This document shows positions 1 to 64,000 of a stretch of 64,000 nt of DNA, piece after piece; position 1 is the stretch's first letter, and every line of letters begins with the position of its first letter. Origin of the DNA: Avibacterium paragallinarum (GTDB lineage Bacteria > Pseudomonadota > Gammaproteobacteria > Enterobacterales > Pasteurellaceae); NCBI RefSeq assembly GCF_900450705.1, contig NZ_UGHK01000001.1, positions 434,001 to 498,000 on the forward strand, read 5' to 3'. The notes below the pieces were generated by a model. That model searched no databases. It saw only the letters and a list, made by a program, of their open reading frames with translations, and was not told the DNA's origin. The position numbers and the translations under genes are program-made.

Positions 1-17
1 TATATTGAGAGTATGAT

Positions 18-821
18 ATGAAAAAACTAAGTTTAGATGATATCCAGAAAATATCATTAGATATATTGATTTATTTTGATAGTTTTTGTAAAAGAAATAA
101 TATTAACTATTCTTTAGGTGGGGGGACATTGATAGGCGCTGTCAGACATAAAGGTTTTATTCCTTGGGATGATGACGTTGATGTTTATATGCTTAAGGAT
201 GAGTATGATAAATTTATTTCTTTATGGAGTAAAGAAAGTCATTCAAGATATAAATTGTCTGCAGCTGAAAGTATAGATGGATTTATGCCTGGAGAAATGA
301 CAAAGATTTTCGATAATAAAACCTTACTAACTGACATAAAAGGAAGAAAGTCAAATTTATTTATTGATATTTTTATTTTTGATGGCGTTCCATCTAATCC
401 GAAAATTCTTTATAAGGAAATGAAAAAGCATAGAAGAATAAAATTGAGATTTTCTTCTTGTAGAAAAAGATGGTACCATAATGGTAAAAATAAAATATTA
501 AATTATATATTTTCTAATCTTTCTATATGGCTATTTGATAAAATGATGACCAATTTAGCTAGGGTACGATCAAATAATCCTATAGAAAAAAGTGAGCTGA
601 TAGGATTATTTTTGTCAGATTATGGGAATTGGAAAAAGTCATATATGAAAAAAGAGTACTTTAGTTCTACTATTTTAGCTGATTTTGAGGGATATAAGTT
701 TCCAATAATGAATGGTTATCATGAACATTTAATGATGTATTATGGTGACTATATGAAATATCCTCCATTAGATCAGCAAAAGCCAAGCCATTCATTGGAA
801 GCATATTTATTAAATGACTAG
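18..821 (+). CDS. LicD family phosphotransferase-like protein
   Basis: A 267-aa protein of the LicD/nucleotidyltransferase-like family, whose members attach phosphocholine or related phosphodiesters to surface glycans. The N-terminal third has the diagnostic glycine-rich GGGTLIGAVRHKGFIPWDDD block at about residues 34-53, with the acidic DDDVD run that binds metal. There is no signal peptide, so it should act in the cytoplasm. The gene is very AT-rich compared with its downstream neighbours, suggesting a transferred LPS or capsule locus that continues to the left. The acceptor sugar and the choline supply genes lie outside the window, so phosphocholine as substrate is inferred from the family only. 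A GA-rich ribosome-binding stretch (GAGAG) lies just upstream of the ATG. Confidence 0.8.
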   Translation: MKKLSLDDIQKISLDILIYFDSFCKRNNINYSLGGGTLIGAVRHKGFIPWDDDVDVYMLKDEYDKFISLWSKESHSRYKLSAAESIDGFMPGEMTKIFDNKTLLTDIKGRKSNLFIDIFIFDGVPSNPKILYKEMKKHRRIKLRFSSCRKRWYHNGKNKILNYIFSNLSIWLFDKMMTNLARVRSNNPIEKSELIGLFLSDYGNWKKSYMKKEYFSSTILADFEGYKFPIMNGYHEHLMMYYGDYMKYPPLDQQKPSHSLEAYLLND

Positions 822-1199
822 TATTACAGTAACAATAGATGTAATGTGGTGAATTTTTTTGTTTAGTAATGCTGATAGAGAGGGGATCTCTGCCTTTATG
901 GTATATCGTATACACCGCATAATTGTTGTAAGAGAGCAGAATAAAATTGTAACGATTTGATTTTGCAAGCCTAGAATTTGCTTACGAACTGACAGAAAAA
1001 TTAGTCAAAAATAAACGCTAATTTTATACCGCACTTTAAAAAACCACCTTCGGGTGGTTTTTCTTTATTTTTCTAAAATATCTTTTATCACTATTTTTGT
1101 GAAATACTTCACAGAATTAAAATTTCTAAGTTTTTATATTTCGAAATATATGTTCTAATTTTATTGAAAGGGGGATAGAAATGAAAATAGGAGGAACAT
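822..1199. other. Intergenic stretch with a terminator and a possible 3' gene scrap
   Basis: No complete gene is visible. From 953 to 1021 a plus-strand frame after a stop at 950-952 reads RFDFASLEFAYELTEKLVKN and then KR-stop. This looks like the last 22 codons of a lost gene but is too short to assign. A single uptake signal (ACCGCACTT, 1028-1036) sits directly before a strong terminator. The 1070-1180 part is AT-rich and probably holds the promoter of the next gene. Confidence 0.4.
1041..1066 (+). terminator. Rho-independent terminator
   Basis: A perfect 8-bp stem AAACCACC/GGTGGTTT closed by a TTCG tetraloop is followed by a T-rich tract. It lies just after an uptake-signal core and ends transcription coming from the left. 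Confidence 0.9.
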
Positions 1200-1994
1200 A
1201 TGAGTCATCATATAAAACAGCGTTATCTCTTTGCAAAAAAGTTAATTGAAAAAGTCGGTGAAACAGCACTTTCATTCTATTTAAATCGTGAAAAACTGAA
1301 TATTCAGCATAAAAAAGGAGAAGCTCAAGATTTAGTTAGTATTGCGGATCAACGTGTTGAACAAGAAATAAAAATGGCATTAAAAGCCCATTTTCCTGAT
1401 GATGGCTTTCTTGGGGAAGAATCAGGGGCTGATGGCATTGAAAAGGACTTTTGCTGGGGGGTTGATCCCATTGATGGCACGAGTCCTTTTTTATATGGTT
1501 TGCACGCGTGGTGTGTCTCTATCGCCGTGCTTTATAAACAAGAAATAGTGATAGGCTTAATTTACGATCCATTGCATAAAGAGCTATTCTACGCCACAAA
1601 AGGGAATGGGGCTTTTGTTAATGAAACCCCTTTATCAACAGCAAAAGTGCAGACATTGAAAGAGGGATTAGTGGGATTAGGTATGTCTCATCGCGTACCG
1701 CCTAGCACATTTATCCCTGTTATTGAACAAGTATTAAAAGCAGGGGGAATGTATGTGCGTAATGGCTCAGGGGCTTTAACACTCGCTTATGTGGCTGCTG
1801 GGCGATTGATTGGTTATTTTGAACCACATATTAATGCGTGGGATTGCTTAGCAGGGATTCTGCTTGTGCAAGAAGCAGGCGGTAAAACCAATCATTTTTT
1901 AGCGAATGATGGGTTGTTAAAAGGAAATTACATTCTTGCCAGTAGCACAGGCGTTTTTGAGCAACTGGAAGCTATTCGAACCTTGACCTTATAG
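1200..1994 (+). CDS. Inositol monophosphatase family protein
   Basis: A 264-aa Mg2+-dependent phosphomonoesterase of the inositol-monophosphatase/FIG superfamily. The three family metal sites are visible: GEESG near residues 71-75, DPIDGT near 89-94 and AWDCLAG near 212-218. The start is chosen because AGGAGG (1189-1194) lies 5 nt upstream. An ATG at 1181 is in another frame and stops soon. The next gene begins 12 nt after the stop and encodes an organophosphate antiporter-like protein, so the pair probably served uptake and dephosphorylation of a sugar- or inositol-phosphate. The exact substrate cannot be read from the sequence. It is not obviously SuhB, since the neighbour and sequence suggest a specialised paralogue. 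Confidence 0.8.
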   Translation: MSHHIKQRYLFAKKLIEKVGETALSFYLNREKLNIQHKKGEAQDLVSIADQRVEQEIKMALKAHFPDDGFLGEESGADGIEKDFCWGVDPIDGTSPFLYGLHAWCVSIAVLYKQEIVIGLIYDPLHKELFYATKGNGAFVNETPLSTAKVQTLKEGLVGLGMSHRVPPSTFIPVIEQVLKAGGMYVRNGSGALTLAYVAAGRLIGYFEPHINAWDCLAGILLVQEAGGKTNHFLANDGLLKGNYILASSTGVFEQLEAIRTLTL

Positions 1995-2006
1995 GAGGAA
2001 AATATA

Positions 2007-3341
2007 ATGTCTATTTTAAACTTCTTTAAAGCCAGCCCAGCCATACCACTTAAAAATTATACAGAGGCAATGTTTAAAAGCACGAGAATGAAAAGTTTCT
2101 GGGCATTTTCTTTTGCTTATGCCATTTATTATGTGTGTCGTTTATCCTTCAATGTCGCAAAACCTGCGTTAGTGAATAACAATATTTTAACGCCTACAGA
2201 ACTTGGGGTGATTGGATCTGCTATTTTTATCACTTATGCAGTGGGAAAATTTGTAAATAGTGCTGTAGCCGATCATTCTAATATTGTACGTTATCTTTCC
2301 ATTGGGTTATTTTTCTCCGCATTATGTAATTTTGCAATGGGAATGACGACAAGTGCCATTGCACTTACATTGATTTGGGGTTTCAATGGTTGGGTGCAAT
2401 CAATGGGCGTTGGACCTTGCGTTGTTGCACTCTCGCGTTGGTATGATGACAAAGAACGTGGCTCTTATTATGGCTTTTGGTCTGTTGCTCATAATGTTGG
2501 CGAAGGGATAACCTTTATTGTTACCGCAGCGATTATTACCACATTTGGCTGGCGATTTGGTTTTAGCTTTGCGGGAATAATGGGATTACTCGGTGTTCTT
2601 GTTGCGATGATGTTTATGAAAGATTCCCCTGCCGCTTGTGGATTTAAGCCGATCATTACAATGAATAAACAAACAGAGGAACTTGATAACAAAGAGGTTT
2701 TAAAACATCAATGGGATGTGATTAAAAAACCAGCTATTTGGGTGCTTGCAGTGGCTTCTTGTTGTATGTACATTGGACGTTATGGCGTAAATAGTTGGGG
2801 TGTCTTTTTCCTTGAAAATGGAAAAGGCTATACCACACTGGAAGCGGCCTCTATCATTAGCGTAAACAGTATTGTCGGGATTTTAGGGACAATTATTTCA
2901 GGTTGGTTGTCAGATCGTTTCTTACAAGGAAAACGTAATGTAATGACGGTTGTAGTAAGCCTACTAAATGCCCTTTCTCTCGCCGCATTTTTATTTGCTC
3001 CAGCAGGGAATACCTAGTTTGCGATTATTGCACTTTCTGTATTCGGTATCACCTTAGGTATTCAACTTTGTTTCTTGGGCGGCTTATTAGCCACAGATAT
3101 TTCTCATAAATCTGCTTCAGGCATTGCATTGGGAATGATGGGCGTATTTGGTTATGCCGGTGCAGCAGCGGGGGAATTCTTAACTGGCTTTATGATTGAT
3201 AAAACCACCGTGATTGATACCGCAGGTAATAAAATTTATGATTTTGATGCACTGGCTTATTTCTGGGTGGGAGCGGATCTATTATCTGTTATCGCCGCGA
3301 TTATTTTTTCAATTTTAGTTGTTTACCAATCAAAAAAATAA
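2007..3341 (+). pseudogene. MFS organophosphate:phosphate antiporter (UhpC/PgtP/GlpT-like), nonsense-mutated
   Basis: The 444-codon frame encodes a 12-helix transporter of the OPA branch of the major facilitator superfamily, recognisable from the N-terminal FAYAIYYVCRLSFNVAKPAL segment and the RWYDDKERGSYYGFW loop after helix 4. An in-frame TAG at 3015-3017 cuts it after 336 codons. The same frame then continues without any shift to a TAA at 3339-3341. The change is a single substitution, most simply CAG or TGG to TAG. The first 336 residues lack the last helices, so loss of function is likely unless the stop is suppressed or is a sequencing error. It follows the phosphatase gene by 12 nt with its own AGGAGG site. 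Confidence 0.85.
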
Positions 3342-3366
3342 AATACCATTTTTGAATCTTAGATAA

Positions 3367-3405
3367 AGAGCTGATCCTATTTATATGGGAATCAGTTCTT
3401 TTTTT
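3367..3405 (+). terminator. Terminator after the phosphatase/antiporter pair
   Basis: An imperfect stem pairs AGAGCTGATCC with GGGAATCAGTTCT around a TATTTATAT loop and is followed directly by seven or more T residues. Confidence 0.8.
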
Positions 3406-3409
3406 CTGC

Positions 3410-3605
3410 GGAAGTAATGTAGTTTTATTTTGTTTTAACTTAGTTGCCAGTGTTAGCTCTATACGGGAAGGGTATATTATTTCAAATAATTTTGTACGTT
3501 TACATCCTAAGATAGCACTTGATACAAATTTTTTAGTGTATTTACTTAATCAAGATAGCGATATTAAAAGACAATTTACGATGTCCTTACAAGGCTCAAC
3601 AGCTT
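3410..3605 (+). pseudogene. hsdS (type I R-M specificity subunit) C-terminal fragment
   Basis: In frame from 3410 the translation contains SVSSIREGYIISNNFVRLHP and then DTNFLVYLLNQ and LQGSTA, which read like the end of a target-recognition domain of a type I specificity subunit. There is no start codon or upstream domain, and the frame runs out into an integrase scrap at about 3603. No hsdM or hsdR is present in the window. Family assignment rests on recognition of the conserved IREGYxISNNFVRL and QGST patterns only. Confidence 0.55.
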
Positions 3606-3758
3606 TTTGCTGGCGTTTCCATCGCCAGTGTAGCAAGACGGCTAGGACACGCCAGCATCACTACCACACAAAAAACCTATTTGCACATTATTCACGAGTT
3701 GGAAAATAAAGATGTGGATTTGGTAATGCGATCGCTGTCGAGTTTGAATATCCATTAA
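3606..3758 (+). pseudogene. Tyrosine recombinase (phage-type integrase) C-terminal fragment
   Basis: Fifty codons followed by TAA at 3756-3758. The translation carries VARRLGHASITTTQKTYLHI, the C-terminal LGHxxxxxTxxxY signature of tyrosine recombinases with the nucleophilic Tyr present. Everything upstream of the catalytic tail is gone. It abuts the hsdS scrap, and recombinases of this kind often flank invertible hsdS genes, so both may be remains of one shuffling type I locus. That link is inference. Confidence 0.7.
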
Positions 3759-3834
3759 GTTAGGCGGTTTTTCACAATATAAAGTGCGGTGTGTTTTCAC
3801 CGCATTTTTCCCATAAAAATTCATACAAAGATGA

Positions 3835-3846
3835 ATGCCGTCTGAA
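3835..3846 (+). repeat. Neisserial DNA uptake sequence ATGCCGTCTGAA
   Basis: An exact copy of the 12-bp AT-DUS of Neisseria lies 10 bp beyond the merR stop. This word is foreign to Pasteurellaceae, which use AAGTGCGGT. It marks the neighbouring genes as probably derived from Neisseriaceae. Confidence 0.85.
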
Positions 3847-3856
3847 TATTTGCCCA

Positions 3857-4243
3857 TTACGGCAATTGGCGTAAACGGGCGATGGTTTGACATTCGGATT
3901 CGCTATGCTCACCTTGTTGCGTTAGGGTTTGCAAGAAATCTCGCATTTCTATCAGTTGGATGATTTTTTCTTCGATTTTTTCCAGTTGTTTTTGCACAAT
4001 CTGATCCAAATGATGATGTTCGGCAGGCTGATGGCGTAAATGGTTGAGCTGTTTGATTTCTTCTAACGAAAAATCCAGTGTTCGGCAGATTTTGATGAAT
4101 TGCAACACATTGAGGTCGTCTTCATCATATTGACGATAACCATTGGCGTCGCGTTTCGGCGTGGGCAATAAGCCCTTTTTTTCGTAAAGACGAATGGTTT
4201 CTAAATGCACGCCGCTGCGTTGGCTAAATTGATTTATTTTCAT
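3857..4243 (-). CDS. MerR-family metal-responsive regulator
   Basis: A 128-aa regulator. Residues 1-40 form the MerR winged-helix domain (KINQFSQRSGVHLETIRLYE, then GLLP and GYRQYDEDDL), followed by a dimerisation coiled coil near residues 80-107. Potential metal ligands are C53, the H76-H77-H78 cluster, H113 and C118. Family members with Cys/His at the helix start and tail sense Zn, Cd or Pb. The longer frame from 4345 is rejected because the family always starts directly at the helix-turn-helix. It is divergent from a CDF efflux gene, and the 19-bp-spaced promoter between them is the expected target. It probably activates that promoter on metal binding. Confidence 0.85.
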   Translation of the reverse strand: MKINQFSQRSGVHLETIRLYEKKGLLPTPKRDANGYRQYDEDDLNVLQFIKICRTLDFSLEEIKQLNHLRHQPAEHHHLDQIVQKQLEKIEEKIIQLIEMRDFLQTLTQQGEHSESECQTIARLRQLP

Positions 4244-4260
4244 TATTTTTCTTTTGATGC

Positions 4261-4291
4261 TTGACCCTGTAGTGGATACAGACTTTATAGT
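4261..4291 (+). promoter_or_regulatory. MerR-type promoter/operator for the CDF exporter
   Basis: TTGACC (4261-4266) and TATAGT (4286-4291) are separated by 19 bp, the overlong spacing typical of MerR-activated promoters. The spacer contains a perfect dyad CTGTA-N5-TACAG (4267-4281). It points to the efflux gene at 4337. Confidence 0.85.
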
Positions 4292-4336
4292 CATCGCCAG
4301 ATTGATACAATCCATTTCAGCAAAAAGAAGGAAAAA

Positions 4337-4954
4337 ATGACCCATTCACATCATCACGATCATTCACATCCGCATATTCACCATTCACACAATAAACGTA
4401 TTTTGCTATTGAGTTTTGTGCTGATTACCAGCTATGCCTTGGTAGAATGGCTTGGCGGGCGTTATTTTCATAGCTTGGCATTGATGGCGGATGCAGGGCA
4501 TATGCTCAATGACAGCCTGTCGCTTTTTGTGGCATTAATTGCCTTGTATTTATCACCGTTGAAACAAAAATGGCTGGCATTGATAAATGGCGGTTCGTTG
4601 ATTGTGGTTGCGTTGGGGATTTTATGGGGGGCATTGGAACGCTGGCAAAACCCCGTGCCAATGCTGGCTGGCTCGATGTTGGTGGTTGCCGTGTTGGGCT
4701 TGTTGGTAAACCTGTTGGTGGCGTGGCTAATGCTCAAAAGTGATCGGGAAAATCTCAATATCCGTGCGGCGTATTTACACGTTTTAGCGGATTTATTTGG
4801 CTCGCTGGTGGCGATTGTCGCAGGCTTGAGTGCGTGGCTATGGAATTGGCAATGGGTGGATTTAGCCGCCAGCGTCATATTGAGCATACTGATTTTGCGT
4901 AGTGGCATTCGCATTGTACGGCAGGCAATACAAGATTTACACACCGTGGCTTAA
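4337..4954 (+). CDS. Cation diffusion facilitator (CDF) metal efflux protein, short form
   Basis: A 205-aa inner-membrane Zn2+/Cd2+/Co2+ proton antiporter of the CDF family. The first 20 residues are a His-rich metal-binding tail (HSHHHDHSHPHIHHSH). Six membrane segments follow. The transport-site pairs are visible as HSLALMADAGHMLND in helix 2 and HVLADLFGS in helix 5. It ends about 90 residues earlier than CzcD/ZitB because it lacks the cytoplasmic C-terminal metallochaperone-like domain. Some family members naturally lack that domain. An AGGAAAAA ribosome-binding site precedes the ATG. It is transcribed from the MerR-type promoter just upstream. Confidence 0.88.
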   Translation: MTHSHHHDHSHPHIHHSHNKRILLLSFVLITSYALVEWLGGRYFHSLALMADAGHMLNDSLSLFVALIALYLSPLKQKWLALINGGSLIVVALGILWGALERWQNPVPMLAGSMLVVAVLGLLVNLLVAWLMLKSDRENLNIRAAYLHVLADLFGSLVAIVAGLSAWLWNWQWVDLAASVILSILILRSGIRIVRQAIQDLHTVA

Positions 4955-4995
4955 TGGCGTTAATGGGCGTGTGTTGAGGCAAATGGCGGCAGAAA

Positions 4996-5007
4996 AGGCG
5001 GTCTGAA
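4996..5007 (+). repeat. Near-match to a neisserial uptake sequence
   Basis: AGGCGGTCTGAA differs at one base from the AG-DUS AGGCCGTCTGAA. It lies 42 bp after the CDF stop, a usual place for DUS in Neisseriaceae. Confidence 0.5.
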
Positions 5008-5042
5008 AATCGTTCCTAGCCAGCCTTTTCATTGCTCAATAA

Positions 5043-5072
5043 AAAAGTGCGGTCAAAAATCACCGCACTTTT
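5043..5072. terminator. Inverted uptake-signal hairpin
   Basis: AAAAGTGCGGT and ACCGCACTTTT form an 11-bp perfect stem around an 8-nt loop, and the 3' arm ends in TTTT. It separates the CDF gene from the deiminase pseudogene. Confidence 0.8.
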
Positions 5073-5151
5073 GTCATCAGCCCTCAAACTTTCCTCGCTT
5101 ATCATTTTATGCCGTTGTATAGTTCGCCGAATTTTTTATAGAGAGAATCTT

Positions 5152-6429
5152 ATGAAACGTCGTGATTTTTTACTCGGCACAGGGGCATTAGCCCTTTCGC
5201 CTTATTTTTTACGCCACGCTTGAGCAGCCAATAGCGGTGCAAGCTAATATTTAATGCCGTCTGAAAGTGCTCCCCATCAAGCCACTTGGATGGCATATGG
5301 TGCAACAGCAGGTGCGTGGGGGACGACAGGCGTGTACGGAATGGCACGCCGTGCGGCTCGAGCGGATTTAATGCGAATCGCCGCCAACCTTTCCCGTTTT
5401 GAACCCGTGAATATGCTGGTGAACCCCAATGAAATGGAGGAAGCCCGTGCGGTGTTGGCACAGGTGAAAGGCGAGTTGGCTCAGTCTGATTTGCGTGAAT
5501 ACAGTGCCACAGGCGTATTCACCAACGGGCGTGCCATTCCCAACATCGAAGCAGGTGGAAAAATCAACCTCATCGCCGCACCGCTCAATGATTTATGGGT
5601 ACGCGACACCGCCCCGCTATTTGTGCGTGATGAAAACGGCAAACGTGCCGCAGTGGATTTCAATTTCAACGGCTAGGGACAAGCAGACACAGGTGCACAA
5701 GGCTGGTGAAAAGACCCTGCCAAACGTGAACACGGCATTGTGGATCAGCCCATTGGAAAAGACCAAAAAATCGCTGCTTTTGTCGCCAAATACACCCACT
5801 CGCCATTAGTGAAAACCTGGCTGGTAATGGAAGGCGGCATTGAAGTGGACGGCAAAGGCAACGCCATCTGCACCGAAAGCTGCATTCTTAACGATAACCG
5901 CAACCCTAACCGCAGCAAAGCCGAAGTGGAACAAGAATTACACCGCGTGCTGGGCGTGAACAACATCACTTGGCTCAAAGGCTTAAAAGCCCGTGACATC
6001 ACCGATGCCCACATTGATTTCTACGCCCGTTTCACCGACGACAGCGTACTCTGTGCTATTGATGATGAACCCGAATCGCCTGATTATGCGGTAACCCGCG
6101 ACAATCTGCGTGTTCTCAAACAGCACCACCGCAAGGTGATTGAGCTACACGCCCCGAATTACGAAACCGTGCAAGTTGCCGTAGAAGCCCGTCAATATGG
6201 AGGCTTCCGCTTCAATGAAAACGGCTTTGCTGCAGGTTATATCGGCTTTTACGTTGCCAATGACTGCATCATCTTGCCACAATTTGGCGACCCTGATGCC
6301 CACCGTGAAGCCTTTGATATCGTCAGCCAAAGCCATCCAGACCGCACTGTGCTACAAATCGCCACAGACGGCATCGCCAACGGCGGCGGTTCAATCCACT
6401 GTGCCACCCAGCAGGAAATCCCTGAATGA
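5152..6429 (+). pseudogene. Tat-exported agmatine deiminase/peptidylarginine deiminase-family protein with four in-frame stops
   Basis: One uninterrupted reading phase of 426 codons encodes a guanidine-group-modifying deiminase. It starts with a Tat-like leader (MKRRDFLLGTGALALS). Family motifs are present: NDLWVRDTAPLFV, WLVMEGGIEVDGKG, TDAHIDFYARF and the catalytic-cysteine block GGGSIHCATQQEIP near the end. The phase is broken by TGA (5221), TAA (5245), TAG (5674) and TGA (5707), yet there is no frameshift. Each stop can arise by one C-to-T or G-to-A change. Homologues hydrolyse agmatine or peptidyl-arginine, and the periplasmic leader favours an extracytoplasmic role. Its stop overlaps the next start by ATGA. 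A neisserial DUS lies inside the frame, and the segment is more GC-rich than its flanks, so it was probably acquired. Confidence 0.85.
5254..5265 (+). repeat. Neisserial DNA uptake sequence inside the deiminase pseudogene
   Basis: An exact ATGCCGTCTGAA lies near the junction of the leader peptide and the catalytic domain. It is the second exact AT-DUS within 1.5 kb. Confidence 0.85.
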
Positions 6430-6749
6430 GCGAAGAAAAGCAAGCTAATTTCAAAGATTTACGCCAGCCGATGATCGCCTCCATCGGCATCGTAATGGGC
6501 TTTTTGCTGAACTTCCTCGCAGGCTGGGCGGCTGCAGACGATAGCCAACCTGCGGTAAATAGCCTCTCTGATTTACTCATCGCCGCCTCATTATTAGTGG
6601 GGCTGGTGATGATGCTCAGCGTGCTTTACCGCCTGCTCGCCCACCCTGAGCGAATGCAACAAGCCAGCCACTACCAAACCACCTTTCGGCTCTATTTCGC
6701 CAGCCTCATCTTAACCTTTGGCGGTTTGATTTTTGCCTTGTTTATTTGA
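6426..6749 (+). CDS. Small three-helix membrane protein of unknown function
   Basis: A 107-aa hydrophobic protein I do not recognise. Three membrane segments are visible at about residues 17-37, 48-70 and 84-106, joined by short polar loops. It overlaps the deiminase stop by 4 bp (ATGA), so the two were translationally coupled and probably cotranscribed. It may be an accessory or anchoring partner of the exported deiminase. Its frame is intact although the upstream gene is broken, so it may now be poorly translated. Confidence 0.6.
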   Translation: MSEEKQANFKDLRQPMIASIGIVMGFLLNFLAGWAAADDSQPAVNSLSDLLIAASLLVGLVMMLSVLYRLLAHPERMQQASHYQTTFRLYFASLILTFGGLIFALFI

Positions 6750-6782
6750 TGAGGCTTCAATCCTCTGAAAACAACTGAAAAA

Positions 6783-6829
6783 ATGACCGCACTTTTAGGA
6801 AGTTTCTCTTTGAAGTGCGGTCATTTTGT
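6783..6829 (+). terminator. Inverted uptake-signal terminator
   Basis: ATGACCGCACTT and AAGTGCGGTCAT form a perfect 12-bp stem, followed by TTTTGTT. Confidence 0.8.
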
Positions 6830-6944
6830 TATCTATTTTTATGACGAATGTTCGTAATAAAAAGGGAATTAACAAAACTGTAACAATCTTTCCGAATTTT
6901 GTAGTTAAAATCTGTGATTTTGCTCACAAATTCATAAAGTATGC

Positions 6945-6972
6945 TTTACCCCCCCCCGAAATCACTTATAAT
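6945..6972 (+). promoter_or_regulatory. Promoter with a C9 tract in the spacer (putative phase-variable switch)
   Basis: TTTACC (6945-6950) and TATAAT (6967-6972) are 16 bp apart. A run of nine C (6949-6957) begins in the -35 box and fills the first part of the spacer. Slippage of this run would change the spacer length, as known for poly-C/poly-G promoters of neisserial surface proteins. The predicted transcript starts about 35 nt before the autotransporter ATG. Confidence 0.6.
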
Positions 6973-7015
6973 AAGGTATTCATACCATTGGTTATTTTTA
7001 TTTTTGGAGGGGGAA

Positions 7016-8329
7016 ATGAAAACAAATTTAAAAACTTGGCTTGCTGTTTTAGGGCTTGTTAGTTTAGTAATGCCAAACGTTGTTATTGCGAAGCCGGAGG
7101 AGAGCGGGAGCGAGAGGTATTTAAGTTGGACAGAGTTTAACGAGGAGCTAAAAGATTTGATAAGTATGTGCCAAAAGGGTGATCCAGCAGATTTTTATGA
7201 CATTTATAAAGAGTGTAGTAAGGAAAGTATCATTGAGTATTATTTGGATGATCGTGATATGCATATATATCCTGATGGTGGCAGTCGTTATGATGAAGTG
7301 GATTACGATGCTATTGAGGACTACATTAACAATGCGTTAAAAAACTATAAAGAACCGAAAAAACCGACCCAACCAAGCCAACCGCAACAACCAACAATGT
7401 CTTGGCTGGCACTGGCACCAAGAGTGAATTTAGAACAGGGATTTGCGAGCGTACGCACCTTACACGAAAGACGGGGAGAGAACTGGGAATTGAAGGAAAC
7501 AGAAGGTCAGCCTTGGGGCAGAGTGTTAGGGGATTATTTGACGCAAAAAGGAGATGAAAATGCGTCATTTAAGTTGCGAGATTATGGATTTCAATTAGGT
7601 TATGACCGCATAGAGAAGAAAGAAGCGGGGCATAGATTAACGGGGATATTTGCGGGTTATCGAGTAGGTAAAGCGAAATTCTATGGTGAAGATGAGAATA
7701 ATCAACCCCTCTATCAAGGAAAACTTCGCACCCATCATTTCCATCTAGGAGCGGAGCATACCCGTTATGCAAAAGATGGCGGTTATGTGGATTTAGTGGG
7801 ATTGATGTCTTATTTTAGAAATCAGTACCAAGCACGTTTAGAGGGAGAAAAAGTAAGATATAGTCGTTTTGGGGTATTGTTCTCAGTAGAAGCGGGTAAG
7901 CCTTTCGCAGTGAGTTCGTCAGAAGAAAAAATAGGGTGGTTTATAGAGCCTCAAGCCCAATTGATTTATCAATTTATTGCCTCGAAGAATCCGAACGATA
8001 AGATAGAGATGTCAAATAGCAATGCGTTGCGAGGCCGTGTAGGCGTTCGGGTTGTGCGTAATAGAGCGTTAGATGATGAATGGCAAGCACGTTCCCTTTA
8101 TGCGGTTGCGAATATTTGGAAAGATTTTTACAATCGCACGGGAGTTCGGATTAATGATGTGAAATTTGAACAAGGTTATGGGAATCTATGGTGGGAAGCA
8201 GGAGTAGGGTTGCAATTGCCTTTATCTCGTAAGCTGTATTTGTACACGGATGTACGTTATGAGCAACAATTTGGTCATCGAGCAGGTCATCACGGCTATA
8301 GAGGGGTGATTGGGTTGAAATATAATTAA
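7016..8329 (+). CDS. Type Va autotransporter with a very short passenger
   Basis: A 437-aa outer-membrane protein. A signal peptide (about residues 1-26, ending VVIA-KP) is followed by an acidic passenger of only about 100 residues with two cysteines 15 residues apart, then a proline-rich linker (KKPTQPSQPQQP). The C-terminal half is an autotransporter beta-barrel with alternating aromatic/polar strands, ending YRGVIGLKYN. Typical passengers are several hundred residues of beta-helix, and none is present here. GGAGG at 7006-7010 supports the ATG at 7016. An in-frame ATG at 6941 adds no plausible signal peptide and lies upstream of the poly-C tract. Expression is probably controlled by the upstream C9 promoter. 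The passenger may be reduced by deletion or be a genuine mini-passenger. Confidence 0.8.
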   Translation: MKTNLKTWLAVLGLVSLVMPNVVIAKPEESGSERYLSWTEFNEELKDLISMCQKGDPADFYDIYKECSKESIIEYYLDDRDMHIYPDGGSRYDEVDYDAIEDYINNALKNYKEPKKPTQPSQPQQPTMSWLALAPRVNLEQGFASVRTLHERRGENWELKETEGQPWGRVLGDYLTQKGDENASFKLRDYGFQLGYDRIEKKEAGHRLTGIFAGYRVGKAKFYGEDENNQPLYQGKLRTHHFHLGAEHTRYAKDGGYVDLVGLMSYFRNQYQARLEGEKVRYSRFGVLFSVEAGKPFAVSSSEEKIGWFIEPQAQLIYQFIASKNPNDKIEMSNSNALRGRVGVRVVRNRALDDEWQARSLYAVANIWKDFYNRTGVRINDVKFEQGYGNLWWEAGVGLQLPLSRKLYLYTDVRYEQQFGHRAGHHGYRGVIGLKYN

Positions 8330-8361
8330 TTTTTCAATGGTAAAAACTGGTCCGAAAAAAT

Positions 8362-8407
8362 ACCGCACTTTTATAGGCATTTGACTTAGAAGTGCGGTGT
8401 TTTTTTG
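8362..8407. terminator. Bidirectional inverted uptake-signal terminator
   Basis: ACCGCACTT (8362-8370) and AAGTGCGGT (8390-8398) are followed by T7 on the plus strand. It lies between the convergent autotransporter and lysR-type genes. Confidence 0.8.
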
Positions 8408-8415
8408 CCTTATTT

Positions 8416-9321
8416 TTAAGTCAAACACCAAGGCTGTTTGGATAAATAATCTTGTAAAAAATCAATCAATAATGCCGTGCGTGGGGCAAGGGTATGGTGG
8501 CGGTAATACACGGCATAAATGGGTTGTGTGAGTGATTGGCGTAAATCAGGCAGGATTTCGACCAATTCGCCATTTTGGCGTGCGTTGTGTGTCATCATAT
8601 CCGAAAGGCATACCACACCAAGATGATTGAGTGCTAATGCCAATAGGCTTTCGCCGCTAGAGGCAGAGATATGCGGCTGTATGTCAAGCCAATGCCCTGC
8701 GTTGTCTAAAATTGGCCATTGGTTGAGGTGAGCTGGTTGACTAAAACCTAATAAACGTTGTTGGCATAATTGCTCTAGATTGTGAATGTTGCCGTGTTCA
8801 GCTAAATATTGCGGGCTAGCTAGAATACGAACGGCGGTTTTACCAAGCAAGCGGGCGTGCATGGTGGAATCTTGTAGCGTGCCAATGCGAATGGCAACAT
8901 CGGTGCGTTCCTCTAAGAGATCGATGTTTAACTCATTGCTGTTTAGCTCCAACTGGAGCTGGGGATAGCGTGGCAAAAATTCGGCGATAGCTGGAATAAG
9001 AACGTGTCGCATCACGGGGGTGGAAGTATTCACACGCAATAATCCGCTGACATCACTACGCCGAGCGAGCAGTTTTTCTTCCGCACTTTGCACACTGTCT
9101 AAAATTTGCCGTGCTTGTTGCAACAACAATTCCCCTTCATCAGTGAGGTGCATTTTTCGCGTACTGCGTTGCAATAAGGTCATTCCCAGCTCTCGTTCTA
9201 GTTTTGTCAAAGCACGGCTCACCATTGAAACAGGCTGTTCCAAACGCATTGCCGCCCCGCTAAGCGACCCGCTTTCCACGATATGAACAAAGATATTTAG
9301 GGCTTCCAGATTCAGTTTCAC
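8416..9321 (-). CDS. LysR-type transcriptional regulator
   Basis: A 301-aa LysR-family regulator. The winged helix-turn-helix occupies about residues 3-60 (LEALNIFVHIVESGSLSGAAMRLEQ, then VSRALTKLERELG and LLQRSTRKMHLTDEG), followed by a two-lobe inducer-binding domain. The closest subgroup by eye is the CrgA/YafC/DsdC-like type that controls neighbouring oxidoreductases. IS copy 1 sits 48 bp upstream of its start. If the large inversion is undone, the gene divergent to it is mdaB (now at 40142-40729), the most likely original target. Confidence 0.85.
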   Translation of the reverse strand: MKLNLEALNIFVHIVESGSLSGAAMRLEQPVSMVSRALTKLERELGMTLLQRSTRKMHLTDEGELLLQQARQILDSVQSAEEKLLARRSDVSGLLRVNTSTPVMRHVLIPAIAEFLPRYPQLQLELNSNELNIDLLEERTDVAIRIGTLQDSTMHARLLGKTAVRILASPQYLAEHGNIHNLEQLCQQRLLGFSQPAHLNQWPILDNAGHWLDIQPHISASSGESLLALALNHLGVVCLSDMMTHNARQNGELVEILPDLRQSLTQPIYAVYYRHHTLAPRTALLIDFLQDYLSKQPWCLT

Positions 9322-9369
9322 GACACGTTCCCCAACACAAAAGAATGGGCTTATTATTGCAAAAATAAA

Positions 9370-10088
9370 GGGGCTGTCCTAGATAACAACTAAAAAATCT
9401 ATTTAGGTTAGAATGAACCAATGAGAAAAAGTCGTCTAAGTCAGCACAAACAAAATAAACTCATTGAGCTATTTGTTGCAGGTGTTACTGCAAGGACAGC
9501 AGCAGAGTTAGTCAATGTAAACAAAACGACTGCCGCATATTACTTTCATCGTTTACGCCAACTCATCTATCAAAACAGCCTTCACTTAGAGATGTTTGAA
9601 GGTGAAATTGAAGCCGATGAAAGTTATTTTGGCGGTGCTCGCAAAGGCAAACGTGGTCGTGGTGCGGCAGGGAAAATTGCGGTATTCGGGCTTCTCAAGC
9701 GCAATGGCAAGGTTTATACCGTTGCGGTTCCAAATACGCAATCTGCCACCTTGTTACCCATTATTCGGGAGCAGGTAAAGCCTGATAGTATTGTTTACAC
9801 CGATAATTATCGTAGTTATGACGTGCTTGATGTGAGTGAATTTAGTCATTTTCGTATCAATCACAGCACACATTTTGCTGAAAATCATAACCACATTAAC
9901 GGAATTGAGAATTTTTGAAGCCAAGCAAAACGCCATTTACGCAAATTTAATGGTATCCCAAAAGCGCATTTTGAGCTTTATTTAAAGGAATGTGAATGGC
10001 GTTTTAATTACAGCAACATAAAAAGTCAAATTTCTATTTTAAAACAATTGGTTAAAGGGAGTTTAGTCTAGTTATCTAGGACAGCCCC
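9370..10088 (+). mobile_element. IS1016-type insertion sequence (IS1595 family), copy 1
   Basis: A 719-bp element with 18-bp perfect terminal inverted repeats, GGGGCTGTCCTAGATAAC and GTTATCTAGGACAGCCCC. The 8-bp flanks do not match each other (AAAATAAA left, TTGATCAA right), but they match the flanks of copy 4. This shows that the two copies recombined. Confidence 0.95.
9421..10071 (+). pseudogene. IS1016-type transposase, nonsense-mutated (copy 1)
   Basis: The 216-codon DDE-type transposase frame begins at the ATG after MRKSRLSQHKQ and has an N-terminal helix-turn-helix plus EADESYFGG and YTDNYRSYD catalytic blocks. A TGG to TGA change at codon 166 (9916-9918) truncates it before the last 50 residues. 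The same mutation is present in copy 2. It could still be moved in trans by the intact copies. Confidence 0.9.
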
Positions 10089-10393
10089 TTGATCAAATTA
10101 CCCCAACTGCACCGCAAACCGCTCAGCCTGTTTCTACGCCAACACTCGCACCGACACTATCGGCTTCCACATCACAAACAGGCACACCTGTTACCGCACC
10201 AATGGCAGGTACTATTTGGAAAGTGGTAGCAAGCGAAGGGCAACAAGTGGCGGAAGGCGATGTATTGCTCATTCTCGAAGCAATGAAAATGGAAACGGAA
10301 ATCCGTGCTTCGCAAGCGGGAACGGTGCAAAATATCCGCGTGAAAGCTGGTGATGCCGTTGCCGTGGGCGATACCTTATTAACCTTAGTCTAA
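10089..10393 (+). pseudogene. oadA: Oxaloacetate decarboxylase alpha subunit, 3' part (biotin carrier domain)
   Basis: One hundred codons of the C-terminus of OadA: a Pro/Thr/Ala-rich linker and then a biotinyl domain ([13 protein letters not shown], then the biotin-lysine motif EAMKMETE near 10284-10307). The frame is open from the IS edge and has lost its 5' part, which lies on the other strand at 41598-43133. The 8 bp at its start, TTGATCAA, is the target duplication shared with that part. Joining the halves gives [12 protein letters not shown] without loss. oadB follows 13 nt later, the normal order. Confidence 0.93.
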
Positions 10394-10406
10394 GTGCGGT
10401 GGAAAA

Positions 10407-11711
10407 ATGGAAAGTATTTTGTCGTTACTGCGTGGAATGGGCATTATGCACCTAGAATGGGGGCAGGCGGTGATGATTGCCGTCAGCCTGCTACTCTTGT
10501 GGCTTGCCATCGCACGCAAATTTGAACCCCTGTTATTGCTACCCATTGGCTTTGGTGGATTGCTCTCTAATATCCCTGAAGCAGGCTTAGCAATGACAGC
10601 ATTGGATAACCTTTTGCATAACGGCACAAGCCAGCAACTGGCGATAATCGCGGAGAAACTCGGCACAGTGGCAGATCCTCTCGCCATTAAGACCGCACTT
10701 AACAACGCTTTGCCGTCGGTGCAAAATGAGTTGGAAGTGATGGCAGGCGATATGGGCTATACCGCAGGTGTGCTGGCATTGTTCTATAAAGTGGCGATCG
10801 GCTATGGCGTTGCCCCGCTTATTATTTTTATGGGCGTGGGTGCGATGACGGATTTCGGTCCACTACTTGCCAACCCTCGCACCCTATTATTAGGGGCTGC
10901 CGCACAATTTGGTATTTTTGCCACCGTGCTTGGGGCGTTGGGGCTAAACTGGCTTGGCATTATCGACTTCACCCTGCCACAAGCTGCCGCAATTGGCATT
11001 ATCGGCGGGGCAGACGGCCCAACCGCCATTTACCTTGCGAGCAAACTCGCCCCCGAGTTATTAGGTGCGATTGCCGTGGCGGCGTATTCTTATATGGCAC
11101 TCGTGCCATTAATTCAGCCACCGATTATGAAAGCCCTCACTTCACAGCAAGAACGCAAAATCCGAATGGTGCAACTGCGAACCGTGAGCAATCGTGAAAA
11201 AATCCTTTTCCCGATCGTGCTATTGGTACTTGTCGCCTTGCTCTTGCCTGATGCCGCACCATTATTGGGAATGTTCTGTTTTGGCAACTTAATACGCGTC
11301 AGTGGCGTGGTGGAACGCTTGAATGACACTGCACAAAATGCCCTCATCAACATTGTTACCATTTTCCTCGGGCTTTCCGTTGGGGCAAAATTGGTGGCGG
11401 ATAAATTCCTACAACCGCAAACACTCGGCATTTTAGTGCTAGGAATGATCGCCTTTGCGATCGGCACAGCATCTGGTGTATTAATGGCGAAATTAATGAA
11501 CCGCTTTAGCAAAAATCCAATTAACCCATTAATTGGTGCAGCGGGGGTTTCTGCTGTACCAATGGCAGCACGGGTCGCTAATAAAATCGGGCTAGAAGCC
11601 GATCACCAAAACTTCCTACTAATGCACGCAATGGGTCCCAATGTCGCAGGTGTTATTGGATCTGCCATCGCAGCAGGGGTAATGTTGAAATATATTTCAG
11701 CAATGATGTGA
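10407..11711 (+). CDS. oadB: Oxaloacetate decarboxylase beta subunit (Na+ pump)
   Basis: A 434-aa inner-membrane subunit that couples decarboxylation of carboxybiotin to Na+ export. It has nine or more membrane helices and the invariant helix-IV region [11 protein letters not shown] near residues 198-208, whose Asp is essential for Na+ transport. A second conserved block is [18 protein letters not shown] near residue 370. The gene is intact, but its promoter and the alpha/gamma subunits are now 31 kb away because of the IS inversion. It is probably silent or driven from the IS edge. Confidence 0.93.
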
Positions 11712-11720
11712 TATAAAAGA

Positions 11721-11756
11721 AATAAAGCCAACTTTTATTTTAAGTGGCTTTATTTC
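11721..11756 (+). terminator. Terminator after oadB
   Basis: AATAAAGCCA-ACTT pairs with AAGT-GGCTTTATT around a TTATTTT loop, and the 3' arm runs into TATTT. It marks the original end of the oad operon. Confidence 0.7.
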
Positions 11757-11827
11757 TCGTTATAGAATTATCAAAATATAACTAAAGTTATTTCTCCTAC
11801 CTCGTATCACTTTGCATAGCCTAACAA

Positions 11828-12586
11828 CTAACCTAGAATCAACTCAATCTTCCTTTCCCGAATGGCGGTTTGGGCATTATCCAATAAATCTTTATCGCAA
11901 ATAATGCTATCGAATTGTTCCAAGGCACAAATATGAAAAGTGGCACTTTTGCCATATTTCGAGGAATCGGAAACCAGCACCTTTTTTTGGCTCGATTGTA
12001 AAATCGCCCGTTTGACAGGCAGCTTGCTTTCATCGGGGGTGGTGAGCCCTTTTAGATTCCACGATGACGTTGAGATAAAGGCAATATCAATCGAAAGCTG
12101 TCTTAAGAGTTGGGCGGCGAGTTCGCCAACAGAGGAGTAATTGGCTTTGTTCACCGTTCCGCCGCAATGAATAAGGCGGCATTGTCCGTTTTTCATTAGA
12201 AAATCTGCGATAATAAAATCATTGGTTACCACCAAGAGATCTTCTCTATCTGCAATTCGATGGGCGATTTCAAGTGTGGTTGTGCCTGCATCTAAATAGA
12301 TTGTGGTGTTTTGGGGAATAGATTGTGCTGCGAACGCCCCGATCTTTTCTTTTTGCAAGGTGGAAAGCAAGGATTTTGCATTATGCGTTAGTTCATCGGA
12401 TAAATGTTCCAACAATTTCACCCCGCCAGACACAGATACCACCCGCCCTTCTTGCTCCAATTTTTGAATATCGCGGCGAACGGTCATATGCGATACGCCC
12501 AATAACTCCACCAACTGCGTAATACTAATGATGTGGTGCTGGCGGATAAGGTTCAGTAATTGCTTTTGTCGCTCTGCTGGGATCAT
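11828..12586 (-). CDS. DeoR/GlpR-family regulator of the ketotetronate operon
   Basis: A 252-aa repressor-type protein. The DeoR helix-turn-helix is at residues 6-57 (ERQKQLLNLIRQHHIISITQ, SHMTVRRDIQKLE), and the sugar-phosphate-binding domain has the DAGTTTLEIA motif near residue 97. It corresponds in position to HI1009 of H. influenzae and to YgbI of E. coli, both next to the same catabolic genes. It is divergent from ltnD. A 29-bp palindrome in the intergenic region is the likely operator. The effector is probably a tetronate or its phosphate. Confidence 0.88.
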   Translation of the reverse strand: MIPAERQKQLLNLIRQHHIISITQLVELLGVSHMTVRRDIQKLEQEGRVVSVSGGVKLLEHLSDELTHNAKSLLSTLQKEKIGAFAAQSIPQNTTIYLDAGTTTLEIAHRIADREDLLVVTNDFIIADFLMKNGQCRLIHCGGTVNKANYSSVGELAAQLLRQLSIDIAFISTSSWNLKGLTTPDESKLPVKRAILQSSQKKVLVSDSSKYGKSATFHICALEQFDSIICDKDLLDNAQTAIRERKIELILG

Positions 12587-12738
12587 TTTATACTCCGAAA
12601 GGATTAATTTTTCTCATTATAATGCGTTGATTTTAAAATAATACTGCCTTATACCGCATTAACCTGTTATTTATGCTTATTTTTTGAACAAAACCTCCAA
12701 TCTAACACCATTCCTCCAAAAAACTTTTCAAAAACTAA

Positions 12739-12767
12739 CAATATTTAACAATAAATGTTAAATATTG
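12739..12767. promoter_or_regulatory. Palindromic operator between deoR-type gene and ltnD
   Basis: CAATATTTAACA and TGTTAAATATTG are perfect 12-bp inverted arms around ATAAA. The site lies centrally between the divergent regulator and the operon and fits binding by a DeoR-family dimer or tetramer. Confidence 0.75.
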
Positions 12768-12781
12768 TGATCTTTATCGCA
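12766..12781 (+). promoter_or_regulatory. Probable CRP site upstream of ltnD
   Basis: TGTGA-TCTTTA-TCGCA matches 9 of the 10 conserved arm positions of the CRP consensus and overlaps the end of the palindromic operator by 2 bp. This suggests that cAMP activation and repressor binding compete. Confidence 0.6.
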
Positions 12782-12845
12782 GTTTTTTATTTCAAAATAG
12801 ATAAAATGAGTTACATCTTAATCATTGTTACAAAGGAGAATGGGT

Positions 12846-13748
12846 ATGAAAAATTATTCAGTTGCCGTTATTGGTTTAGGTGCAATGGGTATGGGGGCTG
12901 CAAAATCTTGTGTAAACGCAGGCTTAAATACCTATGGCGTTGATCTCAACCCTGTTGCACTACAAACCCTAAAAGATCACGGGGCAAAAGCCGTTGGAAA
13001 AAGTGCGGTGGATTTTGCACAAGAATTAGATGCGGTAGTGTTATTGGTGGTCAATGCCACGCAAGTGAATGCCGTATTGTTTGGCGAAAACGGATTAACC
13101 CCGCATTTGAAACCGAATACCGCAGTGATGGTGTCGTCCACTATTTCAGCCCAAGACGCACAAGCCATTTCACAAAAATTAACAGAATTAGATTTGCTGA
13201 TGTTAGATGCCCCAGTTTCTGGTGGGGCAGCAAAAGCAGCGGCAGGGGAGATGACGGTAATGGCATCGGGTTCTGCACAAGCCTTTGCCAAATTGCAACC
13301 TGTGTTAGATGCCGTGGCTGGCAAGGTTTACCGCGTTGGCGAAGAAATCGGCTTGGGGGCGACGGTGAAAATCATTCACCAACTCTTGGCTGGTGTACAT
13401 ATTGCCGCAGGTGCTGAAGCAATGGCTTTAGCGGCTAAAGCAGGTATTCCGCTTGATTTGATGTATGACGTTGTGACCAATGCGGCAGGTAATTCTTGGA
13501 TGTTTGAAAACCGAATGAAACACGTTGTCGAAGGGGATTACACCCCGCTTTCAATGGTTGATATTTTCGTCAAGGATTTAGGCTTAGTGAATGACACGGC
13601 AAAATCGCTCCATTTCCCACTGCACTTGGCAAGCACGGCTTATTCAATGTTTACAGAAGCCAGCAATGCGGGCTATGGCAAACAAGATGACAGTGCGGTG
13701 ATCAAAATCTTCAGCGGTATCGAATTGCCAAAAAAGGAGGGGAATTAA
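12846..13748 (+). CDS. ltnD: L-threonate dehydrogenase
   Basis: A 300-aa beta-hydroxyacid dehydrogenase that oxidises L-threonate to 2-oxo-tetronate with NAD+. The N-terminus has the Rossmann GLGAMGMGAA motif (residues 8-17). The substrate/catalytic region follows: DAPVSGGAAKAAAGEMTVMA near 123-142 and the catalytic Lys in GATVKIIHQLLAG near 170-182. The ATG at 12846 is preferred over 12840 because AAGGAG (12833-12838) is 7 nt away. It is the first gene of a seven-gene catabolic operon identical in order to the H. influenzae HI1010 region. Confidence 0.92.
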   Translation: MKNYSVAVIGLGAMGMGAAKSCVNAGLNTYGVDLNPVALQTLKDHGAKAVGKSAVDFAQELDAVVLLVVNATQVNAVLFGENGLTPHLKPNTAVMVSSTISAQDAQAISQKLTELDLLMLDAPVSGGAAKAAAGEMTVMASGSAQAFAKLQPVLDAVAGKVYRVGEEIGLGATVKIIHQLLAGVHIAAGAEAMALAAKAGIPLDLMYDVVTNAAGNSWMFENRMKHVVEGDYTPLSMVDIFVKDLGLVNDTAKSLHFPLHLASTAYSMFTEASNAGYGKQDDSAVIKIFSGIELPKKEGN

Positions 13749-13749
13749 G

Positions 13750-15006
13750 ATGTTAGGCATAATAGCAGATGATTTCACAGGGGCGAGCGATATTGCCAGT
13801 TTTCTCACCGAAAATGGCTTGCGTACCGTGCAAATGAACGGCGTGCCAAGCCAGCCTTTGCAAAATCAGGACAGGCAAGGCAAAGTGGAAGCGATTGTGA
13901 TTAGCCTCAAATCTCGTTCCAATCCCGTCGATGAAGCGGTGCAACAATCCTTGCACGCATTAACGTGGTTGCAAAAAAACGGCTGTACGCAGTTTTATTT
14001 TAAATATTGCTCCACCTTTGACAGCACGGCAAAAGGCAATATTGGCCCAGTAACCGACGCTTTAATGCAGGCGTTGGCGACAGATTTCACCGTCATCAGC
14101 CCTGCCCTCCCCATCAATGGCAGAACCATTTTCAACGGTTATTTGTTCGTGGGCGAGGTGTTGCTGAGTGAGTCAGGAATGCGTCATCACCCGATTACGC
14201 CGATGACCGATGCCAATTTGCTTCGCCTAATGGACGCACAAGCTCAGGGCAAAACGGGGCTAGTGGCATATGCCAACGTGGTGCAGGGTAGCGAACGGGT
14301 CAAAGCCCGCTTTGCTGAACTGAAACAGCAGGGTTATCGCTATGCCGTCGTCGATGCGGTGGATAACTCACAACTTGCCGTACTTGCGGACGCGGTTGCC
14401 GATTTCAAGTTGGTAACAGGCGGTTCTGGACTTGCGGCGTATATGGCTGCGCGTTTAAGTGGCGGTAAAAAAGGAGACAATGCGTTTACCCCAACAAAAG
14501 GAAAAACTGTCGTGTTGTCAGGCTCTTGTTCGGTAATGACTAATCAACAAGTAGAAAATTATCAGAAAAAAGCACCGCACTTATTCCTTGATGTGGAACA
14601 AGCCATTAATCATCCTGATTATGCGGACAAGCTATATCAATGGACGATGGAAAATTTGGATTCACCATTAGCACCAATGATTTATGCCACCGTTCCCCCT
14701 GAAAAACTTAACGCTATTCAAAATGAATTTGGTGCAGAACGCACTAGTCAGGCTATTGAACAAACCTTTGCGCGTTTAGCGGAAAAATTGAAAAACGCAG
14801 GCGTAACCAATTTCATTACAGCTGGTGGTGAAACATCAAGCATTGTGGTACAGCAACTTGGTTTTAGCGATTTCCATATTGGTAAACAAATTGCGCCGGG
14901 TGTGCCTTGGTTAAAAGCGGTAGAAGAACCCATTTATCTTGCCTTGAAATCGGGCAATTTCGGCAAAGTAGATTTCTTTGAATTTGCACAAGGAATGGCT
15001 GTATGA
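13750..15006 (+). CDS. otnK: 3-oxo-tetronate 4-kinase
   Basis: A 418-aa kinase of the four-carbon acid sugar kinase family (former DUF1537/YgbK). The N-terminal domain begins with the signature LGIIADDFTGASDIASF. The C-terminal ATP-binding domain holds VLSGSCSVMTNQQ near residue 257 and ITAGGETSSIVVQQLG near residue 356. It phosphorylates 3-oxo-tetronate in L-threonate/D-erythronate degradation. The start lies 1 nt after the ltnD stop, behind GGAGGGG, and the stop overlaps otnC. Confidence 0.92.
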   Translation: MLGIIADDFTGASDIASFLTENGLRTVQMNGVPSQPLQNQDRQGKVEAIVISLKSRSNPVDEAVQQSLHALTWLQKNGCTQFYFKYCSTFDSTAKGNIGPVTDALMQALATDFTVISPALPINGRTIFNGYLFVGEVLLSESGMRHHPITPMTDANLLRLMDAQAQGKTGLVAYANVVQGSERVKARFAELKQQGYRYAVVDAVDNSQLAVLADAVADFKLVTGGSGLAAYMAARLSGGKKGDNAFTPTKGKTVVLSGSCSVMTNQQVENYQKKAPHLFLDVEQAINHPDYADKLYQWTMENLDSPLAPMIYATVPPEKLNAIQNEFGAERTSQAIEQTFARLAEKLKNAGVTNFITAGGETSSIVVQQLGFSDFHIGKQIAPGVPWLKAVEEPIYLALKSGNFGKVDFFEFAQGMAV

Positions 15007-15635
15007 CAGAACTAGAACAAAAAATTGAAATGGTGAACTTTGCACGTTCATTTTATGAACGTGGCTATAGCGTTGGTGGGGCGGGAAATTTATCTGTTCG
15101 TTTAGATGAAAATCGGATTTTAGTAACACCAACAGGTTCATCTTTAGGACGACTGGTAGCAGAAAAATTATCTGTGGTCGATATGCAAGGCAATTGGCTT
15201 GCAGGCGATAAGCCTTCTAAAGAATATGTTTTTCATTTGACGTTATATCAGAACAATCCGCAATGCAATGCGGTGGTTCATCTTCATTCTACTTATTTAA
15301 CCGCACTTTCTTGCTTGCAAGGGCTAGACCCCGACAACGCCATACGCGCCTTTACCCCTTACTATGTGATGCGTGTGGGGAAATTGCCCGTCATTCCGTA
15401 CTACCACCCCGGTGATGTCAATATTGCACGCGAATTAGGGGAACGTGCTTTATCTGGCAAAGCCTTTTTACTCGCTAATCACGGTGTTGTTGTTACGGGA
15501 ACAAGCTTGGTTGATGCGGTGGATAACACGGAAGAATTAGAAGAAACCGCTAAATTGTTCTTTATCTTAAAAGAACAAAATATCCGTTATCTCACTGATG
15601 CGGAAGTGAAAGATTTAGAAAACAGGGGGAAATAA
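15003..15635 (+). CDS. otnC: 3-oxo-tetronate 4-phosphate decarboxylase
   Basis: A 210-aa class II aldolase/FucA-like Zn2+ enzyme that decarboxylates 3-oxo-tetronate 4-phosphate to dihydroxyacetone phosphate. Visible motifs are [14 protein letters not shown] near 21-34, the metal-binding VHLHST (residues 91-96, HxH) and ANHGVVVTG near 158-166. Its start overlaps the otnK stop as ATGA, so the two are translationally coupled. Confidence 0.92.
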
Positions 15636-15637
15636 TT

Positions 15638-16420
15638 ATGCCTAAATTTGCAGCTAATCTCACAATGATGTTTAACGAAGTTCCATTCTTAGATCGCTTT
15701 GAAGCAGCAGCTAAGGCGGGGTTTCGTTATGTGGAATATCTTTGGCCTTATGATTATTCCACCACAGAATTAAAACAACGTTTAGATCAATTTGGCTTGA
15801 AACAAGTGCTATTTAACACGCAAGCAGGCGATGTGAGTCAAGGTGAATGGGGCGTTGCCGCGATTCTCGGACGAGAAGATGATGCTCGCCGTGATATTGA
15901 TTTAGCGTTGGAATATGCCCTTGCCCTAAATTGCCCAAATGTTCACGTGATGGCGGCAGTTGTTCCTGAGGGTGCAGATCGTGAAGCTTACAAAGCGACA
16001 TTTATTGAAAATGTCCGTTATGCCGCAGAAAAATTTAAACCTTACGACATCAAAGTATTACTTGAAGCCCTTAGCCCTGAAGTGAAACCGAATTATTTGC
16101 TTAAAAGCCAATACGATACGTTAGAAATTGTTGAGTTAGTTGATCGCGATAACGTGTTTGTACAGCTCGATTATTTCCACGCCCAAAATGTGGACGGCAA
16201 CCTTTCCCGACTGACGGAGCGACTGGCTGGGAAAGTTGCCCATATCCAAATCGCCTCCGTCCCCGACCGCCACGAGCCTGACGAGGGCGAAATCTACTAT
16301 CCCTATTTGTTCGATAAATTAGACGCAATGGGTTATGCGGGCTATATCGGTTGCGAATATCAGCCAAGAGCCAGCACCGAAGCAGGGCTTACTTGGTTTG
16401 AGCCTTATCGCGACCGCTAG
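15638..16420 (+). CDS. otnI: 2-oxo-tetronate isomerase
   Basis: A 260-aa TIM-barrel of the hydroxypyruvate-isomerase (Hyi) type that converts 2-oxo-tetronate to 3-oxo-tetronate. The N-terminus [20 protein letters not shown] and the metal-ligand segments [14 protein letters not shown] and GCEYQP are typical. It starts 2 nt after otnC. About 130 bp without a gene separates it from the next operon member. Confidence 0.9.
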
Positions 16421-16556
16421 CCCTTAAACGACAAGTCTAAAAATTCCTGCCACGTTCTTGCCCAATGGCAAGGGCGTTGGCTGGTTTCACCCTAAAAATG
16501 GGGCGAAGTAACGCCGTATTATTTTGAAATCAAACGACGATAAAAGGAGATTAATG

Positions 16557-17243
16557 ATGTTTATGTTTTTATCCCACCCACTAGACCCTAACGATGTCGC
16601 GTGGCCGGGTGAACCAACGGTCAAAGTAACCCGTTGCACCGACATCACGGAAGATTGCCCATTTAGCAGTTTTATCAGCGAAATCCCCAACCATTGCGGG
16701 ACACATATGGACGCACCTCGCCACTTTGTGAAAAATGGCTTGAGTATCAACGAATTATCAATGGATTACTTCTGCCACAAGCAGGTCGCCTTGCTAGAAA
16801 TCCCCAAAGACGAAGGGGAGGGCATTACCCGTGCAGATCTTGAACCTTATGCCGAAATCTTATCCCAAGTGTCATTCGCCTTTTTACGCACGGGATTTGA
16901 AAAATATCGCACAGAAAACACCGCACTTTACCAAAACGAAGGGCCTTACATCGCCACCAGTGCGGGGCAATATTTATCCGATCACTTCCCGAACCTCAAA
17001 GGCGTTGGCATTGATTTCTTAGCCTTAGGCTCACCCTCCGCCCGTGTGCCTGCGAGCGAAAACCCGAAACTGTGCCACCAAGCCATTCTCGGCTACCACA
17101 CAGGGCGTTTCACCACCGTGATTGAAGATATGCACCTCGCCGACTTACCGCGTAATGCCAACATCGTGCAATTCATCAACGCCCCATTGCGTATCGCTGG
17201 GCTAGATTCCAGTCAGGTTACTTGCATTGTGGAACTTGAGTAA
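16557..17243 (+). CDS. Cyclase-family metal-dependent hydrolase inserted in the ketotetronate operon
   Basis: A 228-aa member of the cyclase family (kynurenine-formamidase-like, PF04199 type). The conserved metal site HCGTHMDAPRHF is at about residues 50-61, and the GIDFLALGSP segment lies near 151-160. Characterised relatives hydrolyse amides or lactone-like esters with Mn2+ or Zn2+. AAGGAG at 16544-16549 gives 7 nt to the ATG at 16557, and a preceding in-frame ATG at 16554 is only 4 nt away. The classic operon in E. coli or H. influenzae, as I know it, does not have this gene between otnI and denD. A role in opening a tetronate lactone is possible but is inference. Confidence 0.75.
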   Translation: MFMFLSHPLDPNDVAWPGEPTVKVTRCTDITEDCPFSSFISEIPNHCGTHMDAPRHFVKNGLSINELSMDYFCHKQVALLEIPKDEGEGITRADLEPYAEILSQVSFAFLRTGFEKYRTENTALYQNEGPYIATSAGQYLSDHFPNLKGVGIDFLALGSPSARVPASENPKLCHQAILGYHTGRFTTVIEDMHLADLPRNANIVQFINAPLRIAGLDSSQVTCIVELE

Positions 17244-17272
17244 TTAGTAACAGAACAACATAGGAGGAAACA

Positions 17273-18220
17273 ATGAAAATCATCATCACAGGTGGACAAG
17301 GATTCCTTGGACAACGTTTAGCAAAAACCTTGTTAAAACAGACCGCACTTCCGATTGAAGAACTCGTACTGATTGATGTGGTAAAACCCGTTGCACCAAA
17401 CAACGATCCAAGGGTGCGTTGCGTAGAAATGGATTTACGCAATCCGCAAGGATTAGAGCAAATTATTACAGAAAAAACCACCGCACTTTTTCATTTAGCC
17501 GCGATTGTGAGTAGCCACGCAGAACAAGATCCTGATTTAGGTTATGAAATTAACTTTCTTGCAACTCGCCATTTATTAGAAGCCTGTCGCAGAACCAATC
17601 CGAATATTCGCTTTATTTTCTCCAGTTCTTTAGCGGTGTTTGGCGGTGAGTTACCATCTGTGATTACAGGTAGCACAGCAGTAACACCACAATCCACCTA
17701 CGGCTCGCAAAAAGCGATGTGCGAGCTGTTGATTAACGATTACAGTCGCAAAGGGTTTGTTGATGGCTTGGTGGTGCGTTTGCCGACCATTTGCATTCGC
17801 CCCGGTAAGCCGAATAAAGCCGCGTCATCATTTGTAAGTAGCATTATGCGTGAACCTTTACATGGTGAAGACAGTATTTGCCCTGTATCAGAAGATCTCG
17901 GTTTATGGCTTTCTAGCCCAAATACCGTAGTAAATAACTTCATTCATTGCTTGCAATTAGCCAAATTACCCGCGCGTAGTTGGCACATTGTGAATTTGCC
18001 GGGATTTAGCGTTTCAGTGAAAGAAATGTTAGCCGATCTTGCAGAAATAAAAGGACGTGACATTTTACAGCACATCAAATTCCAATTTGATCCGCAAATC
18101 AATGACATTGTCGCAAGCTGGCCTGCACAAATTGATAACCATAAAGCTTTAGCATTGGGTTTTAAAGCAGATGAAGATTTTAAATCCGTGATTCAACAAT
18201 TTATTCAATATGATATGTAA
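17273..18220 (+). CDS. denD: D-erythronate dehydrogenase
   Basis: A 315-aa extended short-chain dehydrogenase/NAD-dependent epimerase-like enzyme. It has the nucleotide motif TGGQGFLGQRLA (residues 6-17) and the catalytic STYGSQKAMCE (Tyr-x-x-x-Lys type, YGSQK near residues 143-147). Its H. influenzae counterpart (HI1014) oxidises D-erythronate to 2-oxo-tetronate. AGGAGG lies directly upstream of the ATG. With ltnD it gives the operon two entry points into the same pathway. Confidence 0.88.
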   Translation: MKIIITGGQGFLGQRLAKTLLKQTALPIEELVLIDVVKPVAPNNDPRVRCVEMDLRNPQGLEQIITEKTTALFHLAAIVSSHAEQDPDLGYEINFLATRHLLEACRRTNPNIRFIFSSSLAVFGGELPSVITGSTAVTPQSTYGSQKAMCELLINDYSRKGFVDGLVVRLPTICIRPGKPNKAASSFVSSIMREPLHGEDSICPVSEDLGLWLSSPNTVVNNFIHCLQLAKLPARSWHIVNLPGFSVSVKEMLADLAEIKGRDILQHIKFQFDPQINDIVASWPAQIDNHKALALGFKADEDFKSVIQQFIQYDM

Positions 18221-18229
18221 GGGGGCAAT

Positions 18230-19696
18230 ATGCTTGGTTTACCTACGCCAATTATTGGCTTGATCATTGCTGTTTTTGTACTGGTTTATTTAGTTTTGAA
18301 GACACGTGTTCACGCCTTTATTGCAATGCTCATTGCTTCCTCCATTGCGGGGTTGATTGGTGGAATGAGTGCTCAAGAAACCTTAGGTGCGATCTCTAAA
18401 GGCTTTGGTGGCACCTTAGGGGGAATCGGGATTGTTATCGGTCTAGGCGTTATGATGGGAAGTATCCTTGAAGTGTCAGGCGCTGCCGAAAAAATGGCAT
18501 ATAGCTTTATCAAAATGCTTGGAAAGAAAAAAGAAGAATGGGCATTGGCTATTACAGGTTATGTTGTGAGTATTCCAATTTTTGTGGATTCCGCCTTTGT
18601 GATTTTATATCCCGTTGCCAAAGCACTTGCAAAAAACGGTAAACGTTCATTATTAACTTTAGGTGTAGCCCTTGCCGGTGGTTTAGTTGTTACACACCAT
18701 ACCGTGCCGCCAACACCGGGGCCATTAGGCGTTGCGGGATTATTTAACGTAGATATTGGCGCAATGTTGTTAGTGGGAATGTCGATGGCAGCCTTTCCTG
18801 TAATTGGTATTGTTCTCTATGCAAAATGGCTCAATAAAAAATACCCTGATTTTAATCAACAAGTCTTCACTCAAGAAGAATTGAAACAAAAATATGATGA
18901 TTACATTGAAAGTCGCGAAAAGAAAAATCTACCAAGTTTAGGGCTTTCTTTGCTGCCAATTTTATTGCCAATCGTGTTAATTTTTATCAAAGCGATTTTA
19001 GATTTAATCGCAAAAAGTAATCCTGAATTATCGCACAATGTGGTTTATCAAGCCTTTATTTTCCTTGGCCACCCCATCATTGCTTTAGCAATTAGTGTGT
19101 TGATTTCTGTTTATGCGTTATTGCCAAAAGTGGACAGAAATACCACCGCACTTCACTTAGAAGAAGGAGTGAAAACTGCAGGGATTATTTTATTAGTAAC
19201 TGGTGCAGGTGGTGCATTAGGTGCAGTATTGCGTGAAAGCGGTGCGGGGGCAGAACTTGCTAAACAAGTGGCATCTTTACCCATTTCACCCATTTTAATT
19301 CCATTTATCGTTTCTACCCTTGTTCGCTTTATTCAAGGCTCTGGCACGGTTGCGATGATTACAGCAGCATCCATTTCTGCCCCTATTTTAGCGCAAATCC
19401 CAGGGGTAAATATGTTACTTGCCGCTCAAGCTGCCACAATGGGATCACTTTTCTTCGGTTATTTCAACGACAGTTTATTCTGGGTAGTAAACCGTATGAT
19501 GGGCATTAGCGATGTGAAAAAACAAATGATTGTTTGGTCTGTTCCAACCACAATCGCTTGGGCTATTGGCGGTTCTATGGTGATTTTCGCTAACCTAATT
19601 TGGGGTAATGACGGTTCGTTATTTGACTTAATTTTACCTTTAGGTGTGCTTGGCGGAATCTTACTTTATGTAAACCGACAAAATAAACAAGGTTAA
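18230..19696 (+). CDS. GntP-family permease, probable tetronate importer
   Basis: A 488-aa inner-membrane symporter of the gluconate permease (GntP) family with about 12-14 helices. Conserved blocks include GFGGTLGGIGIVIGLGVMMG near residues 63-82, VVTHHTVPPTPGPLGVAG near 160-177 and RFIQGSGTVAMITAAS near 363-378. It is the HI1015-like last core gene of the operon, 9 nt after denD. The context predicts uptake of L-threonate or D-erythronate. Confidence 0.88.
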   Translation: MLGLPTPIIGLIIAVFVLVYLVLKTRVHAFIAMLIASSIAGLIGGMSAQETLGAISKGFGGTLGGIGIVIGLGVMMGSILEVSGAAEKMAYSFIKMLGKKKEEWALAITGYVVSIPIFVDSAFVILYPVAKALAKNGKRSLLTLGVALAGGLVVTHHTVPPTPGPLGVAGLFNVDIGAMLLVGMSMAAFPVIGIVLYAKWLNKKYPDFNQQVFTQEELKQKYDDYIESREKKNLPSLGLSLLPILLPIVLIFIKAILDLIAKSNPELSHNVVYQAFIFLGHPIIALAISVLISVYALLPKVDRNTTALHLEEGVKTAGIILLVTGAGGALGAVLRESGAGAELAKQVASLPISPILIPFIVSTLVRFIQGSGTVAMITAASISAPILAQIPGVNMLLAAQAATMGSLFFGYFNDSLFWVVNRMMGISDVKKQMIVWSVPTTIAWAIGGSMVIFANLIWGNDGSLFDLILPLGVLGGILLYVNRQNKQG

Positions 19697-19707
19697 CCTT
19701 AAATAAA

Positions 19708-19740
19708 TTCCGTGTGTTGTTTTCAATACACGGAACTTTT
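19708..19740 (+). terminator. Hairpin after the GntP-type gene
   Basis: TTCCGTGTGTTG pairs with CAATACACGGAA around TTTT, with a weak T4 tail. It may attenuate transcription into the two hydrolase genes. Confidence 0.6.
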
Positions 19741-19754
19741 CTAATGGAGGAAAT

Positions 19755-21110
19755 ATGAAAAAGTGCGGTCTTTTATTTTGTAGTTTTTTATGCTTGCTCA
19801 ATATCGCCAATGCCAATGATCAGCCCCAAGCACCAAATAGCGCCATAAAGATGACGTTAATTGGCGAAATTACCGAGCAAGGACAAAAAATTAGTGGTAT
19901 TGCTTTAGAGTATGAAGACAATATTTTATCGGGAGCAAACTTACGCCAACTGTATCAAGTGCAAACTCAATTAGATCAGCAAGCACCAATTTCTCGAACT
20001 GTTTTAAACGCCTATGTGAATCATCAAGCACAAAAATCTCACCAAGCAAACGCTGGGAAATTTGTCATTATTGAATTAGATACGCAAGATAAAAACGCCA
20101 TTCCTTATAATTTGCGTGAAGAAAATACGCAACCAATGACATTTAAGGCAAAAGATAAAAATGGCGAGATTATTTCAGTAGAAAAAATTCAACGTGCAAA
20201 AGTGCCTGAATATTACAATGATCGATTAATTCATCAGGTTGAACAAATGGGCTTGCTTAAATTAACAAATGGCAAAACCTTAGCTAAAACAAGTATTAAA
20301 CAATCAGCCACGCAAACAACGATTCATACCCCTTACCTAGATGAATTTATTGCCAAAACGGTAAAAGGAAATCCCACTGAAAACCAATTAGCTTATCGTT
20401 TTTATCGCCCACAACTTAACGTCAATCAAACTTATCCACTCACCCTATTCTTACACGGTTCAGGGCAAGTGGGCAGCGATAATCTCGCCCATTTGCTTTC
20501 CAGCAAGGGCTCGATAGCCACCCTCGCTTATGAAGCGGGCTTTGTCATCGCACCGCAATATTCATCGGTGTTTGATCCCTTTGATCCGCAAGGGGGCATT
20601 CATTGGCAAACGGATAATCGCCTTGATCTGGTGCTAGATCTTATCGATCACCAGTTGCAAAACGAGCCACAAATCGATCGCGATCGCATTTATCTTGTCG
20701 GGCTATCGCGTGGGGCGGAGGGGGCATTAAAACTGCTACAGAAACGACCGCACTTTTTTGCTGGGGCTTTATTAATGAGTGGACGAGAAGCGAACACATT
20801 AGAATGGATAGATGGCAATGCAAATATTGCCAATCTATCAATGCTCAAAAATGAAAATATTTGGTTTTTTCATAGCAAAGAAGACAAAGTTTCCCCCGTG
20901 CGTGGCTCAAGGATTAACTACGCCATTTTGCACGACCAGCTCAATGCGAAAAACGTCCACTACACCGAATTTACCATGCAACAAGCGGGCGATAACGGCA
21001 TCGTAAACGCCAACCCACACAACACTTGGGACGCAGTGTTTAACAGCCCCGAAGTCATTCAATGGCTGCTACACCAACGCCGCACCACTAACGAGGAGAA
21101 AACAAAATGA
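19755..21110 (+). CDS. Exported alpha/beta-hydrolase (PHB-depolymerase/peptidase-like)
   Basis: A 451-aa periplasmic or secreted protein. It has a signal peptide (about 1-21, cleaved after NIANA) and an N-terminal domain of about 190 residues with no recognised fold. The C-terminal hydrolase has LFLHGSGQVG (oxyanion region), the nucleophile elbow GLSRGAEGA, and a late Asp (KEDKVSP) and His (NPHNTWD). The fourth to seventh codons (AAGTGCGGT) are themselves an uptake signal. It is followed by a second hydrolase with a 4-bp overlap. Near the tetronate operon it may release substrates from esters or polymers outside the membrane. The substrate is unknown. Confidence 0.75.
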   Translation: MKKCGLLFCSFLCLLNIANANDQPQAPNSAIKMTLIGEITEQGQKISGIALEYEDNILSGANLRQLYQVQTQLDQQAPISRTVLNAYVNHQAQKSHQANAGKFVIIELDTQDKNAIPYNLREENTQPMTFKAKDKNGEIISVEKIQRAKVPEYYNDRLIHQVEQMGLLKLTNGKTLAKTSIKQSATQTTIHTPYLDEFIAKTVKGNPTENQLAYRFYRPQLNVNQTYPLTLFLHGSGQVGSDNLAHLLSSKGSIATLAYEAGFVIAPQYSSVFDPFDPQGGIHWQTDNRLDLVLDLIDHQLQNEPQIDRDRIYLVGLSRGAEGALKLLQKRPHFFAGALLMSGREANTLEWIDGNANIANLSMLKNENIWFFHSKEDKVSPVRGSRINYAILHDQLNAKNVHYTEFTMQQAGDNGIVNANPHNTWDAVFNSPEVIQWLLHQRRTTNEEKTK

Positions 21111-22906
21111 ACGCAAAAACCAGTTATATCATTGCTTTGATATTTCTTGCCATTACCCTATTGGCTTCTTATGTAGGCTTTCAAATTGAGCGTGATTTTG
21201 GGCGTATTGATGTACAAACAATCACAATTCCCACAGAAGAAAAACAACCGATGGTCGCCAAACTGTACCGCCCGATTTCCGCTACCGCACAAACGCCAAA
21301 ACCGGCATTATTAGCCTTACACGGTTATCAGAGTGATAAGGAAGCCACCAATACCTTCGGGGCGTTAGAGTTAGCCAAACGTGGATTTGTTGTACTCGCC
21401 ATCGATCATTTTGGACACGGCTATTCCACCAAATTACCCGCTTCCAATAAAACCATTAGCGGTGCAAACAATGGTTATCAATATTTAAAAACCTTACCCT
21501 TTGTTGATAAAGATCGACTGGGTATTTTTGGACATTCGACAGGTGCATTAAATGCGATTCGTGTGGCAAAATTAAATCCTGATCATAAAGCTGTAAACGG
21601 ATTAAGTAGTAATGGCGGTGATCCAGCGTTACATAATTATTTGCTTACACAAGGTTTATATGAAGAAATTGGCGGTTACCGTGAGAAAACATTTCCTGTT
21701 AAGGATTTGGTAACCAACACCGCACGCCTCAAAGCCTTTTCCTTGCCAGAAAATTCTACTTTGCAATGGGATCATACCTATGGCTCATTCGATGAGGGAA
21801 CGGCAAGACGTGCGGCGTTGGTTGATGGCACACATCTTGGCGTAATGATTGCCAGCCAAAGCAATAAAGAGGCGATTTTATGGTTTCATCAGGCGTTGCA
21901 AAATGGGGTGAAAGATCAAGATTGGCTTGACCCCGATCAGCAAACCTATTGGAACAAAGAGTTCTCAGGCTTGATCGCATTATTTAGTGCTATTCTTTCT
22001 GCGCTATTTTTAATAAATGGATTATTAAAACGTCCGTATTTTTCTGCTATCACTCAGCAAATTTCTGAGAAAACTACACTATCTACTAGAAAATGGTGGA
22101 TCTTTGCTGGCATTAATATTGCACTCACAATGTTACTTTATCCTATTTTTACTCAATGGGGCGGTGCCAATGAACCTATTGCTGCAACACTTGAGTTTAT
22201 GCCCCTTGAAATGGGAAATGGTATTATTAGCTGGCTTTTAGTCAGTGCGGTAATAAATTTGCTCTTTTTTGTATTATGGAAAAAAGCTAATCCAACCGTT
22301 TCATTACAAGAATTTGGCGTGCTTAATCACGCAAGTATCGGTTTGAAATCATTGGTGCTACGCTCGTTATTGTTAAGCACCATTGCCGTAGGTTACCTTT
22401 ATATTTTAACTTGCCTTGTACACACTTGGTTAGGCGTAGAATTGCGTTTTCTATGGCCACTTTTAAAACCACTCACCCTTGAAAGAGCGGAACTATTTAT
22501 CGTTTATTGGTTACCAATTTTGCTCTTTTTCTTTGCTTTCAATGGATTAATCATTGGCGTGCAAATGAAACAACCATTACAGAAAACATTTTCTGCCACA
22601 TTAATGTGTTGGTGGATAAAAACCATTATTTTTGCCGTCAGCGGTCTATTTATTTTATGGTTATTCCACTTCATTCCTGATTTTATGCAAATTGGGCCAG
22701 GGTTTGACTTGGTTGGCTTACCGCAATTCGGTGGACGTTGGATGATGATGCTCGCCGTAATCATTCCACAATTTATTGTATTCATTATTATCAACCATTG
22801 GTGTTATCTCAAAACAGGGTACATTTATCTTGGCGTGTTCTTTACTTCAATGCTAATGGCGTGGATTTTAGTTGGCGGACAAGTTATTGGGCGGTTTTTG
22901 GCGTAA
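21107..22906 (+). CDS. Membrane-embedded alpha/beta-hydrolase fusion protein
   Basis: A 599-aa protein with an unusual layout: an N-terminal membrane anchor (residues 7-27), a hydrolase domain with LALHGYQSDKEA, DHFGHGYST and the nucleophile elbow GHSTGA near 142, then about eight membrane helices from residue 285 to the end. The start overlaps the preceding hydrolase stop (ATGA). The hydrolase probably faces the periplasm if the N-terminal helix is an uncleaved signal anchor. I do not know a characterised homologue. The pair may be a two-step surface or periplasmic esterase system feeding the GntP-type permease. Confidence 0.7.
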   Translation: MNAKTSYIIALIFLAITLLASYVGFQIERDFGRIDVQTITIPTEEKQPMVAKLYRPISATAQTPKPALLALHGYQSDKEATNTFGALELAKRGFVVLAIDHFGHGYSTKLPASNKTISGANNGYQYLKTLPFVDKDRLGIFGHSTGALNAIRVAKLNPDHKAVNGLSSNGGDPALHNYLLTQGLYEEIGGYREKTFPVKDLVTNTARLKAFSLPENSTLQWDHTYGSFDEGTARRAALVDGTHLGVMIASQSNKEAILWFHQALQNGVKDQDWLDPDQQTYWNKEFSGLIALFSAILSALFLINGLLKRPYFSAITQQISEKTTLSTRKWWIFAGINIALTMLLYPIFTQWGGANEPIAATLEFMPLEMGNGIISWLLVSAVINLLFFVLWKKANPTVSLQEFGVLNHASIGLKSLVLRSLLLSTIAVGYLYILTCLVHTWLGVELRFLWPLLKPLTLERAELFIVYWLPILLFFFAFNGLIIGVQMKQPLQKTFSATLMCWWIKTIIFAVSGLFILWLFHFIPDFMQIGPGFDLVGLPQFGGRWMMMLAVIIPQFIVFIIINHWCYLKTGYIYLGVFFTSMLMAWILVGGQVIGRFLA

Positions 22907-22926
22907 AGATCAAGAGTAAAATACAA

Positions 22927-22947
22927 GGGGCGTATGCGACACGCCCC
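22927..22947 (+). terminator. Short GC hairpin without T tract
   Basis: GGGGCGT and ACGCCCC form a 7-bp stem 20 bp after the hydrolase stop. There is no T run, so it is a pause or transcript-end stabiliser at best. Confidence 0.4.
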
Positions 22948-23035
22948 TGAGGTTAGATTAATAATTCCGCCTTATCAAAAATCATCTATCCAAAACCTGT
23001 TTTAAAGAATAAAAGTGCTGTGTTTTCTAATCACA

Positions 23036-24286
23036 CTATGGCAACATTGCCTCTAGTTGCCATAATTCAGGATAGCTTTCACGGCGTTTGATGAGATGTG
23101 CTTGATCGCCGTCCACCATCACTTCAATGGCTCTTGGGCGGGAATTATAGGTGGAAGCCATACTTGCACCATAAGCCCCCGCTGAACGTTGGGCGATGAG
23201 ATCCCCTTGGGCGATCGCCAGCTCACGCTGTTTGCCTAAGAAATCAGAGGTTTCGCAAATTGGGCCGACCACATCATAAACTTTTGTTTCACGCGGTAGG
23301 CTGCGATCCACTTCGATAATCTTCATATAAGCTTGATACAACGCAGGGCGAATCATATCGTTCATTCCCGTGTCCACAATGGCGAAATTGCGGCTTTTAT
23401 TGCTTTTTAGGTATTCCACTTTGGTGACTAAAATTCCTGCGTTCGCGGTAATCGCACGGCCCGGTTCAAGAATAATTTCCAAGTTTGGATAATCTTTTAA
23501 TTTAGCTAATAACGCTTTTGCATATTCACTTGGGTGCGGTGCATTTTCATCTTTATAGGTTACGCCTAAGCCGCCGCCTAAATCTAAATGTTTTAGTTCG
23601 ATGCCATCTTGAGCAAGCTGCTGCATTAGCACGATCAAACGATCGGTGGCATCAAGGAACGGCTGAACTTCCGTGAGTTGTGAGCCGATATGGCAATCCA
23701 TTCCCGTAATTTTAATGTGTGGTAGCTGGCTTGCGATGCGATAGACTTCGCGGGCTTCATCGACACTCACGCCGAATTTATTTTCTTTCAAGCCTGTGGA
23801 AATGTAAGGGTGGGTGTGTGCATCCACATCGGGGTTTACACGCAAAGAAATGGGTGCGAGTTTGTTTAAACGCCCTGCCACCTCATTAATGCGATAAAGC
23901 TCCGCAAGGCTTTCTACGTTGAAACAACGAATGCCCACGTTTAACGCACGCTCAATTTCTTGTTCCGATTTTGCTACGCCAGAAAACACCACTTTGTTCG
24001 CTTCACCGCCCGCTGCAAGGACGCGTTCTAATTCTCCTTGCGACACAATATCAAAGCCCGATCCTAGCTTCGCCATAATGTTCAAAATGGCTAAATTTGG
24101 GTTGGATTTCACCGCAAAGCAAATAAGGTGGGGGTGATCGCCTAAAGCGTTATCAAAAGCGTGCCAGTGGCGTTCAAGGGTCGCACGGGAGTAAATATAA
24201 GCGGGTGTGCCGAATTGCTGGGCGATTTCAGCCACAGGCACTTGTTCTGCCATTAATTGATCGTCTTTATACTGAAAAAAATCCAT
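23036..24286 (-). CDS. lysA: Diaminopimelate decarboxylase
   Basis: A 416-aa PLP-dependent fold-III decarboxylase making L-lysine from meso-diaminopimelate. The PLP-lysine segment CFAVKSNPN is near residue 58. GLKENKFGVS, HIGSQL, the glycine loop LGGGLGVTY, EPGRAI and the active-site Cys in PICETSDFLG near 340 follow in order. The ATG at 24286 is chosen because AAAGGA precedes it. An earlier TTG adds two residues without support. It lies 10 nt downstream of lptM, the conserved arrangement. Confidence 0.95.
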   Translation of the reverse strand: MDFFQYKDDQLMAEQVPVAEIAQQFGTPAYIYSRATLERHWHAFDNALGDHPHLICFAVKSNPNLAILNIMAKLGSGFDIVSQGELERVLAAGGEANKVVFSGVAKSEQEIERALNVGIRCFNVESLAELYRINEVAGRLNKLAPISLRVNPDVDAHTHPYISTGLKENKFGVSVDEAREVYRIASQLPHIKITGMDCHIGSQLTEVQPFLDATDRLIVLMQQLAQDGIELKHLDLGGGLGVTYKDENAPHPSEYAKALLAKLKDYPNLEIILEPGRAITANAGILVTKVEYLKSNKSRNFAIVDTGMNDMIRPALYQAYMKIIEVDRSLPRETKVYDVVGPICETSDFLGKQRELAIAQGDLIAQRSAGAYGASMASTYNSRPRAIEVMVDGDQAHLIKRRESYPELWQLEAMLP

Positions 24287-24296
24287 TACCAATCCT

Positions 24297-24413
24297 TTAT
24301 TGTTGTGTTTGTGCGTTGTCTTTTTCTGGGAAATACAGCGGGCCTTTCACGCCGCAGCCCGTGGCAGCGAGGGTGATCGCCCCTAAAGTTAAACATAAAA
24401 TCAGTTTTTTCAT
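24297..24413 (-). CDS. lptM: LptM-type small lipoprotein (YifL)
   Basis: A 38-aa lipoprotein precursor. The signal sequence MKKLILCLTLGAITLAATGC ends in a lipobox with Cys20, and the mature part begins CGVKGPLYFPEKD. The CGxKGPLYFP block is the hallmark of YifL/LptM, which assists maturation of the LPS translocon LptD/E. It is placed between lysA and the divergent cyaY as in related genomes, and lysA follows after 10 nt, so the two form an operon. Confidence 0.92.
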   Translation of the reverse strand: MKKLILCLTLGAITLAATGCGVKGPLYFPEKDNAQTQQ

Positions 24414-24560
24414 TGGTGTTTCTCTTGGTTTTTGTGCTTAGATGATAAATCTTATGTATAGTAACGATATTTAGAGAAATTTCTATTCTTTTTTGCACTT
24501 TGTATAAATAGCAAAAACTCTCTATAATTCCGCCTTACCTATTTCGCTTATGGAAAAATT

Positions 24561-24869
24561 ATGAACGTTACAGAATTTCATCAAAATATTGAGCAAATTT
24601 GGCTCAGCATTGAAGAACAATTAGAAGAGCAAGATTGCGATGTGGATTGCGATACGCAAGGTTCGGTGTTTACTATCACCTTCCCTGATCGCAGCCAAGT
24701 GGTGGTAAACAAGCAAGAGCCATTGCTTGAACTCTGGCTTGCCAGCAAAGCAGGCGGTTTCCATTTTGCGTTCAAAGACGGGCAATGGATCGCCAATGAT
24801 GGCAAATTATTTTGGCAATGTTTGGAAGAAGCCTGTCGCGTACACGGCGAGCAAGTGCATTTCGCCTAA
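24561..24869 (+). CDS. cyaY: Iron-sulfur assembly protein CyaY (frataxin)
   Basis: A 102-aa frataxin homologue that modulates Fe-S cluster assembly on IscS/IscU. The N-terminal helix is rich in acidic residues (EEQLEEQDCDVDCD), which form the iron-binding ridge. The beta-sheet core holds QVVVNKQEPLLELWLASKAGG and the strongly conserved FHFAFKDGQW. It is divergent from lptM-lysA. Confidence 0.93.
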   Translation: MNVTEFHQNIEQIWLSIEEQLEEQDCDVDCDTQGSVFTITFPDRSQVVVNKQEPLLELWLASKAGGFHFAFKDGQWIANDGKLFWQCLEEACRVHGEQVHFA

Positions 24870-24930
24870 TGGCTCATTTCATCAATAAACAAAGTGCGGT
24901 GTATTTTTAACCAATTTTTCGCAAAAAATA

Positions 24931-26775
24931 ATGGAAAAAAACACCGCACTTAAGGTTTTGAACGAGGTTTTTGGTTACCAATCTTTTCGCAATGGGCAGG
25001 AAGAAGTGATCCAAGCTGCCCTTTCACACCAAGATAGCCTCGTGATTATGGCAACGGGAAACGGCAAATCCCTGTGCTATCAAATCCCTGCACTTTGTTT
25101 TTCGGGCTTAACCCTTGTTATTTCGCCACTGATTTCGTTAATGAAAGACCAAGTGGATCAGCTCTTGGCAAATGGCATCGCGGTGGATTATCTCAATTCT
25201 ACGCAGACTTTTGAGCAACAGCAAATTGTGCAAAATAAGGCGATTTCAGGGCAGCTCAAATTGCTTTATATTTCGCCTGAAAAGGCGATGACAACCAGTT
25301 TTTTCCAATTTATTTCCCATTGCCAAGTGAGCTTCATCGCCATTGATGAAGCCCATTGTATTTCCCAATGGGGACACGATTTCCGCCCTGAATACACTCA
25401 ACTTGGCGGGCTGAAACGCTGTTTTCCTAATGCCCCGATAATGGCACTCACCGCCACCGCAGACAGTGCCACAAGGCAAGATATTTTGCATCATTTGCAA
25501 CTGGATAATCCGCACATTTATATCGGCAGTTTTGATCGCCCCAATATTCGTTATACCCTTGTGGAAAAATTCAAGCCAATGGAACAGCTCAGCCACTTTT
25601 TGCTAGGGCAAAAGGGCAAAAGCGGAATTGTATATTGCAACAGTCGTAATAAAGTTGAACGCATCGCGGAAAGTTTGCGTAAAAAAGGCGTGGCAGCACA
25701 GGCGTATCACGCGGGAATGGAAGCGAGCCAGCGGGAGCAAGTGCAACGTGCTTTTCAGCGGGATAATGTGCAAGTGGTGGTGGCGACTATCGCTTTTGGA
25801 ATGGGGATTAACAAATCCAACGTGCGATTTGTCGCCCATTTTGATTTACCGCGTAGCATTGAAGCCTATTACCAAGAAACAGGACGAGCAGGACGTGATG
25901 ACTTGCCTGCCGAAGCGGTGCTGTTTTACGAACCCGCCGATTATGCGTGGCTACAAAAAATGTTGCTGGAAAAGCCAGAAAACCCGCAACGACAAATCGA
26001 ACAACACAAATTAGAAGCCATTGGCGAATTTGCCGAAAGCCAAACTTGTCGCCGTTTAGTGTTGCTCAATTATTTTGGCGAACATCGTCAAACCCCTTGC
26101 GGAAACTGCGATATTTGCCTTGATCCGCCGAAAAAATATGACGGCTTAATTGACGCTCAGAAAGTGATGTCCACCATTTATCGCGTAGGGCAGTGCTTCG
26201 GCGTACATTATGTGGTCGCCGTGCTACGGGGAATGCAAAACCAAAAAATTAAAGATAATCAACACGATAAACTCAGCGTGTACGGCATCGGCAAGGATAA
26301 AAGTAAAGAATATTGGCAATCGGTGATCCGCCAGCTTATTCATCTTGGGCTAGTGCAACAAGTGATGAATCAATTTCATTCGGTATTACAACTGACAGAA
26401 AACGCACGCCCCATTTTGCGAGGCGAACAGCCGTTGCAACTCGCCACGCCAAGGGTTTCTTCTATTATCACCGCACAAAGCGCACAAAAAAGTGCGGTGC
26501 AAAATTACGACAAAGATCTCTTTGCCCGCTTGCGTTTCTTACGCAAACAAATTGCCGACAAAGAAAATATCCCCCCTTATATTGTGTTCAACGATGCTAC
26601 TTTGCAAGAAATGGCACAATATCAACCCACCAGCAAGCGCGAAATGCTACAAATCAACGGCGTGGGCGCAACCAAATTAGAGCGCTTCGGACAGGCATTC
26701 CTGCATATTATCCAAGAGCATAAATCGCTCAGCGCAAAAAACAGCCAGCTGTTTAAATTATCTAACGAAAAATAA
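24931..26775 (+). CDS. recQ: ATP-dependent DNA helicase RecQ
   Basis: A 614-aa superfamily-2 3'-5' helicase. Motif I is MATGNGKSLCYQIP (canonical members have TGGGKS), motif II is DEAHCISQWGHDFRPEY and motif III is ALTATAD. The C-terminal half has GRAGRDDLPA, the zinc-binding CRRLVLLNYFGE with CGNCDIC, and an HRDC domain at about 530-600. The start codon lies between two inverted uptake signals, and the first codons (MEKNTALK) contain the 3' arm. Confidence 0.95.
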   Translation: MEKNTALKVLNEVFGYQSFRNGQEEVIQAALSHQDSLVIMATGNGKSLCYQIPALCFSGLTLVISPLISLMKDQVDQLLANGIAVDYLNSTQTFEQQQIVQNKAISGQLKLLYISPEKAMTTSFFQFISHCQVSFIAIDEAHCISQWGHDFRPEYTQLGGLKRCFPNAPIMALTATADSATRQDILHHLQLDNPHIYIGSFDRPNIRYTLVEKFKPMEQLSHFLLGQKGKSGIVYCNSRNKVERIAESLRKKGVAAQAYHAGMEASQREQVQRAFQRDNVQVVVATIAFGMGINKSNVRFVAHFDLPRSIEAYYQETGRAGRDDLPAEAVLFYEPADYAWLQKMLLEKPENPQRQIEQHKLEAIGEFAESQTCRRLVLLNYFGEHRQTPCGNCDICLDPPKKYDGLIDAQKVMSTIYRVGQCFGVHYVVAVLRGMQNQKIKDNQHDKLSVYGIGKDKSKEYWQSVIRQLIHLGLVQQVMNQFHSVLQLTENARPILRGEQPLQLATPRVSSIITAQSAQKSAVQNYDKDLFARLRFLRKQIADKENIPPYIVFNDATLQEMAQYQPTSKREMLQINGVGATKLERFGQAFLHIIQEHKSLSAKNSQLFKLSNEK

Positions 26776-26823
26776 CCGCACTTTGTTTTTCCCCCTGTTT
26801 TCTTCCTTAGCTCCTCTCTTTTT

Positions 26824-26839
26824 TGTGAACCTGATCACA
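26824..26839 (+). promoter_or_regulatory. CRP site upstream of the microcin remnant
   Basis: TGTGA-ACCTGA-TCACA has perfect CRP arms. A TTGACG hexamer lies 38 bp further on (26877-26882), with AT-rich -10 candidates near 26900-26906. This is probably the promoter region of the small ORF at 26947. A stretch near 26912-26930 (ending ACAATTCTCATT) faintly resembles a Fur box. Confidence 0.65.
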
Positions 26840-26946
26840 AAAACGAAACGTATGTAATCAAAATGTTAAAAAATAGTTGACGCAAAAGATAGAATCAATA
26901 ATTATACATAATATTAATAACAATTCTCATTTGCAGTTCTATTACA

Positions 26947-27079
26947 ATGAAAATACTCAAACATATAAAATCTTTCTTTTTCTATATAGGAGTATATATT
27001 TTTTCTAGAATATTATCTGACATATTTAATGTAAATGTTATTTTCTTTTATGTCAGTATCTTATTTTTACTTTATTTTT
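26947..27079 (+). pseudogene. Small hydrophobic protein gene cut by IS copy 2 (candidate microcin immunity gene)
   Basis: Forty-four codons encode a very hydrophobic peptide (MKILKHIKSFFFYIGVYIFS, then LSDIFNVNVIFFYVSILFLLYF) with two membrane segments. The IS enters at codon 45. If the segment between IS copies 2 and 3 is flipped back and the TTATTTTT duplication merged, the frame continues as YNKNRRKK-stop for 52 aa. The TGA then overlaps the ATG of the leader-peptide gene (ATGA). Small basic-tailed membrane proteins coupled to a bacteriocin precursor are usually immunity proteins. That function is inferred from this context only. Confidence 0.6.
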
Positions 27080-27798
27080 GGGGCTGTCCTAGATAACAAC
27101 TAAAAAATCTATTTAGGTTAGAATGAACCAATGAGAAAAAGTCGTCTAAGTCAGCACAAACAAAATAAACTCATTGAGCTATTTGTTGCAGGTGTTACTG
27201 CAAGGACAGCAGCAGAGTTAGTCAATGTAAACAAAACGACTGCCGCATATTACTTTCATCGTTTACGCCAACTCATCTATCAAAACAGCCTTCACTTAGA
27301 GATGTTTGAAGGTGAAATTGAAGCCGATGAAAGTTATTTTGGCGGTGCTCGCAAAGGCAAACGTGGTCGTGGTGCGGCAGGGAAAATTGCGGTATTCGGG
27401 CTTCTCAAGCGCAATGGCAAGGTTTATACCGTTGCGGTTCCAAATACGCAATCTGCCACCTTGTTACCCATTATTCGGGAGCAGGTAAAGCCTGATAGTA
27501 TTGTTTACACCGATAATTATCGTAGTTATGACGTGCTTGATGTGAGTGAATTTAGTCATTTTCGTATCAATCACAGCACACATTTTGCTGAAAATCATAA
27601 CCACATTAACGGAATTGAGAATTTTTGAAGCCAAGCAAAACGCCATTTACGCAAATTTAATGGTATCCCAAAAGCGCATTTTGAGCTTTATTTAAAGGAA
27701 TGTGAATGGCGTTTTAATTACAGCAACATAAAAAGTCAAATTTCTATTTTAAAACAATTGGTTAAAGGGAGTTTAGTCTAGTTATCTAGGACAGCCCC
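27080..27798 (+). mobile_element. IS1016-type insertion sequence, copy 2
   Basis: A 719-bp element with the same 18-bp inverted ends as copy 1. Left flank TTATTTTT and right flank TAAATTTT do not match, but the left flank is the reverse complement of the left flank of copy 3 (AAAAATAA). This indicates an inversion of the 297-bp segment between them. Confidence 0.95.
27131..27781 (+). pseudogene. IS1016-type transposase, nonsense-mutated (copy 2)
   Basis: Same 216-codon frame as copy 1, with the identical TGG to TGA change at codon 166 (27626-27628). Copies 1 and 2 therefore share a recent ancestor or were homogenised by gene conversion. Confidence 0.9.
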
Positions 27799-28065
27799 TA
27801 AATTTTTTGTTGGATAGCTAGACTCGGGAGTATATTCATATTCGCTAGAGTATCTTATTCTTCCTTCAGTCCAACTAGGAGAGGCAGTTCTAATTGGAAC
27901 AGACAATGGATATTCTATGGGAGTATTAACTATATTATCTCGAATTTCATCATATATAGGATTAACTATTTCTTTTCCTGCTACATATACTCCTATATAT
28001 TTTATGGCTTGTAATGGTGAAGCTCCAGAAACTAAAGATAATTCATTGATATTTATTTCTTTCAT
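27799..28065 (-). pseudogene. Double-glycine-leader peptide (class II microcin/bacteriocin precursor), truncated by IS copy 2
   Basis: About 89 native codons begin MKEININELSLVSGA, a typical double-glycine-type leader (here Gly-Ala) with the conserved ELxxVSG pattern. Such leaders are cut by the C39 peptidase domain of dedicated ABC exporters. The mature part starts SPLQAIKYIGVYVAGKE and is rich in Tyr, Ser and Pro toward the end, with no Cys. The IS cuts the 3' end, and the present frame reads on for seven IS-encoded residues (LGAVLDN-stop). An AGGAG site precedes the ATG. An exporter NBD fragment lies on the far side of IS copy 3. The peptide family is unknown to me. Confidence 0.65.
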
Positions 28066-28095
28066 TTTTTTCTCCTGTTTTTGTTATAAAAATAA

Positions 28096-28814
28096 GGGGC
28101 TGTCCTAGATAACTAGACTAAACTCCCTTTAACCAATTGTTTTAAAATAGAAATTTGACTTTTTATGTTGCTGTAATTAAAACGCCATTCACATTCCTTT
28201 AAATAAAGCTCAAAATGCGCTTTTGGGATACCATTAAATTTGCGTAAATGGCGTTTTGCTTGGCTCCAAAAATTCTCAATTCCGTTAATGTGGTTATGAT
28301 TTTCAGCAAAATGTGTGCTGTGATTGATACGAAAATGACTAAATTCACTCACATCAAGCACGTCATAACTACGATAATTATCGGTGTAAACAATACTATC
28401 AGGCTTTACCTGCTCCCGAATAATGGGTAACAAGGTGGCAGATTGCGTATTTGGAACCGCAACGGTATAAACCTTGCCATTGCGCTTGAGAAGCCCGAAT
28501 ACCGCAATTTTCCCTGCCGCACCACAACCACGTTTGCCTTTGCGAGCACCGCCAAAATAACTTTCATCGGCTTCAATTTCACCTTCAAACATCTCTAAGT
28601 GAAGGCTGTTTTGATAGATGAGTTGGCGTAAACGATGAAAGTAATATGCGGCAGTCGTTTTGTTTACATTGACTAACTCTGCTGCTGTCCTTGCAGTAAC
28701 ACCTGCAACAAATAGCTCAATGAGTTTATTTTGTTTGTGCTGACTTAGACGACTTTTTCTCATTGGTTCATTCTAACCTAAATAGATTTTTTAGTTGTTA
28801 TCTAGGACAGCCCC
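28096..28814 (-). mobile_element. IS1016-type insertion sequence, copy 3
   Basis: A 719-bp element in the orientation opposite to copy 2. Left flank AAAAATAA pairs with the left flank of copy 2. The right flank TTTTCTTT has no partner in the window, so this copy also took part in a deletion that removed the precursor 3' end and most of the exporter. Confidence 0.95.
28113..28763 (-). CDS. IS1016-type transposase, intact (copy 3)
   Basis: A full-length 216-aa DDE transposase of the IS1595 family, with the N-terminal helix-turn-helix (ELFVAGVTARTAAELVNVNK), EADESYFGGARKGK, YTDNYRSYDVLD and NHINGIENFWSQAKRHLRKF. One private Arg-to-Cys change gives KRGCGAAGK instead of KRGRGAAGK. Confidence 0.93.
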   Translation of the reverse strand: MRKSRLSQHKQNKLIELFVAGVTARTAAELVNVNKTTAAYYFHRLRQLIYQNSLHLEMFEGEIEADESYFGGARKGKRGCGAAGKIAVFGLLKRNGKVYTVAVPNTQSATLLPIIREQVKPDSIVYTDNYRSYDVLDVSEFSHFRINHSTHFAENHNHINGIENFWSQAKRHLRKFNGIPKAHFELYLKECEWRFNYSNIKSQISILKQLVKGSLV

Positions 28815-29563
28815 TTTTCTTTAATTTTAAAATGCTTTCTTTACACAGAGAAAGGATTGCCGATATTGCTTTAACTGAAATTGAAAATAGCATACACTCC
28901 TCACCATTTTCTTTATCAGAAGAACAAAAAGGTTTATCTATTTTAGTGAAAAATCTTACCTTTCAATATGATCAATTTACACAACCTATTCTTGATAATT
29001 TAAATTTAGAAGTTAATGCTGGAGAAAGCATAGCGATCTCTGCGAAATCAGGCGCAGGTAAAACAACCTTACTAAAATTAATGTCAGGACTCTTGAGACC
29101 AACAAAAGGAGAAATTTATATCAATAATATTGATATTAAAAACTTAGATAGTTCACATTATCGCCAACATATTGCAACGGTGTTACAAGAAGATAAGTTT
29201 TTCTCTGGCTCAATTTTAGAAAATATTGTCTGCTTTGATAATCAGTATGATAAAGAATTTGCCATTCAATGTGCAAAACAAGCGCAAATTCATAATGAAA
29301 TAATGAAGATGCCAATGAATTATGAAACGTTGCTTGGAGAACTAGGCAACAACCTTTCAGGAGGGCAAAGACAAAGATTATTTATTGCGCGAGCTCTCTA
29401 TAAAAGGCCTAAAATTCTTTTTATGGACGAAGCAACAAGTCATCTTGATGAAGAAAATGAAAGAAAAATTAATGATGCAATAGCTAAACTAAAAATAACT
29501 AGAGTAATAGTTGCCCATCGTCAATCTACTATTGAAAGTGCTGATCGATGTATAAATCTATAA
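28815..29563 (+). pseudogene. Bacteriocin/microcin ABC exporter (CvaB type), 3' fragment with the nucleotide-binding domain
   Basis: About 249 codons without a native start. The first residues MLSLHRERIADIAL match the helix-to-NBD linker of CvaB-type C39 peptidase exporters. The NBD has a Walker A variant (AKSGAGKTTLL, first Gly replaced by Ala), LSGGQRQR signature, Walker B ILFMDEATSHLD and H-loop VIVAHRQ. The N-terminal peptidase and membrane domains were lost at the IS edge. It follows the leader-peptide remnant in the expected order of a class II microcin operon. Confidence 0.75.
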
Positions 29564-29566
29564 AGC

Positions 29567-29861
29567 TAACCTTGATATAATTATTGTAATATGAGTTTTA
29601 TAAAATCCTTAATACTAATAATTTAACCTATGATTTAATCTATGAAATATTTATAAGAAGCCTAAAAATACGATAGAGAAAATCATTGTAAACGTATTAC
29701 TTATCGCAGTGATATTTACATTTATTACTCTCTGTTTATGTCTAAAAAATAAAGAATAAATAATCCAATTTATTCAAATTTATATGTTGTTGCTTTTATA
29801 ACTTGATGATTTTTTGTATAATGCAATCGTTTTCGTTATTTTTTAGATTGAGGGATAGTCT
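29567..29861. other. AT-rich gap with a start-less hydrophobic frame
   Basis: No complete gene. From 29646 to 29759 a plus-strand frame encodes KKPKNTIEKIIVNVLLIAVI and a further hydrophobic stretch ending CLCLKNKE, a single membrane segment lacking any start codon. It may be a decayed last gene of the microcin locus. A TATAAT at about 29817-29822 may serve the next gene. Confidence 0.35.
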
Positions 29862-31040
29862 ATGTCAAGACCACTAAACTTTGTGATGATTTCACCCCAT
29901 TTCCCGACCAATTTTGAAACCTTTGCCGTGCGTTTGCGGGAAAATGGTTTCAACACCTTAGGCATTGCCGACACGCCTTACGAGCAGTTAAGTGAGAATT
30001 TACGCAACTCGCTAACGGAATATTATCGCGTGGATAATATGGAAGATTACGATCAGGTTTATCGTGCGCTGGGCTATTTTGCGCATAAATATGGGCGTAT
30101 TGATCGCATTGAATCGCACAATGAATATTGGCTTGAGCTAGATGCGAAACTTCGCACGGATTTCAATGTATTTGGTTATAAAAATGAGGATATGAAATCC
30201 ATTAAAACCAAATCGCAAATGAAAGAAATTTTCCGTCAAACAGGCTTGAAAGTGGCAAAAGGGCGGGTGTTTGAAAGCGATGAAGATGCCAGAAAGTTAG
30301 CGGACGAATTGCATTATCCCGTGATTATCAAGCCCAATTCTGGCGTGGGGGCGAGCGATACCTATAAAATCAAAAATACACAAGAATTGGAAAACTTCTT
30401 CAGCCAGAAAAATCCGAATGTGGAATACATTATGGAAGAATTTATTGACGGCGATATTGTTACCTTTGACGGTTTGACCGATCGCGAGGGCAATATTGTG
30501 TTTTATTCTAGCCTTGAATATTCCGAAGCGGTGCTGGATACGGTGGAAAAAGACGGTGATATGTTCTACTACGTTCCGCGTAAAATTTCGCCAAAATTAG
30601 TGGAATTGGGCAAGCAATGCGTCAAAGCCTTTAATGTTAAAGAGCGGTTCTTTCATTTCGAGTTTTTCCGCGTGAAGAAAACCAACGAATTATTACCATT
30701 AGAAGTGAATTGTCGCCCACCCGGTGGATTAACCATTGATATGTGGAATTATGCCAATGACTTTGATGTGTTTAATGAATATGCACATATCGTCAAAGAC
30801 AATCAATTCACTTCACAAATCACGCACCCTTGGAATGTGGTTTATATTTCCCGCAAAGCCAATCAGCGTTACGCTCATTCCATCGCTCAAATCTGGGAAA
30901 AATTCCCGCACAATATTATTAGCGTGCAGAAAGTGCCAGGGGTATTTGCCAAAATAATGGGCGAGGAGGGCATTTTGGCTCGCACGCCAAACATCGAGCA
31001 AATGCGTGAAATCATTCAATTTGCACATCAAAAGCAGTAG
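29862..31040 (+). CDS. ATP-grasp family ligase
   Basis: A 392-aa ATP-grasp enzyme (carbamoyl-phosphate-synthetase/biotin-carboxylase fold), predicted to join a carboxylate to an amine or thiol through an acyl phosphate. The pre-ATP domain spans about 1-115. The glycine loop is IIKPNSGVGASDTYKI near 156-171, the adenine region is EYIMEEFIDGD, and the Mg2+ ligands lie in FHFEFF and PLEVNCRPPGG near 285-295. Two esterase-like genes lie next to it, one in the same operon 8 nt downstream. The substrate is unknown, and the trio looks like a small metabolite or peptide-modifying cluster. Confidence 0.75.
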   Translation: MSRPLNFVMISPHFPTNFETFAVRLRENGFNTLGIADTPYEQLSENLRNSLTEYYRVDNMEDYDQVYRALGYFAHKYGRIDRIESHNEYWLELDAKLRTDFNVFGYKNEDMKSIKTKSQMKEIFRQTGLKVAKGRVFESDEDARKLADELHYPVIIKPNSGVGASDTYKIKNTQELENFFSQKNPNVEYIMEEFIDGDIVTFDGLTDREGNIVFYSSLEYSEAVLDTVEKDGDMFYYVPRKISPKLVELGKQCVKAFNVKERFFHFEFFRVKKTNELLPLEVNCRPPGGLTIDMWNYANDFDVFNEYAHIVKDNQFTSQITHPWNVVYISRKANQRYAHSIAQIWEKFPHNIISVQKVPGVFAKIMGEEGILARTPNIEQMREIIQFAHQKQ

Positions 31041-31048
31041 GAGGCACA

Positions 31049-31803
31049 ATGTTTTTTGAAGCTCGTCATCACTGGAGCGGTGAATTAGGCAGAGAAATGC
31101 CCTTCAATGTGTATGGACACAGTGGCAAACCCGTGATTGTTTTTCCATCTTCGGGTGGCAATCATAATGAATATGGCAATTTTGGAATGATCGACGCTTG
31201 CCGCTCTTTTATCGAGCGGGGCTTAATCAAAGTTTACACGCCAGATTCTTTTGATAATGAATCTTGGCTTGCCACCTACAAGTCTGGGCAAAATATGGCC
31301 CAAGCACATAACGCCTATGATCGCTATATCATTAACGAACTCGTGCCGTTAATCCGCCACGAATCCCAATGGCAAGGCACAATGATCGCCACAGGTTGTA
31401 GTATGGGGGATTCCACACGATTAATTTTGCCTTACGCCACCCTGATCTTTTTGATACTGCCATTGCACTCAGCGGGGTTTATGATGCCCGTTTTTTCACA
31501 GGTGAATATCAAGGCAATGCAGAGGTGTATTTTAACTCGCCGATTGATTATTTGTGGAATCAAAACGACCCGTGGTTTTTAGACCGCTACCGCCAAAACC
31601 ATTACATAGTAGCTGTAGGGCAAGGTGCGTGGGAAGAACAACACATCGCCGACACCGCACGCTTACAACAAGCCTTCCAAGCCAAAGATATTCCAGCTTG
31701 GTTTGACTTTTGGGGAACAGATGTGGATCACGATTGGCCTTGGTGGCGAATACAAATGCCTTATTTCTTAGGGAAGTTGGAAGAGCAAGGGTTGTTAAAA
31801 TAG
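31049..31803 (+). pseudogene. Esterase-family alpha/beta-hydrolase, frameshifted
   Basis: The 5' frame encodes MFFEARHHWSGELGREMPFN through the nucleophile elbow ATGCSMG. One base is missing within GGGGGATTCC (31405-31413): inserting a C after 31409 restores GCSMGAFHTINFALRHPDLF and joins the second frame, which runs to a TAA at 31801-31803 (ending FLGKLEEQGLLK). The repaired protein is about 251 aa, normal for this esterase group. It is cotranscribed with the ATP-grasp gene. The lesion is either a real single-base deletion or a sequencing error next to the G5 run. Confidence 0.8.
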
Positions 31804-31854
31804 GCAAAGGGCGGATTGATGTTCCGCCTTTTATTTCTCGTTATTTATTCACAA

Positions 31855-32679
31855 CTACTTATTCAATAACGCAAAATGCAGGAACTCGACAAAATGATCT
31901 GCCCAGTGCATTTCGTGGTGGATTTCATTTGCCATAATGCGTAGGCGAATATGATCGAGGGGTTGCCCCGTGCGTAACAAGGCTTGGTAGTAGCGTAGGG
32001 TGCAATCAATGTAGGTTTGGTTCATATTGGAAATGAATTGGGAATCCATTTCATCGCCCTCATTGGTGCCGACTTGAATAAACACACGGCTTTGCGGCTG
32101 CAAGGGGTGGCGATGAATAAAATCCATAAACGCCCCCTCACTAAACCAAGAGGCAAGGGAGAACACGCCAAAATGCCCAAAAACCTGCGGATATGCCGCC
32201 CCCATATAAGCGGTAATAATGCCACCCATTGAACTTCCCGCCAGTAGGGTATGCTCTACGTTAGGTAAAGTGCGGTAGTTTTCATCAATGAATTTTTTCA
32301 CCTCGTTCACCACCCAATCCGCATATTCCGCCCCGCGTCCGCCAACGTTTCTCACTTCAGGGGAATGTCCCACTTCCGTTTTCCAAGGGGCATATTCATT
32401 TAACCGCTCTTCCCCCGCGTTATCAATGCCGACAATAATTAATTTTGGCAACTGTTGATAATGCTTAATGGTAGGGATAATTTTCCACGAATGGCCTGAA
32501 TAGGATTCTTTGCTATAAAACACATTTTGCCCATCGTGCATATAAAGGACAGGGTAATGCTGCCAAGGTTCGTTGTGATAATCTTTTGGCAACAACACGC
32601 GCACACGGCGGTGGTGATGGTAATAAGGCACATAAAGAAAATGCTCTTGCATTTCCAGATAATGATTAAACACGCTCAT
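31855..32679 (-). CDS. Esterase-family alpha/beta-hydrolase (EsteraseD/Fes-like)
   Basis: A 274-aa cytoplasmic hydrolase of the putative-esterase family. It has YMHDGQNVF near residue 47, nucleophile elbow LLAGSSMGG near 145-153, the acidic residue in QVGTNEGDE near 200-208 and the catalytic His in HHEMHW near 254. It is convergent to the frameshifted esterase. With the ATP-grasp enzyme these form a conserved-looking trio of unknown pathway. Confidence 0.75.
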   Translation of the reverse strand: MSVFNHYLEMQEHFLYVPYYHHHRRVRVLLPKDYHNEPWQHYPVLYMHDGQNVFYSKESYSGHSWKIIPTIKHYQQLPKLIIVGIDNAGEERLNEYAPWKTEVGHSPEVRNVGGRGAEYADWVVNEVKKFIDENYRTLPNVEHTLLAGSSMGGIITAYMGAAYPQVFGHFGVFSLASWFSEGAFMDFIHRHPLQPQSRVFIQVGTNEGDEMDSQFISNMNQTYIDCTLRYYQALLRTGQPLDHIRLRIMANEIHHEMHWADHFVEFLHFALLNK

Positions 32680-32727
32680 CTTTTAACTTCTATAAAAAAC
32701 GCTGGCAAGCCCAGCGTTTATCACAAA

Positions 32728-33192
32728 TTATTTTCTCGCCAATGGTGGCACAAAGGTAATGCCCATATCCCAAGGCTGTTCAATCCAAGTATTTTGAGGA
32801 ATATCAATCACATAGTCATCAACTAAATCCGCTCCCGCAGGTTTTGCGAACACGGTAATGAAGCGGGCATTTGGATAAAGCTCACGAATGGCACGTGCGG
32901 TATTTCCCGTATCCACCAAATCATCAACCACGATAAAACCCTCACCGCCATTTGGCACTTGAGCGGCGTGAATAACATTCAGTTCCCCTTGTTGATTATG
33001 ATCGTAACTGGCGATACACACGGTTTCCACGTGGCGAACACTTAATTCACGTGCTAGCACGGCGGCTGGAAATAACCCACCACGGCTCACCGCAATAATG
33101 CCTTTCCATTGCGAAGCGGGAAGCAAACGCTCCGCCAATTTGCGTGCGTGCATTTGGAACATATCCCAAGTTACCACATATTTTTCACTCAT
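32728..33192 (-). CDS. gpt: Xanthine-guanine phosphoribosyltransferase
   Basis: A 154-aa purine-salvage enzyme that makes XMP and GMP from the base and PRPP. The PRPP loop [13 protein letters not shown] is near residues 86-98, the N-terminal ISRGG-like [11 protein letters not shown] near 33-43, and the hood region with W-IEQPWDMG near 134-141 is conserved. Length equals the family norm. It is divergent from pepD. Confidence 0.95.
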
Positions 33193-33316
33193 AATTCACC
33201 TTAACATTAACAAAGAGGGCATAAACCGCCCGATAAATAAAAATTTTGATAGGATAACGCGAAACCGCATTTTATGCTATTATTTTGCGAAATTTTTTTA
33301 TTTAGGAGACAAAACA

Positions 33317-34771
33317 ATGTCAGAAATTCAACAACTTCAGCCACAATTATTATGGAAATGGTTCGATCAAATTTGTGCCATTCCACACCCCTCTTATCAC
33401 GAAGAAGCCCTCGCCAATTTCATCGTAAATTGGGCGAAAGAAAAACAGTTTTTTGTCGAACGTGATGAAGTCGGCAATATTTTAATCCGCAAACCTGCCA
33501 CGAAGGGAATGGAAAACCGCCCGTCAGTGGTGCTACAAGCTCACCTTGATATGGTACCTCAGGCAAATGAAGACACGCCACACAATTTCCAAACCGACCC
33601 AATCCAACCCTATATTGAGGGCGAATGGGTAACTGCCAAAGGCACAACCTTAGGGGCGGATAACGGTGTCGGCTTGGCTTCTGCCCTTGCCGCATTAGAA
33701 GATGAAAATCTTGCTCACCCAGAGTTAGAAGTCTTGCTCACAATGACTGAAGAGCAAGGAATGGAGGGGGCGATTGGCTTGCGTCCAAACTGGTTGAAAA
33801 GCCAGCTAATGATCAACACCGACACCGAAGAAAACGGCGAAATTTATATTGGCTGTGCGGGCGGCATCAATGCCGATTTAACCATTCCTGTACAACAAAT
33901 CGCCAACCCTTACGCGAACAGCTATCAGCTCGTGTTAAAAGGCTTGCGAGGCGGACATTCAGGCGTGGATATTCATACGGGACGCGTTAATGCAATCAAA
34001 ACCCTTGTGCGTTTCCTTGCTCATCTCAATCAACATTATCCGCACATCGAATTTGCCATCAGCCAAATCAATGGTGGTTCTGTTCGCAATGCCATTCCCC
34101 GTGAAGCCTTTGTTACCCTATCTATTGACGGTGATGTTGCCCCATTACAAAGTGCGGTGGAAAATTTTGAAGTTTTATTAAAAACCGAATTAGCCATTGC
34201 CGAGCCTAACCTCAGCCTATTTTTGCAACCCGTTGAAAAAACTGCACAAATTTTTGACCGCACTTCACAAAACAACGTCATCAATCTGTTAAATGCGTTG
34301 CCAAACGGCGTCATTCGTCAAAGCGATGCGGTGAAAAATGTGGTGGAAACCTCGCTTAGTTTAGGTGTGATAAACACAGAGGCAGATCAAATCAATGCCA
34401 CTATTTTGATCCGCTCCCTCATTGAAAGCGGAAAATATTCGGTGCAAGAAACCCTAACTTCATTGGTAGAACTCTGCGGAGCAAGCGTCATCTTCTCAGG
34501 GGATTACCCCGGCTGGGAACCTCAACCCGACAGCCCACTACTCGCCCTCACCCACAAAATCTACGCCGATATTTTAGGCTACGAGCCTGAAATCAAAGTG
34601 ATTCACGCGGGCTTGGAATGTGGTTTGTTGAAAAAAATCTATCCAAACCTAGATGTGGTTTCTATTGGACCAACCATCATCAACGCCCATTCCCCTGATG
34701 AAAAAGTGCATATCCCCGCCGTGCAAACCTACTGGGAATTATTAACGAAAATATTGGCTAACATCAAATAA
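33317..34771 (+). CDS. pepD: Aminoacyl-histidine dipeptidase (peptidase D)
   Basis: A 484-aa cytosolic M20 zinc dipeptidase of broad specificity that cleaves X-His dipeptides. Metal and catalytic segments are LQAHLDMV (His and Asp), GADNGVGLA (bridging Asp), [10 protein letters not shown] (Glu pair) and HAGLECGLL near the C-terminus. AGGAGA precedes the ATG at 33317. The longer frame from 33098 overlaps gpt and is rejected. Confidence 0.94.
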
Positions 34772-34780
34772 AGACCAATC

Positions 34781-34820
34781 AAAGTGCGGTGAAAAATAAA
34801 CGAATTTTTTACCGCACTTT
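34781..34820. terminator. Inverted uptake-signal hairpin between pepD and res
   Basis: AAAGTGCGGT and ACCGCACTTT form a 10-bp stem at the convergent ends of pepD and the restriction gene. Confidence 0.65.
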
Positions 34821-34851
34821 GCTCAATGAATACCTTCTAAAAATCGCTGCG

Positions 34852-37476
34852 TTATGGCTTTATTCTATTGCTTTTATACACTAGTTCCGCAACATTCTTA
34901 ACGACCTGATAATCTAAATCAGGTGTATCAGAATTCAGACAATGGAAATTTTTACGCGCATAGGCAATTTTCATTTGCTCGCTTTCGCGTAATTTTTCTT
35001 CTGCTACACCGCGTTGAATGCCGTTGTCTGTGTTTTTGGTTTCTGCCACAAAATAGATTTTGCTTTCACCTTTAAACACCACTGCCCAATCTGGGTTGTA
35101 ATGGCCTAATGGGGTAGGGATTTTAAATTTTTCAGGCAGCTTAAAATAAAATTCCACTTCTTCGCTGGTTTCACAATCTTTAGCAAATTGATATTCGGTT
35201 TGGGAATCTAGCGGAATATAGTTTTTATAAATGGTTTTTTGTTTTTCTGCCACTTCAAAAGTGTGATCATTTTTAAAAAATTCAAAATCCTGAAATAGCG
35301 TCATTGCATAGGTTTTACCGGTGATTTTTCGGTATTCCACGCCCTCTGCCATGATTTGTTGTAACGCAAGGTTGATTTTTTCGGCAACCAAATCAATAAA
35401 CTGTTGTGGATTATGGAAAACTTCGGGCAGCCTTTGCGATTGTTGCAAAATCTGGCATAAGCTTATTCGCGTTAATCCTGTTTTGTTTTGCAAGGCATTG
35501 AGCAGGTCAGGAATATGGAATGAAGCACGCACATTGGTTGCCCCTGTTGAGCGATATTGTGTGCTTATGCCTTGTTCATTGATGGTTAAATGGGCTTTTT
35601 CGTGGCGGATTTGTATCGCTTCAATAGGCGGCATTTTGCGAATTTTTTCCACCGCACTTTTAATTAACTCTTGTTGTTCAAACTTCACCCGATAAGTGGT
35701 TTGATACTGAATACGTTCCCACAGTGCTTGAAAATTGGGGTGTAGGCTAAAATCTTTGCGATATTGAACCCGTTTTTTATCTTCACGTTTTTTGATATTG
35801 CTCTTGGCAAACTGCACGCCGCATTCTTCTTCAATTTCACGCTGAAGGCTGGTGGCAAATTGTTCATAGCTTTCATTGGCAATCACGGTAAGGATATTTT
35901 GGCGGCGATCATAAATCCGTTGCCCCTGCTGATTCACAGGCAGCCTTAATCCACGCCCGATTTCTTGGCGTTTTTTTATTTCGCTGGCGGTATCGTTTAA
36001 GGTGCAAATCTGAAACACATTCGGATTGTCCCAGCCCTCTTTTAATGCGGAATGAGAAAAAATAAACCGCAACGGATTGTTTACATCCAATAGCCGTTCT
36101 TTATCTTTCATAATCAGGCGATAAGTGTCGTTATCCGCTTGTGTGCTGCCGTTGGTGTCTTTGGCATTGCCTTTTTTGTCTTGAGAAAAATAGCCATTAT
36201 GCACGCCTTGCGGATCGCTGCCTGAAAGCTCGCGGTAAATGGCATCAAACCATTGGGCGAATTTACCGCCATTGCGGTAATTATCTACTTTGTCGATAAA
36301 AAACAGAGAAAGCACTTTAATGCCTTGCTCACGCAATTTTTTCTCTTTTTGCAAATGCTCGGCAATGGTGCGGCGGATTTGCATTTGCTGAATTTCGTCT
36401 TTTAATTGGGAATAATCCGTTCCTTGATAAATTTCCACGCCATTAGCAAAGGAAACCATTTTTTGTTCGGTATCCATTCCGCTCAAAATAAAGCCATTGC
36501 GGTATTGTTCATTTTGATTGGAAAGCTCGAATAAATCTTGATTGGGCTTGACGGTGATGGCTTTTTTCTTCATCGCCTTTTTGTCGTTCACCAATAATTC
36601 AATTTTGGCTGACCAGCTTTTTTTGCCCGTTTTGATTTCTTTCAGCGATAAATACACCCCATTTAAATCATTGTTTGCCAGTACGCAGTCCACCTCAATT
36701 TGCTTCACCAAGCCCAATTCGTAGGCTTGCACGGGATTGAGGCTGTAAACAGGGTTGTAGGCATTTTTATGCGTGGCGGAATAACGCAAGGTAAACAATG
36801 GGTTTAAACTTTCAATCGCTTTACGGCGGGTTTCAGTTTCCATATTTTGCGGTTCATCAATAATCACAATGGGCGATGCCGTCTGAATATATTCAATCGG
36901 GGCAATGCCACTTTCTCGAACCGTATTCATTACATTGTTTTCTTTCGCGAAAGAATCAATATTGATCACCAAAATATCAATATAGTTGCTTTGGGAAAAG
37001 TTTTTTAACGCCGTTAGATTGGAACTTTTATATTCATTGTATTGAACGCTGGGCTTATCAAAAACAAGGGAAAAATGATCTTGCGTAGCTGCCAAGGTGT
37101 GCAACACGCCCTCGCGAATGGCAACGCTTGGCACAACAATCACAAATTTTTGCCAGCCATATTGTTGGTTTAATTCAAAAATGGTGCGTAAATACACATA
37201 GGTTTTGCCCGTTCCCGTTTCCATTTCAACGGTAAAGTTTTTACCCTGCTCGGCAATCAAAGTGCGGTCGGTTTTTGCTTTATTTTGTTGCTCGTGTAAA
37301 TTGTTTTGCAAAACCGCTTCATTCAACTGCAAAGGGCGATTGCACCCAATGCGTTCATCATTTGGGCTGGTCAAGCCCCAAACTTCTTCTTGTGCCTTCC
37401 CTTGCCCTTTAAATAATTGAACCACCGCTTCCACGGCTTGCAATTGATAATCTAAGGTTTCAAATTGAAGTTGCAT
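34852..37476 (-). CDS. res: Type III restriction endonuclease subunit Res
   Basis: An 874-aa ATP-dependent restriction subunit. Walker A is METGTGKTYVYLRT near residues 89-102, motif II is IVIIDEPQNME, motif III is RYSATHKNA, and GWDNPNVFQI/EIGRGLRLP form motifs V-VI. The C-terminal PD-(D/E)xK nuclease is seen as PDWAVVFKG with VAETKNTD. It is somewhat shorter than the roughly 950-1000 aa of EcoP15I-type Res but has all domains. It follows mod by 10 nt in one operon. The gene contains one exact neisserial ATGCCGTCTGAA and two GCTGCCTGAA words. Confidence 0.92.
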   Translation of the reverse strand: MQLQFETLDYQLQAVEAVVQLFKGQGKAQEEVWGLTSPNDERIGCNRPLQLNEAVLQNNLHEQQNKAKTDRTLIAEQGKNFTVEMETGTGKTYVYLRTIFELNQQYGWQKFVIVVPSVAIREGVLHTLAATQDHFSLVFDKPSVQYNEYKSSNLTALKNFSQSNYIDILVINIDSFAKENNVMNTVRESGIAPIEYIQTASPIVIIDEPQNMETETRRKAIESLNPLFTLRYSATHKNAYNPVYSLNPVQAYELGLVKQIEVDCVLANNDLNGVYLSLKEIKTGKKSWSAKIELLVNDKKAMKKKAITVKPNQDLFELSNQNEQYRNGFILSGMDTEQKMVSFANGVEIYQGTDYSQLKDEIQQMQIRRTIAEHLQKEKKLREQGIKVLSLFFIDKVDNYRNGGKFAQWFDAIYRELSGSDPQGVHNGYFSQDKKGNAKDTNGSTQADNDTYRLIMKDKERLLDVNNPLRFIFSHSALKEGWDNPNVFQICTLNDTASEIKKRQEIGRGLRLPVNQQGQRIYDRRQNILTVIANESYEQFATSLQREIEEECGVQFAKSNIKKREDKKRVQYRKDFSLHPNFQALWERIQYQTTYRVKFEQQELIKSAVEKIRKMPPIEAIQIRHEKAHLTINEQGISTQYRSTGATNVRASFHIPDLLNALQNKTGLTRISLCQILQQSQRLPEVFHNPQQFIDLVAEKINLALQQIMAEGVEYRKITGKTYAMTLFQDFEFFKNDHTFEVAEKQKTIYKNYIPLDSQTEYQFAKDCETSEEVEFYFKLPEKFKIPTPLGHYNPDWAVVFKGESKIYFVAETKNTDNGIQRGVAEEKLRESEQMKIAYARKNFHCLNSDTPDLDYQVVKNVAELVYKSNRIKP
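36876..36887 (+). repeat. Neisserial DNA uptake sequence within res
   Basis: An exact ATGCCGTCTGAA lies within the coding sequence near the DEPQ motif. Further copies of GCTGCCTGAA, the core of the Simonsiella-type DUS dialect, occur at 35131-35140, 36217-36226, 37847-37856, 38003-38012 and 39272-39281. Confidence 0.8.
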
Positions 37477-37486
37477 TTTCTTCTCC

Positions 37487-39395
37487 TTAAATCACCCATA
37501 AAGCAATATTCGCATCGCTCATTTGCAATTCGGTATTTTTCTTGAATGCGTCATCACCGTTAAATAAACGATCCAGCATCACCACTTTTTGCGGTTGGCG
37601 TGCCATCACGTCATTGATTAATGGCTCATTGATTTCATTTAATATCAATGCCACTCGCTGATGGTTTTCTTCCACCCAACACACTTGATTTTCCCACCGC
37701 ACTTTTGCCGTGAGGCTAAAGCCTAAACGCAATAATAATTCATACATCATCGCCTGCGTATCAGTGTTCTCTGCCACAGGGTCGATAAACATTTGCAATT
37801 GTTTTTCTAAATCTTGTTCTGTGGGGGATTGCCATTGTTTGAAATGGCTGCCTGAAAGTTTAAAGGCTTTAAACCCCGTATCCATTGTTTTGTCGGGATA
37901 TTGCTCGGCGATTTGCTTGCCCGCACGGCGAATGCGTTCTTTGGATATTTCGGCAATAGTTTGAAAACCTGCTTTAAAGGCTTCGGATTTTTCGTCCGTT
38001 TTTTCAGGCAGCTGCACGCAAATAAAATGGCGATTGCCGCCATCTTCGGCATTGAGTTGCATTACCGCGTGAGCGGTGGTGGCAGAGCCTGCGAAGAAGT
38101 CGAGGATTAGGGTGTTTTTATCTGTTTCTGCAAAAGGAATTAGATATTTGATCAAAGAGATAGGTTTGGGGTAAGACATAATATTTTTCCCAAATAGTTT
38201 TTCAATATCTTTGGAAGCGTCTTCATTGGTACCGACTTGACATTCAGTTTTGGAGATAATATCAGATGGACGCTTAATTCTTTCTCCCTCTCTTGCATAA
38301 CGAATGGCAAATTTTTTTGTCTTGATTATAAAACTTGTACCATTATTAATTTCATTATTAACAGTTTCTTGAGTCCATTTAAATTTTCCCCGTATATTAA
38401 CATCAATGTTAGCCTTACCATTAGTTATAAATAAATCTTCTAATAGTTCAATACGGTCATATATTCCAGATTTAAAATATCCATCAAAGTTAAAATGCAC
38501 ACTATCAGAAGGGAAAATAAGTGTTCTTTCACTATTGCTTTCATTGAGTAATGGCATATCACCTCCCTCTACTACTCCTCCATTATATGTAATACCATTA
38601 ATTGATTTTTCATAGCATAGAATAAATTCATATTTTCCTCTTATTTTTTTGGATAACGCAGGTGGCGTCGCAGTTTTGTTCCATTTATATATGCCTACAA
38701 AATTCTCTTCCCCAAATACTTCATCACAAAGCAATTTCAATTGGGCTTGTTCATTATCATCAATGGAAATAAAAATCACGCCGTCATCACGCAATAAGTT
38801 TCTTGCCAAATGCAAGCGAGGCAACATCATATTGAGCCAATTGCTGTGATAATGCCCGTTTTCTTTGCTGTTTTTCACAAAGGCACGCTTAAGCTTGCCC
38901 GCTTCGTCTTTATCGCCTACTTTTTCCGCATAATCGGCTTGGCTATCGGCAAAGTTATCTTTATAGATAAAATCGTTCCCCGTGTTATAAGGCGGGTCGA
39001 TATAAATCATTTTCACAGAATTAAAATAGGATTTTTGCAGAATTTTGAGGACTTCTAGGTTTTCGCCCTCAATGAACACATTTTGCGATTGGGCAAAATC
39101 CACACTCTCCGCCTCGCAAGGGGTAAGCGTTTGTTGCGTTGGGGTTTGTAAAACCTGATAGGCTTCGGATTTTCCTGCCCAGTTGAGGGCATAACGATCC
39201 GGATTGGTGGCGATTTCGTTGGCAAACAGTTGTCTAAATTTTTCAAAATCGATTTGCTGTTCAGAAAAAATTTCAGGCAGCAAGGATTTGAGTTGCGAGA
39301 GCTGTTGCTCCCTTAACGAAAGATGGTCAAGCTGCTGTGCTGTGCTGTGCTGTGCTGTGCTGTGCTGTGCTGTGCTGTGCTGTGCTGTCAGGCAT
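37487..39395 (-). CDS. mod: Type III DNA methyltransferase Mod, phase-variable, out of frame here
   Basis: An N6-adenine methyltransferase subunit that alone methylates and together with Res restricts. Motif IV is IDPPYNTGNDF and motif I is LDFFAGSATTAHA (beta-class order), with the variable target-recognition region between them. The natural ATG is at 39393-39395 behind AAGGA and is followed by 11 copies of ACAGC. With 11 copies the frame hits TGA at 39327-39329 after 22 codons, and the main 598-codon frame lacks an ATG. With 9, 12 or any multiple of three the ATG joins the main frame (637 aa with 12). The gene is therefore switched OFF here, unless the count is a sequencing artefact. Confidence 0.9.
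39334..39388 (-). repeat. Pentanucleotide tract (ACAGC)11 in mod
   Basis: Eleven perfect copies, read GCTGT on the plus strand, begin seven bases into the mod reading frame. None of the three frames through the repeat contains a stop, so slipped-strand changes act purely as a frame switch. Confidence 0.95.
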
Positions 39396-39605
39396 TATGA
39401 TGTGTCCTTTTTTATGTCAACTTTTTTATCAAAAAATTTTTATTATTCTACAAGCTAGAGCATAAATTAAGAAATAAAATCATCATTTTGTCAATTTTTT
39501 ACGTTGTAAAATTCCAATGATAAAAATCACCGCACTTTTGTTTCTTGCCTTGAAATCTTTTCCGCCATACAATCCGTTTTTTATCAATAATTTAGGAGAA
39601 ATAAA

Positions 39606-40121
39606 ATGACACAATCCCATTTTATTTTGCGTCAATCTCGTATCGAGGATAATCAAGAAATCGAAAATGTGATTCAAGAAGCCTTCGCTAATATGCCATT
39701 TAGTGATGGAAAAGAAGCCTTACTTGTCCGCCGTTTATATGAAAACAACGAGGTTGTACTGAGTTTAGTTGCTGAAAATGAAGGGAAAATAATCGGACAT
39801 ATTTTATTTAGCCCCGCCACCATTGGACAACAACCCGTGTTAGCCTTAGCTCCCCTCTCGGTATTACCTCAGTGGCAAAAACAAGGCGTGGGAAAAGCAC
39901 TGATTTTAGCAGCACATCAACAGCTTAAAAACAAGGAATATGCTGCTATCGTCGTATTAGGACACCCTGAGTATTATTCTCGCTTTGGCTATCAAACGGC
40001 TTCTCATTACGGAATTACCGCTCCCTTCCCCTTGCCAGAAGGGGTATTGCGTGTTCTTCCCTTTACAGAAACCCCTCCACAAGGAGAAATAATCTATGCG
40101 AAAGCCTTTAATTTAGGCTGA
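39606..40121 (+). CDS. GNAT-family N-acetyltransferase
   Basis: A 171-aa acetyltransferase of the GNAT superfamily (YhbS-like). The core acetyl-CoA site is seen as LAPLSVLPQWQKQGVGKALI near residues 80-99 (V/I-x-x-x-x-Q-x-x-G-x-G/A pattern), followed by the YYSRFGYQTASHYG motif near 123-136 typical of the YhbS group. The acceptor is unknown. AGGAG lies just upstream of the ATG. Confidence 0.85.
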   Translation: MTQSHFILRQSRIEDNQEIENVIQEAFANMPFSDGKEALLVRRLYENNEVVLSLVAENEGKIIGHILFSPATIGQQPVLALAPLSVLPQWQKQGVGKALILAAHQQLKNKEYAAIVVLGHPEYYSRFGYQTASHYGITAPFPLPEGVLRVLPFTETPPQGEIIYAKAFNLG

Positions 40122-40141
40122 TAAAAAAGATTAATGCCCAT

Positions 40142-40729
40142 TTATTCAGCTTTGCCAAAAACCTCTGTCAAATGCTGACGGTAATTCGCTAAATATTCAG
40201 GCACATTCGGTGATTTAATCACATCATTACAAATAAAGGTTGGCAATGGGGTAAAGCCGAGAAATTCGTTGGCTTTGTGAAAGTGCAGATACACGCCATC
40301 AACGCCCACGCCGTTGAAAAAATCACCCTCGCGGGTAAAGGCTTCAATTGGTGCGTTCCAAGTGAGAGAAAGCATATGTTTCCGCCCTTGCAGCAAGCCA
40401 CCTGTGCCGTAGCCTTCGGTGGGATTGACGCGGTGGCGGCCGTCGCTTTGATACAGTTTGCCGTGTCCGATGGTGAACACTTCGTCCATATATTTTTTCA
40501 CGATCCAAGGCTCGCCCATCCACCAACCTGGCATTTGGTAGATAACCGCGTCAGCCCAGAGGTATTTTTCAATTTCGGTTTCAATGTCGTAGCCCGCGTC
40601 AATATGGGTTTCTTGAACCTGATGCCCCAATTCACTTAACAGGGTTTTGGCTTCGTTGTGTAAGATGGCATTGAGTTCACCGTGAGAATGGCCAAATGCT
40701 TTGCCACCGTTGAGTAATAAAATGTTCAT
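40142..40729 (-). CDS. mdaB: NAD(P)H:quinone oxidoreductase of the MdaB type
   Basis: A 195-aa flavodoxin-like quinone reductase that binds FAD and reduces quinones by two electrons. The N-terminus MNILLLNGGKAFGHSHGELN is characteristic, and the flavin-binding QMPGWWMGEPWIVKKYMDEVF and GTGGLLQGRKHMLSLTWNAP segments are conserved. The start at 40729 follows AAGGAAAAAC. Before the IS inversion it would have stood divergent to the LysR-type gene at 8416-9321, its probable regulator. Confidence 0.9.
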   Translation of the reverse strand: MNILLLNGGKAFGHSHGELNAILHNEAKTLLSELGHQVQETHIDAGYDIETEIEKYLWADAVIYQMPGWWMGEPWIVKKYMDEVFTIGHGKLYQSDGRHRVNPTEGYGTGGLLQGRKHMLSLTWNAPIEAFTREGDFFNGVGVDGVYLHFHKANEFLGFTPLPTFICNDVIKSPNVPEYLANYRQHLTEVFGKAE

Positions 40730-40878
40730 TGTTTTTCCTTTTATTTTGCTGAAATAGAAGCCACGCGATGTGGCGATATGTGAGGGATTATATGCAAAAA
40801 AATGGAAGAAAAAAACCGAGAAACAGCAAATCACTTTTGCGATTTGCGCAAAAATAATTGTTATTTAATTTTTATTTT

Positions 40879-41597
40879 GGGGCTGTCCTAGATAACTAGA
40901 CTAAACTCCCTTTAACCAATTGTTTTAAAATAGAAATTTGACTTTTTATGTTGCTGTAATTAAAACGCCATTCACATTCCTTTAAATAAAGCTCAAAATG
41001 CGCTTTTGGGATACCATTAAATTTGCGTAAATGGCGTTTTGCTTGGCTCCAAAAATTCTCAATTCCGTTAATGTGGTTATGATTTTCAGCAAAATGTGTG
41101 CTGTGATTGATACGAAAATGACTAAATTCACTCACATCAAGCACGTCATAACTACGATAATTATCGGTGTAAACAATACTATCAGGCTTTACCTGCTCCC
41201 GAATAATGGGTAACAAGGTGGCAGATTGCGTATTTGGAACCGCAACGGTATAAACCTTGCCATTGCGCTTGAGAAGCCCGAATACCGCAATTTTCCCTGC
41301 CGCACCACGACCACGTTTGCCTTTGCGAGCACCGCCAAAATAACTTTCATCGGCTTCAATTTCACCTTCAAACATCTCTAAGTGAAGGCTGTTTTGATAG
41401 ATGAGTTGGCATAAACGATGAAAGTAATATGCGGCAGTCGTTTTGTTTACATTGACTAACTCTGCTGCTGTCCTTGCAGTAACACCTGCAACAAATAGCT
41501 CAATGAGTTTATTTTGTTTGTGCTGACTTAGACGACTTTTTCTCATTGGTTCATTCTAACCTAAATAGATTTTTTAGTTGTTATCTAGGACAGCCCC
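40879..41597 (-). mobile_element. IS1016-type insertion sequence, copy 4
   Basis: A 719-bp element inverted relative to copy 1. Right flank TTGATCAA equals the right flank of copy 1, and left flank TTTATTTT is the reverse complement of the left flank of copy 1. Each original duplication is thus split between the two copies. Confidence 0.95.
40896..41546 (-). CDS. IS1016-type transposase, intact (copy 4)
   Basis: Full 216-aa transposase with all catalytic blocks. It differs from copies 1-3 by one Arg-to-Cys change (HRLCQLIYQ), shared only with copy 5. Confidence 0.93.
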   Translation of the reverse strand: MRKSRLSQHKQNKLIELFVAGVTARTAAELVNVNKTTAAYYFHRLCQLIYQNSLHLEMFEGEIEADESYFGGARKGKRGRGAAGKIAVFGLLKRNGKVYTVAVPNTQSATLLPIIREQVKPDSIVYTDNYRSYDVLDVSEFSHFRINHSTHFAENHNHINGIENFWSQAKRHLRKFNGIPKAHFELYLKECEWRFNYSNIKSQISILKQLVKGSLV

Positions 41598-43133
41598 TTG
41601 ATCAATATCGCCGCCTTCGCTCACTTTCACCACAAAGGCTTTGCCCTCTAATTCCACCGTATAAACTGCTGCACCAGTTTTGGCTTGAGAGGAAAGAGCG
41701 GTGCTTTTTTGCGATGTTTTTTCGCTCGCACTTTCTACACTTGGAGCAGGTTCAAAGGCATCAGGGTTACCACGATTTTCAAGGAATTTCAGCCCCACTT
41801 GTGGGAACAATGCCACAATAAGCACATCGTCAATTTCATTATCAGACAGTTTGATGCTTTTCTCTTTGGCTTGCTGTTTGATTTCGGCAGTGAGTTTTTC
41901 CATTTCAGGCTCAAGGTGATCCGCAGGGCGTGAGGTGATTGGCTCTGCACCCTCTAACACGCGTGCTTGCAATTCAGCATTCACAGGGGCAGGTGTACGG
42001 CCGTATTCACCTTTTAAAATCCCTGCGGTTTCTTTGGCGATGGTTTTATAACGCTCACCCATTAATACGTTGATCACCGCTTGTGTTCCAACAATTTGCG
42101 AGGTTGGCGTTACCAATGGAATATAGCCCAAATCTTCCCGCACTTTTGGAATTTCTTGCAACACTAAATCCAATTTGTCAGAGGCATTTTGCGGTTTTAA
42201 TTGGCTTTCAAGGTTAGTGAGCATTCCGCCCGGCACTTGTGCCACTAAAATACGGCTATCCACGCCTTTTAATTGGCCTTCAAATTTATGGTATTTTTTA
42301 CGCACATTACGGAAATAAGCGGCAATTTTCTCTAATTTTTGAATATCTAACCCCGTGTCATATGGCGTGCCTTTTAAGGTGGCAACAAGGGCTTCCGTGG
42401 CTGGGTGTCCGTATGTGCCACTCATTGAAGAAATGGCAGTATCTACGCCGTCCACACCCGCTTCAATGGCTTTCAATAAGGCCATTTCTGCCATTCCTGT
42501 GGTGGCGTGGCAATGAAGATGAAGTTGCACATCAAAGCGTTTTTTGATTTCACTGACTAAGTGATAGGCTTCATTTGGTGTGAGAATGCCCGACATATCT
42601 TTGATCACAAGGGAATCAATACCAATTTCTAACAGTTGTTCTGTGGTATCAAGCCAAGTTTGTAAAGTATGCACGGGGCTTGTGGTATAGCTTAGTGTGC
42701 CTTGTGCGTGGCCGCCATTTTTGCGTACCGCTTTCAGTGCTTGTTGCATATTACGCGGATCGTTCATTGCGTCAAACACACGGAACACGCTCATTCCGTT
42801 ATGTACAGCACGTTCCACAAAGCGATCTACCACATCATCAGCATAATGACGATAGCCTAGCAAATTTTGCCCACGCAATAACATTTGTAATGGCGTTTTT
42901 GGCATTGCTTTTTTGAGTTCACGCAAACGCACCCAAGGATCTTCCCCTAAAAAACGAATACAAGCATCAAAAGTTGCACCGCCCCAAGCTTCAAGCGACC
43001 AATAGCCGATGTCATCAAGCTCAGCAGCAATAGGTAACATATCATCAAGGCGTAAACGGGTCGCAAAAAGGGATTGGTGTGCATCACGCAACACAACATC
43101 AGTTACGGCAATTTTTTTCTTTTCAACTGTCAT
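41598..43133 (-). pseudogene. oadA: Oxaloacetate decarboxylase alpha subunit, 5' part (carboxyltransferase domain)
   Basis: 512 native codons of OadA. The carboxyltransferase TIM barrel is complete: [15 protein letters not shown] (metal-binding DAHQS), [19 protein letters not shown] and [10 protein letters not shown] with the HxH metal site. The following PYC/OadA helical domain is also present. The protein is cut just before the biotin domain at EGGDIDQ, where IS copy 4 begins, and the present frame adds eight IS-encoded residues (GAVLDN and so on). Without biotin it cannot carry CO2. The missing 3' end is at 10089-10393. Confidence 0.94.
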
Positions 43134-43156
43134 TGTATTTTCTCCAAATTAATCAT

Positions 43157-43405
43157 CTAAGTTCTTTGGCGATGATGAGCAATCGCCGTCACAATAATAG
43201 GGCGTAATCTTTCTAAATCATCTGGTTGAGTGGATTGTGCTTTTATCGGTGCAGGCGGGGTGAGAACAGGCTCGGGAAAAAAGCGGTTTACCAGTTTCGA
43301 CATTAATCCAATGGCAAAAATTAGGATTAACAAGAAAACCAGCACGAACCCCATTCCCGAAAACATTAGGTTAATGCCCTCTTGCATAAGTTCAACGTTT
43401 GTCAT
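43157..43405 (-). CDS. oadG: Oxaloacetate decarboxylase gamma subunit
   Basis: An 82-aa small membrane subunit that anchors the alpha and beta subunits of the Na+-pumping decarboxylase. One N-terminal helix (FSGMGFVLVFLLILIFAIGL) is followed by a Pro/Ala-rich cytosolic tail with a His-rich end (AIAHHRQR) that may bind Zn2+. It is the first gene of the original oadGAB operon, 23 nt before oadA. Confidence 0.9.
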   Translation of the reverse strand: MTNVELMQEGINLMFSGMGFVLVFLLILIFAIGLMSKLVNRFFPEPVLTPPAPIKAQSTQPDDLERLRPIIVTAIAHHRQRT

Positions 43406-43593
43406 TTTTATACCTCAAAGATGTAAAACAGCGTTTCGTATCATATCCTGTTTAGGTTATAAAAAAATTGAACTAGATCACATTGTTGAAAATGGTTTTT
43501 GAAAAATTTCCAATAAAAATTTGGAATGATTGGCAATTTTTATAAAAACGTGGAAAATAACCCTTTTGTTGATCAGAGATAAACCGAAATTTA

Positions 43594-45507
43594 ATGATTT
43601 TATTTACCAATCTTTCGCTAAAACGTGGACAAACGACCTTACTAGAAAATGCCAATGCCGCCATTAATCCGAAGCAAAAAGTGGGCTTAGTGGGCAAAAA
43701 TGGCTGCGGTAAATCTTCGCTACTTGCCTTATTAAAAAAAGAAATCAGCCCCGAAAGTGGCGAAGTGAGTTACCCCACAAACTGGCAACTGGCTTGGGTG
43801 AATCAAGAGACCCCATCTCTTGCCATTTCCGCCTTGGATTATGTGATTTTAGGTGATCGCCAATATGTGGCATTACAGCAACAGTTAGAACAAGCCAATC
43901 AAAACAATGATGGCAATGCCATTGCACGCATTCACGAACAGTTGGATACCATTGATGCGTGGACGATTCAATCCCGTGCAGCGTCATTATTAAACGGCTT
44001 AGGCTTTAGCCAAGCAGAATTAAGCCAGCCCGTGAGTGCCTTTTCTGGTGGCTGGCGAATGCGGTTAAATTTAGCCCAAGCCCTATTATGCCCTTCCGAT
44101 TTGCTCTTGCTTGATGAGCCAACTAACCATTTAGATTTAGATGCGGTAATTTGGTTGGAACGCTGGTTGCAACAATATCAAGGCACATTGGTACTGATTT
44201 CACATGATCGCGATTTTCTCGATCCCGTTGTGGATAAAATTCTGCATATCGAAAATCAAAAAATTAACGAATACACGGGCGATTATTCTTCTTTTGAAAA
44301 ACAACGGGCGGAAAAATTAGCCCAACAAACCGCGTTATACCGCCAACAACAGCAAAAAGTGGCTCATTTGCAAAAATACATCGACCGCTTTAAAGCCAAA
44401 GCCACTAAAGCGAAACAAGCCCAAAGCCGAATGAAAGCCCTAGCCCGAATGGAGCTTATTGCCCCTGCTTATGTGGATAACCCGTTTACCTTTGAGTTTC
44501 GTGAGCCTTTGGCATTGCCTAACCCGTTGCTTTCAATGGAGAAAGTCAGTGCGGGTTATGAAAATAATGGGCAAATCACGGAAATTCTGAAACAAATCAA
44601 ATTAAATCTCGTCCCTGGTTTACGCATTGGTTTGCTGGGTAAAAATGGTGCAGGGAAATCCACGCTGATCAAATTATTAGCGGGAGAAATCACCGCACTT
44701 TCTGGCAATATTCAGCTCGCAAAAGGCGTACAACTTGGTTATTTCGCACAACATCAGTTAGATACTTTACGTGCGGAAGAAAGTGCCCTTTGGCATATGC
44801 AGCAACTCGCCCCACAACAAACAGAACAGCAATTACGCGATTATCTCGGCAGCTTCGCTTTCCACGGCGATAAAGTGAACGAACAGGTCGCCCATTTCTC
44901 GGGTGGCGAAAAAGCCCGCTTAGTGATAGCGTTAATTGTTTGGCAACGCCCGAATTTACTGTTGCTCGATGAGCCAACCAACCATCTAGATTTGGATATG
45001 CGACAAGCCCTCACCGAAGCCTTAGTGGATTATCAAGGCTCGCTGGTGATTGTTTCCCACGACCGCCATTTATTACGCAACACCGTTGATGAATTTTATT
45101 TGGTTCACGATGGGCAAGTGGAAGAATTTAAAGGGGATTTAGCGGATTATCAAAAATGGCTCAACGAACAAAATAGCCAAAGCCAACCCTCTGACAAAAC
45201 AGAAAATAACAAAGAAAGTAGCAGCCAAAATCGTAAAGAGCAAAAACGTAAAGAAGCGGAACTCCGCCAACAACTCGCCCCACTGCGAAAATCCCTTGCA
45301 CAATGGGAAAGTAAAATGGAAACCCTCTCGCAAAAACTGGCAGACATTGAGCAACAACTCGCCAACGGTGATCTGTACCAAGCAGAAATGAAAGAAAATC
45401 TCACCGCACTTTTAAAAGACCAAGCGGAATACAAAAAACAGCTTGAAGAAGTGGAGTTGGAATGGTTCAGTGTGCAGGAAAATATGGAGAAAATAATGGG
45501 GAATTAG
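43594..45507 (+). CDS. yheS: ABC-F family ATPase YheS
   Basis: A 637-aa cytosolic translation-factor-type ABC protein with two nucleotide-binding domains and no membrane part. Walker A sites are GKNGCGKSSLL near 35 and GKNGAGKSTLI near 351. Signatures are FSGGWRMRL and FSGGEKARLV, and each Walker B ends LLLDEPTNHLDLD. The interdomain linker (P-site tRNA-interaction motif region) is near 230-290, and a charged coiled coil occupies the last 100 residues. Domain order and tail fit YheS rather than Uup or EttA. Confidence 0.9.
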   Translation: MILFTNLSLKRGQTTLLENANAAINPKQKVGLVGKNGCGKSSLLALLKKEISPESGEVSYPTNWQLAWVNQETPSLAISALDYVILGDRQYVALQQQLEQANQNNDGNAIARIHEQLDTIDAWTIQSRAASLLNGLGFSQAELSQPVSAFSGGWRMRLNLAQALLCPSDLLLLDEPTNHLDLDAVIWLERWLQQYQGTLVLISHDRDFLDPVVDKILHIENQKINEYTGDYSSFEKQRAEKLAQQTALYRQQQQKVAHLQKYIDRFKAKATKAKQAQSRMKALARMELIAPAYVDNPFTFEFREPLALPNPLLSMEKVSAGYENNGQITEILKQIKLNLVPGLRIGLLGKNGAGKSTLIKLLAGEITALSGNIQLAKGVQLGYFAQHQLDTLRAEESALWHMQQLAPQQTEQQLRDYLGSFAFHGDKVNEQVAHFSGGEKARLVIALIVWQRPNLLLLDEPTNHLDLDMRQALTEALVDYQGSLVIVSHDRHLLRNTVDEFYLVHDGQVEEFKGDLADYQKWLNEQNSQSQPSDKTENNKESSSQNRKEQKRKEAELRQQLAPLRKSLAQWESKMETLSQKLADIEQQLANGDLYQAEMKENLTALLKDQAEYKKQLEEVELEWFSVQENMEKIMGN

Positions 45508-45593
45508 ACAATCCTATAAATTCTTTTAAAGTTAAATTTATCGGTAAATAGACATTATAGGAAAGGCGATATTGTTGCGTTACTTTTTCAATT

Positions 45594-45609
45594 TGTGAGC
45601 AAGATCACA
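45594..45609 (+). promoter_or_regulatory. CRP site before a truncated gene
   Basis: TGTGA-GCAAGA-TCACA has perfect arms. It lies about 180 bp before the strong ribosome-binding site of the cut gene at 45787, which was therefore probably catabolite-controlled. A tiny ORF (MEKVINFLFHF, 45731-45766) lies between but has no clear ribosome-binding site. Confidence 0.7.
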
Positions 45610-45786
45610 GCTGTTTTATGATTTTTATCATACCTCCTATTTGATACTGTTCTTTAAACTACAGCAAACTGTTTAAATTAAGATTAAGAAATAAGAACAT
45701 AATATTAAGGTTCATTGGTGAGTGGTAACAATGGAGAAAGTGATTAATTTCTTATTTCATTTCTAAATTATCACAGGGAGGAAAAT

Positions 45787-45830
45787 ATGCAGTTTAACTG
45801 GAGCGTAGATGGCAGTATTGTGATCTGCCC
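45787..45830 (+). pseudogene. 5' end of an unidentified gene cut by the IS3-family element
   Basis: A strong GGGAGGAAAA site precedes the ATG. Only MQFNWSVDGSI and one further base are native before the IS left end, too little to identify. The sequence on the other side of the IS belongs to maeB, whose N-terminus does not fit here, so the two sides were joined by a deletion or recombination. Confidence 0.6.
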
Positions 45831-45843
45831 CCAAAAAGTTAGA

Positions 45844-46650
45844 CTATATTCTAATTTCATTCAAGGACTGAGTTCTGTATTCCACAGGGCTTAGTCCTTT
45901 GAGCTTCACTTGAATACGCTCATTGTTGTAGTAATGAATGTACTCGTGAATCACTTTTTCAAGCTGTTCAAAGGTTTCAAACCGCTTGCCAAAGTAACAT
46001 TCCGTCTTCAATCGCCCGAAAAAGCTTTCCATCGCACCATTATCAAGGCAATTGCCTTTTCTCGACATACTTTGCGTAATACCGTGTTTTTTCAATATCT
46101 CCCGATAACCCATCATTTGATACTGCCATCCTTGGTCGGAATGCAGTATCGGTTTTTCCCCCGCTAATCGGTTCACCGCCTGGGTCAGCATTCTGGTTAT
46201 CTGCTCAAAACTCGGACTTCTCGCCACATCATAAGCAATAATTTCGTTATTAAACAAGTCTTTAATCGGCGATAAATACACTTTGCCTTCCGCACATTTG
46301 AACTCGGTGATATCCGTTACCCACTTCTCATTCGGCATCGTTGCCGTAAAATCCCGTTGCAACAGATTATCGGCAATGTGTCCCACTTTGCCTTGGTAAG
46401 AACGATATTTTTTCTGCTTACTTTTTCCTTTTAACCCCAAACGTTGCATTATCGCTTGCCCCCTTTTGTGGTTGATAATCAAGTATTTCCTTAATTCCAA
46501 GGTAATTCGACGATAACCATAATTTTCGTCATTTTTGCGATAAATTTCCTCTATTTTCTGTGAAATCGCTACATTTTTATCCGACTTTGGCTTGAGATGA
46601 TAAAAGAACGAACTGCGTGCCAATCCGATTAGCCTGAGTAACAATTCCAA
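45844..46650 (-). CDS. IS3-family transposase OrfB (InsK-like)
   Basis: A 268-aa catalytic part with an rve/DDE integrase core: WVTDITEF (D), [10 protein letters not shown] (D) and [10 protein letters not shown] (E). The N-terminal HTH_21 segment includes [12 protein letters not shown]. Upstream its open frame overlaps the end of orfA in the -1 frame through an A5G stretch, so the active product is probably an OrfAB fusion made by frameshifting. Confidence 0.92.
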
Positions 46651-46673
46651 CGGGAAACGCGAGCGTAAGGCAT

Positions 46674-47183
46674 TTACGATGACGGCTTTTTCTGCATTTT
46701 TTGTTGGTTGAGTTCCTGCAACTTTTTTAGCATTGCATTCTCCGCTTCTAATTCCAAAATTCGGTAACGCAAGCGTTCTTCTTCTGTTTTGGGCGTTGGT
46801 GGCATTTTAGGTGAGTTGAGTTTCATACTTGGACGACCTTTAGGTTTGAGTAATAACCCATCTATACCTTGTTTTTCAAAGCGTTGCAACCATTGACTAA
46901 TTATCCCTGAACTGGGGATATCAAAGCGAAAGCAGGCGGCTTCAGCGGAGCACTGGCCTTTTTTGATAGCTTGAATAACCTTTAATTTAAACTCAACAGA
47001 ATAACATCGTTTTTTACCTAACACAGCTAATCCATTGATTCCATTATGATTAAATTTCGCAATCCAACGTGCTAACGTGCTTTGGGGAAGCTGAAAATAC
47101 TGGCGAGTAAGCGAACGGTTTTTTCCATTTTGATGATAAAAGTCGAGCACTTGTTGTTTGAAACGTTGAGTATATTTAGTCAT
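46674..47183 (-). CDS. IS3-family transposase OrfA (InsJ-like)
   Basis: A 169-aa DNA-binding protein with two helix-turn-helix units ([19 protein letters not shown] and [20 protein letters not shown]) and a C-terminal leucine-zipper-like helix ([20 protein letters not shown]). This two-HTH layout is typical of the IS150 group. Confidence 0.9.
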
Positions 47184-47240
47184 AAAAAATCTGCACCTTA
47201 ATCAGTTGGTTGTTTAGTCCAACTTTTGGGGTGCAGATCA

Positions 47241-48488
47241 GAAATGAAATTAGCTGCGGTGTATGCCATTGCGGATCTTGCCTTGGCAGAGCAAAGCGAA
47301 GTGGTTACTTCCGCCTATGGTGGTGCAGAAGTGTCTTTTGGTCCAGATTATCTCATTCCAAAACCGTTTGATCCTCGTTTAATCGTAAAAATTGCCCCAG
47401 CGGTCGCGAAAGCTGCGATGGATAGCGGTGTGGCAACCCGCCCGATTGAAGATTTTGATGCCTATTTAGAGAAATTGACACAGTTCGTTTACAAAACCAA
47501 TCTCTTTATGAAACCTGTATTCGCCCAAGCGAAACAAGATAAAAAACGCGTTTTACTCACTGACGGGGAAGAAACTCGCGTATTGCACGCGGTGCAAGAA
47601 ATCGCCACTTTGGGCATTGCTCAGCCCGTGCTATTGGGACGCACGCATATCATCGCCGAGAAAATCAAAAAATTAGGCTTACACCTTGAAGCAGGGCGTG
47701 ATTTTGACATCATTGATATTGAAAATAACCCACATTATGAACAATGCTGGCAAAGCTATTACAACAAGCTGAAACGTCAAGGAATGACACCCGCAGGGGC
47801 AAAACGAAAAATGTTGCATAATCCGACCGCACTTGGTTCTGTGCTATTGGAACTTGGCAAAGCTGATGCAATGCTATGTGGATTAGTTGGGCCTTATCCT
47901 TCCCACTTGAATGCGATTAAAGAATTTAACGGCGTGAAAGCGGGAGCGATTCCAGCCACTGTAAACGGTTTGGTGCTGCCAACGGGCAACTTGTTTATTG
48001 CGGATACCTTTGTTAATCCAAACCCAACAGCGGAAGAATTAGCGGAAATCACCTTGATGTCAGCGGAAGAAGTTCGCCGTTTCGGTATTGAACCACAAGT
48101 GGCACTGGTTTCGCATTCCAATTACGGCAGTGCCAATGATGAAAACGCAGTGAAAATGCGTCAAGTGCTAAAACTAGTGCAAGAAAAAGCCCCTGATTTA
48201 ATCATTGATGGCGAAATGCACTGTGATATTGCGCTTTCCGAAAGTTTACGCAACGAAGTGATGCCAGATAGCCCGTTAAAAGGCGCAGCAAACTTGCTAA
48301 TTATGCCAACAATGGAAGCGGCGCGTATCAGCCTTAACTTGCTACAAGGCACCGCAACGCCAATCACCATTGGACCAATCTTAATGGGGGTAAATAAAAC
48401 TGCCCATATTTTAACCTCTGCCTCGTCCGTTCGCCGTATTATCAATATGGTCGCGGTCGCCGCAGTAAAAGCACAGCAAGAAGCTTAA
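47241..48488 (+). pseudogene. maeB: NADP-dependent malic enzyme, 3' part
   Basis: 415 codons covering the end of the malic-enzyme domain (MKLAAVYAIADLALAEQSEV, FGPDYLIPKPFDPRLIVKIA) and the whole C-terminal phosphotransacetylase-like regulatory domain (LMSAEEVRRFGIEP, IDGEMHCDIALSE, ILTSASSVRRIINM). The N-terminal catalytic region of roughly 340 residues is missing and replaced by the IS3-type element. It is not pta, because its first 80 residues are malic-enzyme sequence. The remaining protein cannot oxidise malate. Confidence 0.92.
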
Positions 48489-48532
48489 AAAAGAAAAGAG
48501 AGTTAGGGCAGATTTTCTGCCCTATTTATTTT

Positions 48533-49251
48533 GGGGCTGTCCTAGATAACTAGACTAAACTCCCTTTAACCAATTGTTTTAAAATAGAAATTTGACTTTT
48601 TATGTTGCTGTAATTAAAACGCCATTCACATTCCTTTAAATAAAGCTCAAAATGCGCTTTTGGGATACCATTAAATTTGCGTAAATGGCGTTTTGCTTGG
48701 CTCCAAAAATTCTCAATTCCGTTAATGTGGTTATGATTTTCAGCAAAATGTGTGCTGTGATTGATACGAAAATGACTAAATTCACTCACATCAAGCACGT
48801 CATAACTACGATAATTATCGGTGTAAACAATACTATCAGGCTTTACCTGCTCCCGAATAATGGGTAACAAGGTGGCAGATTGCGTATTTGGAACCGCAAC
48901 GGTATAAACCTTGCCATTGCGCTTGAGAAGCCCGAATACCGCAATTTTCCCTGCCGCACCACGACCACGTTTGCCTTTGCGAGCACCGCCAAAATAACTT
49001 TCATCGGCTTCAATTTCACCTTCAAACATCTCTAAGTGAAGGCTGTTTTGATAGATGAGTTGGCATAAACGATGAAAGTAATATGCGGCAGTCGTTTTGT
49101 TTACATTGACTAACTCTGCTGCTGTCCTTGCAGTAACACCTGCAACAAATAGCTCAATGAGTTTATTTTGTTTGTGCTGACTTAGACGACTTTTTCTCAT
49201 TGGTTCATTCTAACCTAAATAGATTTTTTAGTTGTTATCTAGGACAGTCCC
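48533..49251 (-). mobile_element. IS1016-type insertion sequence, copy 5
   Basis: A 719-bp element. Its right end carries one C-to-T change (GGACAGTCCC). Flanks TTTATTTT and TAATTTTT do not form a duplication. It separates the maeB fragment from an amino-acid ABC operon and may have displaced that operon from its native promoter. Confidence 0.95.
48550..49200 (-). CDS. IS1016-type transposase, intact (copy 5)
   Basis: Full 216-aa transposase, identical at protein level to copy 4 including the HRLCQ variant. Confidence 0.93.
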   Translation of the reverse strand: MRKSRLSQHKQNKLIELFVAGVTARTAAELVNVNKTTAAYYFHRLCQLIYQNSLHLEMFEGEIEADESYFGGARKGKRGRGAAGKIAVFGLLKRNGKVYTVAVPNTQSATLLPIIREQVKPDSIVYTDNYRSYDVLDVSEFSHFRINHSTHFAENHNHINGIENFWSQAKRHLRKFNGIPKAHFELYLKECEWRFNYSNIKSQISILKQLVKGSLV

Positions 49252-49327
49252 TAATTTTTTATTCTTTTTAAATCGCTTTTTCTCTTTTTAGAATGATTTC
49301 TACCCAACGTTTAAATGAGAAAATACG

Positions 49328-49990
49328 ATGAATTGGCACTATGTGATCGACAATCTCCCCAAATTTATTGAGGCAAGCCTGCTCACTCTGCACCTTGCCT
49401 TTTTGGGCATTTTCTTTTCCCTCATCATTGGGTTGATCTGTGCCGTTCTCACCAGCTATCGTCTGAAAGGGCTGAGCCTGCTTGCCAACGCTTATATTGA
49501 GCTTTCTCGCAACACCCCACTTCTCATTCAACTTTTCTTTCTTTATTTCGGACTATCCAAAATTGGCATAAAAGTTGATGGCTTCCACTGTGGCGTAATT
49601 GGGCTAAGTTTTTTAGGTGGAAGCTATATGGCTGAAGCCTTCCGTGCGGGCATACAAAGCGTTTCCAAAGGGCAAATTGAATCCGCCCTCAGCCTTGGGC
49701 TTAGCCCGTTGCAAGCCTTTATTTATGTCATCTTTCCACAAGCCTTCAGCGTTGCCATTCCTGCCATCGGGGCGAATTGTTTATTTCTGATCAAAGAAAC
49801 CTCTATCGCCAGTGCGATCGCGGTGGCAGAACTAATGTTTATGGCAAAAGAGCTGATCGGGCTTGATTACAAAACCAACGAAGCCTTATTTTTGCTGGTC
49901 GTCTTTTATCTGATCATTCTTCTGCCTTTTTCCTTGCTGCTCCGCTATGTGGAAAAACGCACGAACTACGCCAAACACGGGGGGAGCTAA
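49328..49990 (+). CDS. Polar amino-acid ABC transporter permease 1
   Basis: A 220-aa inner-membrane permease of the His/Glu/Gln (PAAT) family with about five helices. It has ELSRNTPLLIQLFFLYFGLSK near 57-77 and the EAA loop SALSLGLSPLQAFIYVIFPQAF near 117-138. It is the first gene of a four-gene operon and its stop overlaps the next ATG (TAATG). IS copy 5 ends 77 bp upstream, so promoter use may be altered. Confidence 0.88.
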   Translation: MNWHYVIDNLPKFIEASLLTLHLAFLGIFFSLIIGLICAVLTSYRLKGLSLLANAYIELSRNTPLLIQLFFLYFGLSKIGIKVDGFHCGVIGLSFLGGSYMAEAFRAGIQSVSKGQIESALSLGLSPLQAFIYVIFPQAFSVAIPAIGANCLFLIKETSIASAIAVAELMFMAKELIGLDYKTNEALFLLVVFYLIILLPFSLLLRYVEKRTNYAKHGGS

Positions 49991-50658
49991 TGGGATTAAC
50001 CATACTTTTTGAAGGAAATAACCTTGCTCGCCTACTCAACGGGCTAAAAATCACGGCAGAAATCGCTTTCATTTCCGTGCTGTTTTCCTGCGTGTTTGGT
50101 GTCTTATTCGGCATTGTGATGACAAGCAAACACACCGTGGTACGCTTTGTCAGCCGTGTTTATTTAGAAACCGTTCGCATTATTCCCCTGCTCGTGTGGC
50201 TTTTTATCGCCTATTTTGGTATGGCGAAATGGTTCGGTCTTCACCTCGACGGATTCAGCGTCTGCATACTGGTGTTCATTGTTTGGGGAACGGCTGAAAT
50301 GGGCGATTTAGTGCGAGGGGCATTACATTCTATCGAAAAACACCAACGAGAATCCGCTTACGCCTTGGGGCTTAACCGCACGCAAACCTTAATTTACATT
50401 TTACTCCCCCAAAGCCTCAAACGGGTTACACCAAGTGCGATCAACCTGTTTACACGAATGATAAAAACCAGCTCGCTGGCAATGTTAATCGGTGTTTTAG
50501 ACGTGGTGAAAGTGGGGCAACAAATTATTGAAACCTCATTATTTCGTGCTCCCTCCGCCGCATTTTGGATCTACGGCGTGATTTTTGGTTTGTATTTTCT
50601 CATCTGCTACCCGCTTTCGTTGTTTTCACGCTACATCGAAAATCATTGGGAAAAATAA
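49990..50658 (+). CDS. Polar amino-acid ABC transporter permease 2
   Basis: A 222-aa second permease of the heterodimer. The EAA loop is ESAYALGLNRTQTLIYILLPQSLK near 118-141, and ETVRIIPLLVWLFIAYFGMA near 57-76 matches the family N-terminal signature. Coupled by 1-bp overlap to permease 1. Confidence 0.88.
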   Translation: MGLTILFEGNNLARLLNGLKITAEIAFISVLFSCVFGVLFGIVMTSKHTVVRFVSRVYLETVRIIPLLVWLFIAYFGMAKWFGLHLDGFSVCILVFIVWGTAEMGDLVRGALHSIEKHQRESAYALGLNRTQTLIYILLPQSLKRVTPSAINLFTRMIKTSSLAMLIGVLDVVKVGQQIIETSLFRAPSAAFWIYGVIFGLYFLICYPLSLFSRYIENHWEK

Positions 50659-50668
50659 GGAATCAACA

Positions 50669-51433
50669 ATGGCATTATTACAACTCAACCAGCTCGCAAA
50701 ACAGTATCAAAAACACACCGCACTTCACGGCATTGATCTCACCGTGAATCAAGGGGAAGTGGTGGTGATCCTCGGGCCATCGGGCTGTGGAAAAAGCACG
50801 CTACTACGCTGTATCAACGGCTTAGAACCGATACAGCAAGGGGAAATCCTGCTACAAAATCACGGCATCTTAGGCAAAGATCTCCCTTGGGTTACCACCC
50901 GTCAGCACATCGGAATGGTCTTTCAAAGCTACGAATTGTTTTCCCACCTTTCCGTGATCGACAACATTTTACTCGCTCCAATGAAAGTGCAAAAACGCTC
51001 GCGTGCTGAAGTAGAACAACAAGCGGACGAATTACTGCAACGGGTCGGCTTGCTGGATCGAAAAAATGCTTACCCGAGAGAGCTATCAGGCGGGCAAAAG
51101 CAACGCATCGCCATTGTACGCGCCCTCTGTATGAAGCCCGAAATTATGCTATTTGACGAAGTTACCGCCGCCCTTGATCCTGAAATGGTACGCGAAGTGT
51201 TAGAGGTCATTTTACAGCTCGCCAAAGAGGGAATGACAATGCTCATCGTAACCCACGAAATGGCATTTGCTCGCCAAGTGGCAGATCGCATCATTTTTAT
51301 GGATAGCGGGAAAATCATTGAACAAAGCACACCCGCACAGTTTTTCACTAACCCTAGCTCAGATCGAGCGAAAAATTTTCTCAACATCTTAAACTACGAA
51401 CCAAGAGGAATTGACTATGAACAAAACATTTAA
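50669..51433 (+). CDS. Polar amino-acid ABC transporter ATPase
   Basis: A 254-aa ATPase of the GlnQ/HisP type. Walker A is GPSGCGKSTLL near 34-44, signature LSGGQKQRIAIVRAL near 135-149, Walker B EIMLFDEVTAALDPE and H-loop VTHEM. Asp/Glu after Walker B is Asp-Glu-Val rather than the usual Asp-Glu-Pro. The start at 50669 follows AAGGAA. Its last codons overlap the start of the binding-protein gene. Confidence 0.9.
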   Translation: MALLQLNQLAKQYQKHTALHGIDLTVNQGEVVVILGPSGCGKSTLLRCINGLEPIQQGEILLQNHGILGKDLPWVTTRQHIGMVFQSYELFSHLSVIDNILLAPMKVQKRSRAEVEQQADELLQRVGLLDRKNAYPRELSGGQKQRIAIVRALCMKPEIMLFDEVTAALDPEMVREVLEVILQLAKEGMTMLIVTHEMAFARQVADRIIFMDSGKIIEQSTPAQFFTNPSSDRAKNFLNILNYEPRGIDYEQNI

Positions 51434-52259
51434 AAAACTCACCGCACTTTTTGCCACCAGCTTATTTGCACTCGGGCTAACCGCTTGTAATGACAAAGAA
51501 AATGCCGAAAATCGGATCGAAGCCCTACAAAAAAACGGTACAGTTCGCATTGGCGTTTTCAGCGACAAACCGCCGTTCAGCTATGTGGATAATCAAGGCA
51601 AAAGCCAAGGCTTTGATGTGGAAATTGCCAAAGCTATCGGCAAAGATTTGCTCGGCGATGAAAACAAGGTGCAATATGTGCTAGTGGAAGCGGCGAACCG
51701 CGTGGAATATCTCCAATCAAATAAAGTGGATATTATCCTTGCCAACTTTACCGTAACCCCAGCCCGCCAAGAAGTAGTGGATTTTGCCAAGCCTTATATG
51801 CAAGTAGCATTGGGCGTGGTGTCCAAAGACGGAGCGGTGATCACCGACGTGAAACAGCTTGAGGGTAAAACATTGCTGGTAAACAAAGGCACAACCGCCG
51901 ATGCCTATTTCAGCAGAAACTACCCGAATATTAAGCTATTAAAATTTGAACAAAACACCGAAACCTTTGAAGCCCTCCGCGACGGACGTGGCGACGCCCT
52001 CGCCCACGACAACACCCTATTATTCGCGTGGGCAAAAGAAAACCCAAGCTTCACCGTAGGCATTAAAAACCTCGGCGATCAAGATTTCATCGCCCCCGCA
52101 GTGAAAAAAGGCAACACCCAACTCTTAAACTGGCTCAATGACGAAATAGTCAAACTCGGCAAAAACGGCACACTCAAACAAGCCTACGACAAAACCCTAC
52201 TGCCGATTTATGGTGATACTATTAAAGAAAGCGATGTTTTAGTGGATTATGCCAACTAA
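51417..52259 (+). CDS. Amino-acid-binding lipoprotein of the ABC transporter
   Basis: A 280-aa periplasmic solute-binding protein (family 3). The signal peptide ends in a lipobox LTAC, so it is membrane-anchored. The first lobe begins GTVRIGVFSDKPPFSYVDNQGK, and the signature GFDVEIAKAIGKDLLG is near 64-79. The binding residues suggest a polar or acidic amino acid or cystine, but I cannot choose. AAGAGG lies 8 nt before the ATG. The gene order permease-permease-ATPase-binding protein is complete. Confidence 0.88.
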   Translation: MNKTFKKLTALFATSLFALGLTACNDKENAENRIEALQKNGTVRIGVFSDKPPFSYVDNQGKSQGFDVEIAKAIGKDLLGDENKVQYVLVEAANRVEYLQSNKVDIILANFTVTPARQEVVDFAKPYMQVALGVVSKDGAVITDVKQLEGKTLLVNKGTTADAYFSRNYPNIKLLKFEQNTETFEALRDGRGDALAHDNTLLFAWAKENPSFTVGIKNLGDQDFIAPAVKKGNTQLLNWLNDEIVKLGKNGTLKQAYDKTLLPIYGDTIKESDVLVDYAN

Positions 52260-52276
52260 AATCCCCTAAAAGCAAA

Positions 52277-52344
52277 AAGTGCGGTGTAATTTCCACTATG
52301 TTTTTTCGCAATAAAAAACACAAAAAAAATCCCACCGCACTTTG
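52277..52344. terminator. Long inverted uptake-signal pair between the ABC operon and tusB
   Basis: AAGTGCGGT near 52278-52286 and ACCGCACTTTG near 52334-52344 flank an A/T-rich loop of about 47 nt containing T6. It is a possible bidirectional terminator at convergent gene ends. Confidence 0.5.
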
Positions 52345-52399
52345 TTTTGTTAGGGAAAACCTTAACCATTTCGCTAATTATTTTTCTTCCAGAGAAGCC

Positions 52400-52726
52400 T
52401 TACAACCCCACCTGCGGGAAATACTTTTCTGTTAAATCCACAAAATCGGTTAAAGAAATTGACCGCACTTTGCTTTGTTTCTTATCCGCCTCGTTATCTG
52501 TTTTATTATCCGTAAAGTGCGGTAGGATTTCGTGGAGGTTTCGGGCGGTGAGATCATTTTCCAACGCGTAGCAGGGTACGCTTAGTCGGGCGAAAAGGGC
52601 AGGGTGTTTGAGAGGGAGGAGTACGCCGTCTTGCCATAACACAAGACAATCCTGCGGGGTGAGATGAGCGAAGTGGCGGGTGAGGGTTTGGCTGTCATAA
52701 TCAGCTTTGGCGAAGGTGTAAAGCAT
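52400..52726 (-). CDS. tusB: tRNA 2-thiouridine synthesis protein TusB (DsrH family)
   Basis: A 108-aa subunit of the TusBCD hexamer that relays sulfur from TusA to TusE/MnmA for thiolation of tRNA wobble uridine. It starts MLYTFAKADYD and has LVLWQDGVLLPL in the core. The C-terminal 40 residues are longer and more charged than usual. Last gene of yheO-tusD-tusC-tusB. Confidence 0.85.
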   Translation of the reverse strand: MLYTFAKADYDSQTLTRHFAHLTPQDCLVLWQDGVLLPLKHPALFARLSVPCYALENDLTARNLHEILPHFTDNKTDNEADKKQSKVRSISLTDFVDLTEKYFPQVGL

Positions 52727-52759
52727 AATAATTTCCTGCAAAAAGAATGAAAAAGTGCG

Positions 52760-53122
52760 TCAAAAAGTCAGCACTTTTTCTGCCTGTTGTAGTTTTTCGA
52801 TTAATGCGGAACGCGGTAAGATTTCACAATCAAGCAGCCAATCCGCCTGTTCAAGCTGAAAGGCTTGCACCGATTGATGGCACAGGTAACGCTGTTCGAT
52901 GTCGTATAAATCCAGCAATTTGAAAGCTTGAGTGAAATTTTTTTGCAAAATTTGTTCGCTTTGCTGATTGGCAAGGATATTGAAAACCCCATCATCAAGG
53001 AAAAATACCGCAATTTCACTTTCATCACAAAAGGCGGTGGCGGCAAGCAGTGCGTCTAGCCCTTCGCGGCTCGTTGCTGTGCCATAGGGGGCTTGGGTAA
53101 ATACAAATACCAATTTAATCAT
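52760..53122 (-). CDS. tusC: tRNA 2-thiouridine synthesis protein TusC (DsrF family)
   Basis: A 120-aa DsrE-fold protein. It has the N-terminal [23 protein letters not shown] block and the [11 protein letters not shown] motif near 41-51. Its start overlaps the tusD stop by 4 bp. It is a structural partner in TusBCD. Confidence 0.9.
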
Positions 53123-53499
53123 AGGGTTATCACTCGGTCAGCGGTTAATACGGCTTGGCTAAATTCCCCTAAGCCTGCGAGTACGAAGCCGTCAGCAAGA
53201 TTACTTTGTTGTTTGTCTTTGCTACTTAACGCGTCCACCACGCCACGCCGTTGCGAGGCGGCAATGCACAAATGAAGCGGAATCTGGTGCTGTTGGCTGA
53301 GGGTTTGCCACGCCTGCTGGAGATTAAATTCATCGTTGGCTGGGTAAACAAAACCATTGCCGTTGCTTACGCCATTTTGGAAGAAAAACACTTGGCTGAT
53401 TTGATGCCCCTTTTCGAGTAGGGCTTGTGCGAATTGGTAGGCTAAAAATGCCCCTTGCAAGCCATAAACGGGCTGTTTGATCGCCAATACATATCGCAT
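53119..53499 (-). CDS. tusD: tRNA 2-thiouridine synthesis protein TusD (DsrE family)
   Basis: A 126-aa sulfurtransferase subunit. The sulfur-carrying cysteine lies in [12 protein letters not shown] (Cys78). The fold core [21 protein letters not shown] is typical of TusD. The start overlaps the yheO stop. Confidence 0.92.
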
Positions 53500-54173
53500 T
53501 ATTTTGCCTCGTCCTGCTTGATTTGACGGATATATAAATACACCGTATGGCGTGAAATATTGAGCCGTTCTGCCACAAGATTGATGGCGTCTTTGATGTC
53601 AAAAATGCCTTTTTCGTAAAGCGAAAGCACGATTTGGCGATTTTTATTATTGTTCGCCACAAGACGATCAGCGGTGATTTCTTCTACCGTTTGTTCAATG
53701 GTTTGGCTCACCAATTCTTCTACGGAGCTGGCAAAATTTACGTCAGAGGCTAAATGTTGTTCGGAATCGGGCATTAATGCCTGAATAAACTGCGAAACGG
53801 GTACATCAAGATTAATGTTAATGCACAGCAAACCGATAATGCGTTTTTCTCGATTGCGAATGGCGATGGTTACCGATTTCATCAGCCCCGTGCCTTTGGC
53901 TCGGGTGAAATAAGGTTTGGACACATTTTCCGTTTGCATTGTTTTGAGGGATTTTAGGGCAAAATCCGTGATGGGTGATCCCACTTTGCGGTGGGTATTA
54001 TGCCCGTTGGCAATGCAAATGGCGGAATGTTCAAAATCTTCAAGAGAATGCAGCACGATTTCGCAATGGCCGCCAATTAAGGCACTCACGCCGTCCACCA
54101 CCGCTACATAGGAATGTAAAATCGCACGATCTTCATCAGTAAAAGGGCGTCTATCCGTTAGCATTGGGTTCAT
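53499..54173 (-). CDS. yheO: YheO-type PAS-like transcriptional regulator
   Basis: A 224-aa regulator with an N-terminal PAS-like (YheO) domain at about residues 20-130 ([29 protein letters not shown]) and a C-terminal DauR-type helix-turn-helix ([22 protein letters not shown]). The ATG at 54173 is chosen over a TTG six codons earlier. First gene of the tus operon, as in E. coli. The ligand is unknown. Confidence 0.88.
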
Positions 54174-54196
54174 CTCAAAAAAGTAGGACAAAAATG

Positions 54197-54228
54197 CACC
54201 GCACTTTCATTATGCTAAAAGTGCGGTG
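54197..54228 (-). terminator. Terminator of fkpA (inverted uptake signals)
   Basis: On the minus strand CACCGCACTTT pairs with AAAGTGCGGTG around a 10-nt loop and is followed by GCATTTTTG. It lies 11 bp after the fkpA stop and just upstream of yheO. Confidence 0.85.
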
Positions 54229-54238
54229 GTTTTGTGGG

Positions 54239-54943
54239 TTATTTTTTCGCTGGCGTTACGTCTAGCACTTCCACTTCAAAATAAAGGGTGGAGTTAGGCG
54301 GAATTGGACCCGCACCTTGCTCACCATAAGCTAAATTAGCGGGGATGAGCAATTCAATTTTGCCGCCTTTTTTGACTAATTGCAGCCCTTCTGTCCAGCC
54401 CTTAATCACTTGATTTAATTTAAATTCTGCTGGCTGACCGCGTTGCACTGAGCTGTCAAACACCGTGCCATCAGCCAGTTTTCCTGTGTAATGCACTTTC
54501 ACCATATCTTCAGGTTTGATCGCTTCACCTGTCCCCGCTTTTTCGATGCGGTACATTAAGCCTGAAGCGGTTTTTTTCGCACCCTCTTTTTTCATAAAGT
54601 CCGCGGTGAATTTTTCGTTTTCAGCTTGTACTTTCGCTTGACGTGCTTCATACACTTTGTCGCCAATGGCTTTTAATTTTTCTTGGATTTGTTGATCCGT
54701 TAAATCCCCTTTGCCCTCTAAAGCATCGTTCACGCCTTGTAATACGCGGGCTTTGTCGTAATTGATCACATCTTTTTGATCGTTGATTAAGGTTTCAAGG
54801 AATTGTTTCCCAGTAGCATAACCCACAGCATAAGAGGCTTCATCATTGAATTTTTTGTCCGCTGCTTGATCAGCAAAAACGGTGCTAGAAACCACCGCAC
54901 TTAATGCGAGCGTGATCAGTGAATATTTTTGAATTTTTAACAT
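54239..54943 (-). CDS. fkpA: FKBP-type periplasmic peptidyl-prolyl isomerase FkpA
   Basis: A 234-aa periplasmic chaperone and prolyl isomerase. The signal peptide is about 1-25 (ending VFA-DQ). The helical dimerisation domain (residues 28-115) includes [12 protein letters not shown]. The C-terminal FKBP domain shows [30 protein letters not shown] and [18 protein letters not shown]. The ATG at 54943 follows AAGGATTA. The longer frame adds no signal peptide and is rejected. Confidence 0.94.
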
Positions 54944-55029
54944 TTTTTGTAATCCTTTATAATGATCGAATGATTTCGATAGGTTAAATTGTATTGTGCA
55001 ATTTAACAACCTTTATTTAAGGATTATTT

Positions 55030-55245
55030 ATGCAAATTCAAGTTGAGCAAGCAAAACAAATTGCCGAATTAGAAACAAAAGTGGCATTTCAGGAACACGC
55101 CATTGAAGAATTAAACCAAGCCCTGATTGATCAACAATTCATCATTGAAAAAATGCAGTTGCGTCATCTCGCTGCCAAATTGAAAGATTTACAGCCCTCG
55201 AATATCGCAAGCCAAGCAGAAGAAACCCCGCCACCGCATTATTAA
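55030..55245 (+). CDS. slyX: SlyX protein
   Basis: A 71-aa soluble coiled-coil protein with heptads throughout ([36 protein letters not shown]) and the family C-terminal tail ending PPPHY. Function is not known. It lies divergently next to fkpA, the conserved arrangement. Confidence 0.92.
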
Positions 55246-55320
55246 GGCAATAAAAAAGGCTAATCACAAGGATTAGCCAAAATTTATAAGAGGTTCTAAT
55301 TTATGTTATAGTGCTAAATA

Positions 55321-56052
55321 TTATTCTGCGAAGTATTTTTCTAAATCATCGCTACCACCGATGTACTCCCCACCGATGAATACTTGTGGCACACTGGTTT
55401 TACCAGTAATTGCACGCACAGAAATAGTGCTTGCATCACGACCTAACACGATTTCTTCAAAGGTGTAACCTTTCACTTTTAACAACCCTTTCGCTTTCGC
55501 ACAGAATGGGCAGCCCGGTTTAGTGAAGATAGACACTGAAGGTTTTGCTTGCCAATCAGGTTTTAAGTATTTGATCATTGTATCTGCATCAGACACTTTG
55601 AACGGATCGCCTGGCTCATTTGGCTCGATGAACATTTTTTCCACCACGCCATTACGCACAAGCATTGAATAACGCCAAGAACGTTTACCAAAGCCAAGGT
55701 CATCTTTATCCACAAGCATACCCATACCTTCAGTAAATTCACCGTTACCATCAGGGATTACGGTGATGTTTTCTGCTTCTTGATCCGCTTTCCACGCGTT
55801 CATTACGAAAGTATCATTTACAGATAAACAGATAATATCGTCCACACCTAATGCTTTGAATTCACACGCTAATTCGTTATAACGTGGTAAGTGTGTTGAT
55901 GAACAAGTTGGGGTAAATGCACCCGGTAATGAAAATAACACGACCGTTTTGTTATCAAATAAATCTGAAGTGGTTACATCAACCCATTGATCGCCTTGAC
56001 GAATATGGAATGTCACTTGAGGAACTTTTTTTCCTTCCATTGTTGCTGTCAT
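55321..56052 (-). CDS. Peroxiredoxin-glutaredoxin fusion (hybrid Prx5)
   Basis: A 243-aa cytosolic peroxidase with its own reductant domain. The Prx5 domain (1-160) has the peroxidatic cysteine in [15 protein letters not shown] near residue 50. The glutaredoxin domain (170-243) has the redox motif CPFC and the glutathione-binding [18 protein letters not shown]. This fusion is known from H. influenzae and reduces peroxides with glutathione. It is divergent from oxyR and probably activated by it. AGGAGAAAG precedes the ATG. Confidence 0.93.
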
Positions 56053-56183
56053 AATCTTTCTCCTATTATGATTAAAATAATGATTTCTTATTGACGGGGT
56101 GAATTATAGTGAAAATCGTGATATAGTTACAAACGATTAATACCTATCCTTTTAATTGATTCTTTCTATAATGAGAGGAAATA

Positions 56184-57086
56184 ATGAATATCCGAGATTT
56201 AGAATATTTAGTCGCACTGGCTGAACACAAGCATTTCCGCCGTGCCGCCGATGCCTGCCACGTTAGCCAGCCTACCTTAAGTGGACAAATTCGCAAACTG
56301 GAAGACGAACTGGGCATTATTTTATTAGAACGCACCAGCCGTAAAGTGCTGTTTACCCAATCGGGCTTATTACTCGTGGATCAAGCTCGCACCGTATTGC
56401 GTGAAGTGAAATTACTTAAAGAAATGGCAAGCAATCAAGGTAAAGAAATGACAGGACCATTGCATATCGGAATGATCCCAACTTTAGGACCTTACTTGCT
56501 ACCTTATATTATGCCACTCCTCAAACAAACCTTCCCTGATTTGGAATTATTTTTATATGAAGCACAAACACACCAACTATTGGAACAGCTCGAAAGTGGA
56601 CGCTTAGATTGTGCTATTCTTGCCACCGTGCCAGAAACCGAAGCCTTTATTGAAGTGCCATTATTTAAAGAAAAAATGTTGCTTGCAATTTCACAAGAGC
56701 ATCCTTGGGCAAAAGAGAACAGTATTCCAATGGACAAATTCAAAGGCTGCGAAATGCTAGTGCTTGATGATGGGCATTGCTTACGCGATCAAGCTCTTGG
56801 CTATTGCTTCACCGCAGGAGCAAAAGAAAATCCACATTTCCAAGCCACCAGCCTTGAAACCTTACGCAATATGGTTTCTGCCAATGCTGGAATCACTTTA
56901 ATGCCTGAGCTTGCCGTATTAAACGAAGGGAGTAGAACAGGAGTAAAATATCTTCCTTGTGTTCCCGAACCTTCTCGCACTATTGCACTAATCTACCGAC
57001 CAGGCTCACCATTAAAGCTTCGTTATGAAAGAGTTGCCAATACGATTAGTACACAAATAAAGCAAATCTTAGCCCTTGGAGAATAA
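56184..57086 (+). CDS. oxyR: Hydrogen-peroxide-sensing regulator OxyR
   Basis: A 300-aa LysR-family activator. The helix-turn-helix is [20 protein letters not shown] through [12 protein letters not shown]. The two redox cysteines are in [14 protein letters not shown] (about 199 and 208), so the disulfide switch is intact. It is divergent from the hybrid peroxiredoxin gene, its likely target, and followed closely by fabR. Confidence 0.95.
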
Positions 57087-57102
57087 ATTAAGAAGGATAA
57101 AA

Positions 57103-57717
57103 ATGGTTGGTATTCGAGCACTTCAAAAAGAAAAAACAAGACGGGCATTAATTGAAGCAGCGTTTAATCAGCTTAGTGCTGAAAAAAGTTTTTCTAATCT
57201 CAGCCTAAGAGAAGTAGCTAGAGAAGCGGGTATCGCCCCCACTTCTTTTTACCGTCACTTCCGAGATATGGATGAACTTGGCTTAGAAATGGTCGATGAA
57301 GCTGGGCTAATGCTACGTCAATTAATGCGACAAGCACGAAAACGCTTGGAAAATGGTGGCAGTGTTATTGCCATTTCCGTTAATACCTTCTTTGAATTTA
57401 TTACCCATAATCCTAACTATTTCCGACTTCTACTGCGTGAAAGTTCAGGAACATCACAAGCATTTCGTACAGCTGCTGCTCGTGAAATTAAACATTTTAT
57501 TGATGAACTCACCGAGTATATTACCCAAAAAAATGGTGATCCCTATTATCTTGCCTATGTTCAAGCTGAAGGCTTTGTTACATTGGTATTTACGGCTGGA
57601 GCAAATGCATTAGATATGCATAAACAAGAACGCTGTGAGCTACAAGAACGTGTTATTTTACAACTTAGAATGTTGGCTAAAGGTGCTACACTCTACCCTG
57701 AGCATAAAGAAGAGTAA
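57103..57717 (+). CDS. fabR: Fatty-acid regulator FabR (TetR family)
   Basis: A 204-aa TetR-type repressor of unsaturated fatty-acid genes. The N-terminal helix-turn-helix is [20 protein letters not shown] then [19 protein letters not shown]. The ligand domain contains [14 protein letters not shown]. The ATG at 57103 has AAGAAGGA upstream and gives the canonical N-terminus. The longer frame starting in oxyR is rejected. Confidence 0.92.
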
Positions 57718-57755
57718 AATACGATATCGATTATCACTGTAAATGGATAAAATCA

Positions 57756-58739
57756 ATGCAAAATTGCCATCCTCATAGAGAACCCCATTTTTGTCGCTTT
57801 GCGTTACAACAGTTAATGCCCTTTGTGGATCAATTTCCCATCCAATATTTAACGGGTAAACAGGGTTGCCAAATTGCCTATCGGCATTTTGTGCATCAGC
57901 AAAGTGCAGTAAAAAAATTGCTAATTTTAGTCAATGGGCGTGCTGAGAATATGCTCAAATGGTCAGAATTAGCCTATGATTTTTATCAATGGGGTTATGA
58001 TGTATTGCTTTTTGATCATCGCGGGCAAGGTTATTCCCAACGTTTATTAGCGGATAAAGAGAAAGGCTATATTGATGAATTCCGTTTTTATACTGAAGAT
58101 ATGAATGCCGTGATTAAGCAGGTTACTCGCCAATGTGATTATTCGCAACAATATCTGCTCGCTCATTCTTTAGGCTCGCTGATTTCGGCGTATTATTTAG
58201 CGAACTATGATCATCATATTCAAAGAGCGGTGCTTTCTTCGCCCTTTTTTGGCTTGCCAACCAAGCATTTATTGCGTGATGAGCTGATCATTAGTTTGAT
58301 GATGCTGTTTGGACAAGGACAGCGTTATGTATTCGGCAAAGCCCCTTATAAGCCCGCCAACTTACAGCACAATGAGCTAAGTTTTTGCAAAACGCGAATG
58401 AAATGGATGAACCGTATCAATCGCTATTTTCCTGAATTAAGCCTTGGAGGTCCAACATTTCGCTGGGTGCATTTGTGTTTAACGGCGATTAAGGGGCTGG
58501 AAAAAATCCTGCCACGCATTGAAATTCCCGTGTTGGTGTTGCAAGCGGGCAAAGAAAAAATCGTAGCAAATGACCGACTTGAAAAATTAGTTAGCTGCTT
58601 ACCGCAAGGGCAACTTATCACGCTAGAAAATGCGAAACACGAAATTTTATTTGAACGAGATCCGCTTCGCACTCAAGCCTTAGAAATGATTAACGCCTTT
58701 ATTTCCCAGCCCGCCACAACAGCACGCCCAACAAGGTAA
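57756..58739 (+). CDS. pldB: Lysophospholipase L2
   Basis: A 327-aa alpha/beta-hydrolase acting on lysophospholipids at the inner membrane. It has [20 protein letters not shown] near 53, DHRGQGYS near 87, the nucleophile elbow [12 protein letters not shown] near 130 and a late catalytic His in [11 protein letters not shown]. Its 3' end overlaps the convergent crcB by 41 bp. The yigL neighbour is conserved with E. coli. Confidence 0.92.
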
Positions 58740-59082
58740 AGAACAGGCTTCCGCCTAAATGCAGGGCAATCACAATAACAGCGGTTGCCCATTTTTCTGT
58801 TAAAAAATCATTCACCACTTCAGCAGAAAAGGAAGAAAAGGTGGTGAGGCTGCCTAAAAATCCAGTGATTAAAAATAATCGCCATTCGTTGGAAATAGCG
58901 GGATATTGCCAGAACACCGCGAGCAGCACGCCGATCAAAAAGCTACCAAGATAATTAGAAAACAGCGTGCCGAGTGCAAAGGAAGCAAAAAGCGGATTAA
59001 GTAGCTCGCTTAGCCCCCAGCGGGTGCAAGCCCCAAGTGCTGCTCCACCACTGATTATCAGTAAGGATTGCCAAATTGCCAT
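58699..59082 (-). CDS. crcB: Fluoride ion channel
   Basis: A 127-aa Fluc-type fluoride exporter with four membrane helices. Signature residues are [17 protein letters not shown] near 13-29, [16 protein letters not shown] near 38-53 (the pore Asn) and [15 protein letters not shown] near 73-87 (Phe-box and Na+ site). It lies 10 nt downstream of yigL in one operon. I see no fluoride riboswitch immediately upstream. Confidence 0.93.
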
Positions 59083-59092
59083 TTCGCTTTAA

Positions 59093-59911
59093 TTAATACA
59101 GACCAAAGGTCGCACGCAAATAGCTGGCAACGGCTTCGTGGCGGTTTAAACCGATTTGTTCTAACTGCGGACAGGCTTGTTTTAAGCGAGGATCGGCGTT
59201 ACCCATAATGCAGCCTTTACCCACTTCGCTGAGCATTTCCACATCGTTCATTCCATCACCAAAAGCGATGCAGGCAGTTAAGCCATATTCACGCGGGGCG
59301 ATTACCTGTGCAAGTGCGGTGGCTTTTGACACATTTTTATTCATAATTTCTAAGCATTGTGGCGTGGAGTAGGTGAGGTAAATGGCATCGCCAAAGCGTT
59401 GTTTTAAATGCTGTTCGATAGGGGCGAGATCAGCAGCGGTGCGTCCAATAAAAAATACTTTCTCCGTGCCACGCCCGTGGTGGTGCTGGAAATCCACCAC
59501 CTTATAGCTAAAGCCAGAATCTTGATGATATTTCGCCAACTCGGGCAAATCTAAACTAATAAACCAGCCCTCATCTTGATAGCTATTGACGAAAACATTT
59601 TTTTCATCGTACGGGGTTTGCATTATCTCAAGGGCAATGTCCTCAGGCAGACTGTTGCTTAATAATAACTCACCTTGCAGGTTATGCACCCTTGCACCGT
59701 TTGAGGTAATCATCACCGCGTTATCAAGCTTCACTTTGCCAAGAATGTGAGCGACATCTTGATGACTTCGCCCAGTGGCAAGGATAATATCAATCTTTTT
59801 TTGTGCCAGTTTTTCAAGGGTTTCAATGGTGAAATCACCGATAACGTGATTTCCGTTGAGTAACGTGCCGTCTAAATCAGAAACAACGGCACGGAATGGT
59901 TGATTTTGCAT
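59093..59911 (-). CDS. yigL: Cof-type HAD phosphatase YigL
   Basis: A 272-aa HAD superfamily IIB phosphatase; E. coli YigL dephosphorylates sugar phosphates and PLP. Motif I is SDLDGTLL, motif II ITSNGARVH, motif III a Lys near residue 190-200, and motif IV FGDGMNDVEML. The start at 59911 follows GGGAG. An upstream in-frame codon at 59944 adds 11 residues before the conserved start and is rejected. Confidence 0.9.
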   Translation of the reverse strand: MQNQPFRAVVSDLDGTLLNGNHVIGDFTIETLEKLAQKKIDIILATGRSHQDVAHILGKVKLDNAVMITSNGARVHNLQGELLLSNSLPEDIALEIMQTPYDEKNVFVNSYQDEGWFISLDLPELAKYHQDSGFSYKVVDFQHHHGRGTEKVFFIGRTAADLAPIEQHLKQRFGDAIYLTYSTPQCLEIMNKNVSKATALAQVIAPREYGLTACIAFGDGMNDVEMLSEVGKGCIMGNADPRLKQACPQLEQIGLNRHEAVASYLRATFGLY

Positions 59912-60234
59912 TGTTAAACTCCCTAAATAGAATGGCGTTATCATAACAAATTTATGGGGAAACTGCTTTTATTTTCATCGAATGAAATTATTCAGCTAAT
60001 TGTAAGAGCAAGCCTATGTGCCAGCCGGCTAGCAGGAGCTTGACGATTTTTATTCTAGCAATTTGCACAAGTTTAAAAGTGCGGTAGGATTTTTTGATAT
60101 TTTTTGCACCGCACTTTTCTTTTCCCATGTTTTAAAGAAAACGATTGCGAAATTGAAAAAATCCCTTGATTTCTATGCTAAATATGGTATCAATAACACC
60201 CAGTAATTTAATTTATGTAAATTCAACACAAACA
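59912..60234. other. Intergenic region upstream of the ilv leader
   Basis: No gene is visible. It holds an uptake-signal hairpin (60075-60118). A weak sigma-70-like promoter, TTGATT (60166-60171) and TATCAA (60188-60193) with 16-bp spacing, would start transcription about 35 nt before the leader peptide. Confidence 0.5.
60075..60118 (+). terminator. Inverted uptake-signal hairpin upstream of ilv
   Basis: AAAAGTGCGGT and ACCGCACTTTT pair over 11 bp around a 22-nt T-rich loop and are followed by CTTTTCCC. It insulates the ilv operon from upstream transcription. Confidence 0.65.
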
Positions 60235-60318
60235 ATGACAAAAATTCACTCTCTTATTGGCATTATTATTAACCTCGTGGTGGTTCTCATCGCGGGGTTT
60301 TGGCTTGCTAATAACTAG
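60235..60318 (+). CDS. ilvL: ilv operon leader peptide
   Basis: A 27-codon ORF reading MTKIHSLIGIIINLVVVLIA then GFWLANN-stop. Twelve of 27 residues are Ile, Leu or Val, clustered as GIIINLVVVLI. Stalling at these codons when charged branched-chain tRNAs are scarce would favour an antiterminator, as in E. coli ilvL. It lies 32 nt before a terminator and about 100 nt before ilvG. Confidence 0.88.
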   Translation: MTKIHSLIGIIINLVVVLIAGFWLANN

Positions 60319-60349
60319 AGTAAATTTATAACTTAACTTGTCAGATTAG

Positions 60350-60385
60350 AAAGCCCCTCGCAGAGACCCTCGAGAGGCTTTTTTT
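60350..60385 (+). terminator. Attenuator terminator of the ilv operon
   Basis: AAAGCCCCTCG and CGAGAGGCTTT form an 11-bp stem with one mismatch and a 10-nt loop, followed by T7. It lies between the leader peptide and ilvG. Confidence 0.88.
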
Positions 60386-60416
60386 ATAAGTGATTAATCA
60401 ATGAAGTAGGTGAAAG

Positions 60417-62063
60417 ATGAATGGTGCAAGATTAGTAACAGAATGTTTGAAAGCCCATAATGTTGATGTGGTGTTTGGCTACCCAGGTGGGGCGATAATG
60501 CCTGTTTATGATGCCATTTATGATTCAGGGCTTGAACATATTTTATGTCGTAACGAACAAGGAGCTGCGATGGCTGCGATTGGCTATGCCAGAGCAAGCG
60601 GGAAAACGGGGGTGTGCATTGCTACCTCAGGCCCAGGTGCAACTAATTTAATCACAGGATTAGGTGATGCGTTAATGGATTCCATTCCTGTGGTGGCAAT
60701 AACGGGACAGGTGGCAACGTCATTAATTGGGACGGACGCATTCCAAGAGGCTGACGTGTTGGGATTATCGCTAGCTTGTACCAAGCATAGTTTTATCGTT
60801 CAAAGCATTGACGAACTTCCTGAAATTATCGCCAAAGCCTTTCAAATCGCACAAAGTGGTCGCCCTGGCCCCGTGTTAATTGATATTCCTAAAGACGTTC
60901 AATTTGCTGAAACGGATCTCAAACCCTTCACCATTCCTGTTGAAAAACCGACCGCACTTGATCATTCGCAAGTCGAACAAGCCCTTGAGTTATTGAAAAA
61001 TGCAAAACGCCCGATTGTCTATGTGGGCGGCGGCGTGGGAATGGCGAACGCGGTGCCTGCCTTGCGTGAATTTTTGGCTGTGAGCGAAATCCCAAGCATT
61101 TCAACGCTAAAAGGCTTGGGGGCGATTTTGCCTGATACGCCTTATTATATGGGAATGGTTGGAATGCACGGCACCAAAGCCGCCAATTTAGCGACACAAG
61201 AATCGGATTTATTATTGGTGTTCGGGGCAAGATTTGATGATCGGGTAACAGGGAAATTAGACACCTTTGCCCCAAATGCCAAAGTGATTCATTGTGATAT
61301 TGACGTGGCAGAATTAGGCAAACTACGCCGTCCTGACGTGGCATTGCGTGGTGATCTCAGCGAAATTTTCCACGCCCTCACGGTGAAGTTGGATCTTGCG
61401 GATTGGCATAAGGAAATTAATCAATTAAAACAACAATTTGATTTCCGTTATGCAGAAAATCACGGCAACCAACCAATTAATCCTTGGTGGTTAATCCACA
61501 GCGTTTCACAGCAAAAAGATAAAAACGCCATTGTTACCACGGACGTGGGGCAACATCAAATGTGGTCGGCTCAGCATATGCAACATTATGCCCCTGAAAA
61601 TTTCATCACCTCCGCAGGCTTCGGCACAATGGGCTTTGGCTTGCCTGCAGCGATTGGGGCGAAAAAAGCCCGTCCACAAGATGAAGTGATTTTGGTAACG
61701 GGCGATGGTTCATTAATGATGAATGTGCAAGAACTCGGTACGATTAAGCGGGCAAAAACACCAATCAAAATAATTTTGCTGGATAACCAACGCTTAGGAA
61801 TGGTGCGTCAGTGGCAAACCCTGTTCTTCCAAGCACGCCATAGTAATACGATTTTAGATGATAACCCTGATTTCGTTACCCTCGCCTTAGCCTTTGGCAT
61901 TCAAGGGGAACGCATTGAACGGGGCGAGGAAGTGCAAGCGGCGTTAGACCGTTTGTTCGCGAGCGAAGGGGCGTATTTATTACATATTTGTATCCCTGCA
62001 GAAGAAAACGTATGGCCACTTGTGCCACCCAATGCGTGCAATGTGGATATGTTAGAACAATAA
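60417..62063 (+). CDS. ilvG: Acetolactate synthase II large subunit
   Basis: A 548-aa ThDP- and FAD-dependent synthase making 2-acetolactate or 2-aceto-2-hydroxybutyrate in branched-chain amino-acid synthesis. The catalytic Glu is in [16 protein letters not shown] near residue 47, the FAD-region segment is [12 protein letters not shown] near 243-254, and the ThDP-Mg2+ motif is [15 protein letters not shown] with [13 protein letters not shown]. The short form lacking extra N-terminal residues and the following ilvM fit isoenzyme II. The frame is intact. Confidence 0.94.
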
Positions 62064-62085
62064 TGGAATAAAAAGTGGGGAAATT

Positions 62086-62304
62086 ATGCAACAATATCAA
62101 TTAGTTATTACAGCGAATCGCCGCCCAGAAACCTTAGAGCGTTTATTGCGTGTGGTGCGTCATCGTGGCTTTGAAGTGATTTCATTACACAGCGAAACGC
62201 AAGAAAAAACGCTCCATTTACAGCTCAAGGTGCAAAGTGAAAGAGAGGTTGAATTGCTTATTAATCAATTAGTTAAATTGCCCGACGTGCTAGATTTACA
62301 CTAA
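62086..62304 (+). CDS. ilvM: Acetolactate synthase II small subunit
   Basis: A 72-aa ACT-domain regulatory subunit ([29 protein letters not shown], then VKLPDVLDL). This length is typical of IlvM. It lies 22 nt after ilvG and 67 nt before ilvD. Confidence 0.92.
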
Positions 62305-62371
62305 GTTTATTATTGGGCGGAATGTTCGCCCGCAAACACAAATTATAATATTAATAAAGTTTGGAGAGATT

Positions 62372-64000
62372 ATGCCTAAATTACGTTCCGCGACCAGCAC
62401 ACAAGGTCGCAATATGGCTGGAGCAAGAGCCTTGTGGCGCGCCACAGGAATGAAAGAAAATGATTTTGGTAAGCCGATTATCGCCGTAGTCAATTCTTTC
62501 ACCCAGTTTGTCCCTGGTCACGTTCACCTTAAAGACATCGGGCAGCTGGTGGCTCAGCAAATTGAGCAAGCAGGCGGGGTGGCGAAAGAGTTTAACACCA
62601 TTGCGGTTGATGATGGGATCGCAATGGGACACGGCGGAATGCTGTATTCCTTGCCTTCCCGTGATTTAATCGCCGATAGCGTAGAATATATGGTGAATGC
62701 TCACTGTGCAGACGCAATGGTGTGTATTTCTAACTGCGATAAAATCACCCCAGGAATGTTAATGGCCGCATTGCGCTTGAATATTCCAACGATTTTCGTT
62801 TCTGGCGGCCCGATGGAAGCGGGAAAAACCAAACTTTCCGATCAGCTCATCAAATTGGATTTAGTGGACGCTATGGTGCAAAGTGCGGATAAAAATGTAT
62901 CAGATTCTGATGTGGAAACCATTGAGCGTTCTGCCTGTCCAACTTGTGGTTCTTGTTCAGGAATGTTCACCGCAAATTCAATGAACTGTTTAACCGAAGC
63001 TTTAGGCTTAAGCCTACCTGGCAATGGATCTTGCCTTGCGACCCACGCTGATCGTAAACAGCTTTTCTTAGACGCAGGCAAACAAATTGTCGAACTGTGC
63101 AATAAATATTATCAGCAAGATGATGAATCCGTATTGCCACGTTCCATTGCCACTAAGCCTGCGTTTGAAAATGCAATGAGCTTAGATATTGCAATGGGCG
63201 GTTCAACCAACACCGTGTTACACCTACTCGCCGCAGCTCAAGAAGCGGAAGTGGATTTCACAATGGCAGATATTGATCGCCTTTCCCGCCGTGTGCCTTG
63301 CTTAAGCAAAGTCGCCCCGAATACGGCTAAATATCATATGGAAGATGTGCATCGTGCAGGCGGTATTATGGCGATCCTTGGTGAGTTAGATCGTGCAGGA
63401 TTGCTTGATAACCAAACTCGCACCGTATTAGGTTTAAGCCTAGCTGAGCAAATTGCCAAATACGACATTATGCTCACGCAAGATGAACAAATTCGCCAAT
63501 TCTATCGTGCAGGGCCTGCGGGTATTCGCACCACTCAAGCCTTTTCGCAAGATTGCCGTTGGGACAGCCTTGATGACGATCGCGAGAATGGCTGTATTCG
63601 CAGTAAAGCCTTTGCTTATAGCCAAGATGGCGGCTTAGCAATGCTTTCTGGTAATATCGCCTTAGACGGCTGTATCGTTAAAACCGCAGGGGTGGACGAA
63701 TCCATTTTGAAATTCACCGGCAAAGCCATTGTCTTTGAAAGCCAAGAAGATGCGGTAAGCGGCATTCTCGGCGGCAAAGTGCAAGCGGGACACGTGGTGG
63801 TTATCCGCTACGAAGGGTCAAAAGGTGGACCGGGTATGCAAGAAATGCTGTATCCAACCAGCTATTTGAAATCAATGGGCTTAGGCAAAGCCTGTGCCTT
63901 ATTAACGGACGGGCGTTTTTCGGGCGGCACATCGGGGCTTTCCATTGGGCATTGCTCGCCAGAAGCCGCAGCAGGCGGGACAATTGGCTTGGTGAAAGAC
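62372..64000 (+). CDS. ilvD: Dihydroxy-acid dehydratase (runs off the right edge)
   Basis: 543 codons are present without a stop, and the full enzyme is about 612 aa. It makes 2-oxo acids from dihydroxy acids with an iron-sulfur cluster. Cluster and metal segments are [12 protein letters not shown] near 122-133 and the [19 protein letters not shown] block near 194-212. [12 protein letters not shown] near 271-282 and [19 protein letters not shown] near the window end are also typical. GGAGAG precedes the ATG. Third structural gene of ilvGMD. Confidence 0.95.

What the first reader, a model, noticed from the sequence alone, without database searches (positions are those of the whole stretch)
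35131..39281. Neisseriaceae uptake words concentrated in the type III R-M genes
GCTGCCTGAA, the core of the Simonsiella-type DUS dialect, occurs five times in 4.2 kb (35131, 36217, 37847, 38003, 39272, both strands). ATGCCGTCTGAA occurs exactly at 36876, and AGGCAGCCTTAA at 35938 is one base from the Kingella dialect. A 10-mer should appear about once per half megabase by chance. The locus therefore probably passed through a DUS-using Neisseriaceae host. Part of the signal could come from Leu-Pro-Glu codons (CTGCCTGAA), but two copies are in the other orientation.
Basis: partly seen in the sequence, partly recalled or inferred. Interest (0 to 1): 0.75.

Follow-up and report, generated by a model that had tools for sequence, protein, structure and literature searches.

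The report
Restriction genes carrying two families' watermarks
A DNA-restriction gene pair in a Pasteurellaceae bacterium carries the DNA-uptake signals of its own family plus, on top, those of a different family (Neisseriaceae), which suggests that the genes once lived in the other family and came back.

Summary
GCTGCCTGAA occurs five times in the window, all in the type III mod-res pair, against 18 in 2.86 Mb. Leu-Pro-Glu codons do not explain it: with the proteins kept and codons redrawn, 0 of 2000 versions of either gene reach the observed count, and 5 of 7 synonymously possible sites are filled, against 4 of 159 for permuted words.

Mod and Res are not of Neisseriaceae descent: both trees put this copy and two Gallibacterium copies in the Pasteurellaceae group; grouping Res with the Neisseriaceae rows is rejected (p-AU 4e-18); the best Res in 83 Neisseriaceae genomes is 57% identical. 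Three Pasteurellaceae uptake words sit at the same sites in most Pasteurellaceae copies, so they are older and the neisserial words were laid over them. A second R-M locus of this genome carries the same words; both loci are shared with Gallibacterium at 92-95% DNA identity.

Best reading: a Pasteurellaceae R-M pair lived for a time in an unsampled Neisseriaceae and came back. Published modA genes also carry both kinds of word (PMC3311624), so this is a new member of a known kind.

The parts
34852..37476 (-). res: type III restriction subunit, 874 aa (helicase and endonuclease domains)
   Evidence: Pfam ResIII PF04851 and RE_endonuc PF19778 above cut-off
37487..39283 (-). mod: DNA methyltransferase, from the TTG that the ORF tool chose; the variable recognition region is about residues 228-367
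   Evidence: Pfam N6_N4_Mtase PF01555; residues 228-367 are at most 22% identical in the 32 relatives aligned
39333..39388 (-). (CAGCA)11 repeat after the likely ATG of mod; in this assembly the ATG frame runs into a stop, so mod reads phase-OFF unless another start is used
   Evidence: arrays of the same unit stand before mod in L041, L042, L045, L047, L048, L049
35131..35140 (-). GCTGCCTGAA in res (KLPEK); also in Gallibacterium gsp. 1, GCTACCTGAA in G. anatis
36217..36226 (+). GCTGCCTGAA, antisense in res (LSGS); in all three clade copies. The Neisseria relative L053 has GCCGTCTGAA at the same place and orientation
36876..36887 (+). ATGCCGTCTGAA (AT-DUS), antisense in res; the 10-mer is also in Gallibacterium gsp. 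1, absent in G. anatis
37847..37856 (+). GCTGCCTGAA, antisense in mod (LSGS); in all three clade copies
38003..38012 (-). GCTGCCTGAA in mod (QLPEK); TTG codon in Gallibacterium gsp. 1, GCTACCTGAA in G. anatis
39272..39281 (-). GCTGCCTGAA in mod (LLPEIF); CTT codon in G. anatis, not covered in Gallibacterium gsp. 1
35422..35433 (-). AGGCTGCCCGAA, one base from the full AG-simDUS; the 10-mer is exact at this site in Gallibacterium gsp. 1
35651..35659 (-). Pasteurellaceae USS AAGTGCGGT in res; site filled in 13 of 17 Pasteurellaceae copies
37260..37268 (+). Pasteurellaceae USS AAGTGCGGT in res; site filled in 13 of 17 Pasteurellaceae copies
37696..37704 (-). Pasteurellaceae USS AAGTGCGGT in mod; site filled in 12 of 17 copies, 13 with L017, where the spacing differs

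Best explanation
[quoted passage not shown] The older layer is the Pasteurellaceae USS, at sites shared by most Pasteurellaceae copies. The younger layer is neisserial, chiefly the Simonsiella-type word. The younger layer most likely built up while an ancestor of this copy and the Gallibacterium copies lived in a naturally transformable Neisseriaceae that uses the sim dialect, where biased uptake and recombination favour alleles that hold the word. The pair then returned to a Pasteurellaceae, where the neisserial words may now be eroding, and was exchanged between Gallibacterium and this genome together with a second R-M locus that carries the same words. Shown: the words, their excess over codon expectation, the trees, the shared USS sites, the sharing with Gallibacterium. 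Inferred: the stay in Neisseriaceae, the drive that installs words, erosion, and the direction of the last transfer.
For: Excess over protein-preserving nulls: Mod 3 and Res 2 sim words against means of 0.006-0.018, 0 of 2000 under each of two nulls. 5 of 7 possible sim sites filled; control words eik 0 of 6 and apl 0 of 2; permuted words 4 of 159. 51 other ORFs of the window that I picked hold 1 DUS-type word in 46.9 kb, null 0.24. The Neisseria relative L053 fills 6 of 6 possible DUS sites in res; four other Pasteurellaceae res genes fill 2 of 2, 2 of 2, 2 of 2 and 2 of 3 hin sites and no DUS-type site. LSGS at two sim sites occurs only in the three clade copies among the rows shown. At one of them L053 has a DUS in the same place. 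Trees. USS sites. Sharing: own res is 93.5% and 92.4% identical in DNA to the Gallibacterium copies, four-fold differences 34/279 and 51/276; the second locus is 95.4% identical over 4045 bases; PepD is 55-57% identical in protein. None of 6 same-genus genomes has the Res. 13 of 83 Neisseriaceae genomes hold more than 800 copies of the word.
Against: No Neisseriaceae copy of this clade was found: best 57% in 83 genomes, all 277 plasmid records under 60%, best 50% in 65 viral-contig loci; metagenomes could not be searched. AG extension 0 of 5, though the protein forbids it there. The USSs are intact, which is odd after a long stay in a host that does not maintain them. Six of the clade's seven word sites have no word at the same place in the Neisseria rows; only res 1250 does. 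With three copies, parsimony cannot tell loss from gain at three sites. For the second locus no tree was built and its USS sites were not compared.
Confidence: 0.5

Rival explanations
1. The pair shuttles repeatedly between both families by natural transformation and keeps both kinds of word because each is renewed in turn: a bilingual passenger rather than one round trip.
For: Both layers are nearly complete at once: sim 5 of 7, DUS 1 of 1, hin 3 of 4 possible sites; the second locus has sim 4 of 4, kin 2 of 2, DUS 2 of 3, hin 2 of 3. PMC3311624 reports both kinds of word at modA and links them to frequent exchange (passages).
Against: No neisserial copy of the clade was found. The differences among the three copies are single changes that can be decay.
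Confidence: 0.2
2. Mosaic: short tracts of Neisseriaceae mod-res genes recombined into a Pasteurellaceae copy and brought words with them, without a stay of the whole pair in another host.
For: At res 1250 the Neisseria relative L053 has a DUS at the same place and orientation, in shared flanking codons. In 2 of 42 windows (residues 381-440) the clade is closer to a Neisseria row (78 and 76%) than to any of 13 other Pasteurellaceae rows (71 and 72%).
Against: A DNA tree of residues 359-439 still puts the clade with the Pasteurellaceae rows, 97/94 with an unsettled bootstrap. The other 40 windows show no such tract, and the other word sites have no neisserial word at the same place. L053 has the AT-DUS core there, not the sim word.
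Confidence: 0.1
3. The clade is native to an unsampled Neisseriaceae lineage, and the USSs were regained at the few sites that the protein allows after transfer to Pasteurellaceae.
For: The clade is sister to the other Pasteurellaceae rows on a long stem (0.21 in Res), with 84/95 for the rest. Only 4 hin sites are possible in own Mod+Res, so regain would fall on the same places.
Against: The residues under the USSs (KVR, RTL, SAV) are shared with most Pasteurellaceae rows and differ in the Neisseriaceae rows. Holding the clade with the Neisseriaceae rows is rejected for Res.
Confidence: 0.06
4. The words were gained in some other host that uses DUS-like words, outside Neisseriaceae.
For: Three Cardiobacteriaceae rows also carry such words: C. 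valvarum (kin, DUS, king3 in res, eik in mod), L063 and Rappaport israeli (sim and kin).
Against: These genomes hold only 15, 16 and 11 GCTGCCTGAA, and the Gallibacterium genomes 20 and 12, so none of them uses the word.
Confidence: 0.1
5. Codon coincidence: conserved Leu-Pro-Glu and Ser-Gly-Ser motifs happen to be spelled with the same codons.
For: All five words encode LPE or SGS in one frame. LPE recurs in Mod relatives, and one (L017) spells it CTGCCTGAA, though after an A.
Against: 0 of 2000 codon versions for each gene. Most relatives with LPE spell it otherwise. The word is in excess in the second locus as well.
Confidence: 0.04

Closest known systems
ModA type III methyltransferases of Haemophilus influenzae and pathogenic Neisseria (PMC3311624; passages read)
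   Same: Phase-variable type III mod exchanged between the two families; neisserial uptake words reported at the gene there, Haemophilus ones in the earlier study it cites; recognition domain swapped as a block.
   Different: Here a mod with a (CAGCA)n repeat, the Simonsiella-type word in place of GCCGTCTGAA (one copy of the latter), words in the conserved parts of both mod and res, and copies in Gallibacterium. I did not compare this Mod with ModA directly.
ICEs with AG-king/simDUS dyads in gonococci and meningococci (PMC7371117; passages read)
   Same: A foreign uptake dialect used as a mark of transfer.
   Different: There transfer is within Neisseriaceae and the elements are conjugative; here a gene pair sits in another family and the window words are single. 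Dyads do occur in the second R-M locus.
simDUS of Simonsiella muelleri (PMC3630211; abstract and the section on dialects read)
   Same: The 10-mer core.
   Different: No AG extension on the five window words, and the word is not abundant in this genome.
Nicoletella semolina Res (L058, same place as L027)
   Same: A Pasteurellaceae Res with DUS-type words (3).

Membership tests
Type III restriction-modification system | Mod with N6/N4 methylase domain next to Res with helicase and endonuclease domains | tested here: met
Type III restriction-modification system | ATP-dependent cleavage that needs two inversely oriented sites (recalled) | not testable with these tools
   needs biochemistry
Phase-variable mod (phasevarion gene) | Simple sequence repeat near the start that shifts the frame | tested here: met
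   (CAGCA)11 after the ATG, frame closed in this assembly
Phase-variable mod (phasevarion gene) | Switching alters expression of other genes | not testable with these tools
   needs expression data
Neisseriaceae DUS, sim dialect | Exact 10-mer core | tested here: met
   5 exact
Neisseriaceae DUS, sim dialect | AG extension of the 12-mer | tested here: not met
   0 of 5
Neisseriaceae DUS, sim dialect | Hundreds to thousands of copies in the genome that uses it | tested here: not met
   18 in 2.86 Mb: not this host's own uptake word
Neisseriaceae DUS, sim dialect | Promotes DNA uptake | not testable with these tools
   needs an uptake assay
R-M pair of Neisseriaceae descent | Mod and Res nest among Neisseriaceae | tested here: not met
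R-M pair of Pasteurellaceae descent | Mod and Res group with Pasteurellaceae and share USS sites with them | tested here: met
   exact place within the group open (84/95)

The most novel reading that the evidence does not exclude
R-M genes are bilingual passengers: their coding sequence has been driven to nearly full occupancy by the uptake words of two bacterial families at once, so that free DNA carrying them is taken up by both, and natural transformation works as a two-family highway for defence genes, readable as ordered layers of words.
Probability: 0.2. Interest if true: 0.7.

Novelty: new member of a known kind. Interest (0 to 1): 0.47.

Why it matters
Uptake words usually keep transformation within a family. 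A gene pair with two layers of words in a readable order lets one reconstruct a route between families that gene trees alone would miss, since here the trees say only Pasteurellaceae. It also offers a simple measure, the share of synonymously possible sites that are filled, which separated word dialects sharply in the few genes tried here.

Tried and rejected
Leu-Pro-Glu codon coincidence: rejected by codon nulls and permuted words. Neisseriaceae descent: rejected by trees and, for Res, the AU test. A plasmid or viral carrier: no relative of 60% or more in plasmids, best 50% in viral contigs. A link to the nearby IS1595-family element, which also lies near the second locus: it has at least 40 copies in the genome (40 of 118 candidates were scored), so its nearness says nothing. 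Neisseriaceae DNA around the other two AT-DUS words (3835, 5254): best match 67% over 400 bases, so no recent import is shown. The near-match at 35938: given no weight. Naming the host genus: not settled. A search for modP with GCACA repeats gave nothing of use.

Literature searches: in open PubMed Central papers only; among the titles and abstract starts listed I saw none on DUS in Gallibacterium R-M genes (two searches named Gallibacterium: one search gave 2 papers, none). Kroll 1998 (PNAS) is not held and is known here only through citations and recall.
Full report
What was claimed and what is there. The five GCTGCCTGAA words are at the stated coordinates and nowhere else in the 64 kb. The AT-DUS at 36876 is exact, and two more lie at 3835 and 5254. 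The window is from a Pasteurellaceae genome: it is in one family with genomes whose contigs match named Gallibacterium, Mannheimia and Aggregatibacter records, and AAGTGCGGT, 48 copies in 64 kb, is its commonest 9-mer. The genome has 2,860,434 bases in 3 contigs and 18 GCTGCCTGAA: 5 here, 4 in a second locus at C2:1108049-1111457, 9 elsewhere. GCCGTCTGAA occurs 13 times, 1 here, 2 in the second locus and 2 elsewhere in the window.

What the locus encodes. res (34852-37476) has ResIII and RE_endonuc domains and mod (37487-39283) an N6_N4 methylase domain: a type III R-M pair. mod probably starts upstream at an ATG followed by (CAGCA)11 at 39333-39388; in this assembly that frame meets a stop, so mod reads as phase-OFF unless another start is used. 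The second locus holds a methylase (L009 6629-8551) and a ResIII helicase (8552-11857), preceded by an ORF (5379-6668) without a Pfam match.

Is it more than chance? All five words encode LPE or SGS in the same frame, so I kept the proteins fixed. With codons drawn from other window ORFs, or the gene's own codons shuffled, null means were 0.009 and 0.018 for Mod (3 words) and 0.006 and 0.018 for Res (2 words), and 0 of 2000 reached the observed count each time; the one AT-DUS in Res has P 0.02-0.03. Of the sites where the word can be written without changing the protein, 5 of 7 are filled; for 400 letter-permuted words it is 4 of 159. AT-DUS fills 1 of 1 and hin USS 3 of 4; eik fills 0 of 6 and apl 0 of 2. 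A caution: a filled site makes itself possible, so the fraction flatters any word that is present; the permuted words share that condition. In 300 shuffles the most frequent 10-mer reached 4 in 5 cases and never 5; in other stretches of the window the words listed at five or more are the USS. In 51 other ORFs of the window (46.9 kb) there is 1 of the six DUS-type words, null 0.24.

Where the genes belong. In 140 family genomes (49 with a match) Res is 93% and 92% identical in two genomes of genus g16, then 75% or less. Named records show these two to be Gallibacterium genomosp. 1 and G. anatis. None of the 6 same-genus genomes has a match, and the alignment with the region beyond their pepD stops at 34797 in one and 34820 in five. 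In 83 Neisseriaceae genomes (32 with a match) the best Res is 57%. The Res tree (34 rows) places the window copy and the two Gallibacterium copies with 14 other Pasteurellaceae rows at 100/100, apart from 10 rows that hold the Neisseriaceae, some Cardiobacteriaceae, a Moraxella and Nicoletella. The Mod tree without the recognition region (33 rows, several of them partial) agrees at 95/100. Holding the three copies with those 10 rows costs 64 log-likelihood units, p-AU 4e-18; the group was named after the tree was seen. The clade sits at the base of the Pasteurellaceae group, with modest support for the rest (84/95), so its exact place is open.

The order of the two layers. In gene coordinates the USS near -228 is found in 12 of 17 Pasteurellaceae copies (13 with L017, where the spacing differs), that near 205 in 13 and that near 1815 in 13. 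The residues beneath them (KVR, RTL, SAV) are shared by most Pasteurellaceae rows and differ in the Neisseriaceae rows, so these USSs are ancestral. DUS-type words: of the same 17 Res genes, the window copy has 3, Gallibacterium gsp. 1 has 4, G. anatis 2, 12 have none, L016 has one king3 word at chance level, and Nicoletella, which nests among Neisseriaceae, has 3; of 11 more distant type III Res genes of the family, 4 have words (2, 1, 3 and 1; shuffle P 0.000, 0.137, 0.000, 0.037) and 7 none. LSGS at res 1250 and mod 1427 is seen only in the three copies; two Neisseria rows, L052 and L053, have LSG or LSDG at the first. Other sites differ by single changes among the three: mod 1271 is CTG, TTG and CTA, res 2336 CTG, CTG and CTA, res 589 is absent in G. 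anatis, res 2045 is intact only in Gallibacterium gsp. 1. By parsimony the common ancestor had three sim words and one AT-DUS; three further sites are undecided. Decay is likely but not proved.

Comparison with neisserial words. Mapped on the window's coordinates, words in the Neisseria rows fall mostly elsewhere (res 203, 646, 856, 1306, 1813, 2041). One site is shared: L053 has GCCGTCTGAA at res 1250, same orientation, with shared flanking codons. Around it, in 2 of 42 windows (residues 381-440), the clade is closer to a Neisseria row than to any of 13 other Pasteurellaceae rows, yet a DNA tree of the stretch keeps it with Pasteurellaceae (97/94, bootstrap not settled). This is a hint of local exchange, no more. 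The place where Pasteurellaceae have the USS near 1815 carries a DUS in L052 and L053: each family fills the same permissive spot with its own word.

The second R-M locus. Its res is 97% identical in protein to Gallibacterium genomosp. 1, then 77% or less in Pasteurellaceae (16 of 140 genomes with a match) and 58% at best in Neisseriaceae (4 of 83). It fills sim 4 of 4, kin 2 of 2, DUS 2 of 3 and hin 2 of 3 possible sites. In DNA it is 95.4% identical to Gallibacterium over 4045 bases; res of the first pair is 93.5% and 92.4%. PepD, a neighbouring gene, is only 55-57% identical in protein between the two genera. Both loci were therefore exchanged recently between these genera; in Gallibacterium the first pair lies beside a glutamyl-tRNA synthetase-like gene (named by eye), here between pepD and an acetyltransferase-like gene. 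Which genus gave is not shown. No tree was built for this locus.

Against the reading. No host that could have given the words has a close copy in what was searched. The full word is AG-GCTGCCTGAA; AG stands before 84 of 155, 62 of 92, 27 of 40 and 3 of 12 coding words in four users, here before 0 of 5 and 2 of 4 in the second locus (contexts). The present protein forbids AG at all five window sites, which takes most of the force from this. If the genes stayed long in a Neisseriaceae, the intact USSs need retention or regain at the few allowed sites. Shuttling explains both layers and stays a serious rival.

Context. DUS-type words also occur in other Pasteurellaceae type III genes, in R-M genes of three Cardiobacteriaceae whose genomes hold only 11-16 sim words, and in long stretches of some Pasteurellaceae genomes that I picked because words cluster there (G002, G007, G010, G023), many of them as dyads. 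So neisserial words reach these families in more places than this locus.

What is known. PMC3311624 (passages) reports neisserial uptake sequences at modA, Haemophilus ones from an earlier study, and transfer between the two genera, citing Kroll 1998 (not held). PMC7371117 (passages) uses king/sim words to find ICEs and suggests the same for Pasteurellaceae. PMC3630211 (abstract and one section) defines the dialects. Against these the present case is a new member: another word dialect, words in res as well, an order of layers, and two loci in one genome. Literature searches.

Noticed in passing
L009:5379-11857 (genome C2:1105378-1111856): A second R-M locus of this genome with 4 sim, 2 king and 2 AT-DUS-core words, shared with Gallibacterium genomosp. 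1 at 95.4% DNA identity over 4045 bases.
   Followed up: partly
window 3835 and 5254: Two more exact ATGCCGTCTGAA, by a MerR regulator/cation efflux pair and at the start codon of a PAD_porph-domain (agmatine-deiminase-like) gene that is split into two ORFs (5254-5676, 5740-6429); no close Neisseriaceae DNA match.
   Followed up: partly
window 40896-41546: IS1595-family transposase gene with at least 40 near-identical copies in the genome; 78.8% DNA identity to a stretch in two Neisseria gonorrhoeae records.
   Followed up: partly
L120-L121 (G002:C2:183001-223000), L122 (G007:C1:985000-1000000), L126, L127: Stretches of other Pasteurellaceae genomes dense in DUS, sim and king words, many as dyads; L122 has neither kind of USS in 15 kb. 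By eye they carry metabolic, transport and R-M-like genes (no family search).
   Followed up: partly
L058 (Nicoletella semolina): Res of this Pasteurellaceae nests among Neisseriaceae rows and carries king and DUS words: a plain one-way transfer.
   Followed up: partly
L063 and L095 (Cardiobacteriaceae): Their R-M genes carry several sim and king words, some as dyads, though their genomes hold only 16 and 11 sim words: a third family with neisserial words in these genes.
   Followed up: no
res 1817 site, window 35651: The spot that holds a USS in most Pasteurellaceae copies holds a DUS in the Neisseria rows L052 and L053: two families writing their own word at one permissive place.
   Followed up: no
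L041 2116 and 4988: In the G. anatis copy two LPE sites read GCTACCTGAA, the Eikenella-type word, both by CTG/CTA; G202, a sim user, also holds some of this word (17 against 161 sim in 180 kb).
   Followed up: no
window, several places: The 12-mer CTGTCCTAGATA occurs 10 times and AACGCCATT 15 times, perhaps ends of an insertion element and a local repeat.
   Followed up: no
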